DNA of 52,527 bases from Anaerolineae bacterium (GTDB lineage: Bacteria; Chloroflexota; Anaerolineae; JAADDB01), in the NCBI GenBank assembly GCA_015490995.1, contig WFWT01000109.1:1-52527 (forward strand), read 5' to 3'. How positions within the stretch are numbered: the stretch's first letter is position 1; the number at the start of each line of letters is the position of its first letter. The notes under the pieces were generated by a model that made no database searches, was not told the origin of the DNA, and saw nothing but the letters and a program-made list of their open reading frames with translations. The translations under genes were made by a program, and so were the position numbers. Shown in pieces: positions 1 through 52,527 of this stretch.

Positions 1-170
1 ACGCCGATGGTCGCGTTGAACAGGGTTTTTTCCACACCGCGGCGAGTGCGGTAGATAGTGGTATCCTGGCCAAAGACACCGCTTAAACCCGCGCCTCGTG
101 TCTGCAGGAGCACCAGAATAATCAGGGCAATGCCCAACAAGATTTGCACAATGTACAAGTATGTGCCCAT
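1..170 (-). CDS. secG: Preprotein translocase subunit SecG (N-terminal part, cut by window edge)
   Basis: SecG is the small membrane subunit of the SecYEG channel that exports unfolded proteins. The 56 visible residues begin MGTYLYIVQILLGIALIILV, a first membrane helix. A Gly-rich loop with GAGLSGVFG and a basic TRRG stretch lead toward the second helix; this is the family pattern. A GGAGG ribosome-binding site lies about 8 bases upstream of the ATG at 168-170. The C-terminal helix lies outside the window. The gene is divergent from the oxidoreductase cluster at 568. The family call is confident. Confidence 0.85.
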   Translation of the reverse strand, partial: MGTYLYIVQILLGIALIILVLLQTRGAGLSGVFGQDTTIYRTRRGVEKTLFNATIG

Positions 171-567
171 AGAACGCGCCTCCTTCCAAATATATCCGGC
201 TCCTAAGATGTCACACAGCGCCCCATTGGGAGCTTTTCTAGGGCGGAACGTTTTGCTGTTTGCCCGGCATGGATCTGCTAAGCCAAATGATTATATTCTC
301 GACCGCTCGAAGCATGAAATTTTGATGAGCCCGGAGGACCGGAAGTATGGATGCTTGCCCGTTGACGATTGGCGTCTTCAGCAGATTGCGTTACAATTGG
401 GGGGTCCTGATGGTATTGCTATCGGTTGCTTGGGCATAGGCTTAAGCGACCGGTAAGGGTGTTCAAATCGGTGTATCGTGCCTGGACGAAAGGCTGGTAC
501 AGGGTGCTTGATGGATAAAGGTTGCACAACGCCAGCCACGAATAATGTCGTGGGCTGATAGGAGCAT
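171..567. other. Divergent intergenic region between secG and the GMC oxidoreductase
   Basis: This stretch of about 400 bases has no convincing gene. The open frames crossing it lack ribosome-binding sites and family features. It must hold the divergent promoters, but no clear -35/-10 pair stands out. One stem-loop is visible: 423-431 pairs with 444-452 (9 pairs, one G-U). The sequence around 457-470 looks slightly like a tRNA T-loop but has no matching stems. Confidence 0.4.
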
Positions 568-2181
568 ATGATAAAGCGCTTTTTCCTTCGCCGCTCGCCG
601 GATGTGGTAGACGTATGCGTGGTCGGCGCGGGCGCCGGAGGGGCCGTGCTGGCCAAGGAACTGGCCGAGGCTGGATTTCGGGTGGTGGTGCTGGAGGCCG
701 GCCCCCGCTTTGATCCTGCGCGTTATCCTACTGACCAGCCGGATTTTGAGATCCTGGGACCGGAACTGTTTGACGCGCCGGATCCTCGTCGTGATCTTTA
801 CACCTGGGGGACTCCCCACTGGTTTCACTATAGCCGGGTGAAAGGAGTCGGGGGGTCCACACTGGTGTATGTGGGGGTAACTCCCCGATTTCACCCTTCT
901 GACTTCCGCACCCGCAGTCTTGATGGGGTAGGGGAGGATTGGCCCATCACATATGAGGATTTGGCCCCTTATTACGATAAGGTGGAGTACGTGCTCGGGG
1001 TCTCAGGCGATGACACCGATAATCCGTTTGCGCCTCCTCGGCAAACGCCTTACCCTAACCCACCACACCCGTTCAACTGCGCCAGCCAGCATTTGAAACG
1101 CGCGGCTGAACGTCTGGGCTGGCATATGGCCCACACACCGGTTGCCCTGCCATCCCGGCCATGGCGTGGACGTCCTGCTTCCATTGGTTGTGGGGCCTGT
1201 CGACTCGGGTGTAAGATTCGGGCGAAAGGCAGTGTGGACGTTACCTACATTCCTCTGGCTGAAGCGACCGGCCGGGTGGAAATTCGCACCCATTGTATGG
1301 CCTTTGAAATCACCGTTGACCGGACCGGACGGACCCGGAGCGTGCGCTACTTTGACCCTTATGGTCGGGAGCAGGAACAACATGCACGTCTCATCGCGGT
1401 GGCGGGAAATGCGGTGGAGACGCCCCGCCTGCTGTTAATGTCCACCTCACCCCTATTTCCTGATGGCCTGGCGAACTCTTCGGGGCTTGTAGGCAAATAT
1501 TTTATGGAACATCTGGCCGTCTTTGCTACTCTGGTGTTGCCGGAACGCGTGGACCCCTGGAAAGGAATCCCGGCGGGGGGTATCATCCAGGACTTTTACG
1601 AGACTCGGGCAGAACACGCTTTCGCGCGCGGGTTTACTCTGGAAATCAATAACGGATGGCAGTGGCCAGCATCAGTAGCACGGCGCATTCCAGGATGGGG
1701 GCGCGCACACAAGGAGGCGATGTTGGCCACCTTTGGACGCACAGTAGGCTTGGGGTCGGTAGGGGAGCAATTGCCTGACGAGCGCAATCGGGTGGAGTTG
1801 GACCCTGAGGTCAAGGACATATATGGGCTTCCGGTCCCTCGCATTACCAACATGGCAGGGGATAACGATCGGGCGATGATTGCGGCCATCAAGGAACGCA
1901 TGCGCGAGCTTGCGGAAGCCGCGGATGCCACCTTTCTGCAAGAGCCCACATATGTACCGGGACGCAGCAGTCATTACATGGGCACCTGTCGTATGGGTAC
2001 TGACCCACGTACGTCGGTGGTCAATCCCTGGCAACAGACGCACGACGTGCCCAACCTCTTCATCGTCGATTCCAGCGTCTTCGTGACCGGCGCGGCTGTG
2101 AATCCCGCGCTGACTATTATGGCCCTGGCGACTCGTGCGGCTGACTACATCGTCCAACAGGCCAAGCGAGGGGAACTGTAG
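568..2181 (+). CDS. GMC family FAD-dependent oxidoreductase
   Basis: Glucose-methanol-choline family flavoenzymes oxidise alcohols, sugars or polyols with FAD and pass electrons to oxygen, quinones or cytochromes. The 537-residue product has the FAD-binding Rossmann motif GAGAGG at residues 20-25, followed by VVVLEAGPR. A cysteine cluster of the form C-x2-C-x3-C lies near residues 208-215, as in the COG2303 dehydrogenase subgroup. The C-terminal HYMGTCRMG near residue 469 and the final NPALTIMALA segment form the GMC_oxred_C signature with the catalytic His region. There is no signal peptide. The ATG at 568 follows AGGAG. The stop codon directly abuts the ATG of the next gene, so the two are likely translationally coupled. 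The substrate cannot be told from sequence; the neighbours suggest a lipid or glycolipid intermediate, which is inference. Confidence 0.85.
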   Translation: MIKRFFLRRSPDVVDVCVVGAGAGGAVLAKELAEAGFRVVVLEAGPRFDPARYPTDQPDFEILGPELFDAPDPRRDLYTWGTPHWFHYSRVKGVGGSTLVYVGVTPRFHPSDFRTRSLDGVGEDWPITYEDLAPYYDKVEYVLGVSGDDTDNPFAPPRQTPYPNPPHPFNCASQHLKRAAERLGWHMAHTPVALPSRPWRGRPASIGCGACRLGCKIRAKGSVDVTYIPLAEATGRVEIRTHCMAFEITVDRTGRTRSVRYFDPYGREQEQHARLIAVAGNAVETPRLLLMSTSPLFPDGLANSSGLVGKYFMEHLAVFATLVLPERVDPWKGIPAGGIIQDFYETRAEHAFARGFTLEINNGWQWPASVARRIPGWGRAHKEAMLATFGRTVGLGSVGEQLPDERNRVELDPEVKDIYGLPVPRITNMAGDNDRAMIAAIKERMRELAEAADATFLQEPTYVPGRSSHYMGTCRMGTDPRTSVVNPWQQTHDVPNLFIVDSSVFVTGAAVNPALTIMALATRAADYIVQQAKRGEL

Positions 2182-3888
2182 ATGCGCCCTTGGTCGCGGG
2201 TCGTATGGCTAGGTGGGTTGACATGGCTCAGCGTGGTGCCTCTATGGCTTTTCCGTTATGTGCCTCTCACCGACGCACCTAACCACTTGCTGGCTGCATT
2301 TATCGCCGTGCATTACACCGACCCGCGCTTCTCCTTTTCCCGCTACTTTACCCTGGACTTGACACCTCGCAGCAACATTCTAGGCCATTATGTGATGATA
2401 GCGCTTTTACGCCTGGGGATATCCCCGGAGGATACGCTTCGCCTGCTCGCCACGTTGATCGTGCTCTTGACAGTATGGGGCATGTACGCGTTGGCTCAGG
2501 TGCACCGAGGTCCGCTTCACGCACGGTTGTGGTTCCCTCTGGGGACCCTGCTGGCCTATACGTGGTTTTTCCACCAGGGGTTTCTTAACTTTACCTTGAG
2601 CGTGGCCCTCGCCTTGTGGACGGCCGCGCTGGCCGGCCGGTACGGTGTGTGGGGAGGCCTCACGGCGGAGCGAACGTCCTTTAATCGCGCTGTAGGGGGA
2701 CTTTTGGTAGCTTTTTTGCTGTACCTTACCTATCTTGCCCACGCTATGGGCTTGGGATTTGCCCTCCTGATAGGAGGGGTGTTGACGTTTGCCTCCCTGA
2801 TACAGCGGGGTCTTTCCTGGTGGCATCGGGGTATTATTGTCTTGCGGGCAATTACTCCTGTCCTTCTCGCTGTGCTCCCGATCCTGGTTATTGCTCGTCT
2901 CAGTCCAAACGCGCAAGGAGAAGCGGCTACCTTTCTCACGCCGCCGTTCGTTGTATGGGCACCTTTAAGCCGGAAGGTGGCCGAACTGAGGTATGGACTT
3001 CTTTCCTTCACACCTTGGCGGGAACAATGGATTTTGCTGCCCGCTTTTCTTCTGGTGGTGGCTGCCTGGCTCCAAGGCCTGCGTCGGCCTACAGCATGGC
3101 ATGTGGCCACGTTGGTGGCGTTTGGATTGTACTTGGTCCTCCCGATGGGATTTTGGGTTCCTTTTTTCATTTATGAGCGGTTCTGGCTCTTTACCCTCAT
3201 TCTGGCTGTAGTAGCATTGCCTGCTTTCTCCTCTCGCGGCGTGCGTCGTTTGATCCAAGGCCTCCTTACGCTTGTTGTGGTGCTTTTCTTGGCCAACCTA
3301 ACCAACAATTATCGGATTGCAAACCGGGATCTGGAGGCGTATGCGGCGGTCCTTTCGCGTCTGCCCGAAGGGGAGTGGGCTTTTCCCTTCACGTATTATC
3401 ACTTTGGCCGTGTAAGCCCGCCCCGACATTTCTGGGCATATGCCATGATGCGCAAGGATGTGTTTATTCCCATGGTGTTTGCTGAGGTGTACCACCCCGT
3501 CCAGTACCGTGCGGAGCTAGTCCGGCCTATGCCCATCCGCTACGAAGATGGCTTTCTGGCCGAACATGCCCGCAATGGAGCGACGCTCTGGGTACGGGAG
3601 GATGACCCGTTGATGCAGCGGGTGGTGATCCCCAAGCTGGGCCGTCACGGTTACCGGGCGCAAGGCCGCGTCGGACCGTATCGTGTCTATCGGTTGACCA
3701 CTTGGCCTCCACCCTCCCCTCCCGAAGCTCGACCACACATTACACCGGAGGTGATCGCCGCATATGAGTCGCTGCTGGTATACGGGTATCCGCCGGCTGA
3801 GCTGGTGGCCGAAATTCAGGAAGCGTATACCCCTGACGTAGAATCGGGATTGGCTACCCTTTACCGTCGAGCAGCCGGTGCGCGTTAG
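2182..3888 (+). CDS. Polytopic membrane protein with GT-C glycosyltransferase-like layout
   Basis: This 568-residue protein has roughly nine to eleven hydrophobic segments in its first 400 residues and a soluble C-terminal part of about 170 residues. The start reads as a first helix followed by the short loop PLTDAPNH. An acidic loop after helix 1 is the layout of GT-C glycosyltransferases of the PMT/ArnT type, where the Asp binds the metal or lipid-phosphate sugar donor. No full-length family assignment is certain. The gene begins one base after the upstream stop (TAG-ATG), so it depends on translation of the GMC oxidoreductase. A role in modifying a lipid or exported molecule is inferred from fold and neighbours. 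It could also be an uncharacterised integral membrane protein. Confidence 0.6.
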   Translation: MRPWSRVVWLGGLTWLSVVPLWLFRYVPLTDAPNHLLAAFIAVHYTDPRFSFSRYFTLDLTPRSNILGHYVMIALLRLGISPEDTLRLLATLIVLLTVWGMYALAQVHRGPLHARLWFPLGTLLAYTWFFHQGFLNFTLSVALALWTAALAGRYGVWGGLTAERTSFNRAVGGLLVAFLLYLTYLAHAMGLGFALLIGGVLTFASLIQRGLSWWHRGIIVLRAITPVLLAVLPILVIARLSPNAQGEAATFLTPPFVVWAPLSRKVAELRYGLLSFTPWREQWILLPAFLLVVAAWLQGLRRPTAWHVATLVAFGLYLVLPMGFWVPFFIYERFWLFTLILAVVALPAFSSRGVRRLIQGLLTLVVVLFLANLTNNYRIANRDLEAYAAVLSRLPEGEWAFPFTYYHFGRVSPPRHFWAYAMMRKDVFIPMVFAEVYHPVQYRAELVRPMPIRYEDGFLAEHARNGATLWVREDDPLMQRVVIPKLGRHGYRAQGRVGPYRVYRLTTWPPPSPPEARPHITPEVIAAYESLLVYGYPPAELVAEIQEAYTPDVESGLATLYRRAAGAR

Positions 3889-3952
3889 CAGGGAAGGCGC
3901 GTTGATGGTGGATTGGTGGCATAATGCCCTCAATCGTAACCTGGGTTAGCAG

Positions 3953-5257
3953 GTGAGCACTGGTCCCGAAAGTGCAATGCGCGTGGTATTGGTGAATCCT
4001 CCGTCCCTTCCTGGCACGACGGCCAACCGAGAGGGAACGGCTGGTATGGGGGTTCTTGTGCCGCGTGCGGGCGCGTTCTTTTATCCGCCCCAAACTATTG
4101 CCTACAGCGTGGCCGTGTTGCAGGCGATGGGCTATCAGGTGATGGCTGTAGATGCGGTCGGAGAGGGTTTGGACGTTGCAGCTGTTGTCACGCGTTGCCG
4201 GGATGCCCGGCCAGATGTCATTGCCGTCCAAGTGGCTCCCCAGACCTGGACGGCCGACCGTGTATTTTTGGAAGCCTTGCGGGAATGCTTGCCGCAAGTG
4301 CCACGCCTTCTTTTTGGTACTGGCGCAGTGTTTGTCCAGGGATGGCAGTCGTGGGCCGACGCCCTCCTCGTAGGGGATGCCGAATGGGGACTTGGCCAGG
4401 CGATCGCTGCTCTGATGAGCGGGGAAACGGTGAGGGGACTCTGGTGGGCAGGTCAATCCCAGCCACCTCCACCGGTGCGAATCCCTGCAGGGGCATCCCT
4501 TCCTCGTCCGGCTTGGGACAGCCTGCCTGTGGAACGGTATCCTTTTCTCACCCTGTGGGGCAGTCGAGGGTGCGAGGCGAATTGTCGGTGGTGTCCGTAT
4601 GTGCTTGGCTGGGGGCACACGCGACGGGCGCGCGATCCCGAGACGGTTGCAGATGAGTTGTGGTGGCTTGGCCAAACGTTTCGCAAATCACGCCACATAT
4701 TTCGCGATCCGGTCTTCGCCGCGGATGAAGGATGGGTCTTTGACTTCTGTGCAGCCCTTCGTCAACGTGGACGTCCACCCGCCTGGGAGTGTGAAGACCG
4801 TCCGGAACATCTCTCACCCGAGTTGGTTGCCGCTATGGCGTCCGCGGGGTGTACTCAAATCAAACTCGGGCTCGAGGTGCTCAGTGGCCCCTTACTTCAC
4901 CGGTGGGGACGCCTTCCTGCCCCAGAAGCTCTGACGGAATACCAAGTGCAGGCTGCTGCAGTTATTCGTGCTTGTCGGCGTTATAATGTGATGTGCCATG
5001 TATTTATTGTAATCGGCCTAGGAGAGACCGAGGCAGACCTGGCGGCGACGGCGGAATTTCTGGCGGCGGCACCTCCACACCACGTGAGTGTCAAACGGTT
5101 CATTCCTTATCCTGGGCTGCGTCCTCCTGAACATATACCCTTGCCCGAGGCTACCCTAAACGTGTGGGCCCAGGAGCTCGCACGACGGAGCATACCCGCG
5201 CGCCCAGGAGCTCGCGCTCGTATACGTCGGTGGTTCCGATGGCTGACAAGAGGATAA
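3953..5257 (+). CDS. B12-binding-domain-type radical SAM protein
   Basis: Radical SAM enzymes cleave S-adenosylmethionine on a [4Fe-4S] cluster to start radical chemistry. The 434-residue product starts with a cobalamin-binding-like Rossmann domain (VVLVNPPSLPG, then YPPQTIAYSVAVL). The cluster motif GCEANCRWCPY follows, with Cys207, Cys211 and Cys214 (C-x3-C-x2-C). LGLEVLSG and later strands complete the partial TIM barrel. The cobalamin-ligand motif DxHxxG is not present, so B12 may not be bound, as in many members of this architecture. The GTG at 3953 gives this frame; an ATG at 3977, just before RVVLVNPP, is an equally possible start. The 3' end overlaps the next gene by 19 bases. The role is unknown; a C-methylation or ring-modification step would fit the group. 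Confidence 0.75.
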   Translation: MSTGPESAMRVVLVNPPSLPGTTANREGTAGMGVLVPRAGAFFYPPQTIAYSVAVLQAMGYQVMAVDAVGEGLDVAAVVTRCRDARPDVIAVQVAPQTWTADRVFLEALRECLPQVPRLLFGTGAVFVQGWQSWADALLVGDAEWGLGQAIAALMSGETVRGLWWAGQSQPPPPVRIPAGASLPRPAWDSLPVERYPFLTLWGSRGCEANCRWCPYVLGWGHTRRARDPETVADELWWLGQTFRKSRHIFRDPVFAADEGWVFDFCAALRQRGRPPAWECEDRPEHLSPELVAAMASAGCTQIKLGLEVLSGPLLHRWGRLPAPEALTEYQVQAAAVIRACRRYNVMCHVFIVIGLGETEADLAATAEFLAAAPPHHVSVKRFIPYPGLRPPEHIPLPEATLNVWAQELARRSIPARPGARARIRRWFRWLTRG

Positions 5258-6330
5258 CCCGCTCGTCGTCCATAAGGCTTGTCCAGGACAGTCCATTCGA
5301 CCGCGGGACTTACTTGCGGGATTGGCGACGCTGGCGTAAGGACGCCTCGGGTGACATTGCCTTGCGGGTGGCGGTGGTGACCGGTGCTAATGGTTTCCTG
5401 GGTGCACACCTGGTGCGCGCGCTGTTACAACACGGCGTGACGGTAAGAGCGCTTGTTCGACCTGGTGCGAATGTGCAGGTTTTAACCGGCCTGGACGTGG
5501 ACATCCGTCAAGGTGACTTGACCGATGCCGTGTTCCTGCGCTCTGCCTTGAAGGATGCCGATGTGCTCTTCCACCTGGCTGCGGTGTACAGCCAGGACCC
5601 GCGCGATATTGGGCTGATGTATCAGGTAAACACGGGTTTGGTGAGGGTGTTGATCCGATGGGCCTGGGAGTGGGGGGTATCACGTATCGTACATACCAGC
5701 ACCATCGGCACCATCGGCCGCCGTTCGGATGGACGCCCCCCTGACGAGCGCGTGCCTTTCAATTTGTGGGCGGAAGCCAGCCACTATGTGCGTAGCAAAC
5801 ATCTGGGTGAGATCGTTGCGCTGACCTGGGCTCAGATGGGGGCACCGGTAGTGGTGGTTAACCCTACCGCGCCTATCGGAGCCTATGACTGGCGGCCAAC
5901 TCCTACCGGTCGCCGTGTGTTGGCTGTCCTCCGAGGAGAAATTCCCCCTTATCCCCCGGGCGGAATGAACGTCGTCCCTGCGCGTGACGTGGCAGCTGGG
6001 ATGATCTTGGCGGCGTTGCAGGGCATTCCCGGCATGCGTTACATTTTAGGGCATAAGGAAGGGAACCTGACATTGGCCCAATTTATTGCTCAGGTTGCAC
6101 GCGCGGCGAACATGCCCCCTCCGCAAGTGCTTTCTCCTTCGCTGTGGCAGCGGTGGCGGGCACGCTGGTGGCGATGGCGTCGTGGTCATGCACAAGGGGG
6201 GCCACAGGCGCTTACGGCCGACCCTCGCCGGGCCGTTGAGGAGTTGGGAATGCCACAGAGTGATCTGGCAACGGCTTTTGAGGAAGCGGTAACCTGGTAT
6301 CGCCAGCAAGAAATGCTCACGGGCGCGTAA
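5239..6330 (+). CDS. NAD-dependent epimerase/dehydratase, HpnA-like extended SDR
   Basis: Extended short-chain dehydrogenases act on nucleotide sugars or on the sugar or lipid part of membrane lipids. The product (363 residues from the ATG at 5239) has the NAD-binding TGANGFLG near residue 50. The catalytic pair is Tyr183 and Lys187 in YVRSK. A central NPTAPIGAYDWRPTPTGR resembles the hopanoid-associated epimerase HpnA. About 40 extra N-terminal residues precede the Rossmann fold, so an internal start nearer 5363 cannot be ruled out. The frame stays open to 5164, but the upstream part overlaps the radical SAM gene. The overlap with that gene points to one operon. An HpnA-type role in polar lipid assembly is inference from similarity. 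Confidence 0.75.
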   Translation: MADKRITRSSSIRLVQDSPFDRGTYLRDWRRWRKDASGDIALRVAVVTGANGFLGAHLVRALLQHGVTVRALVRPGANVQVLTGLDVDIRQGDLTDAVFLRSALKDADVLFHLAAVYSQDPRDIGLMYQVNTGLVRVLIRWAWEWGVSRIVHTSTIGTIGRRSDGRPPDERVPFNLWAEASHYVRSKHLGEIVALTWAQMGAPVVVVNPTAPIGAYDWRPTPTGRRVLAVLRGEIPPYPPGGMNVVPARDVAAGMILAALQGIPGMRYILGHKEGNLTLAQFIAQVARAANMPPPQVLSPSLWQRWRARWWRWRRGHAQGGPQALTADPRRAVEELGMPQSDLATAFEEAVTWYRQQEMLTGA

Positions 6331-6484
6331 CGCGTAAGCTGTCTTCTCATCTGGTTGTGAGTGAACCCTGGGCTGAGGGAATGTTCCCGAGGAAATTTCC
6401 TTGTGTGCGAGTGCGTGGCCGCTTGATACGGTAAGAAAGCGAAGGGATGGCCCCGCGAAGACCCAGGCAGGGTGTCACGTGAAC

Positions 6485-6853
6485 TTATAACGTATGTTCT
6501 AAGTATTCTCGGAGTACTTGAGTGGTGGCGAGGGCTATCTCTTCCAACCGGGGGACTAGGGAACGGAGGGTTTCGATGTCCTTTGCCAACGCAAGGTCTT
6601 CCACTTGTTGGCATATGTCGGCCAGCGCGTACGCGCCTACACTGCCGCTGCTCGACTTTAACGTGTGGGCCACACGGCGTACCGCGGAGAGATCTCCCAC
6701 CTGAAACGCGGCTCGGAGTGTGTCCATATGAGAGGGTGTCTGTTCGAGGAACATGGTTAACAATTCACGAATAACTTCGTTTGCCTCCTCCCCCCAAAAT
6801 TCCCGATACTGGTCCAGCGCATGTTCGTCAAAGATAGGACGGCCCTCACGCAT
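6485..6853 (-). CDS. Stand-alone histidine phosphotransfer (Hpt) domain protein
   Basis: Hpt proteins relay phosphoryl groups between receiver domains in multistep phosphorelays. The 122-residue product is a single helical Hpt domain with the phosphoacceptor motif AHTLKSSSGSVGA, His63 being the site. The helix after it (ADICQQVEDLALAK) matches the family. The ATG at 6853 is chosen because the domain begins right after it; upstream in-frame codons to 6934 carry no domain sequence, and no strong ribosome-binding site decides the start. No kinase or response regulator lies in the window, so the partners are elsewhere. The gene is monocistronic and faces away from yggT. Confidence 0.8.
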   Translation of the reverse strand: MREGRPIFDEHALDQYREFWGEEANEVIRELLTMFLEQTPSHMDTLRAAFQVGDLSAVRRVAHTLKSSSGSVGAYALADICQQVEDLALAKDIETLRSLVPRLEEIALATTQVLREYLEHTL

Positions 6854-7190
6854 GGCTTTACCCCAGCTCAGGTGGCCGCCGGCACACGGGACCGACGGGT
6901 ACACCTGTGATGTTGAAGGAACCTGTGACGGCACAATGGTACCTGTTGTGTTGTCATGGATGTAGACGTTATGCTGCCTGAAAAGTTATGGCCGGCAGGA
7001 GTTCCCACCACCGGTGAGTGTTGGGCATCTTGGGGGTTTGTGAGTACCATAATAGCTGGCCGCTGCGTATGAGATGAGGGAGCTGTCTTGATCTCATAAA
7101 TGCAGTTAACTGGTGTACAGGGTACCGCGGGGCCGATAGCAACTGACGCTCTCATCCCATGTATCTTGCAAAGGGAGGACAATCAGCATC
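6854..7190. other. Divergent intergenic region between hpt and yggT
   Basis: These 337 bases hold the divergent start regions of the Hpt gene and yggT. The only clear element is the GGGAGG ribosome-binding site of yggT close to 7175. Candidate promoter halves such as TTGTGT and TATGCT near 6950-6975 have poor matches and are not claimed. A GGGTACCGCGG string at 7120-7130 recalls a T-box core but lacks the rest of the element. Confidence 0.4.
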
Positions 7191-7469
7191 ATGATTTTGT
7201 TTCTGGTGAATTCCGTCGACCTATTTTTCAACCTGCTGACATGGGCGATTATTATTCGGGTGTTGCTCTCATGGATTCCCGGATTGCCGCCGTATAACCC
7301 CATCGTGCGCTTCCTGGTCTCCGTCACCGATCCCGTCCTGGAGCCGGCTCGCCGTGTTATTCCCCCTATCGGTATGATTGACATCTCGCCGATTGTGGTG
7401 TTGTTTGTTCTCCAGCTGGTGCGGGAATTTCTCATTCGCTTCCTGTTAAACCTGTACTTCGCGTTGTAG
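7191..7469 (+). CDS. YggT family membrane protein
   Basis: YggT proteins are small integral membrane proteins, common next to cell-division or DUF167 genes, with roles linked to membrane or osmotic homeostasis and to FtsZ-ring or septum functions in some phyla. The 92-residue product has two hydrophobic segments around LLTWAIIIRVLLSWIPG and PIVVLFVLQLVREFLIRFLL. The conserved SWIPG and the VSVTDPVLEPARRVIPP stretch are the family signature. A GGGAGG site precedes the ATG by 12 bases. The DUF167 gene follows after 36 bases, which is the usual pairing. Confidence 0.88.
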   Translation: MILFLVNSVDLFFNLLTWAIIIRVLLSWIPGLPPYNPIVRFLVSVTDPVLEPARRVIPPIGMIDISPIVVLFVLQLVREFLIRFLLNLYFAL

Positions 7470-7505
7470 CCCGGCCGTCGCTGTACACGGGCGTGGGATG
7501 GTGTT

Positions 7506-7832
7506 ATGGCCGGAAAGGGAGAGGAAGAGGTTATTCGCGTAAGTGAGGGGATGGTGTACGTCCGTGTGCGAGTCGTACCCCGTGCTCGCAAGGCAACCAT
7601 CGATGGGGTGCATGGGAACGCGTTAAAGGTGCGTGTGACCGCGGCACCGGTGGGAGGCGCTGCTAACCGGGCGCTGACCGCCTTACTCGCCGACGTGCTG
7701 AATATCTCACCGCGGCAAGTCCGGCTGGTCCATGGAGAACGGAGCCGTGAGAAAGTCGTCGCGGTGGTCGGGCTTTCTCCACAGGAGGTGGCCCGGCGCC
7801 TTGGGCTGACACTTCCTGCCCAAGGGCTCTGA
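7506..7832 (+). CDS. DUF167 (YggU) family protein
   Basis: This is a small cytoplasmic alpha/beta protein of unknown function that is widely conserved beside yggT. The 108 residues include the family core VRVVPRARKATIDG, then LKVRVTAAPVGGAANRAL and VRLVHGERSREKVV. The length is typical. It sits 36 bases after yggT and 45 bases before the RpiB-family gene, so the three probably share one transcript. No catalytic residues are known for the family. Confidence 0.9.
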   Translation: MAGKGEEEVIRVSEGMVYVRVRVVPRARKATIDGVHGNALKVRVTAAPVGGAANRALTALLADVLNISPRQVRLVHGERSREKVVAVVGLSPQEVARRLGLTLPAQGL

Positions 7833-7877
7833 GCGTTGGGAAACCATCAAAGACAAAGGAGGAAGGAGGGGAGGGTC

Positions 7878-8348
7878 ATGCGTATTGCAGTAGGGAGCGA
7901 TGAACGCATGCATGTGACAGATGTGATTATCGAGGAGCTGAAAAAGCGTGGCCATGAGGTGGTGCTCTTTGGGCCCCTGGTGGAGGGGAATACGGATTAC
8001 TGGCCCAAAGTGGCCCGGGATGTGGCTGAGGCGGTTGCCCGTGGGGAGTGCGATGAGGGTATTCTCTTTTGTTGGACCGGAACAGGGGTGAGCATTGCTG
8101 CCAACAAGGTGCCAGGCATTCGCGCGGCCCTGTGCGACGACGCGGAGACCGCCCGCGGAGCTCGGCTTTGGAACAAGGCCAACGTTCTCTGCATGAGCTT
8201 ACGCCGTACTTCGGAGGTGATGGCGCGCGAGATCCTTGATGCCTGGTTTGGCACTACCTACCAGCCCAATGAGGTGGATGATACATGTCTAGCTCAGGTG
8301 GCCGAGCTGGAACAGGTGTACATGAAGGGAGAAGTGACGCCGACCTGA
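7878..8348 (+). CDS. RpiB/LacA/LacB family sugar-phosphate isomerase, divergent
   Basis: Classic RpiB interconverts ribose 5-phosphate and ribulose 5-phosphate. The 156-residue product keeps the fold, with MRIAVGSD at the N terminus and GILFCWTGTGVSIAANKVPG in the centre. The proton-transfer Cys of RpiB appears retained in ILFCWTGTG, although the Gly after it is Trp. The usual DHAG near the start is DERM, and the usual HNDANVL segment reads WNKANVL, so a conserved His and Asp are lost. The substrate may therefore differ, or activity may be altered. The ATG at 7878 is chosen because GGAGGGGAGG lies just upstream and the fold begins there; the frame is open from 7836. It lies between the DUF167 and phosphoesterase genes. 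Confidence 0.75.
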   Translation: MRIAVGSDERMHVTDVIIEELKKRGHEVVLFGPLVEGNTDYWPKVARDVAEAVARGECDEGILFCWTGTGVSIAANKVPGIRAALCDDAETARGARLWNKANVLCMSLRRTSEVMAREILDAWFGTTYQPNEVDDTCLAQVAELEQVYMKGEVTPT

Positions 8349-8360
8349 GGGAGTACCCCT

Positions 8361-9011
8361 ATGTGGATAGCGGTTTTTTCTGACGTGCACGGCAATGTGC
8401 CGGCATTGCGACGCGTGATTGAGGACGCGCGGCGGCGTGGGGTGCACACGTTCGTTCATCTAGGCGATCTGGAGAACGGAGAAGCCCATGAAATCTTGGC
8501 CTCCTTGCCCGCGCGCTCGGTAATCGGTAACTGGGAAGTATCCTCTTGGCGACGATTGGCCTCGCGCTGGCAGCAGGCCGTGCAGGAGTGGGCCTTTACC
8601 TTTCAGGAAGGACCGGCTCTCTTCTGTCACGCCAGTCCGGTCTGGCCGTCGTCGGTGCGCACTCTGGAGGATGCGGCCCGCTATGTGGAAGAAAAAGGAT
8701 CCTGGTTCGCGCTGTTTCCTGACCTGAACAATGACGAGGATGCCCGGTGGGATGCCTTTGCCGAGCTGGCTCGACGGGGATGTCGCATTGCGTTTCACGG
8801 TCACACCCATGTGCAGAAGGCTTGGGTGCTGACGGCAGACAACCGGATGCGCCCGGTCACACAACAGGAATTTACTTTAGAGCAAGCTCCTGCTCTTTAC
8901 CTGGTGGGTGTGGGCAGCGTGGGACGCCCTATGGACGGCTCCGGTATATGTTACGCGCTCTGGAACCCGGAGACAGCGCAGGTCATCTTACGTCGCCTGG
9001 AGGTTGGCTAA
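8361..9011 (+). CDS. Calcineurin-like metallophosphoesterase (YfcE/MJ0936 type)
   Basis: These dinuclear-metal enzymes hydrolyse phosphomonoesters or phosphodiesters. The 216-residue product has the ordered motifs DVHGN (residues 8-12), GDLEN, GNWE, FCHASP and HGHTH. They match the metallophosphoesterase set D-x-H, GD, GNH/E, H and GHTH. The third motif reads GNWE instead of GNHE or GNCD, a variation at a catalytic position. The ATG lies 12 bases after the upstream stop, and the HEAT-repeat gene starts 5 bases after its end, so this is an operon. The physiological substrate is unknown. Confidence 0.85.
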   Translation: MWIAVFSDVHGNVPALRRVIEDARRRGVHTFVHLGDLENGEAHEILASLPARSVIGNWEVSSWRRLASRWQQAVQEWAFTFQEGPALFCHASPVWPSSVRTLEDAARYVEEKGSWFALFPDLNNDEDARWDAFAELARRGCRIAFHGHTHVQKAWVLTADNRMRPVTQQEFTLEQAPALYLVGVGSVGRPMDGSGICYALWNPETAQVILRRLEVG

Positions 9012-9015
9012 AGCC

Positions 9016-9663
9016 ATGAGTTCAGAAATCCCCTGGTGGTATCGTCCCTGGGCCCGGCTTCGACAGTGGTGGGTCCAGCGACAGCGGTGTCGTCGTGCGC
9101 TCCAAAAGCTTAAGGCATCCACGGCAGGTGAGCGATGGGCTGCGGCGCGCACGTTGGCTGAATGTTCTCTGGGGCCTGGAGAAGTTCAAGTTCTGGTCAG
9201 TGCCTTGGATGACCCGGATCCTTTTGTGCAATGGGAAGTGGCGGAAGCGCTCATCGCCCAGAGGTCCTCGCTAGTGTTGGGGGCGTGTTTGCGCCGGATA
9301 CAGGCAGGGGATCCACCATCCGGGATGGCTGCTGCAATACGTGTGCTGGCAGCGTTGGAGGATGAGCGTGTTGTGCCTGTGTTGACATCGTTGGTCTCTC
9401 ACCCCAGTCCGGAGGTCAGGGTAGTCTTAGCCCACGCGCTAAGTGTCTTTGCTGCCCACCCGCCAGCGCGTACGGCCCTGTGCACGCTCTTGGAAGACGC
9501 GCATCCTACGGTACGTCGCGCGGCTATCTGGGCATTGAAGCGTCTGGACAGCTCTTGGGCACGTGAGGTGCTCCGGGAGCATCACAGGGAAGAAACGGTG
9601 CCATGGCTGCGTCAACTTCTCCAGGACGTGGCGCTCTCGCCCGCGGAGGCAACCACTTCCTGA
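9016..9663 (+). CDS. HEAT-repeat protein
   Basis: The 215-residue protein is built of tandem helical repeats of about 30 residues from residue 30 on. Typical repeat segments are DDPDPFVQWEVAEALI, SHPSPEVRVVLAHALSVF and DAHPTVRRAAIWALKRL. HEAT repeats bind proteins or act as lyase subunits for bilin chromophores, and no function can be assigned here. The N terminus is short, Trp- and Arg-rich, without a signal peptide. The ATG at 9016 sits 5 bases after the phosphoesterase stop and is preferred over the longer open frame. Its last 52 bases overlap the 3' end of the convergent metalloregulator gene. Confidence 0.75.
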   Translation: MSSEIPWWYRPWARLRQWWVQRQRCRRALQKLKASTAGERWAAARTLAECSLGPGEVQVLVSALDDPDPFVQWEVAEALIAQRSSLVLGACLRRIQAGDPPSGMAAAIRVLAALEDERVVPVLTSLVSHPSPEVRVVLAHALSVFAAHPPARTALCTLLEDAHPTVRRAAIWALKRLDSSWAREVLREHHREETVPWLRQLLQDVALSPAEATTS

Positions 9664-10340
9664 GGAGAAGGCAGATCCTCCACCTCTATCCACAGTGCAG
9701 AGGCCGCCGTAGCCCCCAATACGTGTTCCTGTTGGTTTGTAGCCAAGCGCACAGGACATCCCAAGATTTCACGACGTACTAGGGTGATGGGCGTGCCGGG
9801 GTACAGGCCTAACTGCCCGAAATAGCGTAACAGATCGGGATTATGTGTGCGCACTCGGCTGATGCGCCCTCGGGTGCCCTCGGGCAACTCACTAAGGGGC
9901 CGGTCATTGATGTGGGGAAGTCGCCCTTGCCGGTCAGGGATGGGTTCACCGTGAGGACACCGTTGAGGAAAGCCGCACATCTCGTCAATCCGGGCCTCTA
10001 GGACGTTGTTGATCCCTTCTACCATGACATCCGCCAAGTCGTGTACATCGGCCCAGTCGAAACCCATGACCTTGACCAGGAACACCTCCACCAATCGGTG
10101 CCGTCGAATCACAGGATAAGCCAGTTGCTCTCCCTGCGCGGTCAGGCGGACGCCCTTATACGGCACATGTTCGACCAGCTTGGCTTTCTTCAGGCGCCGT
10201 AACATACGGGATGTGGATTGAAGGGAGTGATCCAGTTCTTCCGCCAAGGTGGAGAGGGGTACGTGGGGGTAGTCGTGTTGAAGTCGGTATATCTCCGCCA
10301 GATAACGGCGCATGGCCTGGGTGACATGTTCGTCGTTCAT
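9612..10340 (-). CDS. DtxR/MntR family metal-dependent transcriptional regulator with FeoA-like domain
   Basis: DtxR-type repressors bind Fe2+ or Mn2+ and shut off metal-uptake genes. The 242-residue product has an N-terminal winged helix (PLSTLAEELDHSLQSTSRMLRRLKKAKL). The metal-binding and dimerisation domain follows, with RRHRLVEVFL, VHDLADVMVEGIN and CPHGEPIP. A C-terminal SH3/FeoA-like domain contains LGLYPGTPITLVRRE. The ATG at 10340 is chosen because the winged helix begins about 10 residues later; the frame stays open to 10400, where it would run into the promoter. Two palindromes overlap the promoter (10395-10434), so autoregulation is likely. The tail overlaps the HEAT gene convergently. 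Iron versus manganese specificity cannot be settled by eye. Confidence 0.82.
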   Translation of the reverse strand: MNDEHVTQAMRRYLAEIYRLQHDYPHVPLSTLAEELDHSLQSTSRMLRRLKKAKLVEHVPYKGVRLTAQGEQLAYPVIRRHRLVEVFLVKVMGFDWADVHDLADVMVEGINNVLEARIDEMCGFPQRCPHGEPIPDRQGRLPHINDRPLSELPEGTRGRISRVRTHNPDLLRYFGQLGLYPGTPITLVRREILGCPVRLATNQQEHVLGATAASALWIEVEDLPSPQEVVASAGESATSWRS

Positions 10341-10394
10341 TGACCGCTCTGTTCCCCCTCTCCTTGTCGAGAATGCGTATCGGACAGACGTGTT

Positions 10395-10434
10395 TACCAT
10401 TTATCATGGTACGCTAAGTGAGAATGATTCGCAA
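10395..10434 (-). promoter_or_regulatory. Promoter of the DtxR-type regulator with two overlapping palindromes
   Basis: On the minus strand TTGCGA (10434-10429) and TACCAT (10411-10406) are separated by 17 bases, a fair sigma-70 pair. A perfect 6-base inverted repeat TACCAT-N5-ATGGTA covers 10395-10411, across the -10. A 7-1-7 motif TGAGAAT-G-ATTCGCA at 10419-10433 covers the -35 and has the shape of a Fur/DtxR-class operator. The positions suggest repression, by the regulator itself or another metal sensor. Confidence 0.5.
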
Positions 10435-10495
10435 ATATAGGCATAAGGCCGGTGCTGTGGGCTGATGTGCTGAACTTTTGTACTTCGGTGGACGT

Positions 10496-10524
10496 TTGAC
10501 ACTCATGCCTCTCGTTGCTAGAAT
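10496..10524 (+). promoter_or_regulatory. Sigma-70 promoter of the peptide ABC operon
   Basis: TTGACA (10496-10501) and TAGAAT (10519-10524) are separated by exactly 17 bases. This is a full-consensus -35 and a five-of-six -10. The binding-protein gene begins about 100 bases downstream behind a strong AGGAGGAGGTGA site. Confidence 0.75.
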
Positions 10525-10629
10525 AGCAAGTACCTCAAGGAGGAGGGTATTCCCCACACTTCTGGTATCTGGCGTGGACGCCGCGGTTCCCCTTAATTCC
10601 ACTCTGCACACAGAAGGAGGAGGTGAACA

Positions 10630-12279
10630 ATGACGTCCCGTACCTTGGCACGCATTGCCGTGCTGTTGCAGGCCCTGCTGGTGATTGTGCTCATCCTCAG
10701 CGCGTGTGCACCGGGAGCTCCTACCCCCACACCGCAACCGGCACAGCAGCCCGCAGAACAACCGCAGGAAGAGCCGACCCCAACTTCGCCCCCGGAACCG
10801 ACGCCTACTCCTAAGAAAGAACGTACGGTTTTCCGCATTGCAGTAGGCATTGATCCTGACACGTTGGACCCGGTGGCGACAACAACGACGACGGTCGGAA
10901 ATATGGTGGATTACGTGGTGGAGACCTTGGTGCGCATCGACCGGGACGGGAACATCCAGCCTTTGCTGGCCGAGTCGTGGGAGGTCTCCGAGGATGGGCT
11001 GACGGTAACGTTTTACCTCCGCCAAGGGGTCAAGTTCCACGATGGGACCCCCTTCAACGCGGAGGCGGTGAAGTTCAACATTGAGCGCATGTTGGATCCC
11101 GACGTGCGGGTACCCATTCGCACACCTTATACGCCCATTGAACGAGTAGAGGTCGTCGATGAGTACACCGTTCGCCTGTATTTGAAGGAACCTTCGGCAC
11201 CGCTGGTCTCCGCGTTCTCCTGGACAACGGCCGGTATGATCTCCCCGGCTTCGGTGGAGCAGTTCGGCAACACGTACAAGAACGTGCAACACCCGGTAGG
11301 GACCGGTCCGTATGTCTTCAAGGAGCGGGTGAAGGGCGAGCGGATCGTTGTGGAGAAGTTTGAAGACTACTGGGGTGAGAAACCGTACTACGACGTGGTC
11401 GAGTTCCGCATTGTGCCGGAAGCGGCCACACGTGAGAGCCTGCTCCTGGCCGGCCAGGTAGACCTGATCATCCTGCCACCGGCAGCGGATATCCCTGCCC
11501 TCCAGCAGAATCCCGACGTGGAGGTGTTGCTAGCGCCGAGCGATCGCACCATCTTCATCGCGATTAACAACCTGGACCCTGTCCTGAAGGATAAGCGGGT
11601 GCGTCAGGCGCTGAACTATGCGGTGGACAAGCAGGCCATAATTGATAAGGTGCTCTTTGGCGCGGCCGACCTGATGGACGCGCCTATGGCACCCAGCCTG
11701 TTTGGCTACTGCCCGGTGGGCGAATATCCATATGACCCGGACAAGGCCAAGGCCCTTTTGAAAGAAGCAGGATATGAGTCTTTAGAGCTGAACTTCATTG
11801 CCCCCACCGGTCGCTACGTTCAGGACTTCCAGGCGGCCCAGGCCATTGCAGGATACTTGGCAGAGGTGGGCATCAACGCGCCGGTAAGCACCATGGATTG
11901 GCCCTCTTATGTGGCTACCATCGTTGCTCCGCCGGAGGAGAACACCACGCAGCTCCACTACCTCGGTTGGGCCCCGGCTTACCTGGACGCGTCCCAGCAG
12001 ATGCTCCAGTTTTTGAGCACTTACGCGCCGCCTAACGGACTTGCCACCTCGTTCTACAAGAACGAACAGGTGGATGAGCTGATCCTCAAAGCACAAAAGG
12101 AGACCGATCCCGAGGTGCGCAAGGAGCTTTACTGTGAGGCTTCCAAGATCGTGTGGGAGGAGGCCCCCTGGATCTTCTTGTGGGTCCAGCGCTTCCCCAT
12201 CGTGTATTCTGCCAAGGTGACAGGTGTATCTTATCTGCCCAACGAAAAGTTTGATGCGCTCTACGCCCGTCCAAAGTAA
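10630..12279 (+). CDS. Peptide/nickel-type ABC transporter substrate-binding lipoprotein (SBP_bac_5)
   Basis: This extracytoplasmic lipoprotein delivers oligopeptides or similar solutes to a DppBC-type permease. The 549-residue product has a signal sequence ending in the lipobox LSAC, with lipidated Cys26. A Pro/Thr/Gln-rich linker to about residue 62 follows, as in Gram-positive-like and Chloroflexota lipoproteins. The family 5 body contains VETLVRIDRDGNIQPLLAESW, GTGPYVFKE, and RQALNYAVDKQAI. AGGAGGAGGTGA stands just before the ATG. Two permease genes follow, but no ATPases. The ligand is unknown; family 5 proteins also bind nickel, haem, glutathione and sugars. Confidence 0.88.
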   Translation: MTSRTLARIAVLLQALLVIVLILSACAPGAPTPTPQPAQQPAEQPQEEPTPTSPPEPTPTPKKERTVFRIAVGIDPDTLDPVATTTTTVGNMVDYVVETLVRIDRDGNIQPLLAESWEVSEDGLTVTFYLRQGVKFHDGTPFNAEAVKFNIERMLDPDVRVPIRTPYTPIERVEVVDEYTVRLYLKEPSAPLVSAFSWTTAGMISPASVEQFGNTYKNVQHPVGTGPYVFKERVKGERIVVEKFEDYWGEKPYYDVVEFRIVPEAATRESLLLAGQVDLIILPPAADIPALQQNPDVEVLLAPSDRTIFIAINNLDPVLKDKRVRQALNYAVDKQAIIDKVLFGAADLMDAPMAPSLFGYCPVGEYPYDPDKAKALLKEAGYESLELNFIAPTGRYVQDFQAAQAIAGYLAEVGINAPVSTMDWPSYVATIVAPPEENTTQLHYLGWAPAYLDASQQMLQFLSTYAPPNGLATSFYKNEQVDELILKAQKETDPEVRKELYCEASKIVWEEAPWIFLWVQRFPIVYSAKVTGVSYLPNEKFDALYARPK

Positions 12280-12326
12280 TCGCTTATACAGGCATGCGCT
12301 CTGTGGGCTTGGGGTGGGTGGACCGA

Positions 12327-12350
12327 GGTGGGCGGTGGGGTCTGCCCACC
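12327..12350 (+). other. Intercistronic stem-loop between binding protein and permease
   Basis: GGTGGGC (12327-12333) pairs with GCCCACC (12344-12350) over a 10-base loop. There is no U-tract, so it more likely protects the upstream mRNA or gives the binding protein excess over the permeases than acts as a full terminator. Confidence 0.5.
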
Positions 12351-12381
12351 CCGTCAATCCCGTAAAGCGGGCGAACGAACT

Positions 12382-13311
12382 ATGAGCGGATTCACACGAT
12401 ACTTGATCCAACGGCTGTTGGCTGCCCTGTTGACATTAGTTGGAGTCGCCACAATTGTATTTCTGTTGTTGCGTTTGCTCCCCGGTGACCCGGCGCGCAT
12501 CATCGCGGGCTTGTTGGCCACTAACGAGGAGGTGGAGCGGATTCGGGTACAGCTGGGCCTAGATCGTCCCTTGCCGGTCCAGTATGTCATATTCATGACC
12601 AACCTGCTCCAGGGCGATCTGGGTATTTCTGCCCGTACTAACCAGCCGGTGCTCACAGAGGTGATGGCGCGCTTGCCAGCGACTTTGAAATTAGCCATTG
12701 TTAGCACGGCTCTGGCCTCTATTTTCGGCATCACAGCGGGCGTGTTGGCCGCTACCCGTCGATACTCCCTCTTCGATTACGTTGCCTCCTTCGGCACACT
12801 GATCGGCATTTCCATGCCGGTGTACTGGCTGGGACTGTTGCTTATCATTGTCTTTGCGGTTAAGCTGCGGTGGTTGCCTGCAGCTGGCGCGGACAAACCC
12901 GCCAGCATCGTCCTGCCCTCGCTAACGCTGGCTTCCTTCTCCGTGGCCCTCATCGCACGCATGACGCGCGCGAGCATGTTAGAGGTGCTTAGCCAGGATT
13001 ATATTCGAACCGCGCGGGCAAAAGGGTTGCAGGAACGGGTTATCGTCTTCCGGCACGCGTTGCAAAACGCGTTTATCCCTATTTTGACCGTGATCGGCTT
13101 GCAGTTTGGGGCGCTCTTGGGTGGGGCGGTGCTCACGGAATCGGTCTTTGGGTGGCCGGGCATCGGCCTCTTGCTGGTGGATTCCATTTTCGCGCGGGAT
13201 TATCCGGTTGTCCAGGGAACCGTGCTCATCTTCTCCGCGCTCTTCATCCTAGTGAACTTGGTGGTGGATATTCTGTACGCCTACATTGACCCGAGGATCC
13301 ACTATGGCTGA
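12382..13311 (+). CDS. ABC transporter permease, DppB type
   Basis: One of two membrane subunits of the peptide-type importer. The 309-residue protein shows the first helix after RYLIQRLLAALLTLVGVATIVFLLLRLLPGDP, written here by its ends only: RYLIQRLL and RLLPGDP. The EAA-like cytoplasmic loop is SQDYIRTARAKGLQERVI, and the C terminus IDPRIHYG is standard for DppB. The ATG at 12382 begins the conserved MSGFTRYL; the frame upstream to 12328 is intergenic. Its end overlaps the next permease by 8 bases. Confidence 0.9.
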   Translation: MSGFTRYLIQRLLAALLTLVGVATIVFLLLRLLPGDPARIIAGLLATNEEVERIRVQLGLDRPLPVQYVIFMTNLLQGDLGISARTNQPVLTEVMARLPATLKLAIVSTALASIFGITAGVLAATRRYSLFDYVASFGTLIGISMPVYWLGLLLIIVFAVKLRWLPAAGADKPASIVLPSLTLASFSVALIARMTRASMLEVLSQDYIRTARAKGLQERVIVFRHALQNAFIPILTVIGLQFGALLGGAVLTESVFGWPGIGLLLVDSIFARDYPVVQGTVLIFSALFILVNLVVDILYAYIDPRIHYG

Positions 13312-14194
13312 AGCGACGTTACAAGGGGTAGCCCAGGTGCCGTTACGGCACGAGTCCTTGCTGGCGCTTACGTGGCGCCGGTTCCGTCGTCATCGCCCGG
13401 CGCTGCTGGGGTTGTTTATCTTGCTCAGTTTCCTCGTGCTCACGCTGGCAGCGCCTTGGATTACGCCTTATGATCCCACGGCCCAAAGGCTTACCCAGGC
13501 GCTGATCCCCCCTTCGATGGAGCATCCCCTGGGCACCGATCACCTGGGGCGGGACATTCTCGCCCGTATTCTGTACGGTACACGCTATTCCATGATTATC
13601 AGCATTCTGGCGGTAGCCATCGGACTGGTGGTCGGCGTGCCCCTGGGGGCAATTTCCGGGTATTACGGGGGCTGGGTAGACATGGTTATCCAACGGGTGG
13701 CAGACACGCTCCTTTCATTTCCCAGCATTCTGTTGGCGCTCTCGATGGTGGCAGTTCTGGGGGTGGGATTACAAAACGTGATCATCTCTGTCGGAGTAGG
13801 CACAATTCCTTCTTTTATTCGGCTGGTGCGTGGCACCGTGTTGGCCCTACGGGAGGAGACATACGTTGAGGCCGCTCGGTGTATTGGAGTCTCAGACTGG
13901 CAGATCATTTGGCGACACATTATGCGTAACGCGATGGCACCGGTTATCGTACAGGCCACCCTGAGCATGGGTACCACCTTGTTGGTGGCTGCTGGTTTGG
14001 GATTTCTGGGCCTGGGCGTGCAGCCCCCAACACCGGAATGGGGTACAATGCTGGGTGAGGGACGCCAGTACATCTTCAGCGCGCCATATATGGCTACCTT
14101 CCCCGGCTTAGCCATCTTCCTCACCGTGTTGGGATTCAACTTGGTGGGCGATGGTCTACGGGACGCCCTAGATCCGCGCTTGTGGCAGCGGTGA
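13304..14194 (+). CDS. ABC transporter permease, DppC type
   Basis: The second membrane subunit of the importer has 296 residues. The N-terminal cytoplasmic stretch TWRRFRRHRPALLGL leads into the first helix. HPLGTDHLGRDILARILYGTR is the DppC family signature (quoted by its parts HPLGTDHLGR and ILYGTR). The EAA loop YVEAARCIGVSDWQIIWRHI contacts the ATPase, and the C terminus DGLRDALDPRL is canonical. The ATG at 13304 overlaps the DppB stop by 8 bases. No dppD or dppF ATPase genes follow; they must be supplied from another locus. Confidence 0.9.
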   Translation: MAEATLQGVAQVPLRHESLLALTWRRFRRHRPALLGLFILLSFLVLTLAAPWITPYDPTAQRLTQALIPPSMEHPLGTDHLGRDILARILYGTRYSMIISILAVAIGLVVGVPLGAISGYYGGWVDMVIQRVADTLLSFPSILLALSMVAVLGVGLQNVIISVGVGTIPSFIRLVRGTVLALREETYVEAARCIGVSDWQIIWRHIMRNAMAPVIVQATLSMGTTLLVAAGLGFLGLGVQPPTPEWGTMLGEGRQYIFSAPYMATFPGLAIFLTVLGFNLVGDGLRDALDPRLWQR

Positions 14195-14211
14195 GCGGGA
14201 GGAGGGGAGGT

Positions 14212-14246
14212 TTTCTGGGTGCCGGCCTTCATCCGACGCCCAGAAA
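14212..14246 (+). other. Stem-loop after dppC
   Basis: TTTCTGGG (14212-14219) pairs with CCCAGAAA (14239-14246), and the inner bases extend the stem with one mismatch around a CCTTCAT loop. No U-tract follows, so it may be a processing or partial-termination site between the permease genes and the cupin gene. Confidence 0.45.
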
Positions 14247-14353
14247 TGTCTATCCTTACTCCACTTACCCTCTCGTACGGCCATCTTCCGGGGGCAACGT
14301 TTTGGTCAGTGAATCGGTCAAGAGTCGATAGGGGGTGCACAAGGAGGAGGATA

Positions 14354-14722
14354 ATGCCTATCAAATCGGTGGACAGTGTCCCTATGGAACCTGTACGCTT
14401 GGGCGAGGGAGCGTATCGTCAGGTGCTGATTGGTCCGGATGAGGGTCCTCACTTTGCCCTGCGCCGGTTTGTTATCGAACCTGGGGGGTATTTGCCCAAG
14501 CATACCAATACGGTCGAACACGAACAGTATGTCCTCCGGGGGCGGGCTCGGATAGGCATAGGGGATGAGATTTTCGAAGTCGGTCCGGGAGATGTGGTGT
14601 TTATCCCGGCGGGAGTTCCCCACTGGTACCGTTGTATCAGCCAGGAGCCCTTCGAATTTCTCTGTGCCGTGCCCAACAAGGAGGATACCCTGCAAGTGTT
14701 GGAGGAAACCGCTCCGGACTAA
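14354..14722 (+). CDS. Small cupin-domain protein
   Basis: Single-domain cupins bind a metal in a beta-barrel and act as small dioxygenases, isomerases or ligand sensors. The 122-residue product has cupin motif 1 as HTNTVEHEQYVLRG (two His and a Glu) and motif 2 as GDVVFIPAGVPHWY with the last metal His. AAGGAGGAGG sits just before the ATG at 14354, so this start is preferred over the longer open frame from 14219. It ends the peptide-transporter transcript before a strong terminator. A role in handling the imported compound is plausible but unproven. Confidence 0.85.
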   Translation: MPIKSVDSVPMEPVRLGEGAYRQVLIGPDEGPHFALRRFVIEPGGYLPKHTNTVEHEQYVLRGRARIGIGDEIFEVGPGDVVFIPAGVPHWYRCISQEPFEFLCAVPNKEDTLQVLEETAPD

Positions 14723-14778
14723 GCGAGGATAAACTGCCGGCAGGGAAAACACGTTGGGCTGTCCTGTCCGGAGTATAG

Positions 14779-14821
14779 AAACACCCCGTGGGATGTCAAC
14801 GGTTCGTCCCACGGGGTGTTT
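14779..14821. terminator. Bidirectional rho-independent terminator
   Basis: AAACACCCCGTGGGA (14779-14793) and TCCCACGGGGTGTTT (14807-14821) form a perfect 15-base stem over a 13-base loop. T-rich sequence follows on the plus strand and an A/T-rich flank serves the minus strand. It lies between the cupin gene and the convergent surface-protein gene and can end both transcripts. Confidence 0.85.
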
Positions 14822-14878
14822 TGTTCAGACCCTTGATCCACGGGAGTAGCCGGACGCATGCTACCCCCGTGCAGTGCA

Positions 14879-15403
14879 TTACACCGTCGGTTGAACGAAA
14901 CGACGTAGGCCGATGCCCAGCAAGATCAAGCCCAGCCCGGCCAGGAAGGCCACGGTGGTCCAGGGCGTAGGCTCACCACCTGTCAGGGGCAGAACGGGCA
15001 AGGTGACGTTGAACGGCTTGACGACCACCTTGTCCCCCACCTTGACCGGCACGTCCGCTCCGGGGAACTCGTACTGTCCCATTTCACCCGCGTCAACGTG
15101 GAGCATGGCGAACAGCCGCGGTGTTGCCTTAGCTACGTCGATCTCCACCATGACGTTGGTGCTTTCCCCGGCCGGCACCGCGGTCCAGCCGATGACCGGT
15201 CCCGGTTTACCATCCTGCTCGATGTGAATGACCACCCAGCCTGCCTGGTCGGCGACCACTCGATCGATGGTGACCATGTTGTCCTGGACCGTCTGGTCCA
15301 TCACCTCGATAGTGGGCATTTCCTGCGCTAACAGAGCGACGGAGAATGCCAGAACCAGCGCGGTTGTCAGGGCTACCATACCGAACCACCGTACCCGCTT
15401 CAT
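14879..15403 (-). CDS. Secreted surface protein with C-terminal LPxTG-like sorting signal
   Basis: The 174-residue protein has an N-terminal signal sequence (MKRVRWFGMVALTTALVLAF...). One beta-rich domain follows with IDRVVADQAGWVVIHI and VPAGESTNVMVEID, resembling the DUF7282 type. The tail has LPLTG at residues 138-142, then a hydrophobic helix and the basic GLRRF end, which is the architecture of a sortase substrate. GGAGGTGG precedes the ATG at 15401-15403. It lies downstream of an ECF sigma / anti-sigma pair on the same strand and may be a target of that sigma factor. If no sortase acts on it, the helix would simply anchor it in the membrane. Confidence 0.7.
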   Translation of the reverse strand: MKRVRWFGMVALTTALVLAFSVALLAQEMPTIEVMDQTVQDNMVTIDRVVADQAGWVVIHIEQDGKPGPVIGWTAVPAGESTNVMVEIDVAKATPRLFAMLHVDAGEMGQYEFPGADVPVKVGDKVVVKPFNVTLPVLPLTGGEPTPWTTVAFLAGLGLILLGIGLRRFVQPTV

Positions 15404-15549
15404 AATGCCACCTCCTCCTCAATTTTTAAGGATGCTGTGTGGGGCCACACGATGGCGTCCCCGTAGTCCGGTAAAGGAAACGACGAGGAGAGGAGGGCTG
15501 GATCACCTGGCAAGGGGAAATTTATCCCCGTAATGCAGGGACTTGAGGG

Positions 15550-16257
15550 TTAAAAGGAGCCATGGAGCACACGCGGGCCGGTGGGACCAGGGCTTCCACT
15601 GGCCGGTTCGACGGTAATGCCAATGGCCTCATATTCGGCCAGTGGGCGGGGAGCTCGGATAAGGACAACGATCTCTTGTGGCTGGTGGACTTGAAACAGA
15701 GCTCCGGTATCGCGGTGGCCGTCATAGATAAGCCATACCTGATAAGCGCGATCCGGGGGCAGGGGGGGCAGGTTGGAAATTCGCAGAAGGGCCACATTCG
15801 TCTCAGGGCGCAGGTATAACACCCCGCGCGCCTCCGGCGCGGGGGGATCCCCCTGGAGGACGACTCGGGGCGCGCCGGCGAGAACGGCCAAGGCAGTAGC
15901 CTGAACGCGCATTTCTTGTGAAATAGTCTGGATGCGATACGCCCAGAAAGCGTTGCTAAGGAGAAAGATCACCACTGCTGCCGCCAAGGCTAGGGTTCGG
16001 GCTGCAGGGCGATGCCACCAGGATCGTGACCGACGAGGGGCGCCAACGGCGCGTTGTAACCGCTCCTCCACTTGGGAGGGCGCCGGAACCGGTGGCACAG
16101 CGTACAGCAAGTCTTCTGCCAGCCCTTCGTACGTACGAAGGGTCAGCCGGCAGGCTGCACAGGTGGCCAGGTGTTCTTCCACCGTGACCCGTTCTTGGGG
16201 ATCAACGGCTCCTATAGCGTAAGCCGGTAACAATTCACGGATTTCATCGTGATTCAT
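15550..16257 (-). CDS. RskA-type anti-sigma factor
   Basis: This membrane-anchored inhibitor holds the partner ECF sigma factor until an envelope signal triggers proteolysis. The 235-residue product starts with the zinc-binding anti-sigma domain (HLATCAACRLTLRTYEGL, the H-x3-C-x2-C motif). One transmembrane helix lies at TLALAAAVVIFLLSNAFWAY. The extracytoplasmic RskA C-terminal domain contains GVLYLRPE, YQVWLIYDG and TVEPASGSPGPTGP. Its ATG overlaps the sigma-factor stop by 14 bases, so the pair is translationally coupled. Confidence 0.9.
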   Translation of the reverse strand: MNHDEIRELLPAYAIGAVDPQERVTVEEHLATCAACRLTLRTYEGLAEDLLYAVPPVPAPSQVEERLQRAVGAPRRSRSWWHRPAARTLALAAAVVIFLLSNAFWAYRIQTISQEMRVQATALAVLAGAPRVVLQGDPPAPEARGVLYLRPETNVALLRISNLPPLPPDRAYQVWLIYDGHRDTGALFQVHQPQEIVVLIRAPRPLAEYEAIGITVEPASGSPGPTGPRVLHGSF

Positions 16258-16846
16258 GGGAGGACGCCTCTTCCCCGAACCACATGGCTCGTAATTTTTC
16301 TAAGCCCAAACGTAGTCGACTTTTCACCGTGCCCAACGGGAGGTTCAAATATTCTGCCAGCTCCCGGTGGGTCATGCCTCCAAAGTACGCGAGTTCGATC
16401 ACTTCCCGTTGTTCAGGGGGGAGCTGGGCGATAAGGAGCCGCAACTCCTGTCCTTGCTGCCACTGAGCATGGTCCACGCGCGCCTGGCGTACCTCCTCCG
16501 GCCGTGGGGTGACCGTCTCCGCGCCCGTCAAACGTGGTCGGCGCTGTTCATATCGCAACCGGTCGATCGCTGCAAAGCGGGTGACACTCAGCAACCAGCT
16601 GCTGAAACGCCCCCGGTTTGGGTCGTATAACACGCCCTTTTGCCAAATCTTCAAAAACACCTCCTGAGTCACCTCTTCGGCCAACGCGTCATCTCCCAGC
16701 ACTCGGCGGGCCATGCTGTACACCAGGTTGGCATACCGGCGGTAGAGCACAAAGAACGCTTCCCGGTCGCCGTTGCCTATGCGCTGAAGCAAGACGGTAT
16801 CGGGTACTATGGCATGCGACTGTTCTGAATGGTCGGAACGACTCAT
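16244..16846 (-). CDS. ECF sigma factor (SigK-like)
   Basis: Extracytoplasmic-function sigma factors direct RNA polymerase to stress or envelope promoters. The 200-residue product has region 2 (RVLGDDALAEEVTQEVFLKIW, and FSSWLLSVTRFAAIDRLR). Region 4 contains LPPEQREVIELAYFGGMTHREL and LPLGTVKSRLRLGLEKL; only partial motifs are quoted. An AGGAG site precedes the ATG. With the downstream RskA-type gene it forms a standard sigma / anti-sigma operon. The stimulus and regulon are unknown; the LPxTG protein gene immediately downstream is the nearest candidate. Confidence 0.92.
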   Translation of the reverse strand: MSRSDHSEQSHAIVPDTVLLQRIGNGDREAFFVLYRRYANLVYSMARRVLGDDALAEEVTQEVFLKIWQKGVLYDPNRGRFSSWLLSVTRFAAIDRLRYEQRRPRLTGAETVTPRPEEVRQARVDHAQWQQGQELRLLIAQLPPEQREVIELAYFGGMTHRELAEYLNLPLGTVKSRLRLGLEKLRAMWFGEEASSHESR

Positions 16847-17127
16847 GGCGCTCCTGCTAAGCCTACGTCATAACCCGTGCCCCTGGTTTAACGCCACCGG
16901 AAAGGCGGCCCAATAGCACGGCAAAGGGCGTGCTGTATAGCCTGCAGCCTCTCATCGCGGGCCAACCGTAGTATCGCGTAAGGGGAAGAGAAATGCCAAG
17001 CGATTGATGATAAGGCGTACGGTTGGCGAAAACAAGCTGCTTCCGAGTGGGAGGGAGTGATATCCAAGAGCGCTTATCGATGGCTAACCCCGCCAAATGG
17101 CCTATTTGGACGTAGGGGGAATAGCGC
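16847..17127. other. Intergenic region between sigma factor and copA
   Basis: About 280 bases separate the divergent sigma-factor gene from the copA promoter. An open frame spans 16863-17228 on the minus strand, but it lacks a ribosome-binding site and family features and crosses the copA promoter, so it is not accepted. A sigma-factor promoter is expected here but no clear consensus pair was found. Confidence 0.4.
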
Positions 17128-17156
17128 TTGTCGCGGCTTTCAAGGGCACGTATAAT
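17128..17156 (+). promoter_or_regulatory. Sigma-70 promoter of copA
   Basis: TTGTCG (17128-17133) and a perfect TATAAT (17151-17156) are separated by 17 bases. Transcription should start near 17163, giving a leader of about 58 bases that contains the palindrome at 17173-17192 and the AGGAGG site of copA. Confidence 0.75.
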
Positions 17157-17172
17157 GGTGTAGGCTTGAATC

Positions 17173-17192
17173 CCCCTCCCCAGGGGGAGGGG
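17173..17192 (+). promoter_or_regulatory. G/C-tract palindrome in the copA leader, possible CsoR-type operator
   Basis: CCCCTCCCC (17173-17181) is mirrored by GGGGAGGGG (17184-17192) with two bases between. Known CsoR operators are G/C-tract pseudo-palindromes of similar size near copper ATPase promoters. It lies just downstream of the inferred transcription start. It could also be a stem that stabilises the mRNA. No csoR gene is in the window. Confidence 0.4.
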
Positions 17193-17220
17193 AAATCCTG
17201 GCATCGCAAGGAGGTGCGCT

Positions 17221-19749
17221 ATGAGCACTCAACATAAAGTAGTGTTGCCTATCCAGGGTATGACCTGCGCCTCCTGCGCGAGCCACATCAGCCGGGCCTT
17301 AAAAAAGGTGCCCGGAGTGGCCGACGCGCAGGTCAACCTGGCTACAGAGAAGGCGACGGTCATTTTCGAGGACGGCGTGGTGCCGATCACGGACTTAATT
17401 CAGGCGGTACGTGATGCGGGGTATGATGTGGCCACGGAGACCGTCACTTTGCCCATTGGGGGGATGACCTGCGCTTCGTGCGCGAACCACATTGAGCGGG
17501 CCCTCAAAAAGGTGCCTGGTGTTCTTGAGGCCAACGTCAACTTGGCTACAGAAAAGGCCACCGTCACTTACATCCCTGAATTGGTGACCATGGCTGACCT
17601 GAAGCGGGCGGTGGCAGAAGCGGGGTACGAAGTGCTGGAGGCGCCCGCGGAAGGGCCTGCGGCGATTGAGGAAGAGGAGGATGAAGCGGAACGCAAGATG
17701 CGGGAGGCCCGCTTCCGCATGCGCGTTGCGTGGGGATTTACCATCCCCATCATTCTCTGGATGTTCTTGGAGATGTTCTTCGGCATCTACTGGCCGAATG
17801 AGACCATTTACAACCTGGGCATCATTCTGCTCGCCTTGCCGGTGTTGTTCTGGGTCGGTCGTAAGACGTACCGTAACGGCTTTGCGCCGGTATTGCACGG
17901 TTATGCCAACATGGATACCCTCATCGCCCTGGGCACCGGCGTGGCGCTGTTGACGGGCCCTGCGTCCTTCTTCTTCCCGGTGGCGAATTACGCCGGTGTG
18001 GCGGCGATGATTATGGCCTTTCACTTGACGGGCCGATACGTGGAGGAAACGGCCAAGGGCCGGGCTTCTCAGGCCATTCGCAAGTTGTTGGAGTTGGGGG
18101 CTAAGACTGCCCGAGTTATCCGCGACGGAAAAGAGGTGGAGGTCCCCATCGAGGAAGTCCAGGTCGGTGACATCATGATTGTTCGCCCCGGGGAAAAGAT
18201 CCCCACCGATGGCATTGTCATCGAGGGGGAGAGTGCGGTGGATGAGTCCATGGCGACGGGCGAGTCCATGCCCGTGAACAAACGCCCTGGGGACGAGGTT
18301 ATCGGTGCCACTATAAACCAGGATGGCCTGCTTAAGGTGAAGGCCACCCGGGTGGGTAAGGACACCTTCCTGGCACAGGTTATCAAGCTGGTGGAAGAAG
18401 CCCAGGGCACCAAAGTACCCATCCAGGAGTTTGCGGATAGGGTGACAGCGGTATTCGTGCCCATCATCATTACCATCGCTATCTTGACCTTCGTCTCCTG
18501 GATGGTGTTCCCGGACACCATGCGGCGCTTGGTGGAGCTAGGGTCCTTCCTGCCGTGGGTGGATCCAACCTTGGGGGTGATTACGCTGGCCGTGGTGTCT
18601 ACGGTTGCCGTACTGGTCATCGCCTGCCCCTGCGCGTTGGGCCTGGCCACACCTACAGCTCTGATGGTGGGCAGTGGGATGGGGGCAGAGCACGGTATCC
18701 TCATCCGCAGCGGTGAAGCCATCCAGACGATGAAGGATGTCAAGGTTATTATCTTCGACAAAACGGGTACCATCACGAAAGGTAAACCGGAAGTGACCGA
18801 TGTGATTGCCTTGAACGGGTTTACTGAGGCTGAAGTGTTGCAGCTGGCTGCTTCCGCGGAGAAAGGCAGCGAACACCCGCTGGGCAAAGCGATTGTAGAG
18901 CGGGCAGAAGCTGAGGCGCTGAATCTGGATGACCCCCAGGACTTCCAGGCTATTCGGGGCAAAGGTGTCATTGCCAAAGTGCGGGGTGTAACGGTGCTGG
19001 TAGGTTCGCGGCGGTTGATGCAGGAACATGGCATTGATCCGGCGACCGCGGAAGCCCAAATGCAAGCCCTGGAGGAAGAGGCTAAAACGGCCATGTTGGT
19101 AGCTGTGGATGGCCGGCTGGCAGGTGTGATCGCCGTAGCCGACACGCTTAAGGATGATTCGGTCTTGGCCATTCAGGAGCTCCATCGCATGGGCCTGAAG
19201 ACGGCTATGATCACCGGCGACAACCGCCGAACCGCCGAGGCCATTGCCCGTAAGGTGGGCATTGATTACGTGCTGGCTGAAGTATTGCCTGATGGTAAGG
19301 TGGCCGAGGTGAAGAAGATGCAGGAAGAGTTCGGCATGGTGGCCTTCGTTGGTGATGGCATCAACGACGCGCCGGCCCTCACCCAGGCCAATGTGGGTAT
19401 CGCCATCGGTACCGGCACAGATATTGCCATCGAGTCCAGCGACATCATTCTGGTGCGAGGGCACCTGAGTGGTGTTGTGGAAGCTATCAACTTGAGCCGG
19501 GCCACCTTCCGCAAGATCAAGCAAAACCTGTTCTGGGCTTTCTTCTACAACGTGGCCATGATCCCGCTGGCCATTATTGGCTGGATGCACCCGGTGCTCG
19601 CGGAGATCGCCATGGCTACCAGTTCTATCAGTGTGGTCACCAATGCAAACCGCTTGCGCAAAGTAGATATCCGTCCCTCTTACATGCGAGAGGAGGGTGG
19701 TGCGGCAGCCACCGAGGTGACGGGCCGCACCGCAGAAATGGCGGCATAA
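17221..19749 (+). CDS. copA: Copper-exporting P1B-type ATPase CopA
   Basis: CopA pumps Cu+ (or Ag+) out of the cytoplasm using ATP. The 842-residue protein has two N-terminal HMA domains, each with GMTCASCA (Cys16/Cys19 and Cys84/Cys87). Their sequences are nearly identical over [10 protein letters not shown], suggesting tandem duplication. The actuator loop has ATGES, the sixth helix has the transport motif CPC (Cys469 and Cys471), the phosphorylated Asp513 is in DKTGT, SEHPLG is the nucleotide-binding HP site, and [10 protein letters not shown] is the hinge. The late YN and [11 protein letters not shown] residues complete the Cu+ site. AAGGAGG precedes the ATG. A consensus promoter and possible operator lie upstream, and a terminator follows at 19755. 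Confidence 0.95.
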
Positions 19750-19754
19750 CTCGG

Positions 19755-19786
19755 AGCGGGGTGGGATATCCACCCCGCTTCCTTTT
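19755..19786 (+). terminator. Rho-independent terminator after copA
   Basis: AGCGGGGTGG (19755-19764) pairs perfectly with CCACCCCGCT (19770-19779) over a GATAT loop, and TCCTTTT follows. It should end or strongly reduce transcription from copA before the flavoprotein gene. Confidence 0.85.
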
Positions 19787-19841
19787 AATATCGGGGCTGT
19801 TGCCAAAGTACCGCAAGGATACGGCAGGAAAGGAGACCGTG

Positions 19842-20966
19842 ATGGAATATGACGTTATCATTGCCGGGGCCAGCTTTGCCGGATTGGCCGTTGCCGCTCA
19901 ATTACGGGGCAAACGGGTGTTGGTGTTGGACCGTAAACCTATCGGCACCGGGCAAACCTCTGCGTGTGGAACCCTGGTCTCTACCCTGCGAGCACTGCGG
20001 TTGGAGGCGTCCATCCTTCAGGTTCATGACCGGCTGGTGGTGCACACTCCGGGCCATACGTTTACGTACATCATGCCCGAACCATTTTGTACCTTCGATT
20101 ACACCAAATTGTGCCACCTGTTGTGGGAACAGGCCGATGCCACCTTTGTTCAGGCACCGGCGCTGGGATTCGAAGATAACGCGGTTATCACACCTAACGG
20201 CGCGTATCGCGGACGCATCGTTGTGGATGCTTCGGGCTGGCGGGCGGCACTCGGTACCAGCGTGCGGCCGGACCTGGTCCGTCGCGACCGCCTCAACTTT
20301 GGGTTGGAAACAACCCTAATGTACCAGGACAACGGGTTGCACTTTTGGTATGACCCCCGGGGATTGTTGCCCATGGGGGTTACGTGGGTGTTTCCCATTG
20401 GCCGCTTGAGTCGGATAGGGGTGGGCAGTTATTTGGGGGATACCCGGTTGATACGCACTCTAGATCGGTTTCTGCACACCTTGGACCTGGAACGGGATGG
20501 GATTCACGGTGGCTACTTCCCTTACGAGCTGCGGGATCCGGTGGTGGGTGATCTCTTCTTGGTGGGAGATGCCGCCGGTCAGTGTTTGGCACTTACGGGA
20601 GAAGGAATTCGGCCGGCACTGTTCTTTGGCACCCATTTGGGGCAATTGTTACGCCGGGCGTTGGACGGGGAGATCTCGATCGCTGAGGCCCGAGAGAGGT
20701 ACCGACAACTGGTGTTGGCCCGCAAGCGCGGGTATGACACTTTGACACGACTCCAGCGCATCCTGCCGCGCATGCCTCTTCCCCTTGTGCAGGGGTTGCT
20801 GGCCCTTATTCACCGGCCTCGTGTGCTCGAGCGGGCCATGCAACGATACATCCGGGCCTTTGCCTTGCCGATAAGCGATATCTCGCATCGCTATCACACC
20901 ACCGGGAGCCCCCATACGGCAGGGTGGGAGCCTGGCAATGGCGCCGAGCTCCCACCCCCTGCCTAA
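19842..20966 (+). CDS. Geranylgeranyl-reductase-like FAD-dependent oxidoreductase
   Basis: Members of this flavoprotein family reduce or hydroxylate isoprenoid or aromatic substrates. The 374-residue product starts with an FAD-binding fold, IIAGASFAGLAVAAQL (GxSxxG, residues 9-14), then VLVLDRKPIG. CGTLVSTL near residue 43 is typical of GGR-like proteins. The second FAD motif is LFLVGDAAGQCLALTGEGIR (19-20 residues). The C-terminal part is basic and helical. GGAGACC precedes the ATG at 19842; the frame upstream overlaps the copA terminator and is rejected. Its place between copA and copper/thiol genes is not explained by the known family role. Confidence 0.78.
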   Translation: MEYDVIIAGASFAGLAVAAQLRGKRVLVLDRKPIGTGQTSACGTLVSTLRALRLEASILQVHDRLVVHTPGHTFTYIMPEPFCTFDYTKLCHLLWEQADATFVQAPALGFEDNAVITPNGAYRGRIVVDASGWRAALGTSVRPDLVRRDRLNFGLETTLMYQDNGLHFWYDPRGLLPMGVTWVFPIGRLSRIGVGSYLGDTRLIRTLDRFLHTLDLERDGIHGGYFPYELRDPVVGDLFLVGDAAGQCLALTGEGIRPALFFGTHLGQLLRRALDGEISIAEARERYRQLVLARKRGYDTLTRLQRILPRMPLPLVQGLLALIHRPRVLERAMQRYIRAFALPISDISHRYHTTGSPHTAGWEPGNGAELPPPA

Positions 20967-21106
20967 CACATCACCGGAAAGGCAGGAGATCGGCTTGTGA
21001 AGGTACCCGGTGGAGGCACGCGGTTGTGTTGGTAACCTTAGCCAACCCGGAAGGGGACAGCGGATACATGTCGGCTTATTTAAGGAAACACTGCAGGAGG
21101 AGAGCC

Positions 21107-21316
21107 ATGGCCATGTTCCGTCGTACCCGGAAGGAGGAAACTGTGCGCCGTTGCGCCACCTGTGGTGGCGAAATTCCGGGCCGGGGTGTACAACGGGACG
21201 GGAAGTGGTTTTGCAATCCTTGGCACGCGGAGCGGTACAAACCGCCTCCTCCCTGGTGGAAGCGGTTGTTCCAGGACCGCAATCCCGGCGGTGGGGCAGG
21301 TTGTTGTCGGGGGTAA
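21107..21316 (+). CDS. Small zinc-ribbon-like protein (Cys/His cluster)
   Basis: This 69-residue basic protein carries CATCGG (Cys16, Cys19) and FCNPWH (Cys36, His40), a C-x2-C-x16-C-x3-H metal site resembling half of a LIM or TRASH domain. The C terminus is Pro- and Trp-rich and ends with a Cys-Cys pair. GGAGGAGAG precedes the ATG. A GTP- or DNA-binding fold is not visible. TRASH-like proteins often accompany copper and heavy-metal genes, and here it is followed after 37 bases by an HMA-domain protein. A metal-sensing or metal-handling role is inference. The true start could be the ATG at 21113. Confidence 0.7.
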   Translation: MAMFRRTRKEETVRRCATCGGEIPGRGVQRDGKWFCNPWHAERYKPPPPWWKRLFQDRNPGGGAGCCRG

Positions 21317-21353
21317 GACACACAATCCCACGCAACGTTAAGGAGGCTGGGCA

Positions 21354-21695
21354 ATGGAACATCAGGAATGTCATGTGGAGCCGTATGAGAAGCCGGTGGA
21401 CAAGGAAGCCTTGCGCAGCGCGATGGTGGCCTACTTGGCCGTGGGTGGTATGGGGTGCCCGCGCTGTGCCATGCGCGTGCGTAATGCGCTGTTACAGCTG
21501 GACGGCGTTATTGTGGCCGACGTCTTCCTGGAGCACGGAATGGCCGCAGCAGCTTTTGACCCGGAGCGCGTGACACCGGAAGATTTGGTGACTGCTGTAG
21601 GTCGTGCCGGCAATGATGGCCGTCATCACTATTGGGCACAGGTGGCCACCATTATGCCGGCTAAAGAAGCGATGTCACTTCCTGACAACGCATAA
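21354..21695 (+). CDS. Free HMA-domain protein (metallochaperone-like)
   Basis: HMA proteins carry Cu+ or other soft metals through a CxxC site. The 113-residue product has VGGMGCPRCAMRVRNALLQL with Cys35 and Cys38, and the betaalphabetabetaalphabeta length continues to about residue 95. A 25-residue His/Glu/Cys-containing N-terminal extension and a tail follow that are not part of the fold. The residue before the first Cys is Gly where copper chaperones usually have Thr (MTC), which may alter metal preference. AAGGAGG precedes the ATG. It may deliver metal to CopA or to the membrane thiol protein that follows. Confidence 0.82.
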   Translation: MEHQECHVEPYEKPVDKEALRSAMVAYLAVGGMGCPRCAMRVRNALLQLDGVIVADVFLEHGMAAAAFDPERVTPEDLVTAVGRAGNDGRHHYWAQVATIMPAKEAMSLPDNA

Positions 21696-21705
21696 TGTGA
21701 CTTTG

Positions 21706-21736
21706 GGGGTGTGGTGAGCAGTATGTCCCACACCCC
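21706..21736 (+). terminator. Stem-loop, possible weak terminator
   Basis: GGGGTGTGG (21706-21714) pairs with CCACACCCC (21728-21736) over a 13-base loop. The sequence after it is A/T-rich but not a run of T, so termination would be partial. Confidence 0.5.
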
Positions 21737-21852
21737 ATATTCACCTAATGCTAAGGCGCTGGTGTCGGTGGTGAGGAGCTTCGCAGCCCGGCCTAGGAAG
21801 TGCTCATCGAAGTGTTTGAGACATCCCCGGCAACAGGTCAAGAGGAATAATC

Positions 21853-23154
21853 ATGAACACCGGCGAACAGGCGCGCGGGCTGGCGGTGCTTCTAACCAAC
21901 CTGCTTTTGGTGTTTGTTCTGTTCCTCGTTCTGTTCCCTGATGTCACTATGGCCGAGGGAGGTGTTGTGCCTACCTTGCCAACGCCGGAGGCGGGCACAG
22001 GCTTTGACGCGGAAGCCGTACACATATTCTTCAGCGGAGGGTGTGTTGACTGCTGGCCCTATGTTGAAGATGTGCTGGTTCCTGCCTTACAGACGAGCGG
22101 TATAACGGCCACGCCGGTCATTCACGATTATACCCGCCCCGGAGAACGGCAATTGCTGGCCCGGTTTACCCGGGAGGTCGGGCTTCCACGTCGTATTGCA
22201 GACTCCCTCTACGCATTTGTTCCCCGGTCGGATGGCGGTCTCTTGCTGGTGTTGGGACATGTACCTCAAGCCCTGCTGACCGAACTGTTACAGTTTCCCG
22301 AGCTCCCCCGCAAGCTGGTCATTCAGCAGCCCAAAATGCACGGAGAACCCGAGGAGTATCGACTCTGGTCCTTCGCAGGGGAGGTGCGATCCTTTCCCAT
22401 CGATACGCCGTTGAGCGAGAGTTTGGCTACATTGCCACCTACACCCTCCGGTTTCATCCTGAACACCGACGAGGCTAACTTGGCCACGTTGTTCCCCGCG
22501 GTGGTTGTCGCCGGGCTGCTGGACAGTGTGAACCCATGTGCGTTCGCGGTTATCCTCCTCCTTATCGCCTTTTTGTTCACCATTCGCAAACGTCGGGGGG
22601 AGGTGCTCAAACTGGGGGCCATTTATGTGTTCGTGATCTTCCTGGTGTATCTGGCCATTGGCCTAGGCATTCTCAGTGCGATCCGGGTAAGCGACAACCC
22701 TCACTTTGTGGCCCGTATAGGTGCTTACCTGCTCATCGCTTTGGGCCTGCTCAACCTGATTGAATACCGATGGCCCAACGTGCCCCTGAAATTGCACATG
22801 CCTGCCGTCGCCCATAAAAAGGTGAACCAGCTCCTCAAAGCAGCGACTGTGCCGGCTACCATTGGGGTGGGGTTCATCGTGGGATTGTGCACCTTTCCTT
22901 GCTCAGGAGGGGTGTACGTGAGCATCATCACTCTGCTCAACGCCAAAACCACCTTCGCTTGGGGCGTTGCGTACCTGATTCTCTACAACGCGCTTTTCGT
23001 ACTGCCGCTGATTCTCATTCTGCTCGCGGTGGGTAATCGCGTTACCGCTAAAAGGTGGGCCTCTTGGGAACGGCAGCACGCGCTACAGCTGCGTCTTTGG
23101 TTTGGTCTGGCAATGATCGCGTTGGGGATGATAATGTTTACCCTTATCCCTTAA
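21853..23154 (+). CDS. Thioredoxin-like domain fused to a CcdA/DsbD-type membrane thiol transporter
   Basis: CcdA/DsbD proteins carry electrons from cytoplasmic thioredoxin across the membrane to reduce extracytoplasmic disulfides. The 433-residue product begins with a signal-anchor helix. An extracytoplasmic thioredoxin-like region has FFSGGCVDCWPYVEDVL (Cys64, Cys67) and lasts to about residue 200. The membrane domain then starts with SVNPCAF (Cys229) and continues to GLCTFPCSGGVY (Cys346, Cys350), the paired Cys helices of the family. Here the thioredoxin-like module is N-terminal, unlike E. coli DsbD where it is C-terminal. The location after copper genes suggests delivery of reductant for Cu-protein or cytochrome maturation. 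Confidence 0.8.
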   Translation: MNTGEQARGLAVLLTNLLLVFVLFLVLFPDVTMAEGGVVPTLPTPEAGTGFDAEAVHIFFSGGCVDCWPYVEDVLVPALQTSGITATPVIHDYTRPGERQLLARFTREVGLPRRIADSLYAFVPRSDGGLLLVLGHVPQALLTELLQFPELPRKLVIQQPKMHGEPEEYRLWSFAGEVRSFPIDTPLSESLATLPPTPSGFILNTDEANLATLFPAVVVAGLLDSVNPCAFAVILLLIAFLFTIRKRRGEVLKLGAIYVFVIFLVYLAIGLGILSAIRVSDNPHFVARIGAYLLIALGLLNLIEYRWPNVPLKLHMPAVAHKKVNQLLKAATVPATIGVGFIVGLCTFPCSGGVYVSIITLLNAKTTFAWGVAYLILYNALFVLPLILILLAVGNRVTAKRWASWERQHALQLRLWFGLAMIALGMIMFTLIP

Positions 23155-23172
23155 TCTTGGAGGGCTGGCTCG

Positions 23173-25185
23173 GTGCAACAAATACCGGAAAACGTACAAC
23201 GTCTTTACTCTTCGTCCGCTTCCGCGTCGTCTCCCATTGTTGAGGCCCGGGACCTGCGCAAGGTCTACCGTACTCGCCGTGAAGTAATCGAAGCTGTGCG
23301 CGGGTTGACGTTGACCGTCTGGCCGGGGGAGATCTTCGGCCTTGTAGGACCGGATGGCGCGGGCAAAACGACCACTATTCAGATGCTCTGTGGCATTCTG
23401 ACCCCCACCGCTGGTGAGGCTAAGGTGGCAGGCGTAGACGTGGTGCGCCACGCGGATGCCCTGGGCGGCAAAATTGGATACATGTCGGAGGGGTTTACGC
23501 TGTACGGCGCGCTGACCGTGGAGGAAAATCTGGACTTCTTCGCCGAGCTTTATCGGGTTCCTCCCGCGGTAGCCCAGGAGCGCAAGGAACGCCTGCTACG
23601 CTTCGCCCGTTTGGAAGAGGCCCGTCACCGACGGGCAGAGCACCTTTCCGGCGGCATGAAAAAGAAGCTCGCCCTGGCCTGCACGCTTATCCACCAGCCC
23701 CAGGTTCTCTTCCTGGATGAGCCCACTACCGGTGTGGACCCGGTTTCCCGCCAGGATTTTTGGAAACTGCTCTACGAATTTCTGGCCGAGGGGATCACGA
23801 TTTTTGTCACCACGCCATACATGGATGAGGCTGAACGTTGCCACCGGGTGGCATTGATGCGCCGGGGGGAGATCGTTGCTATGGATCGCCCCGAAGTCCT
23901 TAAACAGATGGTCCCGGGCATCGCCATGGACATTATCGCCCGGCCTCAGGTACGGGCAGTGGCTCATTTGCGGGATATGCCCGATGTAACTCAGGTTCAG
24001 GTGTTCGGCGAGCGGCTCCACATCCTGGTGCGTGACGGTCTCTCGGCAGCTGAGGAAATCCCACGACGGCTGGAAAGGAAAGGGGTCACCGTGGCCCAGG
24101 TGGAGGTAACCCAACCTAGCCTGGAGGACGTGTTCATTGCTGCCATCGAAGACCTCCGAGCAGCGGAAGACCGAAAACGCCCTCCTATCCCTTTGCCGGA
24201 AGTAGAAGCCCAGATCGTTGCCGAGGGGGAGGAGGGCATTGCTGTGCGGGTTGATAGGTTAACCAAGCGTTTCGGTCATATCGTGGCGGTCGACAACGTA
24301 AGCTTCACCGTACGTAAGGGGGAAATCTTTGGTTTCTTGGGTCCCAACGGTTCCGGTAAAACCACCACCATTCGAATGTTGTGTGGGCTCCTGCCGCCCA
24401 CCTCCGGCCGGGCCACGGTGGCTGGCTTCGATGTGGTCCGAGAACGGTCCCGTATGAAGCCTTACATCGGCTACATGTCCCAGAAATTTTCCCTCTATCA
24501 GGACCTCACTGTAGAGGAAAACATCCGTTTCTACGGTGATGTCTACGACTTGCCTCCTCAGCGTTTTGTTGAACGTCGACGCTGGGTTCTGGAAATGGCA
24601 GGCCTGGTAGGCAAGGAACACCTTCTGACACGAGACCTTTCCGGGGGATGGAAGCAACGCCTTGCTCTGGGATGTGCCATCCTCCACGAACCGCAGGTCC
24701 TTTTCCTGGATGAGCCCACCAGCGGTGTAGACCCTGTTTCTCGCAGAGATTTCTGGGATCTCATTTTTGCCCTGGCCGCGCAGGGGGTTACCGTCTTTGT
24801 CACCACTCATTACATGGACGAAGCCGAGCACTGTCATCGGCTAGGCCTCATTTATCGAGGGCGCCTTATTGCCCTGGGTAGTCCGCGAGAGCTGCGGGCC
24901 AACATGAAATTGGGTTCCCTGTTGGAGGTGCCGGTTCGGAATCCCTTGGCTGCTCTATCTCCCCTGGAAGGCCACCCGGAGATCATTCAAACCAGTATCT
25001 TTGGCGATAAGTTGCATGTGCTGGTGTGGGACACAAACATAGGCCAGGAGGTCGTTGAACGGACCTTACATCCCCTTGGCCTGTTGAACGGTGCGATTCA
25101 GGCGGTGCCTATTTCCCTGGAGGATCTATTCATGCTGTTCATTGAAATGGAAGAGGCCGGACGTCGGGCAAAGGGGGAGAGATGA
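23173..25185 (+). CDS. ABC-2 exporter ATPase with two fused nucleotide-binding domains (YbhF-like)
   Basis: This protein powers an ABC-2 type exporter together with the two permeases and the HlyD protein downstream. The 670-residue chain has two ATPase domains. Domain 1 has GPDGAGKTTT near residue 59, LSGGMKKKLAL and VLFLDEPTTGVD. Domain 2 has GPNGSGKTTT near residue 390, LSGGWKQRLAL and VLFLDEPTSGVD. The switch His is present in domain 2 (TTHYMDEAE, His546) but is Pro215 in domain 1 (TTPYMDEAE), so the first site may be catalytically weak. The GTG at 23173 follows GGAGG by ten bases. The 3' end overlaps the next gene by 4 bases. The substrate is unknown; related systems export drugs and cations. 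Confidence 0.88.
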   Translation: MQQIPENVQRLYSSSASASSPIVEARDLRKVYRTRREVIEAVRGLTLTVWPGEIFGLVGPDGAGKTTTIQMLCGILTPTAGEAKVAGVDVVRHADALGGKIGYMSEGFTLYGALTVEENLDFFAELYRVPPAVAQERKERLLRFARLEEARHRRAEHLSGGMKKKLALACTLIHQPQVLFLDEPTTGVDPVSRQDFWKLLYEFLAEGITIFVTTPYMDEAERCHRVALMRRGEIVAMDRPEVLKQMVPGIAMDIIARPQVRAVAHLRDMPDVTQVQVFGERLHILVRDGLSAAEEIPRRLERKGVTVAQVEVTQPSLEDVFIAAIEDLRAAEDRKRPPIPLPEVEAQIVAEGEEGIAVRVDRLTKRFGHIVAVDNVSFTVRKGEIFGFLGPNGSGKTTTIRMLCGLLPPTSGRATVAGFDVVRERSRMKPYIGYMSQKFSLYQDLTVEENIRFYGDVYDLPPQRFVERRRWVLEMAGLVGKEHLLTRDLSGGWKQRLALGCAILHEPQVLFLDEPTSGVDPVSRRDFWDLIFALAAQGVTVFVTTHYMDEAEHCHRLGLIYRGRLIALGSPRELRANMKLGSLLEVPVRNPLAALSPLEGHPEIIQTSIFGDKLHVLVWDTNIGQEVVERTLHPLGLLNGAIQAVPISLEDLFMLFIEMEEAGRRAKGER

Positions 25186-26324
25186 CCTTGTACGGCATTA
25201 TTCCCATCTTAAAAAAGGAGTTTCGTGAAATCTGGCGAGATCCTTACACTCTGGGCATCGCAGTCATTTTGCCCTTGATTCTCCTCTTTCTCTTCGCCTA
25301 TTCCCTCAATTTGGATGTCAAGAACATCCCCCTGGCTGTGGTCGATCTGGACCAAACTGCCGAAAGTCGAGCCTATACTCAGGCTCTGGTGAACAGCGGA
25401 CGCTTCGTGTTGGTCTACCGACCTGCGTCACCGGCTGAGGCCGAGCGCCTGTTAGCTCAAGGGCGCGCGCAAGTGGTCCTTATCATCCCCGGTGGCTTTG
25501 CCCGTGCTCTACGGCGAGGTGACGTTGCCCAGGTACAAACCCTGGTGGATGGCACGTTTCCCACATCGGCCCGGGTGGTTCGGGGTTATGTGGACGCGGT
25601 GAACGATATCTTCTCCGCTCGGCTCGTTAAGCAACGCGTGGTTCTATGGGAGCAATCCGGGCGCTTGCCCACATCCCCGGCTGTGACCGTTGTGCCCCAA
25701 GTGCGCTACAACCCGGCCATGCGCAGCGCGAATTTTATCGTGCCGGGTCTGATTGCGGTGCTCTTAATGGCTTTCCCGCCGTTGTTATCCGCCTTAGCCA
25801 TTGTGCGGGAGAAAGAGCACGGTTCCATCCAGCAGATTTTTGTCTCGCCGCTGCGTTCTTGGGCTTTTATCGTGGGCAAAATGCTCCCGTACCTCCTCAT
25901 CGCCTTTGCCGAACTGGCTCTGTTGTTCTGGGCCACCCTGTTCTGGTTTCAGGTGCCGATGCGGGGGAGTTGGTTTCTCTTCCTCCTGGCCAGCATTCCA
26001 TATGCTGTGGGCACCATTGCCATCGGTTTGCTGGTGAGCACCCTGACTCGCACACAACTGGCCGCGATGTTGCTTGCCTTAGTCCTGACCATGATGCCTT
26101 CTTTTCTCTTTTCCGGTTTCATGTTCCCCATATTTACCATGCCTATGGTTATGCAGGTTTACTCTTACCTCTTTCCGGCCCGATATTACACCAAAATCAC
26201 CTATGACATCTTTCTCAAAGGCGTGGGGCCGGACGTGTGGGGGAGCCAATTGGCTATCCTGACCCTGTATACCCTGGGAATCCTTATCCTAGCATCATTG
26301 CGATTTCGAAAGAAGGTGGGGTGA
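25182..26324 (+). CDS. ABC-2 type permease (YbhS-like)
   Basis: First membrane subunit of the exporter. The 380-residue protein has one N-terminal helix (AVILPLILLFLFAYS), a large extracytoplasmic region of about 150 residues with VDLDQTAESR, then five C-terminal helices. IVREKEHGSIQQIFVSPL is the ABC-2 signature before the helix bundle. The ATG overlaps the ATPase stop as ATGA. It overlaps the next permease by one base (TGATG). Strong coupling indicates a heterodimeric channel. Confidence 0.9.
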   Translation: MTLYGIIPILKKEFREIWRDPYTLGIAVILPLILLFLFAYSLNLDVKNIPLAVVDLDQTAESRAYTQALVNSGRFVLVYRPASPAEAERLLAQGRAQVVLIIPGGFARALRRGDVAQVQTLVDGTFPTSARVVRGYVDAVNDIFSARLVKQRVVLWEQSGRLPTSPAVTVVPQVRYNPAMRSANFIVPGLIAVLLMAFPPLLSALAIVREKEHGSIQQIFVSPLRSWAFIVGKMLPYLLIAFAELALLFWATLFWFQVPMRGSWFLFLLASIPYAVGTIAIGLLVSTLTRTQLAAMLLALVLTMMPSFLFSGFMFPIFTMPMVMQVYSYLFPARYYTKITYDIFLKGVGPDVWGSQLAILTLYTLGILILASLRFRKKVG

Positions 26325-27457
26325 TGATAAGCCGACGACTTTGGGGACTTATGCGCAAGGAATTTCTGCAGTTTGCCCGAGACAGGGCATTGGTGTTGCT
26401 TATTTTGTACACTTTCGTGGAAATTGCCATTTGTGGCTGGGCCTTGACGTTGGATGTGCGGAACATGGCCACCGCGGTGTACGACGGTGACCGTTCTGCT
26501 GAAAGTCGGGCCCTGGTGAATGCCTTTGCTCGGCTGGAGGGCTTCCGCCTGGTTGCACAGGTGGATGATCCAGCATCCCTCGACGCGCTAATGGATCGGG
26601 GAGATATTCAGTTTGCCCTTATTGTGCCTCGAGGGTTCGCCCAGGCCCTACGACGCGGCGAAACGGCCCAGGTACAAGTACTGGTGGACGGAACCAACAG
26701 CAGCATTGCCGGACAGGCGCTGGCCATTACTGCTGGGTTGCTGCGAGATTACAACGAGGACATCCTCTTGCAACGGGTGGAACGTGCCGGCTTGGCCCAA
26801 TACACTCTGATCCCGAGGGTGCAAAACCTGATTCGTATTTTGTACATGCCTCAACTTAAATACGTGCACTTCATCATACTCACCATGCTCACCATTTCGG
26901 TGCTTATCCTGGGAATTTTGGTGCCTGCTGCAGCCATAGTACGTGAGAAGGAAGCCGGTACTCTCGAACAGCTCATGATTACCCCCGTGACTGCCGCGGA
27001 GCTCATCATAGCCAAAATTTTGCCCATGATTGTTCTCAAGGTTGTGGGCTTGACCATTGGGGTGGTGATGTCTATGTGGCTGTTCGGGGTGCCTCTGCGA
27101 GGGAGTGTTTACTTGTTCTATGGTATTTCCCTGTTGATGTTCATGAGCAGCAGTGGTATTGGGGTGTTTCTGGGTACTCTGGCCCGCAACATGCAACAAA
27201 CACTGATGCTGGCCTTTTTCATCCTGTTTCCACTGGCTTTTCTTTCGGGCACAGTGGTACCCATCACTAACATGCCCCGTGTTCTTCAATGGTTCACTTA
27301 CCTGAGCCCACTGCGGTATTACGTCGAAGCTACCTTGGGCATCTTCCTAAAAGGGGTCGGCTTAGACATCCTCTGGCCTCAGGCAGTGATGCTGACCGTG
27401 TACGGTCTGGTGCTGTTGGGCCTGAGCACCTTGCGTTTCCGCAAGAGCCTGGCCTAA
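26324..27457 (+). CDS. ABC-2 type permease (YbhR-like)
   Basis: Second membrane subunit of the exporter, 377 residues. It has the same layout as its partner: N-terminal helix, extracytoplasmic region beginning VYDGDRSAESR, then IVREKEAGTLEQLMITPV and a multi-helix end with PLAFLSGTVVPITNMP. The ATG at 26324 shares a base with the previous stop codon. The longer open frame starting at 26237 lies in the upstream gene and is rejected. Sequence likeness of the two permeases suggests a gene duplication. Confidence 0.9.
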   Translation: MISRRLWGLMRKEFLQFARDRALVLLILYTFVEIAICGWALTLDVRNMATAVYDGDRSAESRALVNAFARLEGFRLVAQVDDPASLDALMDRGDIQFALIVPRGFAQALRRGETAQVQVLVDGTNSSIAGQALAITAGLLRDYNEDILLQRVERAGLAQYTLIPRVQNLIRILYMPQLKYVHFIILTMLTISVLILGILVPAAAIVREKEAGTLEQLMITPVTAAELIIAKILPMIVLKVVGLTIGVVMSMWLFGVPLRGSVYLFYGISLLMFMSSSGIGVFLGTLARNMQQTLMLAFFILFPLAFLSGTVVPITNMPRVLQWFTYLSPLRYYVEATLGIFLKGVGLDILWPQAVMLTVYGLVLLGLSTLRFRKSLA

Positions 27458-27520
27458 TGGATACAGTGGGTAGGTGTCACGTACTGATGAGGACATGACC
27501 GTGGTAAAGAGGAGGTTTCG

Positions 27521-28528
27521 ATGAATAGACCATTGTGGTACGTGTTAGGTTTGGGCATTATCGCCACGCTGGCCTTAGGTGGTTGGTGGTGGCAGCAACA
27601 GCAGGTCAAGGGCACCGGTCACGAATTACGAGCCACCGGCACAATAGAGGTGGAAACTCTCAACATCGCTTCCCAGGTGGGAGGACGCATTGTAGACCTT
27701 CCGGTGAACAAGGGGGACGAGGTTCGCGCGGGGGATGTGCTGGTGCGCCTGGATACCGATATGCTAGACGCGGATTTGGCCCGCACGGAAGCTGCCATCC
27801 AGGCGTTGGAGAAGGCCCGTGATGCCGCCCGTAATGCCTGGGAAGCAGCTCAGGCGGCCCAGGCCAACCCTCAAGAGATCGAACTCAAAATCGCTGAACT
27901 CCAGGCTCAGTTGGACGCAGCGGAACTCCAGCTTCAGGCCGCCCAGCTCAGCGGCGATCCCGGTCAGGTGCGCTTGGCTCAGACGACCCGGGAGGGCCTG
28001 CAGCGGGTCCTGGATCTGCTAACCATCATGCGTGAAGAGCCCTACATTCTGGAAGCTCAAGCCGGTCAGGCCGAGATGGTTTATCAGGGCCTGGAGGCTT
28101 TATTGCAAGCAGCCTACAGTATTCGGGATCTGTTGGTACTCCAGCGGGAACGCATGACCCTAACCGCACCTCGAGATGGCTTTATCCTGGACCGGTTGTT
28201 CGCGGAAGGTGAGATCGCTCCGCCTTTGGCTCCTATCCTGGTGCTGGCTGACCTGCGAGAAGTGACGTTGACGGTGTACCTTCCCGAGACCCTTTACGGG
28301 CAGGTACGCCTGGGGGATTCGGTAGCCGTATACGTGGACAGCTGGCCTGATCGCGCCTTTACCGGCAAGGTCACCTACATCTCATCCCGGGCAGAGTTCA
28401 CCCCTGCCAACGTACAAACTCCTGACGAGCGGGCCCGTCTGGTGTACGCGGTGGAGATCACCTTGCCCAACGAGGATCTGGCCCTTAAACCCGGGATGAT
28501 CGCGGAGGCGGTCTTTTCCTTGCCGTAG
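27521..28528 (+). CDS. HlyD-family periplasmic adaptor (YbhG-like)
   Basis: Membrane-fusion adaptors link the exporter to the outside. The 335-residue protein has one N-terminal helix, then a biotinyl-lipoyl half motif SQVGGRIVDLPVNKGDEVRAG (split by the hairpin, quoted as two parts SQVGGRIVDL and NKGDEVRAG). A long coiled coil rich in Ala/Gln/Glu spans about residues 85-200. The second lipoyl half is LTAPRDGFILDR, and a beta-barrel follows. AGGAGG precedes the ATG. It ends the exporter operon. An adaptor is unusual if the cell has no outer membrane; in monoderms such proteins occur with ABC-2 exporters. Confidence 0.87.
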   Translation: MNRPLWYVLGLGIIATLALGGWWWQQQQVKGTGHELRATGTIEVETLNIASQVGGRIVDLPVNKGDEVRAGDVLVRLDTDMLDADLARTEAAIQALEKARDAARNAWEAAQAAQANPQEIELKIAELQAQLDAAELQLQAAQLSGDPGQVRLAQTTREGLQRVLDLLTIMREEPYILEAQAGQAEMVYQGLEALLQAAYSIRDLLVLQRERMTLTAPRDGFILDRLFAEGEIAPPLAPILVLADLREVTLTVYLPETLYGQVRLGDSVAVYVDSWPDRAFTGKVTYISSRAEFTPANVQTPDERARLVYAVEITLPNEDLALKPGMIAEAVFSLP

Positions 28529-28539
28529 GTTGATCCCCT

Positions 28540-28600
28540 CCCCCGGCCCGACATCTTGGTGTCCTTGCGTGCTAATCCGTTTCCCATGTCGGGCCGGGGG
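28540..28600. terminator. Long inverted repeat after the exporter operon
   Basis: CCCCCGGCCCGACAT (28540-28554) and ATGTCGGGCCGGGGG (28586-28600) form a perfect 15-base stem over a 31-base loop. GATC bases flank the arms on both sides. No U-tract follows, so it may act as a hairpin terminator or barrier between convergent operons, or be the remnant of a small palindromic element. Confidence 0.5.
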
Positions 28601-28704
28601 GATCAGGGTTCAACATTTTGAAGGTGGATTGGACCATTATTCTATCCGGTGGATCTCCTTCTGTACCCTGACATTAGCTGTCCCGATGTCCGCCTTTGGT
28701 CGGT

Positions 28705-30150
28705 CTAGGTCCTGTATCCGAGATATACCGTCTTGGTCCGCGTGTAGAATTCTACCGCGCTTTGACCTTGCTCCTTGAAAGTATTGGCACTGGAGCACTT
28801 GAACCCTCCGAAAGGTGCCTGTAGGGCCAACCCGGTTGTGGGTTCATTTACTTTGACAACACCAACATCGGCCTGTTCGGCAAACGTGATGGCTTTTTGC
28901 AGGTCGTTGGTAACAATACCTGCCACCAGGCCATAGCTTACAGCGTTCGTCTTTTCTATGGCATCATCAAAATTTTTGGCCCTTATCACCGCAATGATGG
29001 GACCAAAAATCTCCTCCTGGGCAATGCGCATTTCAGGCTCCACGTGGTCGAATACAGTGGGCTGTACAAAATACCCCCCCTGTTTAGCGATATCTCCTCC
29101 CGCCAGCAATTTGGCCCCTTCCGATTGGCCTATTCTCACGTATTGGAGGTCGGTTTCCATCTGTTCGCGGCTAACGGCTGGGCCCATTTCTGTGCGTGGG
29201 TCTAGGCCATCGCCGACGACGAGGTTGTTTGCTGCTTCACAGAGAGCGGTCACAAACGCGTCTGCGATTCTTTCCTCTACTATAACGCGGCTGGTGGCCG
29301 TGCACGCCTGGCCGGTCAGGCCAAATCCTCCACGAACTGCCAACTGCACGGCCTTGTTGAGGTCAGCATCGGCCAAGATGACAAGGGCATTCTTACCCCC
29401 CATTTCCAGTTGTACCCGCTTCATGGTGGGGGCAGCCTTTTGATACACTTGCACGCCTACCTGGTACGAGCCGGTGAAGGAGACCCCATTTACCTCCGGA
29501 TGAGTGACCATTTCATCTCCGACTTCCCCTCCGGAGCCGGTCACATAGTTCAGCACACCGGGGGGTAAGCCGGCCTCTACCAGTGCTTCTACCAGCATCA
29601 GGCTACTTTGAGGAGCTAGGCTGGCGGGCTTGAACACGACCGTGTTGCCGTACACCAGGGCAGGGGCGATCTTCCATGCAGGGATAGCTACCGGAAAGTT
29701 CCAGGGAGTGATAATACTGATAACGCCTAAAGGTTCACGCCGTGTGTACAGCAGTTCGCCTTGGATGTTGCTCGGCAGCACTGTGCCGCTCATGCGCCAC
29801 CCTTCACCGGCATAGTAACGGAAGATATCCCGGGCTCGCCGAACCTCGGCACGAGCTTCCGCGAGGGTTTTGCCTTCTTCCCGGGTCAAAGTGACCGCGA
29901 TGTTTTCCAATCGCTGGTCGATCAGACGACTGGCCTCGAAGAGGATGGCTCCCCGTTGTGGTGGAGGAGTAGCTGCCCAAGACGGAAAGGCTGCGCGAGC
30001 AGCTTCTATAGCTCGTCGTGTGTCCTCCCGAGTGAGTCGTGGAAACAGTCCCAGCACCTCCTGTGGCGCGGCCGGGTTGCGGTTTTCAAAGACTGCTCCG
30101 TTGGAGGCGGTTACCCACTCACCGCCGATCAGGTTGTAAAACGTTTGCAT
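28705..30150 (-). CDS. Aldehyde dehydrogenase, probable 2-oxoglutarate semialdehyde dehydrogenase
   Basis: The likely reaction is NAD(P)+-dependent oxidation of 2-oxoglutarate semialdehyde to 2-oxoglutarate, the last step of the non-phosphorylating pentonate route. The 481-residue product has ITPWNFP (Asn151), VVFKPAS, the general base Glu249 in LEMGGKN, the catalytic Cys283 in GQACTATS and EEIFGP, all in the usual order. GGAGGTGGGAACG stands before the ATG at 30150; residues upstream in the open frame have no family match. It follows the IlvD/Edd dehydratase by 25 bases in the same operon. The family is certain. The substrate is inferred from the neighbours; succinate-semialdehyde or related dehydrogenases are alternatives. 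Confidence 0.82.
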   Translation of the reverse strand: MQTFYNLIGGEWVTASNGAVFENRNPAAPQEVLGLFPRLTREDTRRAIEAARAAFPSWAATPPPQRGAILFEASRLIDQRLENIAVTLTREEGKTLAEARAEVRRARDIFRYYAGEGWRMSGTVLPSNIQGELLYTRREPLGVISIITPWNFPVAIPAWKIAPALVYGNTVVFKPASLAPQSSLMLVEALVEAGLPPGVLNYVTGSGGEVGDEMVTHPEVNGVSFTGSYQVGVQVYQKAAPTMKRVQLEMGGKNALVILADADLNKAVQLAVRGGFGLTGQACTATSRVIVEERIADAFVTALCEAANNLVVGDGLDPRTEMGPAVSREQMETDLQYVRIGQSEGAKLLAGGDIAKQGGYFVQPTVFDHVEPEMRIAQEEIFGPIIAVIRAKNFDDAIEKTNAVSYGLVAGIVTNDLQKAITFAEQADVGVVKVNEPTTGLALQAPFGGFKCSSANTFKEQGQSAVEFYTRTKTVYLGYRT

Positions 30151-30175
30151 CGTTCCCACCTCCTGCCATACAGTG

Positions 30176-32326
30176 TTATCCCAGCGGGTAAGAGAGCGTG
30201 GCGTTTTCCCAGATGGGCAAAGGGACAACTCCGTGAGCCGCATCGGTCACCTGTTGTAGGCGATTCGGGATGGCTATAAGGGTCTGACGACGTAACCATC
30301 GACGGCGCCGCTCAGCTCCCAGGATTTGTCGCGCTTGATCCTTGTAAATATCCCATGGAACAAGGCGTCCCTCTGCAAACGCTTGTGGGTCCAAGAGGTC
30401 AATACGCCGTGCGTTTAACTGGACATGCACCAGGTCTCCGGTTTGTAACAGCCCGATCCCGCCTCCGTTAATGGCTTCCGGCGTTACGTGACCAATGGCA
30501 GGTCCATACGTCACTCCCGAGAAACGCCCATCGGTCAGCAGGAGGGTGATGCGTCGCAGGGCTTTTCGCGCGTTGACATATTGCATAGGAGTGAACATTT
30601 CCGGCATGCCAAATGCCTCTGGCCCCTGACCGCTGATCACCACTGCTAACCGCAGTATTCCCGCATCTATCATCCATTGGAACAATTCTTCTTTTGTCCA
30701 CTTGCTCACCGATGGTGGTAAGGAATCGGTTCCTTTCATGTTATATGAGGCAATATTCACCAAAGTGCCTTTGCTTATATCTTGTATATTTTTCAACCTG
30801 TTGAGCATGTGGATATCAGATAGTCGTGCGTTGGCTTCCTCTTCGTTCTCGAAAAATATAACAACGGCCACCTTGTCATTAAAGTGTTCGAGCTGTTCGT
30901 CGGTCATACCGCTTATCTTGAGGACCGCGCTATCAAAGAAATTGCCCCGCAACACTTCAACACCGCTAATGGTGCGTTTGGGATACGATAGGATGACGGG
31001 GTTTTCCTTAACGCCGTTGGCGGGCAGGGCGTGTTCATCCTGCAAGCGCTCGCGCCATGTGGTGCCGGTCACTGTTGGGGTGTCTAAGTCCATGGGCACA
31101 CCGTGTCGTTGCAGTTCATAGAAAAGCGTTTCCGTGCCCCGAATTTGCCCTGCGGCACATTGTTGAGCCAAAGTAAAAATATCACGCCCTTGGGTCAAAC
31201 TGTAGTCGAAGATGTCCGGTACCGGTGGATGCCGGCGGATGTAGTCGATGGTGTCAATGGTTACACGGTAGCCGGCATACACCATAGCCGCTACGAGGTG
31301 CATCATCAGGTTGGTGGAGCCTCCGGTAGCGCTGTACACACGCACCGCGTTGGCAAAATTGGCGGCCATCACATGGGCTACGCTGAACATGGGACGCGTG
31401 AGACAGGCGAACAGTCCATCCACGACTTGCTTAACTCGCTCCATCTCTGGGGGAGCTGTCAGCAGTTCGACAGCGGGATGGACTAGGCCCATGGCTGCCA
31501 GGGCTATGCGGCTGGAGTTTCCTGTACCGTTGAAAGCACAAATGCCACCGTTGTGATGACAAGTGTGGACGGCAAGGCGTTTCTCATAGTCATTATGCTC
31601 TGCGACTGTAATCAGCCCCGCATCTCGAGCCCGCTGTAGTACGGCCCGATAGGCCGCGTTAGACGTGCATTGCAGCACGTATTTCATCGTGTCCCGCAAG
31701 TCGTTAGCGATGTCCGTATATCCTTGCTCCTCAGCCCGCCGCGCGAGGTTTGTCAGGGCATGGTGAAGGTCTTGGGGAAGGGTTCCGCCCCGCAATACAT
31801 GGGCCGGATGGAATGTGGCCATCAAGGGGCGTTCCCCCCGCCGGCGGCGGATAAGGTCCAGGTGGGCCAATCCGGCCAGGATGGCCAGGGGGGTTTTATC
31901 ACATCCTGTGATCACATAAGCGGCGTGGTAACTGTGAGCTTCCATTTGGTTGGTCACCATTGCGGCCACCGCGTTACGGCTTTGTAAGCTGTAGCTCATG
32001 CCCAGCGTACTTTGAGCAATGGCGTCACACACGACGGGCACGCTGAAGTAAAACGGCACACCACCTCGCATCCACACACACGCAGCTACTTTAAGAACGG
32101 TCTCCCAATCTGTGATGTGAGCCGGATGGTCGAGGGAGCCGCCAATGATGGCGATGCGAGGAGCGTTTTTGTCAAGTCGGTCGTATACCGTCTCCAGGCA
32201 GCATTCAAGCTCATCTAGCCCTAACATTTCCCGGGCACGTTCCAGAAGCCGTACCACAGTAATGGGGGCGTTGGCTTTTGCTTGGACGTTGTCCGCGTAT
32301 GGATTACTTGCTTCCATGACCACCAT
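30176..32326 (-). CDS. IlvD/Edd-family dehydratase, probable pentonate dehydratase (YjhG/XylD type)
   Basis: This family uses an Fe-S cluster to remove water from sugar acids or dihydroxy acids, giving 2-keto-3-deoxy acids. The 716-residue product is longer than IlvD or Edd (about 560-620), as are YjhG-type xylonate dehydratases. It has TGCDKTPLAIL (Cys142), GGICAFNGTGNS (Cys263) and TDGRFSGVTYGPAIGHVTPE (20 residues), the family end motif. GGAGG sits at the 3' end of the preceding gene, directing the ATG at 32326. A stretch around 30700-30960 is noticeably AT-rich. Operon context (FAH-family dehydratase and aldehyde dehydrogenase) supports D-xylonate or L-arabonate as substrate, by inference. 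Confidence 0.82.
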   Translation of the reverse strand: MVVMEASNPYADNVQAKANAPITVVRLLERAREMLGLDELECCLETVYDRLDKNAPRIAIIGGSLDHPAHITDWETVLKVAACVWMRGGVPFYFSVPVVCDAIAQSTLGMSYSLQSRNAVAAMVTNQMEAHSYHAAYVITGCDKTPLAILAGLAHLDLIRRRRGERPLMATFHPAHVLRGGTLPQDLHHALTNLARRAEEQGYTDIANDLRDTMKYVLQCTSNAAYRAVLQRARDAGLITVAEHNDYEKRLAVHTCHHNGGICAFNGTGNSSRIALAAMGLVHPAVELLTAPPEMERVKQVVDGLFACLTRPMFSVAHVMAANFANAVRVYSATGGSTNLMMHLVAAMVYAGYRVTIDTIDYIRRHPPVPDIFDYSLTQGRDIFTLAQQCAAGQIRGTETLFYELQRHGVPMDLDTPTVTGTTWRERLQDEHALPANGVKENPVILSYPKRTISGVEVLRGNFFDSAVLKISGMTDEQLEHFNDKVAVVIFFENEEEANARLSDIHMLNRLKNIQDISKGTLVNIASYNMKGTDSLPPSVSKWTKEELFQWMIDAGILRLAVVISGQGPEAFGMPEMFTPMQYVNARKALRRITLLLTDGRFSGVTYGPAIGHVTPEAINGGGIGLLQTGDLVHVQLNARRIDLLDPQAFAEGRLVPWDIYKDQARQILGAERRRRWLRRQTLIAIPNRLQQVTDAAHGVVPLPIWENATLSYPLG

Positions 32327-32329
32327 GGG

Positions 32330-33259
32330 TCATTCCTCCATCGCTTTGACCCAGTTTTTCAGGGTCCCAATGCCTTCTATCTCTATCTCGACCAGGTCGC
32401 CGTCTTTCAGTGTCATGTCGTCATGGGGGACGATCCCGGTGCCCGTTAACAAGACGACCCCGTTAGGAAAGTCATTGTAACGGGCTAAATAGCTGACCAG
32501 CTCCTCTAAGCCACGGCGCATTTGACGGGTGCTCACCTCTCCGGCAAAGTACACGTTGTTATCCCGGATAATGCGCAAGCGAATGGTTAGATCGCGCACG
32601 TCAAACCCACTTTCTGCCAGAACGATCACCGGGCCAAGGGCGCAGGCATGACGGTAGATTTTGGCTTGGGGAAGGTAGAGGGGGTTCTCTCCCTCGATAT
32701 CCCGGCTGCTCACATCGTTGCCAATGGTGTAGCCGATGATCTGCATTGCCGGATTAATGGCCAAGGCCAGTTCCGGTTCCGGCACACTCCAGGCGCTGTC
32801 CCCCCGGATGCCAATCCAGTCGTTCGGCCCGACGACTTTCTCAGGTGTGGACTTGAAGAACAACTCCGGTCGAGAGGCGTTGTACACCCGGAGGTACACG
32901 TCCCGGTGGTAACTTGCCTCCCGCACGCGAGCATCCCTGCTTTGATAGTACGTCACTCCTGCTGCCCACACTTCTTGTCGGTCGACGGGAGGCAAAAGGT
33001 AGGGCACCCCGGGTTGTGGACGGCGGTCTAGCTCACGGTATACATAAATGGGCAACACGGTCTTGTCAACACTTTCTACCAGCGCCATGATAGAAACTTC
33101 CTGGGAAGCGTGCCACAGCGCGCTGAGGGACTGGTAGGGGGGGAGGCCGCTGGCTGTCAGATCGTACACCTGTTCCCCCTGCACCAGTCCTATACGTACA
33201 CCCTGTTGCGGGTCAAAGAAGCGGCATATCTTGATTAAACCCTTCGTACAGGGAACCAT
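32330..33259 (-). CDS. FAH-family 2-keto-3-deoxy-pentonate dehydratase (KdaD/XylX-like)
   Basis: Fumarylacetoacetate-hydrolase-fold enzymes of this type dehydrate 2-keto-3-deoxy-pentonates to 2-oxoglutarate semialdehyde with Mg2+. The 309-residue product has the metal ligands in VPEPELALAI (Glu161, Glu163) and the Asp182 of GNDVSSRDIEGENPLYLPQA (20 residues), a segment typical of the Sulfolobus KdaD group. GGGAGGCAAC lies before the ATG at 33259. It is separated from the permease by 18 bases and from the dehydratase by 3 bases. The sequence likeness to sugar-acid dehydratases is stronger than to true fumarylacetoacetase. Confidence 0.85.
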   Translation of the reverse strand: MVPCTKGLIKICRFFDPQQGVRIGLVQGEQVYDLTASGLPPYQSLSALWHASQEVSIMALVESVDKTVLPIYVYRELDRRPQPGVPYLLPPVDRQEVWAAGVTYYQSRDARVREASYHRDVYLRVYNASRPELFFKSTPEKVVGPNDWIGIRGDSAWSVPEPELALAINPAMQIIGYTIGNDVSSRDIEGENPLYLPQAKIYRHACALGPVIVLAESGFDVRDLTIRLRIIRDNNVYFAGEVSTRQMRRGLEELVSYLARYNDFPNGVVLLTGTGIVPHDDMTLKDGDLVEIEIEGIGTLKNWVKAMEE

Positions 33260-33277
33260 GTTGCCTCCCTTGCAGAG

Positions 33278-34267
33278 TTATTCGTGAACCTTATGCCCAC
33301 GACCATACATAAACAACATGGTGAGTATGACAATGCCGTATATAATGTTTCTGCCTGCTTGTGATATTTGCATAATGCTTAACGTGCTTTCCAACAACGT
33401 AATGATAATAGCGCCGGCAACTGTGCCCATGTATAATCCTGAACCGCCCAGGATATTAGTGCCTCCTATAACTACAGCTGCGATGCCGGGTAGCAAATAG
33501 GGTTCTCCCATACCGTTAAAGCTGCGTCCTGCATATCCTACCAACAATACACCAGCTAATGCGTTCATTGTTCCGCTTAGTATGAACGCTTTGATAATCA
33601 CTCTATTCGTCTTTATTCCTGAAAGATAAGAGCATATTTCATTATTTCCTATGGCGTATATTTTTCTTCCCAATCCGCTTTTGTGTAAGATAAGGTAGCA
33701 TATGATCGAAATGATGAACCATACGACAACAGCAGATGGTACCAAGCCACCTATTTTATGGTGTACTATAAAGTTGAGCATTTCAGGGGCTTCTCCCTTG
33801 GGTTGGGCGCCTGTGTACAGGATGGTAAGGCCCTTGACGACTGCGTCCATGCCCAGGGTAAGCACAAGGGAGGGAATACGTAAGTAAGCGACGCCAAGGC
33901 CGTTGAGTAGTCCCACCACAAAACCTACTGCCAGGGCGGCGAGGACACCCAGCCACAAGCGTTCGTTTTGTCCTTGAGCTATTGAGGTTACCATCACGGC
34001 AGCCAAGTTCAATGTCCAACTGACGGATAAATCGATATTTCCTGTAAGTATCACTATCATTTGACCGGCTGCGACGACCCCCAGGAAGGATGCTTTAAGC
34101 AGCTGTAACAGCAGGTAATTGGGCGAGGCAAATTGGGGGGTGAAGAGAGAGCCGATGCCGATGATAAACACGATCATGGTATACGCGATAAGTACATTCC
34201 GATAGTCCTGGCGCATTCCCTTCCACCCGTGGTGGAATCGGTCCCATGCTCGCATCCCTACGTTCAT
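33278..34267 (-). CDS. Sugar ABC transporter permease, RbsC type (second)
   Basis: Inner-membrane subunit of the CUT2-class sugar importer. The 329-residue protein has about eight to ten hydrophobic segments and the family stretch GQMIVILTGNIDLSVSW, a PxxxGLxxYxxG-like segment and GSGLYMGTVAGAIII near the C terminus. GAGGTGGAAG precedes the ATG at 34267; an upstream GTG at 34279 is possible. The C-terminal half (33297-33790) is much more AT-rich than the N-terminal half. It sits 15 bases after the other permease. Confidence 0.88.
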   Translation of the reverse strand: MNVGMRAWDRFHHGWKGMRQDYRNVLIAYTMIVFIIGIGSLFTPQFASPNYLLLQLLKASFLGVVAAGQMIVILTGNIDLSVSWTLNLAAVMVTSIAQGQNERLWLGVLAALAVGFVVGLLNGLGVAYLRIPSLVLTLGMDAVVKGLTILYTGAQPKGEAPEMLNFIVHHKIGGLVPSAVVVWFIISIICYLILHKSGLGRKIYAIGNNEICSYLSGIKTNRVIIKAFILSGTMNALAGVLLVGYAGRSFNGMGEPYLLPGIAAVVIGGTNILGGSGLYMGTVAGAIIITLLESTLSIMQISQAGRNIIYGIVILTMLFMYGRGHKVHE

Positions 34268-34282
34268 CTTCCACCTCACCCG

Positions 34283-35263
34283 TTATCGCATCACATCCAG
34301 GCGATTGTGTAAGGTAAACGTTCGTATTGCGCCCAGCGAAATGGCAATGAGCAAGACCAGGCCTTCAAACAGGGGTTGTGATAGAGGGTTAATGCCAGCG
34401 AAGAAAAGCACACTGCTGATAATGCGGATGACGAAGGCCCCGGCAATGGTACCGGCTACGCTGCCGGAGCCCCCAAACAACGATGTTCCCCCAAGGACTA
34501 CGGCCCCGATGGACTGCAGCGTGTAAACGCCTCCAATAGTCGCGTCCCCGGAACTGGTCTGGGCGGTGAGGAAAAGGCCCGCCAAAGCGGCCAAAAATCC
34601 TGCCAGTACATATGCCATCACTTTAGCCCGGTGCACGTTCAAACCACTCATGTACGCCGCGCGTTCGTCGCTTCCTACCGCGTACACCGCTAAGCCTAAG
34701 GCGGAACGGCGGAAGGGATACCATATACCGATGAGCACCACCACCAGCAGGACCAGTGAGGCGGGTACCCAGTCCAACAGACGACCGGTTAACAGTTCTC
34801 CGTACCAGGAAGGCACATACCCTCCTGGCCGAGGACGCAACATCAGAGCGAACCCGCTGTAAATAGAGGCAGTGGCCAGGGTAACAATGATAGGCTGTAA
34901 CCGACCGTAAACCACCAGTATTCCGTTGATGAGGCCGGCCAGTGCCCCTACGGCCAGGATTACCAGAGAGGCTGCTATTACGCCCAACACATGGTCGGGG
35001 AACAGCACGGAAGCGAGCACGTTGGCTAAGCTTACAATAGGTCCAATGGACAGGTCGATGCCGGCCGTTAGGATCACGGCCATCTGACCCATGCTGGCCA
35101 ACACTAGGGCCATGCTCTGGTTCAGCGTAGCTGTAAGAACCGGTCTGGTAAAAAGGCGCGGTTGGAGGTTAGCATACACCGTCAATAGAATACCTAATGC
35201 CGTGTAAGCGATTAAGACCTTAAAGTGGCGTTGTAGAAATTTCCCCATTTTTGTTTTAAACAT
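34283..35263 (-). CDS. Sugar ABC transporter permease, RbsC type (first)
   Basis: The partner membrane subunit, 326 residues. It contains GQMAVILTAGIDLSIGPIVSL, quoted here as AGIDLSIGPIVSL, the ribose-family permease signature, and GTSLFGGSGSVAGTIAGA near the end. The composition is uniformly GC-rich, unlike its partner. The ATG lies 7 bases after the ATPase stop. CUT2 importers usually have one permease gene forming a homodimer; two adjacent genes suggest a heterodimer. Confidence 0.88.
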   Translation of the reverse strand: MFKTKMGKFLQRHFKVLIAYTALGILLTVYANLQPRLFTRPVLTATLNQSMALVLASMGQMAVILTAGIDLSIGPIVSLANVLASVLFPDHVLGVIAASLVILAVGALAGLINGILVVYGRLQPIIVTLATASIYSGFALMLRPRPGGYVPSWYGELLTGRLLDWVPASLVLLVVVLIGIWYPFRRSALGLAVYAVGSDERAAYMSGLNVHRAKVMAYVLAGFLAALAGLFLTAQTSSGDATIGGVYTLQSIGAVVLGGTSLFGGSGSVAGTIAGAFVIRIISSVLFFAGINPLSQPLFEGLVLLIAISLGAIRTFTLHNRLDVMR

Positions 35264-35270
35264 AACAAAC

Positions 35271-36803
35271 CTACCTTTCTGTAACTCTCTGATTATTTGT
35301 GCCCAGTCCGAGGGACACAGATACCAAGTTCTCCTCGTTGAGTTCTGTCCCTGATAATTCTGACTTAATACGGCCTTCGTACATTACTAGAACTCTATCA
35401 CACATGCCGGCCAATTCACTTATATCGGTTGAGAAAAAGAGAATACCTGCGCCATCATCTGTGAGAGATCGCATGAGTTTGTATATCTCGTGTTTTGTTC
35501 CTACATCAATGCCACGTGTTAAATCATAAAGTAGATAAACCTTTGCTTCTGTGAGCAACCACTTGGCAATTACGACCTTCTGTTGATTCCCGCCACTTAG
35601 GTTGCGTACAGGAACATTTATAGAAGATACTTTTATCTTCAGTTGGTTTACAACATTTTGTGCGTCCAATAGTTCTTTCTTGTCCATCAAGAATAATAAA
35701 TTTGTGTATTTGTTCAATGTGGCCAGGGTTACATTATGCTTTACAGGCATAGTCAAAATGAGTCCTTCTGTCTTTCTGTCCTCTGGAATAAGAGCTATCT
35801 GTATTCCGTGCTTTAGTGCATCTGAGGGTTCATTTATTTTTACTTCTGTGCCATCAATATATATGTGTCCGCGAACATTTCTTAGGACGCCAAATAATGA
35901 CAGAAATAACTCTCTTTGTCCTTGTCCTTCTAGTCCGCCTATACCAAGTATCTCTCCTTTGTGCAGAGATAGATTTATATCGTGTAATATGTTTCCCCAA
36001 GATAGGTGTTTTACTTCCATTACGGGTGCACTTGAGTATGTATACTGATTTGCTTTACTTGGAAATACTTGGTCTATCTTCCTTCCTATCATCAGTTGAA
36101 CTATTTTTGTGCGATCCAGGTTGTTGGCAGGGAACGAGGCAACATTTCTTCCATCCCGAAATATGGTAATGGTGTCTGCTATTTCTTCTACTTCGTCCAT
36201 TCGGTGAGATATAAAGATAACCGATCTGCCGTTTGAGCGGAGTTTCTTCATTAGATCAAACACTTTTTCAACGTCTTGTACTGTTAATGCAGACGTGCCT
36301 TCGTCCATGATAAGCACCTGTGGATCTCGGGCCAGGGCTTTGGCGATCTCTACCAACTGTCTGTGGGCCAAGGGGAGCTGGCTGACCGGGGTGTCCGGGT
36401 CGATGGGAGGAAATCCCAATCGCCGGAGGAGTTGCTCTGTGCGTCGGTACAGCTGGCTTTTGTCGATGAGGCCGAGCCGGTTACGCGGTGGATGGGTGAT
36501 AAAGATGTTCTCCGCGACCGTTAAGTCTGGCATCAAGGAGAGTTCTTGGAACACGGCCACGATTCCCAAACGTGCGGCCATAGCAGGGGTGCGAATGTTC
36601 ACAGGTCGTCCCCACACTTTTACCGTGCCGCTGTCGGGCGGAATGACACCACTGAGAATTTTGACCAGCGTGCTCTTGCCGGCGCCGTTTTCACCGACCA
36701 GCGCGTGAATGCTCCCCGGCGCACAACGGAAGGTGGCACGGTCCAACGCAACCACGCCGTCATACCGTTTGGTGACCTCAATTGCCTCTACCAGCGCCGT
36801 CAT
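35271..36803 (-). CDS. Sugar ABC transporter ATPase, RbsA type (two domains)
   Basis: This protein energises the CUT2 importer. The 510-residue chain has domain 1 with GENGAGKSTL, LPLAHRQLVEIAKAL and Walker B LIMDEGTSAL, where the usual DEPT reads DEGT. Domain 2 has the expected degenerate Walker A (GIGGLEGQGQREL), a good LSGGNQQKVVIAKWL, and a Walker B LLYDLTRGIDVG instead of LLDEPTRGIDVG. The ATG at 36803 follows a GGGGG run and begins MTALVEAIEVTKRYDG; upstream frame to 36992 runs into the intergenic hairpin. The C-terminal half after about 36300 is AT-rich, with a sharp change from the GC-rich N-terminal half. Confidence 0.88.
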   Translation of the reverse strand: MTALVEAIEVTKRYDGVVALDRATFRCAPGSIHALVGENGAGKSTLVKILSGVIPPDSGTVKVWGRPVNIRTPAMAARLGIVAVFQELSLMPDLTVAENIFITHPPRNRLGLIDKSQLYRRTEQLLRRLGFPPIDPDTPVSQLPLAHRQLVEIAKALARDPQVLIMDEGTSALTVQDVEKVFDLMKKLRSNGRSVIFISHRMDEVEEIADTITIFRDGRNVASFPANNLDRTKIVQLMIGRKIDQVFPSKANQYTYSSAPVMEVKHLSWGNILHDINLSLHKGEILGIGGLEGQGQRELFLSLFGVLRNVRGHIYIDGTEVKINEPSDALKHGIQIALIPEDRKTEGLILTMPVKHNVTLATLNKYTNLLFLMDKKELLDAQNVVNQLKIKVSSINVPVRNLSGGNQQKVVIAKWLLTEAKVYLLYDLTRGIDVGTKHEIYKLMRSLTDDGAGILFFSTDISELAGMCDRVLVMYEGRIKSELSGTELNEENLVSVSLGLGTNNQRVTER

Positions 36804-36853
36804 ATGCCCCCAAAGCTTGCCTCTGTGGTATAATGGTTTCCCCCGCAACGAAT

Positions 36854-36907
36854 GAGGGAGGACAGGGCAGGTGGTGGGATAGACCCCCACCCCTGCCTTG
36901 CTCCCTC
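36854..36907 (-). other. Intercistronic stem-loop between binding protein and ATPase
   Basis: GAGGGAG (36854-36860) pairs with CTCCCTC (36901-36907), and the inner GGCAGG...GGTGGG / CCCACC...CTGCC arms extend it with a bulge. It is the typical attenuating or mRNA-protecting hairpin that gives a binding protein higher dose than its ATPase and permeases. Confidence 0.6.
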
Positions 36908-36909
36908 GC

Positions 36910-38124
36910 TCATTTGGCCGATTCGGCCAGGATTTCCTCCGGCGTAAGGTTGACACCGCAGGACGGGAACTTGATTGGGGTGAAGAAGTCATCAGGCAGG
37001 TCTGGGAAGTAGTTCACGCCGGGCTTCAGGTCCTCGGAGCGAGCCACCGGCAGGGGTACCGAAATCACCCGTGGCAGCTCCTTCCCCTGCAGCAATTCCA
37101 GCGCTGCCTGAATGGAAACGGCCACCAACGCCGGGCTCTGGCCTACGGAAATGCCGACGAGGCCCTGATCTCGATACTTGGCCATGAGCTTGCGGAACCC
37201 GTTTTCCGCCTCACCGGCGATGGGCACGAAGGGCCGTCCGGCATCAATGAAGGCCTTTACTGCGCCTACCGTCCCCGCCTGAACCCATACGCCGTCAATT
37301 TCATCGCCGCGAGTGGCCAGCAGGTCGGCCATCACCTTTTGGGTGACGCCGTCATCCCACATACCTACCACTTCGGCAATGATTTTGATGTCCGGGTACT
37401 GGGAGAAGACCTCTTTCGCCCCTGCATTGCGATCGCGGTCAACGCTTGTGCCCGGTACGCCGTTGACCATCACCACGTTGCCTTTGCCGTTCAAGCGCTC
37501 CACCAGGTCACGAGCCATCACGCGGCCGAACTCCACCTGATCCTCATTTACTAGGACTGCATCCGGGGAAGTGACGATGTTATCAAAGGACACGACGATA
37601 ATCCCGGCGTCCCGGGCTCGTCGGATAACCGCATCGAATCCGGTGGGGGTCGCCGCGTTCAGGATAATGGCATCTACCCCGGCGGCGATCATGTTGTCCA
37701 TCTGGGCAATCTGGGCGGCTACGTCCTGCCCCGAGCTTACAACTGTGAACTCCTTGATGAGGGGCGCCACGTGTGGTTGCTTTACATAGGCTTTAGCGAT
37801 CTGGATCATCTGTGTCCGCCACGCGTTGCCGATGTACGAGTTGCTCACCGCGATCTTGTAGGGTGGCGGCTTGGGCGGGAATTTCACCATGCGGTCGTTG
37901 TCGACGGCCGGTTGGAAACACGCCGCCGGATCGTACCCCGGTGGAGGTGCCACCTGAACCGATGTGGGTGTGGGTTCTGGGGTGGGGGGCTCTGTCGGTT
38001 TGGGTGTCGGCGTGGGGGACGTTGCTGCAGGGGCGCAAGCGCTGATCACCCACGCCACTATCACGAGAAGGACCCACCCCATCATCCCATATCGACCTCT
38101 CCTGCCCTGAAACCTGCCAATCAT
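36910..38124 (-). CDS. Sugar ABC transporter substrate-binding lipoprotein (Peripla_BP_4, RbsB-like)
   Basis: Captures the sugar or sugar acid outside the cell. The 404-residue product has a signal sequence with lipobox ISAC (Cys30), a Pro/Thr-rich linker to about residue 62, and a type I binding-protein body: KIAVSNSYIGNAWR, DAIILNAATPTGFD, IIVVSFDNIV and GNVVMVNGVPG. The canonical AAGGAGGTGATG lies before the ATG at 38124 and overlaps the stop of the transposase-like gene. A C-terminal extension with FPSCGVNLTPEEI is uncommon. Ligand is not known; a pentose or pentonate would fit. Confidence 0.88.
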   Translation of the reverse strand: MIGRFQGRRGRYGMMGWVLLVIVAWVISACAPAATSPTPTPKPTEPPTPEPTPTSVQVAPPPGYDPAACFQPAVDNDRMVKFPPKPPPYKIAVSNSYIGNAWRTQMIQIAKAYVKQPHVAPLIKEFTVVSSGQDVAAQIAQMDNMIAAGVDAIILNAATPTGFDAVIRRARDAGIIVVSFDNIVTSPDAVLVNEDQVEFGRVMARDLVERLNGKGNVVMVNGVPGTSVDRDRNAGAKEVFSQYPDIKIIAEVVGMWDDGVTQKVMADLLATRGDEIDGVWVQAGTVGAVKAFIDAGRPFVPIAGEAENGFRKLMAKYRDQGLVGISVGQSPALVAVSIQAALELLQGKELPRVISVPLPVARSEDLKPGVNYFPDLPDDFFTPIKFPSCGVNLTPEEILAESAK

Positions 38125-38137
38125 ACATCACCTCCTT

Positions 38138-38791
38138 TCACCCAACGCACCGATCATTCCACTGTGCCACTCCGGGGGGATGAGCACGTTCATCTTCTCC
38201 CTCAACCCGGACCACGGCCCCGACGGTTGATGCCAAGGGGGACAGGGTCTGTGCTAACACGGCCCCTTCCTCCGGGAGCAAGCCATCTACCTCAAGGGCC
38301 CATTCCCCTGTGCTGTGCACGTTCATGGTAAGGCAGACCCACCTTCCCCGATACTGCACTTCCAATTTCCCAGAGCAGGGCCCGTGCGATCTCACCCGGC
38401 CAAAGAGCCGCACGCGCCGACATGGCCGATTGCTCAGTGTTTCTCTAACTGTGCTATACACCTGGCTTTTGCACATGTAGATACCCAGGGCCTCCAGAGC
38501 CCGTGCTACGCCGCCATAACCCAATCCCATCAGGTACAGAAGCACTGCCGTCCGGAGTACCCGTTGCGATGTGTGAGCCCGTGAGATGCCGGGGGGGTAC
38601 ACCCGAAACGTGTGGCCACACTGCTGACACATGTATCGATATACCTTCACCTCTTGGCATACAATATCGTTCACATGCTTCTCCACCACCTGCCACAGCT
38701 TGATCTCTTGCCGATCCCCACCGCATTTGGGGCAGATTGCGGCACAACTCGATGAGTCACTCGACCGGGAAAAAACCAAACGGAGTCTCAT
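38138..38791 (-). CDS. Transposase-derived zinc-ribbon protein (truncated)
   Basis: The 217-residue product has a zinc ribbon (CPKC at 20-23 and CQQC at 55-58), the linker RVYPPGISRAHTSQRVLRTA, and a helix-turn-helix-like LMGLGYGGVARALEALGIY. It then continues into the first strands of a DDE-type nuclease fold but ends before the later catalytic region. This looks like the N-terminal half of an ISL3-like or ISNCY-type transposase. The first catalytic Asp position appears replaced (KLEVQYRGRW). AGGAAG precedes the ATG. Its stop overlaps the binding-protein ribosome-binding site. Either it is a decayed element or it has been kept as a DNA-binding protein in this operon. Confidence 0.65.
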   Translation of the reverse strand: MRLRLVFSRSSDSSSCAAICPKCGGDRQEIKLWQVVEKHVNDIVCQEVKVYRYMCQQCGHTFRVYPPGISRAHTSQRVLRTAVLLYLMGLGYGGVARALEALGIYMCKSQVYSTVRETLSNRPCRRVRLFGRVRSHGPCSGKLEVQYRGRWVCLTMNVHSTGEWALEVDGLLPEEGAVLAQTLSPLASTVGAVVRVEGEDERAHPPGVAQWNDRCVG

Positions 38792-38846
38792 CCAGTCACT
38801 TCCTAAAAACCTTGTGCTTTTTCGGACGGGGGGATGAACGTGTCGG

Positions 38847-39530
38847 TCAACCCGAAGGAAATTCGGCTACCACCGTACACGGGCTGCCATCTGATCCTTC
38901 TATCAGCAACGGCCAGGCATATATGCGTACCGCCTGTCCCAAATCCGGGTCGATGCGCAGGTCTTCCAGGATGAGCATAAATTTGCCGTCGTTCCGTCCC
39001 ACGCCCATCAAGATACGGTGTGTCTCTATAGCCTCGTTTTCATACCGGGGGGAACCGATGGAGACCGCGTCGATGGCGATGGCCCTCAGGTTGGGAAAGT
39101 GATCCATCAAAAAGCGAGCTGCCTCCGGGTGCAATGCGGGACCTTCCCACACGTACCGATGCGGGTCCTGTGCTCGCACAGCACTCCAGCCGGTGTACAG
39201 GAAGGCGATGTCTGCGTCTTTTAGGATATGGGCTTGGTTTTCTATCTCGGCCCTGGATATCATTCCACCTTCCGGCTTGGGCACACGGACCACCGCAGGA
39301 GCGAAGAAGATGAACTGTTCAATCGGCAGATCAACGGCAGCGGGGCCTGCGTCGTTGAAGTGCCGGGGGGCGTCGAGGTGGGTGCCTGAATGAGAGAACA
39401 GGTACAGCACGGTGGTGTTCACCCTATCCCCCGCGGCGATTGACTGGAACGGCTCCGTACGAACCGGAGGTGGATTGCCTGGCCATACCGGGTCATCGTG
39501 GCGGAGCGGATACGATAAAACCCGGAACAT
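38847..39530 (-). CDS. Cyclase-family metal-dependent hydrolase (PF04199)
   Basis: This family includes kynurenine formamidase, isatin hydrolase and other metal-dependent amide or lactone hydrolases. The 227-residue product carries the signature HSGTHLDAPRHF (His47, His51, Asp53, His57), and AIAIDAVSIGSPRYENEAIETHRILM gives later conserved residues (quoted as DAVSIGSP and ETHRILM). AGGAG precedes the ATG at 39530; the open frame to 39566 overlaps the IclR end. In this operon a lactonase opening a pentonolactone is an attractive guess, but no sequence feature proves it. Confidence 0.8.
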   Translation of the reverse strand: MFRVLSYPLRHDDPVWPGNPPPVRTEPFQSIAAGDRVNTTVLYLFSHSGTHLDAPRHFNDAGPAAVDLPIEQFIFFAPAVVRVPKPEGGMISRAEIENQAHILKDADIAFLYTGWSAVRAQDPHRYVWEGPALHPEAARFLMDHFPNLRAIAIDAVSIGSPRYENEAIETHRILMGVGRNDGKFMLILEDLRIDPDLGQAVRIYAWPLLIEGSDGSPCTVVAEFPSG

Positions 39531-39546
39531 GTTTGCGCTCCTGTCC

Positions 39547-40341
39547 CTATGGTGAGATACCACCACCGGCGTATCCGAGACGACGGGATAATTCTTGGGC
39601 CAGTGCCCGGACCCGTTGTGCCAGTTCCTGTTCCCGTGCTTCGTCCATCCGGGTTAGGGGGACCGAAATGCTCACAGCGGCGACCACGTTCCCTTGGGCA
39701 TCGTATACCGGCGCGCCTACACAACGCAGGTCGTCCAACGTTTCACCCCGGTCAACCGCGTATCCCTTGTGCCGGACGTCCGCCAATTCCCGTTTCAGGT
39801 CCTCCACATTGTCGATGGAACGGGCGGTGCGCTTTTCCAGAACCACACCTTCGTAGAGTTTATCAATCTCTTCCTCGGTCAGACCGGCCAGTAACGACTT
39901 GCCCAATGCCGTCGTGTGCGCTGGGAGCTCGGAACCAACCTCACTGGCCAGGCGTACCGGCTGCGTGCCTTCCTGTTTCCCGATGTACAGCACATTGCGC
40001 CCACGTAAGATGGCCAGCTGCACCGTTTCCCCACACTCCCGGGCCACCTCTGGGGCCAGTGCTTGGAATTCCTTCAGCAAGTTGATGCGTTGGACATAGG
40101 CTAAGCCTAACACCAGCAGTTGGGGACCCAGCGTATAACGCTTAGTCGCCGGGTCCTTTACGATGAAGTCGTGTTGCTCCAGCGTACTTAACACTACATA
40201 TAAGCTGCTTTTAGCCACGTTCAACGCGCGCGCCAGCTCGCTTACACCCATGCCATCTCCATGGTTGGCCAACACCACCAAAACCCGCAGCGCTCGGTCG
40301 ACTGAGGGGGAGATGGGTTTGTTCACGGCCATTTTGTTCAT
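39547..40341 (-). CDS. IclR-family transcriptional regulator
   Basis: IclR proteins control catabolic operons in response to a small-molecule ligand. The 264-residue product has the winged helix (VDRALRVLVVLANHGDGMGVSELARAL, quoted in part as VSELARALNVAKSSLYVVL). The ligand-binding domain follows with LPAHTTALGKSLLAG and DDLRCVGAPVYDAQGNVVAAVSI (in part DDLRCVGAPVYD). The ATG at 40341 has AGAGG upstream; a second ATG at 40332 is possible. A perfect sigma-70 promoter lies at 40377-40405. It is the first gene of the operon, so it is probably autoregulated and controls the catabolic genes. Confidence 0.9.
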   Translation of the reverse strand: MNKMAVNKPISPSVDRALRVLVVLANHGDGMGVSELARALNVAKSSLYVVLSTLEQHDFIVKDPATKRYTLGPQLLVLGLAYVQRINLLKEFQALAPEVARECGETVQLAILRGRNVLYIGKQEGTQPVRLASEVGSELPAHTTALGKSLLAGLTEEEIDKLYEGVVLEKRTARSIDNVEDLKRELADVRHKGYAVDRGETLDDLRCVGAPVYDAQGNVVAAVSISVPLTRMDEAREQELAQRVRALAQELSRRLGYAGGGISP

Positions 40342-40351
40342 TATATCGAAC
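40336..40351 (-). promoter_or_regulatory. Palindrome over the iclR start codon, possible operator
   Basis: GTTCATTATATCGAAC (40336-40351) is a 16-base near-palindrome with six of eight matching positions per half. It covers the iclR start codon and lies about 25 bases downstream of the inferred transcription start. IclR-class operators are often such short palindromes, so autorepression is plausible. Confidence 0.35.
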
Positions 40352-40376
40352 CTCTTTCTGTATTTAGAACACCCTC

Positions 40377-40405
40377 ATTATATCCCACCCCTTGGGCGAT
40401 GTCAA
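40377..40405 (-). promoter_or_regulatory. Consensus sigma-70 promoter of the sugar-acid operon
   Basis: On the minus strand TTGACA (40405-40400) and TATAAT (40382-40377) are separated by exactly 17 bases. Both hexamers match the consensus fully. The transcript would start near 40370 and lead into iclR. Confidence 0.8.
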
Positions 40406-40607
40406 GGGGTTTCCATTGCAAAACCGTTCGAAAATTGGTGGAGTGTGTACCCGCCGGGCGTTTCGTTGATGAGGCGCGATATCCCATACCCCTTGGCAAA
40501 TGTCCGGGGTGACGGTTCGGCCTTCCCCATACTGTATGCCGGGTGCCGGTTTCTCCCCTCGACCTTGGATGGCGTTCAGATCCCGTCTTCCACGCGCACC
40601 GGAAAAT

Positions 40608-40636
40608 TTGACAGCTTATAGGAGAGTGGATATGAT
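40608..40636 (+). promoter_or_regulatory. Sigma-70 promoter of the ilv-leu leader
   Basis: TTGACA (40608-40613) and TATGAT (40631-40636) are separated by 17 bases. The predicted start near 40643 gives a 5' leader of about 50 bases before the leader peptide. The stretch 40406-40607 upstream, between the two divergent promoters, shows nothing else. Confidence 0.75.
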
Positions 40637-40690
40637 GGGGAATAACCTTAAAGGGGTCAGGTCAACATTAGGGGAATATTGGGAATTCCA

Positions 40691-40798
40691 ATGATGTACA
40701 GCGCTCTGTTGGTCCTCATTATTAGCCTCCTGGTATTGTTGGGCGGGGCCATTATTACCCTGCAGGGGTCCCGCGTTGGGAGGCGAGTGAGGGCGTAA
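40691..40798 (+). CDS. Leader peptide rich in Leu/Val/Ile (branched-chain amino acid attenuator)
   Basis: This 35-residue reading frame starts ATGATG and contains the block LLVLIISLLVLLGGAII; sixteen of its residues in total are Leu, Val or Ile. A weak GGGA lies 6 bases upstream of the first ATG. A strong terminator follows 30 bases after its stop. The end of the frame (GTTGGGAGG, 40775-40783) can pair with the terminator's left arm and loop. This is the arrangement of an ilv/leu attenuator: ribosome stalling on branched-chain codons would favour the antiterminator. It could instead be a small single-pass membrane protein, since the same residues make a good helix. Confidence 0.55.
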   Translation: MMYSALLVLIISLLVLLGGAIITLQGSRVGRRVRA

Positions 40799-40828
40799 CG
40801 GAGCGCACTCACCAGGGAACCGAAGAAG

Positions 40829-40863
40829 ACCCCCTTCCCAACCGGGAAGGGGGTTTTTATTTA
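40829..40863 (+). terminator. Rho-independent terminator, likely attenuator of the ilv-leu operon
   Basis: ACCCCCTTCCC (40829-40839) pairs with GGGAAGGGGGT (40844-40854) over AACC, and TTTTTATTTAT follows. The left arm plus loop can alternatively pair with 40775-40783 in the leader peptide frame (nine pairs, one bulged T). The two structures exclude each other. Confidence 0.85.
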
Positions 40864-40923
40864 TGGCCTGTACCGGGTTTCGGTTTCCTGGCATGATTTG
40901 ACCCCTTGGGGGCATACAGTGTG

Positions 40924-40968
40924 GAGGGCGTTCGGAAATGCATGGCCTGGGAAGGACTCAACGCCCTC
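40924..40968 (+). other. Stem-loop between attenuator and small gene
   Basis: GAGGGCGTT (40924-40932) pairs perfectly with AACGCCCTC (40960-40968) over a 27-base loop. Its role is unknown; it sits about 40 bases upstream of the small gene at 41007. Confidence 0.45.
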
Positions 40969-41006
40969 GGTGTAGTGAACTCTTTCGTGAGCCGGTAGGG
41001 AGGTGA

Positions 41007-41183
41007 ATGATGCAACAGGAAAGGCGTGCCAACGGTGAATCCCGGCCCCGACACTGGTGGTACGAGAGTGACGAGCCCGCGACCTTCCCTCACTTCATGA
41101 ACGATGGGTACGCACCTCCGGATTGGGAGCTCCTGGTAGCCTTGGAGATGACCAACAGCTTGTCCGACGAGGATGTAGCGTAG
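41007..41183 (+). CDS. Small hypothetical protein between attenuator and ilvB
   Basis: The 58-residue product starts ATGATG and has GGGAGGTGA at 40998-41006, well placed for the second ATG. It is acidic at its end (SLSDEDVA) and contains RPRHWWYESDEPATF and PPDWELLVALEMT. No family is recognised. The 225 bases to ilvB hold nothing clear apart from a GTAGTAC tandem at 41187-41200. Codon use looks like that of a normal gene. It may be a regulatory partner of the branched-chain operon or simply an unrelated small protein. Confidence 0.6.
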   Translation: MMQQERRANGESRPRHWWYESDEPATFPHFMNDGYAPPDWELLVALEMTNSLSDEDVA

Positions 41184-41408
41184 CGCGGTAGTACGTAGTA
41201 CGGTCTAATACATATCCCAGCACTCCTATCCCTGAGGGGCATAGACGCTCCTGGAGCCGCGTGTGCTCCGTCCTCCCGCCGTTTGGGGTTGTCAACCGGC
41301 ATTGATGTGGGCGCTCTGGAGAGCTGAGCGCGAGTTAAGCCCCCCGCACCCAGATTCGGGTACGGACACGGAAGATTTAGCCAGAACATACGTTAGGGAG
41401 GAGATGGT

Positions 41409-43130
41409 ATGGCCAAGAAGCGGAGCGGCGCGGACATTGTGTGGGAAGCTCTCCTGGCGGAGGGCGTGGACGTGTTGTTCGGTCACCCGGGGGGAGCTAT
41501 TCTCCCCACTTATGATGCCATGACGAAGTACCCCGTTCGCCACATCCTGGCCCGGCACGAACAGGGCGCGGCCCACATGGCAGATGGGTATGCCCGAGCC
41601 ACCGGTAAAGTGGGCGTGTGCATGGCCACTTCCGGCCCCGGCGCGTTGAACCTCGTTACCGGTTTGGCCACGGCGATGATGGATTCCATCCCTGTCGTGG
41701 CCATTACAGGTCAGGTGCCCACCACCCTCCTGGGCAACGATGCCTTCCAAGAAACGGATGTGGTTGGCGTCACCTTGCCCATCACCAAGCACAATTTCCT
41801 CGTGACCGACGTTCACGAGCTGCCCTGGGTCATGCGCGCGGCGTTCAAGATCGCACGGACCGGTCGTCCCGGTCCGGTGTTGGTAGACATTTGTAAGGAT
41901 GCCCAAATTGCGGAGACCGATGTGCCGTTGCCTGATCCGGACGATGTTCACGTGCCTGGGTTGGAGCGTTATCCTCAGGTGGACATGACCGCAGTGCGCG
42001 AGGCTGCAGCGCTTATCAACAAGGCAAAGCGTCCTCTTATTATCGCCGGACACGGCGTTCTTTTGTCTGGAGCAGAGCGGGAACTACAAGAACTGGCAGA
42101 GAGGGGCAGTATTCCCGTTACGACGACCCTTTTGGGAATCGGCAGTATTCCTGAAACGCATCCCCTTGCCTTGGGCATGTGTGGCATGCACGGCGAGGCC
42201 TTTGCCAATATGGCTATTCAAAAATGTGACGTCCTCATCGGCATCGGTATGCGGTTTGATGACCGGGTTACCGGGCGGTTGGCAGATTTCGCGCCTAACG
42301 CAAAGGTGATTCACTTCGAGTTGGACCCCTCCGAAGTCAACAAAAATGTGCAAGCTGCTGTGGCAGTGGTTGGGGATGCCAAGGAGTCTCTCCAAGCACT
42401 CCTGCCCCTGATCGAGCCTGTGTCACGCGCGGAGTGGCTGCGTCAGATTGACGGGTGGCGTCGTGAGAGCCAAGAGCGGGATATAGCCAACATAGAGGTG
42501 GACGAGGTCATTCCACCCCATTTCATGCGTGAACTGTGGCATGTAACGAAGGCCGACGTCATCATCGCTACAGATGTAGGACAGCACCAGATGTGGGAGG
42601 CCCAGTATTACATCCATCAACGCCCTAATCAGCTGCTCACGTCTGGTGGTCTGGGCACTATGGGATATGCTGTCCCCGCGGCCATTGGTGCTAAAGTGGG
42701 GCGCCCTGAAGAGACGGTGTGGGCCGTGGTGGGAGATGGGGGATTTCAAATGACCATGCAGGAATTGGGCACCATTGTGCAGGAAGATATTCCCATCAAG
42801 ATCGCGGTGATTCGTAACGGCTTTTTGGGCATGGTGCGCCAGTGGCAGCAACTCTTCTACGAGAAGCGCTACGCGGCCACCCCCATCTTTTGCCCGGATC
42901 TGGTGAAACTTGGAGAGGCGTACGGTATCCCCGCGCGGCGCATCACCCGCCGGGACGAACTCCACGACGCGATCAAAGAGGCCCACGAGAGTAAAGGGCC
43001 CTTCTTGCTGGACGTGAAAGTTATGGAAGAGGTGAACGTGTACCCGATGGTCGCGCCCGGCGCGGGTATCGACGAGATGATCCGGCGGCCCATTGTGCAG
43101 AACCCGAGCGGCATGACGCCGGCGTGGTAA
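41409..43130 (+). CDS. ilvB: Acetolactate synthase large (catalytic) subunit
   Basis: IlvB condenses two pyruvates to acetolactate, or pyruvate with 2-ketobutyrate, using thiamine diphosphate and FAD. The 573-residue product has the N-terminal [15 protein letters not shown], the catalytic Glu in [32 protein letters not shown], and the thiamine-diphosphate motif [23 protein letters not shown] precedes the ATG. It opens the ilvBNC-leuA series and lies behind the putative attenuator at 40608-40863. Confidence 0.95.
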
Positions 43131-43230
43131 TCTCCAATCTCCGGTCTCCAGTTTCCCACCATCTATCTTTGCTGGAGGTTGAGGGGGAGATTGGGGAGGA
43201 ACTTTAGAGATTAGAGATTGAGAGGAGGGG
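43131..43230. repeat. Low-complexity repeat spacer between ilvB and ilvN
   Basis: The spacer is made of AATCTCC-like units: CCAATCTCC (43134-43142) is inverted at 43186-43194, and GAGATTAGAGATTGAG lies at 43207-43222. Similar units recur at 44917-44950, 47840-47871 and inside gltB, so this is a dispersed short-repeat family. Confidence 0.6.
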
Positions 43231-43237
43231 GCAGGCT

Positions 43238-43762
43238 ATGCCGCGGCATACGATCATTGCATGGATGGAAGATAAGCCTGGTGTGTTGGCCCGCATTGCC
43301 AACTTGTTTCGCCGACGTAACTTCAACATCGAAAGCTTGGCGGTGGGCCACACGGAGACGCCTGGCGTAAGCCGTATGACCTTTGTGGTGGAAGGGGATA
43401 GCCGCATGGTGGACCAGGCGGTCAAGCAGCTGCTCAAGTTGATGCCCATTATTCGGGTGGAAGATGTCACCGACAAACCCGCGGTTGTGCGCGAAATGGC
43501 CCTCATTCGGGTGCGAACCGATGCTCAAACACGCGGGGAGATCATTCAGTTAACCGAGATCTTTCGTGGTCAAATTGTGGACGTCTCCCGTGACAGTATG
43601 GTGCTCCAGATAGTAGGACCGGAAGAGCGCGTGGATCGGTTTGTTGACCTGATGGAACAGTTCGGCATTGTTGAGATGGTGCGCACCGGCCGAGTCGCGA
43701 TGACACGGGGAGATGATAACAACAACAACGGCGCCAAACGGAAGGGGACGATGGGGCTTTAG
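43238..43762 (+). CDS. ilvN: Acetolactate synthase small (regulatory) subunit
   Basis: IlvN binds IlvB and gives feedback inhibition by valine through its ACT domain. The 174-residue product starts with the ACT domain [20 protein letters not shown] and continues [12 protein letters not shown]. The second domain has [10 protein letters not shown] and [13 protein letters not shown]. The length and order are typical of the short-to-medium form. A basic tail with [12 protein letters not shown] follows. GAGGAGGGG precedes the ATG. It is separated from ilvB and ilvC by repeat-filled spacers of about 100 bases. Confidence 0.94.
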
Positions 43763-43840
43763 CAATCCATGGACGATGGACGATGGTCGATGGTCTCATC
43801 TATCGTCAATCGTCCATCGTCTATCGTCAATCCCCAACAT
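43763..43840. repeat. Inverted low-complexity repeat between ilvN and ilvC
   Basis: GACGATGGACGA (43772-43783) is perfectly inverted as TCGTCCATCGTC (43810-43821), with more GACGATGG and CATCGTC units around. It can form a long hairpin in the transcript between two operon genes. Confidence 0.65.
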
Positions 43841-43854
43841 CATAGGAGGACGTC

Positions 43855-44859
43855 ATGGCAACCATCTACTACGACCAGGACGCAGACCTGAGCCGCTTGG
43901 AAGGCCGCCGCGTGGCCATCATCGGCTACGGCAGCCAGGGACACGCGCATGCGTTGAACTTGCGGGACAGCGGTGTGGATGTGACCGTTGGACTGTATGA
44001 GGGCAGCAGATCTTGGGCCAAGGCAGAGGCCGATGGGCTCAGGGTGATGACCGTGGCAGAGGCCACCCGATGGGCCGATGTTGTCGTGCTCCTTATCCCG
44101 GATACTGTCCAACCTCAGGTATACCGGGAGGCTATTGCGCCCAACCTGAGCGAGGGGAAAACCCTAATGTTCGCCCACGGCTTCAACATTCGTTTCGGCC
44201 AGATTGTGCCTCCTTCCGATGTGGATGTCAGTATGGTGGCCCCCAAGGCTCCTGGCCACCGCTTGCGAGAACTGTATGTGGAGGGCGTTGGCACCCCAGC
44301 TCTGGTCGCCGTGCACCAGGATGTCTCGGGTGAAGCGTTAGCCGATGCCCTGGCCTACGCTAAAGGGCTGGGCTGCACCAAAGCCGGGGTTATCCTCACC
44401 ACGTTCGCCGAGGAGACGGAGACGGACCTCTTTGGGGAACAAGCTGTGTTATGCGGGGGGATTAGTGCGCTGATCAAGGCAGGTTTTGAAACTCTGGTAG
44501 AGGCCGGTTACCAGCCGGAGGTAGCGTATTTTGAGTGCGTCCATGAGTTAAAGCTCATTGTGGACCTCATCTATCAGGGAGGACTCAACTACATGCGTTA
44601 TTCGGTGAGTGATACGGCTGAGCACGGGGACTACACAGCCGGTCCCAAAATCATCACCGAACAGGTGCGGGAGAACATGCGCCAGATCCTGCGGGACATC
44701 CAGAATGGAACGTATGCCCGGGAATGGATCCTGGAAAATCAGGCCGGTCGTCCTCTCTTTAACTCCATGCGCCAACGGGAGCGCCAACACCCTGTGGAGC
44801 AGATCGGCCGTGAGCTGCGGCGCATGATGCCGTGGCTGAATCCGGTGGAGGTGGAATGA
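43855..44859 (+). CDS. ilvC: Ketol-acid reductoisomerase (class I)
   Basis: IlvC isomerises and reduces acetolactate to 2,3-dihydroxyisovalerate with Mg2+. The 334-residue length is class I. It has the dinucleotide motif [19 protein letters not shown], a cofactor loop [18 protein letters not shown], and the metal residues in [10 protein letters not shown] and [13 protein letters not shown]. The loop position usually Arg in NADPH enzymes is Tyr48 followed by Glu49, so cofactor choice may differ. AGGAGG precedes the ATG. It follows ilvN and precedes leuA in the same direction. Confidence 0.94.
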
Positions 44860-44863
44860 TGGA

Positions 44864-44955
44864 GTGACGTGATACATGTTGCGTATCACGTGTTGCGTGT
44901 TCCGTGTTTGTGATACGTGAATCTCTAATCTCCAATCTCTGATCTCCAATTTCCC
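44864..44955. repeat. Repeat-filled spacer between ilvC and leuA
   Basis: ACGTGATAC (44867-44875) is inverted as GTATCACGT (44883-44891) over 7 bases, and GTGATACGTGA recurs near 44910-44920. An AATCTCTAATCTCC array follows to about 44952. The two repeat types are joined here. Confidence 0.6.
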
Positions 44956-44976
44956 AGTGCACAGGGAGGGGGAACC

Positions 44977-46683
44977 ATGTCCGACAGCGAAGTGGTTGCC
45001 GACATTGGGGAGGTACCGGTAAGTGAACCTTACAACCCGAACACGGTGCTCATTTTCGACACGACCTTGAGGGACGGTGAGCAGTCGCCCGGCGCGACGC
45101 TCACGCCGGAAGAGAAGTTAACCATCGCCCGTCAATTGAGTCGCTTAGGGGTGGATATTATTGAGGCCGGCTTTCCTGCCGCTTCGCCTGGAGACCTGGA
45201 AGCGGTGCGACAGATTGCGGCTACGGTTGGTCGAGAGGGGAGATTAGGTAAGGATGGTCGGTTACGGCCGCCACCGATTATCGCCGGTTTGGCACGTGCC
45301 AACCGGGAGGACATCGATAAGGCGTGGGAAGCCGTTCAACCGGCCCTTCGCCCCCGCATTCACACCTTCATTGCAACCTCGGACATTCACATCAAGCACA
45401 AACTGCGCATGACACGTCAAGAGGTCCTCCACCGGGTGCGCGAGATGGTATCCTACGCCAAGGCCTATTGTGAGGACGTGGAGTTTAGCCCGGAAGACGC
45501 GGGTCGCTCCGACCCTGAGTTCCTGGTGGAGGTGTTGGCCACCGCCATTGAGGCCGGGGCCACAACCTTGAACATCCCGGACACCGTGGGATACACCCTG
45601 CCTCACGAATTTGGCGAGCTGATCCAGTACCTGCGGGAGAACACCCCCGGCGCGGACAAGGTTATCTGGTCCGTCCATTGCCACAACGACCTGGGCCTGG
45701 CCACCGCGAACACCCTGGCAGGCATCATGGCCGGCGCGCGCCAGGCCGAGGTCACCGTGAACGGCATCGGCGAACGGGCCGGCAACACCGCGCTGGAGGA
45801 GGTGGTCATGGCTCTGTGGGTGCGCCGTTCCGTCTTCGGGCTGGACACGAACATCATCACCCAGGAGATCTATCGTACCTCGGAAATGGTCAGCCGTTAC
45901 ACGGGCATGGTGGTCCAGCCCAACAAGGCCATCGTGGGTGCCAACGCGTTCGCCCACGAGGCGGGTATCCACCAGGACGGCGTGCTCAAGCACCGCCGTA
46001 CTTATGAGATTATGGACGCCGAGACCATTGGCTTGCCCCAGAGCAAGTTGGTGCTCGGCAAACATTCGGGCCGCCACGCGTTCCGGGTGAAGCTGGAGGA
46101 GATGGGATATCGCCTCGCCCCTGATGAGTTGGAGGAGGCCTTCCGGCGCTTTAAGGTGCTCGCGGACAAGAAGAAAACCGTCACCGACGCGGACTTGGAA
46201 GCTCTGATTTCCGATCAGTTGTCCCAACCGCCGGAAACGTGGCACATTGAAACGGTGCAGGTGCAATGTGGCAATAACGCCATTCCTACGGCTGTGGTGC
46301 GCCTGCGCAACCTGAAGACCGGTGAAGTCTTTACAGAAGCGGGATTTGGTACCGGGCCTGTGGATGCCATGTACCAGGGCATCAACCGGATCGTTAAGGT
46401 GCCCAACCGGTTAGTGGAATTCCGGCTTGAGGCCATCACCGAGGGTCTCGACGCACAAGCGGACGTCACCGTGCGCATCGAAGCGGAACCACCGCAGGGG
46501 CCAGAAGATGTCAGCAGCGGTGCTCGCCGTCGACGGATCTTTACCGGCCGCGGGTTAGACACGGACATCGTCGTGGCCAGCGCGAAGGCGTACATTCAGG
46601 CCCTGAACCGCCTGCTGGCCACGCGAGCCGCCGAGGAAAGCACCATCGCGGTGCGTTCCACGGTCGCCGGCGACGGGTTATGA
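44977..46683 (+). CDS. leuA: 2-isopropylmalate synthase
   Basis: LeuA joins acetyl-CoA and 2-ketoisovalerate, the first committed step of leucine synthesis. The 568-residue product has the catalytic-barrel start [60 protein letters not shown] (metal His pair), and [21 protein letters not shown]-terminal LeuA allosteric domain begins near residue 430 and gives leucine feedback inhibition. GGGAGGGGGAACC precedes the ATG. Citramalate synthase is the closest alternative, but length and motifs favour LeuA. It ends the branched-chain gene series; leuBCD are not in the window. Confidence 0.92.
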
Positions 46684-46845
46684 CGGCCCATCGCCGACAC
46701 CAGGATGTGTTGGCACCTTAACAACTTCATATCGCCCTTTGTAGTTGGGGCGTGGGGTGTTCAGGACGGCATGTGGGGATTTTCGGGTGGACCCACATGG
46801 CGTTACACTATGTTGAGAACGTTCCCGATGCCTTTGGAGGGAAGA

Positions 46846-47286
46846 GTGGCTCGAACGTCCGGTCCGGATAGGGAAACCATCTACCATGCGCTGAAGCAGC
46901 ACCTTCTCTCGCGGGCCGAGATTCTCTTTGCTTATGTCCACGGTTCCCTGGTGGACGGCGTCAAGTCGTACCGTGATGTGGACGTGGCGTTGTTTCTCGA
47001 CCCCGCATGGGTTGGCGCTCACAAAGAAGATCTCCTCGCGTACGTGTTGGACCGTTCTACCGAGTTGACCGTGGCCTTGCGTGAGGAGATTGGGTTGCGG
47101 GTGCCGGTGGACGTGCAGGTGCTGAATGATGCCCCGCTGCTCTTTCAGATGCACGTGATCCGGGACGGCCGCTTGCTCTTCACGCGTGATGAAGAAGCGC
47201 TGGTGGATTTCATCGAGCGCACTGCCCGGCAACATATGGACATGGAGCCTTTGCTGCGCGAGTACATGCGGGAACTCCTGTCATGA
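46846..47286 (+). CDS. mntA: MntA-type nucleotidyltransferase antitoxin
   Basis: Minimal nucleotidyltransferases of this type neutralise HepT by adding AMP to its active-site tyrosine. The 146-residue product has HGSLVDGVKSYRDVDVALF with Gly33, Ser34, Asp44 and Asp46, the GS-x9-DxD core; a further Asp sits in PVDVQVL. The GTG at 46846 has GGAGG five bases upstream; in-frame ATGs at 46810 and 46828 have weak sites. The stop overlaps the HepT start as ATGA. Together they match the mntA-hepT toxin-antitoxin order seen in Shewanella. Confidence 0.82.
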   Translation: MARTSGPDRETIYHALKQHLLSRAEILFAYVHGSLVDGVKSYRDVDVALFLDPAWVGAHKEDLLAYVLDRSTELTVALREEIGLRVPVDVQVLNDAPLLFQMHVIRDGRLLFTRDEEALVDFIERTARQHMDMEPLLREYMRELLS

Positions 47287-47741
47287 GTCCAGCCTTACGC
47301 AAAGAACACGTTCAAAACCGAATCCGGGAAATCCGGGCCAACGTGGAGCGAATCCGGCGGTACGCTTCCTTGCCCGACGAGGCATTTTTCGCCGATGAGC
47401 GGAACCTCTATACCGTGCAACACCTGCTGCTCATGTGTGTGGAAGCGGCCGCGAGCATCTGCACCCATATAATGGCCCGTCTTGCCCACGCCGCGCCCTC
47501 GACATACGCCGAGTGCTTTATGGCCCTGAGCGACCAGGGCGTGATAGAACGCGACCTGGCCCAACGACTTGTCCGTGCCGTCCGATTTCGCAACCTGTTG
47601 GTGCACCAGTACTGGAACGTTGATTCCCAACAGGTCCTGAAAATCGCGAGGGAGCACGTCGATGATTTCACGGCGTTCGTCCGGCAAATAGGTCGGTGGT
47701 TGGAAGAAAGCGCGACACGAAAGTACGGTGTGGATATTTGA
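47283..47741 (+). CDS. hepT: HepT-type HEPN RNase toxin (DUF86)
   Basis: HEPN toxins of the HepT family cut RNA, for example tRNA, when not inactivated. The 152-residue helical product has the catalytic R-x4-H-x-Y motif as RNLLVHQY (Arg103, His108, Tyr110). The helices before it (LYTVQHLLLMCVEAAASIC) match the DUF86 fold. Its ATG overlaps the MntA stop by 4 bases. Tyr110 is the residue modified by MntA in the characterised pair. The pair lies between leuA and gltB without own repeats or integrase. Confidence 0.85.
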   Translation: MSPALRKEHVQNRIREIRANVERIRRYASLPDEAFFADERNLYTVQHLLLMCVEAAASICTHIMARLAHAAPSTYAECFMALSDQGVIERDLAQRLVRAVRFRNLLVHQYWNVDSQQVLKIAREHVDDFTAFVRQIGRWLEESATRKYGVDI

Positions 47742-47836
47742 CTCTTCCCCCTCATTGCGTGCATTATTATAATCCCCCGATGTTGCGGGCCTCGTTCACC
47801 GCAGAACCTTGGGGCATGGCCGCGCCTGGACCTGAT

Positions 47837-47871
47837 CTTCAATCTCTAATCTCCGAATCCCCAATCCCTAA
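47837..47871. repeat. AATCTCTAATCTCC-type repeat upstream of gltB
   Basis: Units CAATCTCTAATCTCCG and AATCCCCAATCCC fill the spacer immediately before the gltB ribosome-binding site. They are the same family as the ilv spacers and the segment inside gltB. A lone TATAAT at 47768-47773 is upstream, without a well-spaced -35. Confidence 0.6.
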
Positions 47872-47885
47872 CACAGGAGGCCCGA

Positions 47886-50800
47886 ATGCACGCAATGGTC
47901 ACCTTGCCGGCCTACTGGCAGGAACGTGATGCCTGTGGTATCGGCTTTGTCGCTCATCGATATGGGACGCGCAGTCACCAGGTCCTTCGCCTGGCCCTGA
48001 AGGCCCTCGCCAACCACGTCCACCGGGGCGCGGTGGCGGATGACGGCAAAAGCGGCGACGGCGCGGGCGTGTTGACGCAGATCCCTCACGAGTTCTTTGC
48101 CCGTGAGATGCGTCGTCTGGGCATCACGCCGCCGGCACCGGAGGACTACGCCATCGGAGTGCTGTTTCTGGACACTCAACCGGACTCCCGCGCCACCGCC
48201 CAGGCTGTGGTGGAAGAGGTGTGGCAGGCGATGGGCGGTGAAGTCCTCGGTTGGCGTGAGGTACCGGTGAACCTTGATGCCTTGGGCCGGCGGGCCCTCG
48301 CCACCCGACCTCACATTGTGCACGTTTTCCTCCGTCGCCCCGAGCACGTTGAACCCGGCGACGCGTTCGAACGGGTGCTTTACCTGGCCCGGCGCCGCAT
48401 GGAAAAAGCCGCCCACCACAAGGGCGTGCGTTTCTATGCCGCTTCCCTTTCCAGTCGGACCATCGTGTACAAAGGGCTGTTGCGCGCGCCGGCCGTGGCC
48501 GACTTTTACCTGGACCTGCAGGACCCGAGGTACACCACGGCCATTGCGGTGTTCCACCAGCGCTACAGCACCAACACGTTCCCGACGTGGGAGCGGGCAC
48601 AACCCTTCCGCCTCCTCTGTCACAACGGGGAAATCAACACACTGCAGGGGAACATCAACTGGATGCGCGCCCGCGAGGCGGACCTGGCTTCCCCCCTCTG
48701 GGGTGAGGCCATCGAGGACCTGAAACCGGTCATCGACCTGAACGGCAGCGACTCGGCCATGCTGGACAACGCGCTGGAACTCCTGGTCCGCTCCGGCCGC
48801 GACATCCGCCACGCGATGTTGATGCTCATCCCGGAGGCGTGGGAGCACATCGACGACTACCCGCCGGAGCGCCGGGCCTTCTACCACTACCATGCCATGC
48901 TCATGGAACCGTGGGATGGTCCGGCGGCCGTCACCTTCACGGACGGCCGCATCGCGGGTACCATCCTCGACCGCAACGGCCTGCGCCCGTCGCGCTTCGT
49001 CATCCTGAAGAACGGGCTGGTCATCTCCGCGTCGGAGGCCGGTTCCATCCCCGCGGAAGAGCACCAGATTCTGGTGAAGGGCCGGCTGGGCCCCGGCCAG
49101 ATCATCGCGGTGGACACCGCGACGGGCGACATCATGTTCGACGAGGACGTCACCCACGCCTTCGCCACCCGTCGGCCGTACCAGGAATGGCTGGAGGAAC
49201 ACCTGGTCCGCCTTTCGGATGTCCGTGTCTCAATCCCCAATCACCAATCGCCAACACCCAACGAATCCGGCATTGACGTGCTCCAAGCCGCCTTCGGCTG
49301 GACCAAGGACGACATTGCGTTTGTCGTGCGGCCGATGGTGCGGGATGGGAAGGAGCCCATCGGCGCGATGGGGGATGACACGCCGTTGGCCGCGCTGTCG
49401 AAGTTGCCCAGGCCTCTCTTCCACTACTTCAAGCAGCAGTTTGCTGAGGTGACCAACCCGCCCATCGACCCGCTGCGGGAAGAGTTGGTCATGTCCCTGA
49501 CCATGCGCCTGGGGCGGCGGGCGAACCTGCTGGAAGAACGCCCCGAGGCCGCACAACTGGTGGAAATCCACACGCCCATCCTGCGGGAAGAGGACATCCA
49601 GGCGCTGGAAGCGCTGGCAGCGGGCAAGGCGCAGCCGCGGGAGAACGCCCTGTACCGTCGAGGGATGGCGAAGGCACCGTCGTTTGTGCGGGTGGCGCGG
49701 CTATCGACCCTCTGGCCGGTGGCCGAGGGGCCGGAAGGCATGAAGCAAGCCCTGGAGACCCTCTGTCGCCAGGCAGAGGAGGCGGTGCGTGAGGGCGCGA
49801 CCATCCTGATCTTGAGCGACAAGGGAGTGGACAAAGCCCGCGCACCGTTGCCTTCCTTGCTGGCTACCGCGGCCGTGCACCATCACCTGATCCGCGCTGG
49901 CTTGCGGATGCACGCCAGCATCATTGTGGAAACGGGTGAAGCCCGCGAGACCCACCACGTGGCCGCGCTCATCGGCTACGGCGCGTCCGCGGTGCACCCG
50001 TATCTCCTCTTGGAAGCGGCCCGTAAACTGGGCGAAGAGGAAGGGCGCCGCGATGAGAGCATGAGCCCCGAGCGGGCGGAGGCGAACGTCATTCACGCCC
50101 TGGAGAAGGGTCTTCTGAAAATCATGTCCAAGATGGGCATCGCGACCCTGGACGCGTACTGCGGCGCCCAGATCTTTGAGGCGGTGGGGCTCAGCCAGGA
50201 TTTGATCGACCGCTACTTCCCGGGCACGCCCAACCACCTGGGCGGTGTGACGTTGGAGGTGTTAGCGGAGGACGTTCTGACCTGGCACCGTCAGGCGTTC
50301 CCGGAGAACGGGAAGGTCGCGCTGGTGAACGTGGGCTTTTACAAGCCGCGGCGAGGTGGGGAAGCGCACCAGTTTACGCCCGAGACCGCGGCCGCGTTGC
50401 AGGCCGCCGTGCGCGTGCCCGATGTGCTGGGAGAGGGCTTCGAAGAAGGGTACCGGCGCTATAAGGAATTTGTGCGCCTGATTGAAGAGGCCGGTCCCTT
50501 CTCGATCAAGGACCTGTTGGACTTCAAGTCGGACCGCGAGCCTATCCCGGTGGATGAGGTGGAGCCCATTGAAAGCATCGTGCAGCGCTTCTCCACCGCG
50601 GCGATGTCCCACGGCGCGCTGAGCAAGGAAGCCCATGAGACGTTGGCCATCGCCATGAACCGGTTGGCCGCGCTGCGGCCCAAGGACGTGCAGCATCACT
50701 CGGTGGCCATGAGCAACTCGGGCGAGGGCGGCGAGGCCGAGGAACGGTACGGCACGGAGCGCAACAGCGCCATTAAGCAAGTGGCCTCCGGCCGCTTCGA

Positions 50801-52496
50801 CGTCACCCCTGCGTACCTGATGTCCGCCCGGGAACTGCAGATCAAGATGGCGCAGGGCTCCAAGCCCGGTGAAGGCGGGCATCTCCCAGGCCACAAGGTG
50901 ACGGCCGAAATCGCCCGCTTGCGTCACGCGACGCCGGGCACGCCGCTCATCTCGCCGCCGCCGCACCATGATATCTACAGCATCGAGGACCTGGCCCAAC
51001 TGATCTTCGACTTGAAGCAGATTAACCCTGAGGCCGCGGTGTCCGTGAAACTGGTCGCCCAGACGGGCGTGGGCACCATCGCGGCCGGGGTCGCCAAGGG
51101 GCACGCGGACGTCATCCTCATTTCCGGGTGCTCTGGCGGTACAGGCGCCAGCCCGTGGAGTTCCATCAAGAACGCGGGCCTGCCGTGGGAACTGGGCCTG
51201 GCGGAGACGCAACGGGTGCTCATGGAAAACGGGCTGCGCGACCGGGTCCGCGTGCGAGTGGACGGCGGCTTTGCCACCGGGCGGGATGTGGTTGTAGCCG
51301 CGCTGCTGGGCGCGGACGAGTTCTCCTTCGGCACGGCGGCCATGATCGCGGAGGGGTGCATCATGGCTCGCGTGTGCAACAAGAACACCTGCCCGGTGGG
51401 TGTGGCCACCCAACGGCCGGACCTGCGGGCCAAGTTCCCGGGCACTCCAGAACAAGTAATGGCGTACTTTTTGTTCGTCGCCCGAGAAGTGCGAGAAATT
51501 CTTGCCCAATTGGGATACCGGAGCCTAGACGAACTCATTGGACGAGCGGACCTGGTATCCCAAGTGGTTTACGGTCGGGAAGCCGGGTTTATGGACTTGC
51601 GGCCACTTCTGGTGGCGGGTGAAGGGGATACCCCTCGGTGCAACGTACACCCGGCCAATCCGCTGCCGGAACGGTCTCCGCTGGGGGATCGGTTGTGGGA
51701 GGATGCCCGTCAGGCAGTGGAGACCCGTCGTCCACTCGTGCTCCATTACCGGATTACCAACGTGGACCGCACAGTGGGCGCTCGGTTGGCAGGGGAAATT
51801 GCCCGCCGTTACGGTAACCTGGGTTTGCCGGAAGGTACCATTACGGCTGTATTTCACGGCAGCGCAGGTCAATCCTTTGGGGCGTTTAACATTCGGGGGG
51901 TCCATCTATACCTGATTGGCGAAGCGAACGACTATGTGGGTAAGGGCATGAACGGTGGCGAGATCGTGCTCCGGCCCTCGTACGCGGCCAAGTACGACAG
52001 CCACAACCACGTGATCCTCGGCAACACCGCGCTGTACGGCGCGACGGGCGGCAAACTGTTCGCGGCCGGTCGAGCCGGCGAGCGCTTTGCCGTACGCAAC
52101 AGCGGCGCTATCGCGGTGGTCGAAGGGGTGGGCGACCACGGCTGCGAGTACATGACCAACGGCATCGTGGTCGTCCTCGGCGAGACCGGTTACAACTTCG
52201 GCGCCGGCATGACGGGCGGCGAAGCGTACGTTTACGACCCGCACCACACCTTCCTGCGCCGCCTGAACCGGGATCTTGTCGCCGTGCGCCGCGTGCCGCT
52301 GGAGGTCCAGCCCTTGCTCAAGGACCTGATCCGGGAACACTACGAGAAGACCGGCAGCGTGCGGGCGGCCAGCATCCTCCGCCACTGGCCGCAGGCCGTG
52401 AAGGACTTCTGGCAGGTGATTCCCAAGCAGATGCTGGAGCGGGAGAGGGAAAAGGAAACCGTCCAGGCAGAGACTCCAGCCTTTGCCCGTGGGTAA
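47886..52496 (+). CDS. gltB: Glutamate synthase large subunit
   Basis: GltB converts glutamine and 2-oxoglutarate to two glutamates, using reductant from NADPH (with GltD) or ferredoxin. The 1536-residue protein is full length. Residues 1-16 are a propeptide before the nucleophile Cys17 in ERDACGIGF. The class II amidotransferase domain has RYSTNTFPTW and CHNGEINTLQGN. The central domain is followed by the FMN barrel with SNSGEGGEAEE and PGEGGHLPGHKV. The [3Fe-4S] cysteines are Cys1158, Cys1164 and Cys1169 in CIMARVCNKNTC. The end is the GXGXG beta-helix domain. AGGAGG precedes the ATG. An odd segment at residues 449-460 is a repeat insert. No gltD is visible. Confidence 0.95.
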   Translation: MHAMVTLPAYWQERDACGIGFVAHRYGTRSHQVLRLALKALANHVHRGAVADDGKSGDGAGVLTQIPHEFFAREMRRLGITPPAPEDYAIGVLFLDTQPDSRATAQAVVEEVWQAMGGEVLGWREVPVNLDALGRRALATRPHIVHVFLRRPEHVEPGDAFERVLYLARRRMEKAAHHKGVRFYAASLSSRTIVYKGLLRAPAVADFYLDLQDPRYTTAIAVFHQRYSTNTFPTWERAQPFRLLCHNGEINTLQGNINWMRAREADLASPLWGEAIEDLKPVIDLNGSDSAMLDNALELLVRSGRDIRHAMLMLIPEAWEHIDDYPPERRAFYHYHAMLMEPWDGPAAVTFTDGRIAGTILDRNGLRPSRFVILKNGLVISASEAGSIPAEEHQILVKGRLGPGQIIAVDTATGDIMFDEDVTHAFATRRPYQEWLEEHLVRLSDVRVSIPNHQSPTPNESGIDVLQAAFGWTKDDIAFVVRPMVRDGKEPIGAMGDDTPLAALSKLPRPLFHYFKQQFAEVTNPPIDPLREELVMSLTMRLGRRANLLEERPEAAQLVEIHTPILREEDIQALEALAAGKAQPRENALYRRGMAKAPSFVRVARLSTLWPVAEGPEGMKQALETLCRQAEEAVREGATILILSDKGVDKARAPLPSLLATAAVHHHLIRAGLRMHASIIVETGEARETHHVAALIGYGASAVHPYLLLEAARKLGEEEGRRDESMSPERAEANVIHALEKGLLKIMSKMGIATLDAYCGAQIFEAVGLSQDLIDRYFPGTPNHLGGVTLEVLAEDVLTWHRQAFPENGKVALVNVGFYKPRRGGEAHQFTPETAAALQAAVRVPDVLGEGFEEGYRRYKEFVRLIEEAGPFSIKDLLDFKSDREPIPVDEVEPIESIVQRFSTAAMSHGALSKEAHETLAIAMNRLAALRPKDVQHHSVAMSNSGEGGEAEERYGTERNSAIKQVASGRFDVTPAYLMSARELQIKMAQGSKPGEGGHLPGHKVTAEIARLRHATPGTPLISPPPHHDIYSIEDLAQLIFDLKQINPEAAVSVKLVAQTGVGTIAAGVAKGHADVILISGCSGGTGASPWSSIKNAGLPWELGLAETQRVLMENGLRDRVRVRVDGGFATGRDVVVAALLGADEFSFGTAAMIAEGCIMARVCNKNTCPVGVATQRPDLRAKFPGTPEQVMAYFLFVAREVREILAQLGYRSLDELIGRADLVSQVVYGREAGFMDLRPLLVAGEGDTPRCNVHPANPLPERSPLGDRLWEDARQAVETRRPLVLHYRITNVDRTVGARLAGEIARRYGNLGLPEGTITAVFHGSAGQSFGAFNIRGVHLYLIGEANDYVGKGMNGGEIVLRPSYAAKYDSHNHVILGNTALYGATGGKLFAAGRAGERFAVRNSGAIAVVEGVGDHGCEYMTNGIVVVLGETGYNFGAGMTGGEAYVYDPHHTFLRRLNRDLVAVRRVPLEVQPLLKDLIREHYEKTGSVRAASILRHWPQAVKDFWQVIPKQMLEREREKETVQAETPAFARG
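49231..49266 (+). repeat. Short repeat inserted in frame within gltB
   Basis: CAATCCCCAATCACCAATCG and the following CCAACACCCAACG resemble the intergenic repeats upstream of gltB and in the ilv spacers. The reading frame stays open and encodes the Pro/Asn/Ser-rich SIPNHQSPTPNES in the linker between the amidotransferase and central domains. Confidence 0.55.
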
Positions 52497-52508
52497 GGAG
52501 TCTCCCTC

Positions 52509-52527
52509 CCCCTGGACGGTCCAGGGG
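52509..52527 (+). terminator. Hairpin after gltB at the window edge
   Basis: CCCCTGG (52509-52515) pairs with CCAGGGG (52521-52527) over ACGGT. The sequence after it is outside the window, so a U-tract cannot be checked. Confidence 0.5.

Follow-up and report, generated by a model that had tools for sequence, protein, structure and literature searches.

The ilvB, ilvGMEDA and leu operons of Escherichia coli and Salmonella are preceded by leader-peptide attenuators. Such enterobacterial ilv/leu attenuators are cited as known in the work on the Staphylococcus aureus ilv leader (PMC5794164), for which leader-peptide attenuation is experimentally supported, as it is for Rli60 of the Listeria ilv-leu operon (PMC5864092). 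Naville and Gautheret (2010; PMC2965389) stated that, until their own case in Firmicutes, no leader-peptide system had been demonstrated in bacteria other than Proteobacteria and Actinobacteria. A survey of Actinobacteria described candidate ilvB leaders in which ilvBNC is preceded by a short ORF containing runs of Ile, Val and Leu and by a terminator; in the Streptomyces coelicolor ilvB leader, however, the regulatory codons were not needed and codon changes had no effect (PMC1262725) and, therefore, anatomy alone is not proof of attenuation. A survey of T-boxes listed three of them (ile and trp related) in Dehalococcoides (PMC2494555). The literature that we searched, which did not take in Lopatovskaya 2010, contained no earlier report of a leader-peptide attenuator in Chloroflexota.

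The window analyzed here comprises positions 1 to 52,527 of contig WFWT01000109.1 from a 3.0 Mb assembly of an Anaerolineae bacterium, the nearest relatives of which by contig identity are the metagenome-assembled genomes (MAGs) JALWHQ01 (Anaerolineae bacterium, same genus) and JAADDB01 (Chloroflexota bacterium, same family). We suggest, with a probability of about 0.9, that a classical ribosome-mediated attenuator in this window senses the charging of Leu-, Ile- and Val-tRNA and controls a transcript carrying a gene for a 58-residue protein together with ilvBNC-leuA. The features on which this suggestion is based are the following:

40608-40636, forward strand: sigma-70-type promoter TTGACA-17-TATGAT, with TTGACA at 40608-40613 and TATGAT at 40631-40636
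40691-40798, forward strand: Leu/Ile/Val-rich leader ORF of 35 codons, ATG at 40691 and TAA at 40796-40798, control codons chiefly in 40706-40762
40701-40806, forward strand: ribosome-free protector, 40701-40719 with 40787-40806 and 40725-40732 (GCCUCCUG) with 40777-40784, hiding the antiterminator 5' arm
40775-40783, forward strand: antiterminator 5' arm GUUGGGAGG, codons V-G-R, pairing with 40834-40842 and covarying across families
40825-40858, forward strand: intrinsic terminator, stem 40825-40839/40844-40858, loop AACC, T-run 40854-40858
40834-40842, forward strand: antiterminator 3' arm CUUCCCAAC, formed by the upper part of the left terminator arm together with the loop
41007-41183, forward strand: gene for a soluble protein of 58 residues with the motif FMNDGYAPPDW, first gene 3' of the attenuator, homologs in seven genomes of two families
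41409-43130, forward strand: ilvB, acetolactate synthase large subunit (TPP_enzyme_N, E 8e-42)
43238-43762, forward strand: ilvN, acetolactate synthase small subunit (ALS_ss_C, E 3e-30)
43855-44859, forward strand: ilvC, ketol-acid reductoisomerase (KARI_N, E 4e-76)
44977-46683, forward strand: leuA, 2-isopropylmalate synthase with a LeuA_dimer domain (HMGL-like, E 1e-95; LeuA_dimer, E 2e-35)

The promoter scan confirmed the promoter of the original prediction, which matches the consensus at 11 of 12 positions, and the 35-codon frame packed with Leu, Val and Ile codons was likewise found where it had been proposed. The frame, translated as MMYSALLVLIISLLVLLGGAIITLQGSRVGRRVRA, reaches 11 Leu, Ile or Val among 12 residues at its densest stretch, and the genes behind it (ilvBNC-leuA in the window; ilvD, ilvE or ilvB in relatives) are biosynthesis genes for these same amino acids; its ribosome-binding site is weak as judged by eye. 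The leader peptides of relatives have LIV (Leu, Ile and Val) richness in common and little else, their sequence and length varying freely, and codon use differs between leaders and ilvB, with ATT at 64% in leaders vs 32% in ilvB and CTT at 37% vs 4%. Many leader ORFs also contain a second hairpin (GCUCCUGG...CCAGGAGC, residues ELLVL..GQEP; L007, L015, L201) with apparent compensatory changes, which is perhaps a pause hairpin.

The surroundings of the leader contain further elements. A perfect TTGACA-17-TATAAT promoter at 40405-40377 on the reverse strand serves the divergent gene for an IclR-type regulator (39547-40341), and the upstream neighbor of the attenuator in a genome of the same genus (G001) is a different gene. 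Inverted copies of AAGGGGTCA lie on either side of the leader, at 40649-40660 and 40895-40908; they are peculiar to the window and are kept neither in G001 nor in G005, a genome of the same family. Directly 3' of leuA, at 46705-47741, a nucleotidyltransferase gene (Polbeta domain) and a HepT-like gene form a pair that is probably an MntA-HepT toxin-antitoxin module. An IlvD/Edd-family dehydratase gene (31049-32128, reverse strand) lies near sugar ABC transporter genes, and the true ilvD is separate, on contig C69. Within the flanks read, the ilvD, leuCD and aconitase-type loci of this genome have no such leader.

The leader ORF is separated from the structural genes by the intrinsic terminator, the core of which, CCCCCTTCCC(AACC)GGGAAGGGGG, occupies 40830-40839/40844-40853. 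The 11-pair stem with T-run that had been predicted is a fair count of this core, while the minimum free energy (MFE) stem has 15 pairs when the A/T flank is counted; the terminator scan built into the promoter tool found no terminators and missed this one, which is a limit of that scan. The antiterminator that had been proposed between the last third of the ORF and the left arm and loop of the terminator was recovered as nine contiguous pairs, one of them G-U, between 40775-40783 and 40834-40842. Folding of 40643-40863, as suggested at the outset, gave a 221-nt region that beats its shuffles (z −5.7), and the protector within it has an MFE of −58.9 kcal/mol (z −4.8) and a base stem that by eye still pairs in G001 and G005 via changed bases.

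These parts suggest the following sequence of events. A transcript would start at about 40643 and carry the gene for the 58-residue protein as well as ilvBNC-leuA. With ample branched-chain amino acids (BCAA), the ribosome would reach the stop codon at 40796-40798 and cover 40775-40783, the antiterminator would be blocked and transcription would end at 40854-40858. With Leu, Ile or Val in short supply, the ribosome would stall at codons in 40706-40762 and open the protector helix, and 40775-40783 would pair with the terminator loop and upper left arm before the right arm is made, so that RNA polymerase would read on. Without translation, the protector would form and the terminator would win. 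We simulated stalling by folding the RNA with the ribosome footprint removed, the footprint being assumed to extend 12 nt beyond the A-site codon. With the ribosome at Leu, Ile or Val codons in 40706-40760, the loop segment was paired upstream with a mean probability of 0.70–0.98 with the polymerase at position 40842 and of 0.97–0.99 once the polymerase had reached 40847. For a ribosome at the stop codon, the value at the latter polymerase position was 0.02. The antiterminator and the terminator are mutually exclusive in pairing, covariation (see below) and simulation, and a ribosome at the stop codon would mask the 5' arm. At equilibrium the finished terminator (−45.4 kcal/mol) is more stable than the antiterminator (−35.8 kcal/mol) and, therefore, antitermination has to be kinetic. 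In classical attenuators antitermination is likewise thought to be kinetic.

The comparison of ilvB upstream regions that had been proposed as a check showed that the layout recurs: of 83 Chloroflexota regions put through an automatic scan, 66 have a LIV-rich ORF with a terminator behind it (70 units in all). The 83 regions came from two sources, a search for relatives and a scan of named genomes, from which known duplicates were removed and others possibly remain. Because the 70 units in 260 kb of ilvB-upstream DNA compare with one on the reverse strand and a mean of about 0.1 in shuffles, the leader-terminator layout is far beyond chance. The scan also missed several leaders that are recognizable by eye (L011, L033, L065, L069 and L182). 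In the class-wide pattern search, the pattern was self-complementary and most sites were, therefore, reported on both strands. The distance from stop codon to terminator has a median of 29 nt over the 70 units (range 11–60 nt), and the first gene behind the unit, identified from its protein sequence, is either ilvB itself or else ilvE or ilvD, each followed by ilvB. The whole layout ahead of ilvB is kept in G001 and G005, and at three loci (L081, from a Thermoflexus MAG, L094 and L097) two leader-terminator units stand in tandem ahead of an ilvD operon. Ribosome-mediated ilv attenuation conserved in most sampled members of the class Anaerolineae is well supported by these sequence comparisons. 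The leader also occurs in one other family outside the class (L127) and in G097 and G163, the latter probably being the cultured Herpetosiphon aurantiacus 114-95T; in G163 the scan did not find the antiterminator core that includes the terminator loop. The small-genome Chloroflexota lineages checked (G076, G159, G189) lack the leader. Three Holophagales-type Acidobacteriota loci (L099, L106, L107) have a similar LIV-rich leader MTRPAILLLLVLVLVLVTQGAN and a terminator ahead of ilvE-ilvB.

Alternatively, the leader ORF could be a real gene for a small membrane protein and the terminator its ordinary 3' end, which would agree with the hydrophobic LIV run and the basic residues after it. Relatives, however, keep the RNA pairing although their peptides differ freely in sequence and length. 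The terminator stem places no constraint on the bases of the terminator loop, so that their complementarity to the upstream arm speaks independently for the antiterminator. The loop-including core is present in 63 of the 70 units, with at least 7 bp in 58 of these and with many distinct loop sequences. In 64 non-redundant units, its score was 19.94 for own arms vs 14.20 (sd 0.43) for swapped arms, and none of 10,000 permutations was as good; for the antiterminator duplex, own and swapped arms gave −17.9 and −13.7 kcal/mol, respectively (0 of 5000 as good). The swap test is conservative because the swapped arms of relatives pair too. We used the loop-including swap test because a per-locus test of the duplex against shuffles is weak for G-rich leaders such as that of the window (p 0.28), in which the C-rich arm finds many G-runs to pair with.

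The codons of the antiterminator arm mostly read V-G-R, and the residues shift along with the pairing. Specifically, GUU/AAC is replaced by GCC/GGC in G001, giving A-G-R; a V-R-M variant pairs GGUUAGG with CCUAACC; an F-G-R variant pairs GUUUGGAAGG with CCUUCCAAAC; an A-G-R variant at L009 pairs GCUGGGAGG with CCUCCCAGC; and in the ilvE group the arm is found immediately past the stop codon, UGCUUGGG pairing with CCCAAGCA. In each of these cases the terminator loop changes to match. The unusual codon use and the presence of such an ORF upstream of ilvB in so many regions also argue against a membrane protein, which we consider very unlikely and which loop covariation has already largely refuted. 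Judged by these comparisons, the leader is conserved as RNA and not as protein.

The original prediction had named T-boxes as the usual guess for an organism of this type. For the genome as a whole the guess was apt: every one of the 120 class genomes that were searched contains T-boxes, and the genome of the window has four matches, two of them below the gathering score, ahead of ileS, valS, trpE and thrS (genes identified from their protein sequences). For this locus it was not, as the T-box family RF00230, with its stem I containing a specifier loop and its antiterminator bulge, had no match at gathering score in the window and none at E up to 10 in 40560-41010 or 40990-41430. Neither did 17 related ilv loci contain a T-box at gathering score, and Rfam leader families (Leu, Thr, Trp and His leaders and others) had no match above the gathering threshold in the window or these 17 loci. 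A stretch before ilvB (GGAGCCGCGTG...) that resembles the end of a T-box was dropped because it gave no T-box match, and weak Rfam matches in the leader (ncS037, PyrR and others) stayed well short of the gathering scores and were discounted as matches to terminator-like sequence. Control of the operon by a T-box or by some other protein-free riboswitch is, hence, hardly credible.

The 545-base gap between attenuator and ilvB, with another small gene in it, had been described as unusual. The gap and the gene are there, the latter with 58 codons and 225 bp ahead of ilvB; rather than odd spacing, however, the gene is a regular client of such attenuators. Profile searches in 396 class genomes detected seven clear members of its family, 46–66 residues long and from two families of organisms, and all seven genes sit behind a LIV-rich leader and terminator. 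All seven linked leaders have a TTGACA box ~65–85 nt before the leader ATG and six have, in the scan, a −10-like hexamer 16–17 nt past it; in G210, TTGACA-17-TATATA is recognizable by eye. The 11-codon core of the family has 80 synonymous vs 15 nonsynonymous pairwise differences among six genomes, a substitution pattern that marks the ORF as a protein under purifying selection. Searches of the protein with Pfam, NCBIfam and PDB profiles gave insignificant matches only, and an AlphaFold model is of low confidence (pLDDT 65, pTM 0.27). We speculate that the protein may be an effector that is induced by starvation and acts on translation or on amino acid metabolism.

In four of the seven genomes, the set of leader, terminator and small gene lies away from ilv genes (G003 and G004, both of the same family, and G210 and G036, both of another family; loci L195, L196, L201 and L213), the GYAPPDW motif having diverged in G036; in G004, ilvB is preceded by a further leader of its own that lacks the small gene. 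Conservation outside ilv loci had been named in advance as counting against attenuation. It does occur, but what is kept ahead of the small gene is the whole set of leader, antiterminator and terminator and, therefore, the interpretation is widened rather than refuted. These four genomes, together with hairpins right after the small gene in G003 and G004 that are visible by eye and suggest a single-gene transcript, could also mean that the attenuator primarily serves the small gene and that ilvBNC-leuA is a later passenger or has a promoter of its own within the 225 bp before ilvB. Throughout most of the class, however, the leader stands directly ahead of ilvB, ilvD or ilvE without the small gene and, therefore, ilv control is the widespread state; moreover, the stretch from the small gene to ilvB in the window revealed no further terminator, and the promoter scan found no second forward-strand promoter there. 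We consider it unlikely that ilvBNC-leuA is such a passenger and favor control of both the small gene and ilvBNC-leuA by the attenuator. In G011 (L211 1417-2226), a leader of the same type and a terminator lie directly ahead of a rubrerythrin-like gene. It seems somewhat more probable than otherwise that a BCAA attenuator common in Chloroflexota was co-opted to switch on non-biosynthetic genes during starvation, namely the GYAPPDW family as candidate effectors and the rubrerythrin-like gene, and was fused to ilvBNC-leuA in the genus of the window and in G005.

The LIV-rich ORF, the terminator, the ilv position, the loop covariation, the non-conserved peptide and the folding simulation of stalling together support the originally predicted ribosome-controlled ilv/leu attenuation. 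A covarying ilv attenuator across the class and T-boxes for ileS and valS in one genome mean that two RNA sensors of the same amino acids coexist. The many loop variants lend themselves to tests of how attenuators evolve, the link with an uncharacterized small protein yields a specific candidate starvation effector that experiments can address, and the leader in what is probably a cultured strain of H. aurantiacus makes the prediction testable outside metagenomes.

We conclude that the attenuator is ordinary in mechanism, newly placed and associated with an unexpected second client. It resembles the enterobacterial ilvB, ilvGMEDA and leu attenuators in its LIV-rich leader peptide, protector, antiterminator, terminator and ilv target, and differs from them in phylum and sequences and in that the Chloroflexota antiterminator arm lies mostly inside the ORF and pairs with both loop and stem of the terminator. 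Rli60 and the S. aureus ilv leader share with it ilv-leu attenuation outside Proteobacteria; they are Firmicutes systems combined with CodY. In actinobacterial ilvB leaders the ORF overlaps the terminator hairpin, whereas in Chloroflexota the terminator follows 11–60 nt after the stop codon. T-boxes (RF00230) likewise sense amino acid supply via transcription termination; here, the signal is predicted to be read by a translating ribosome.
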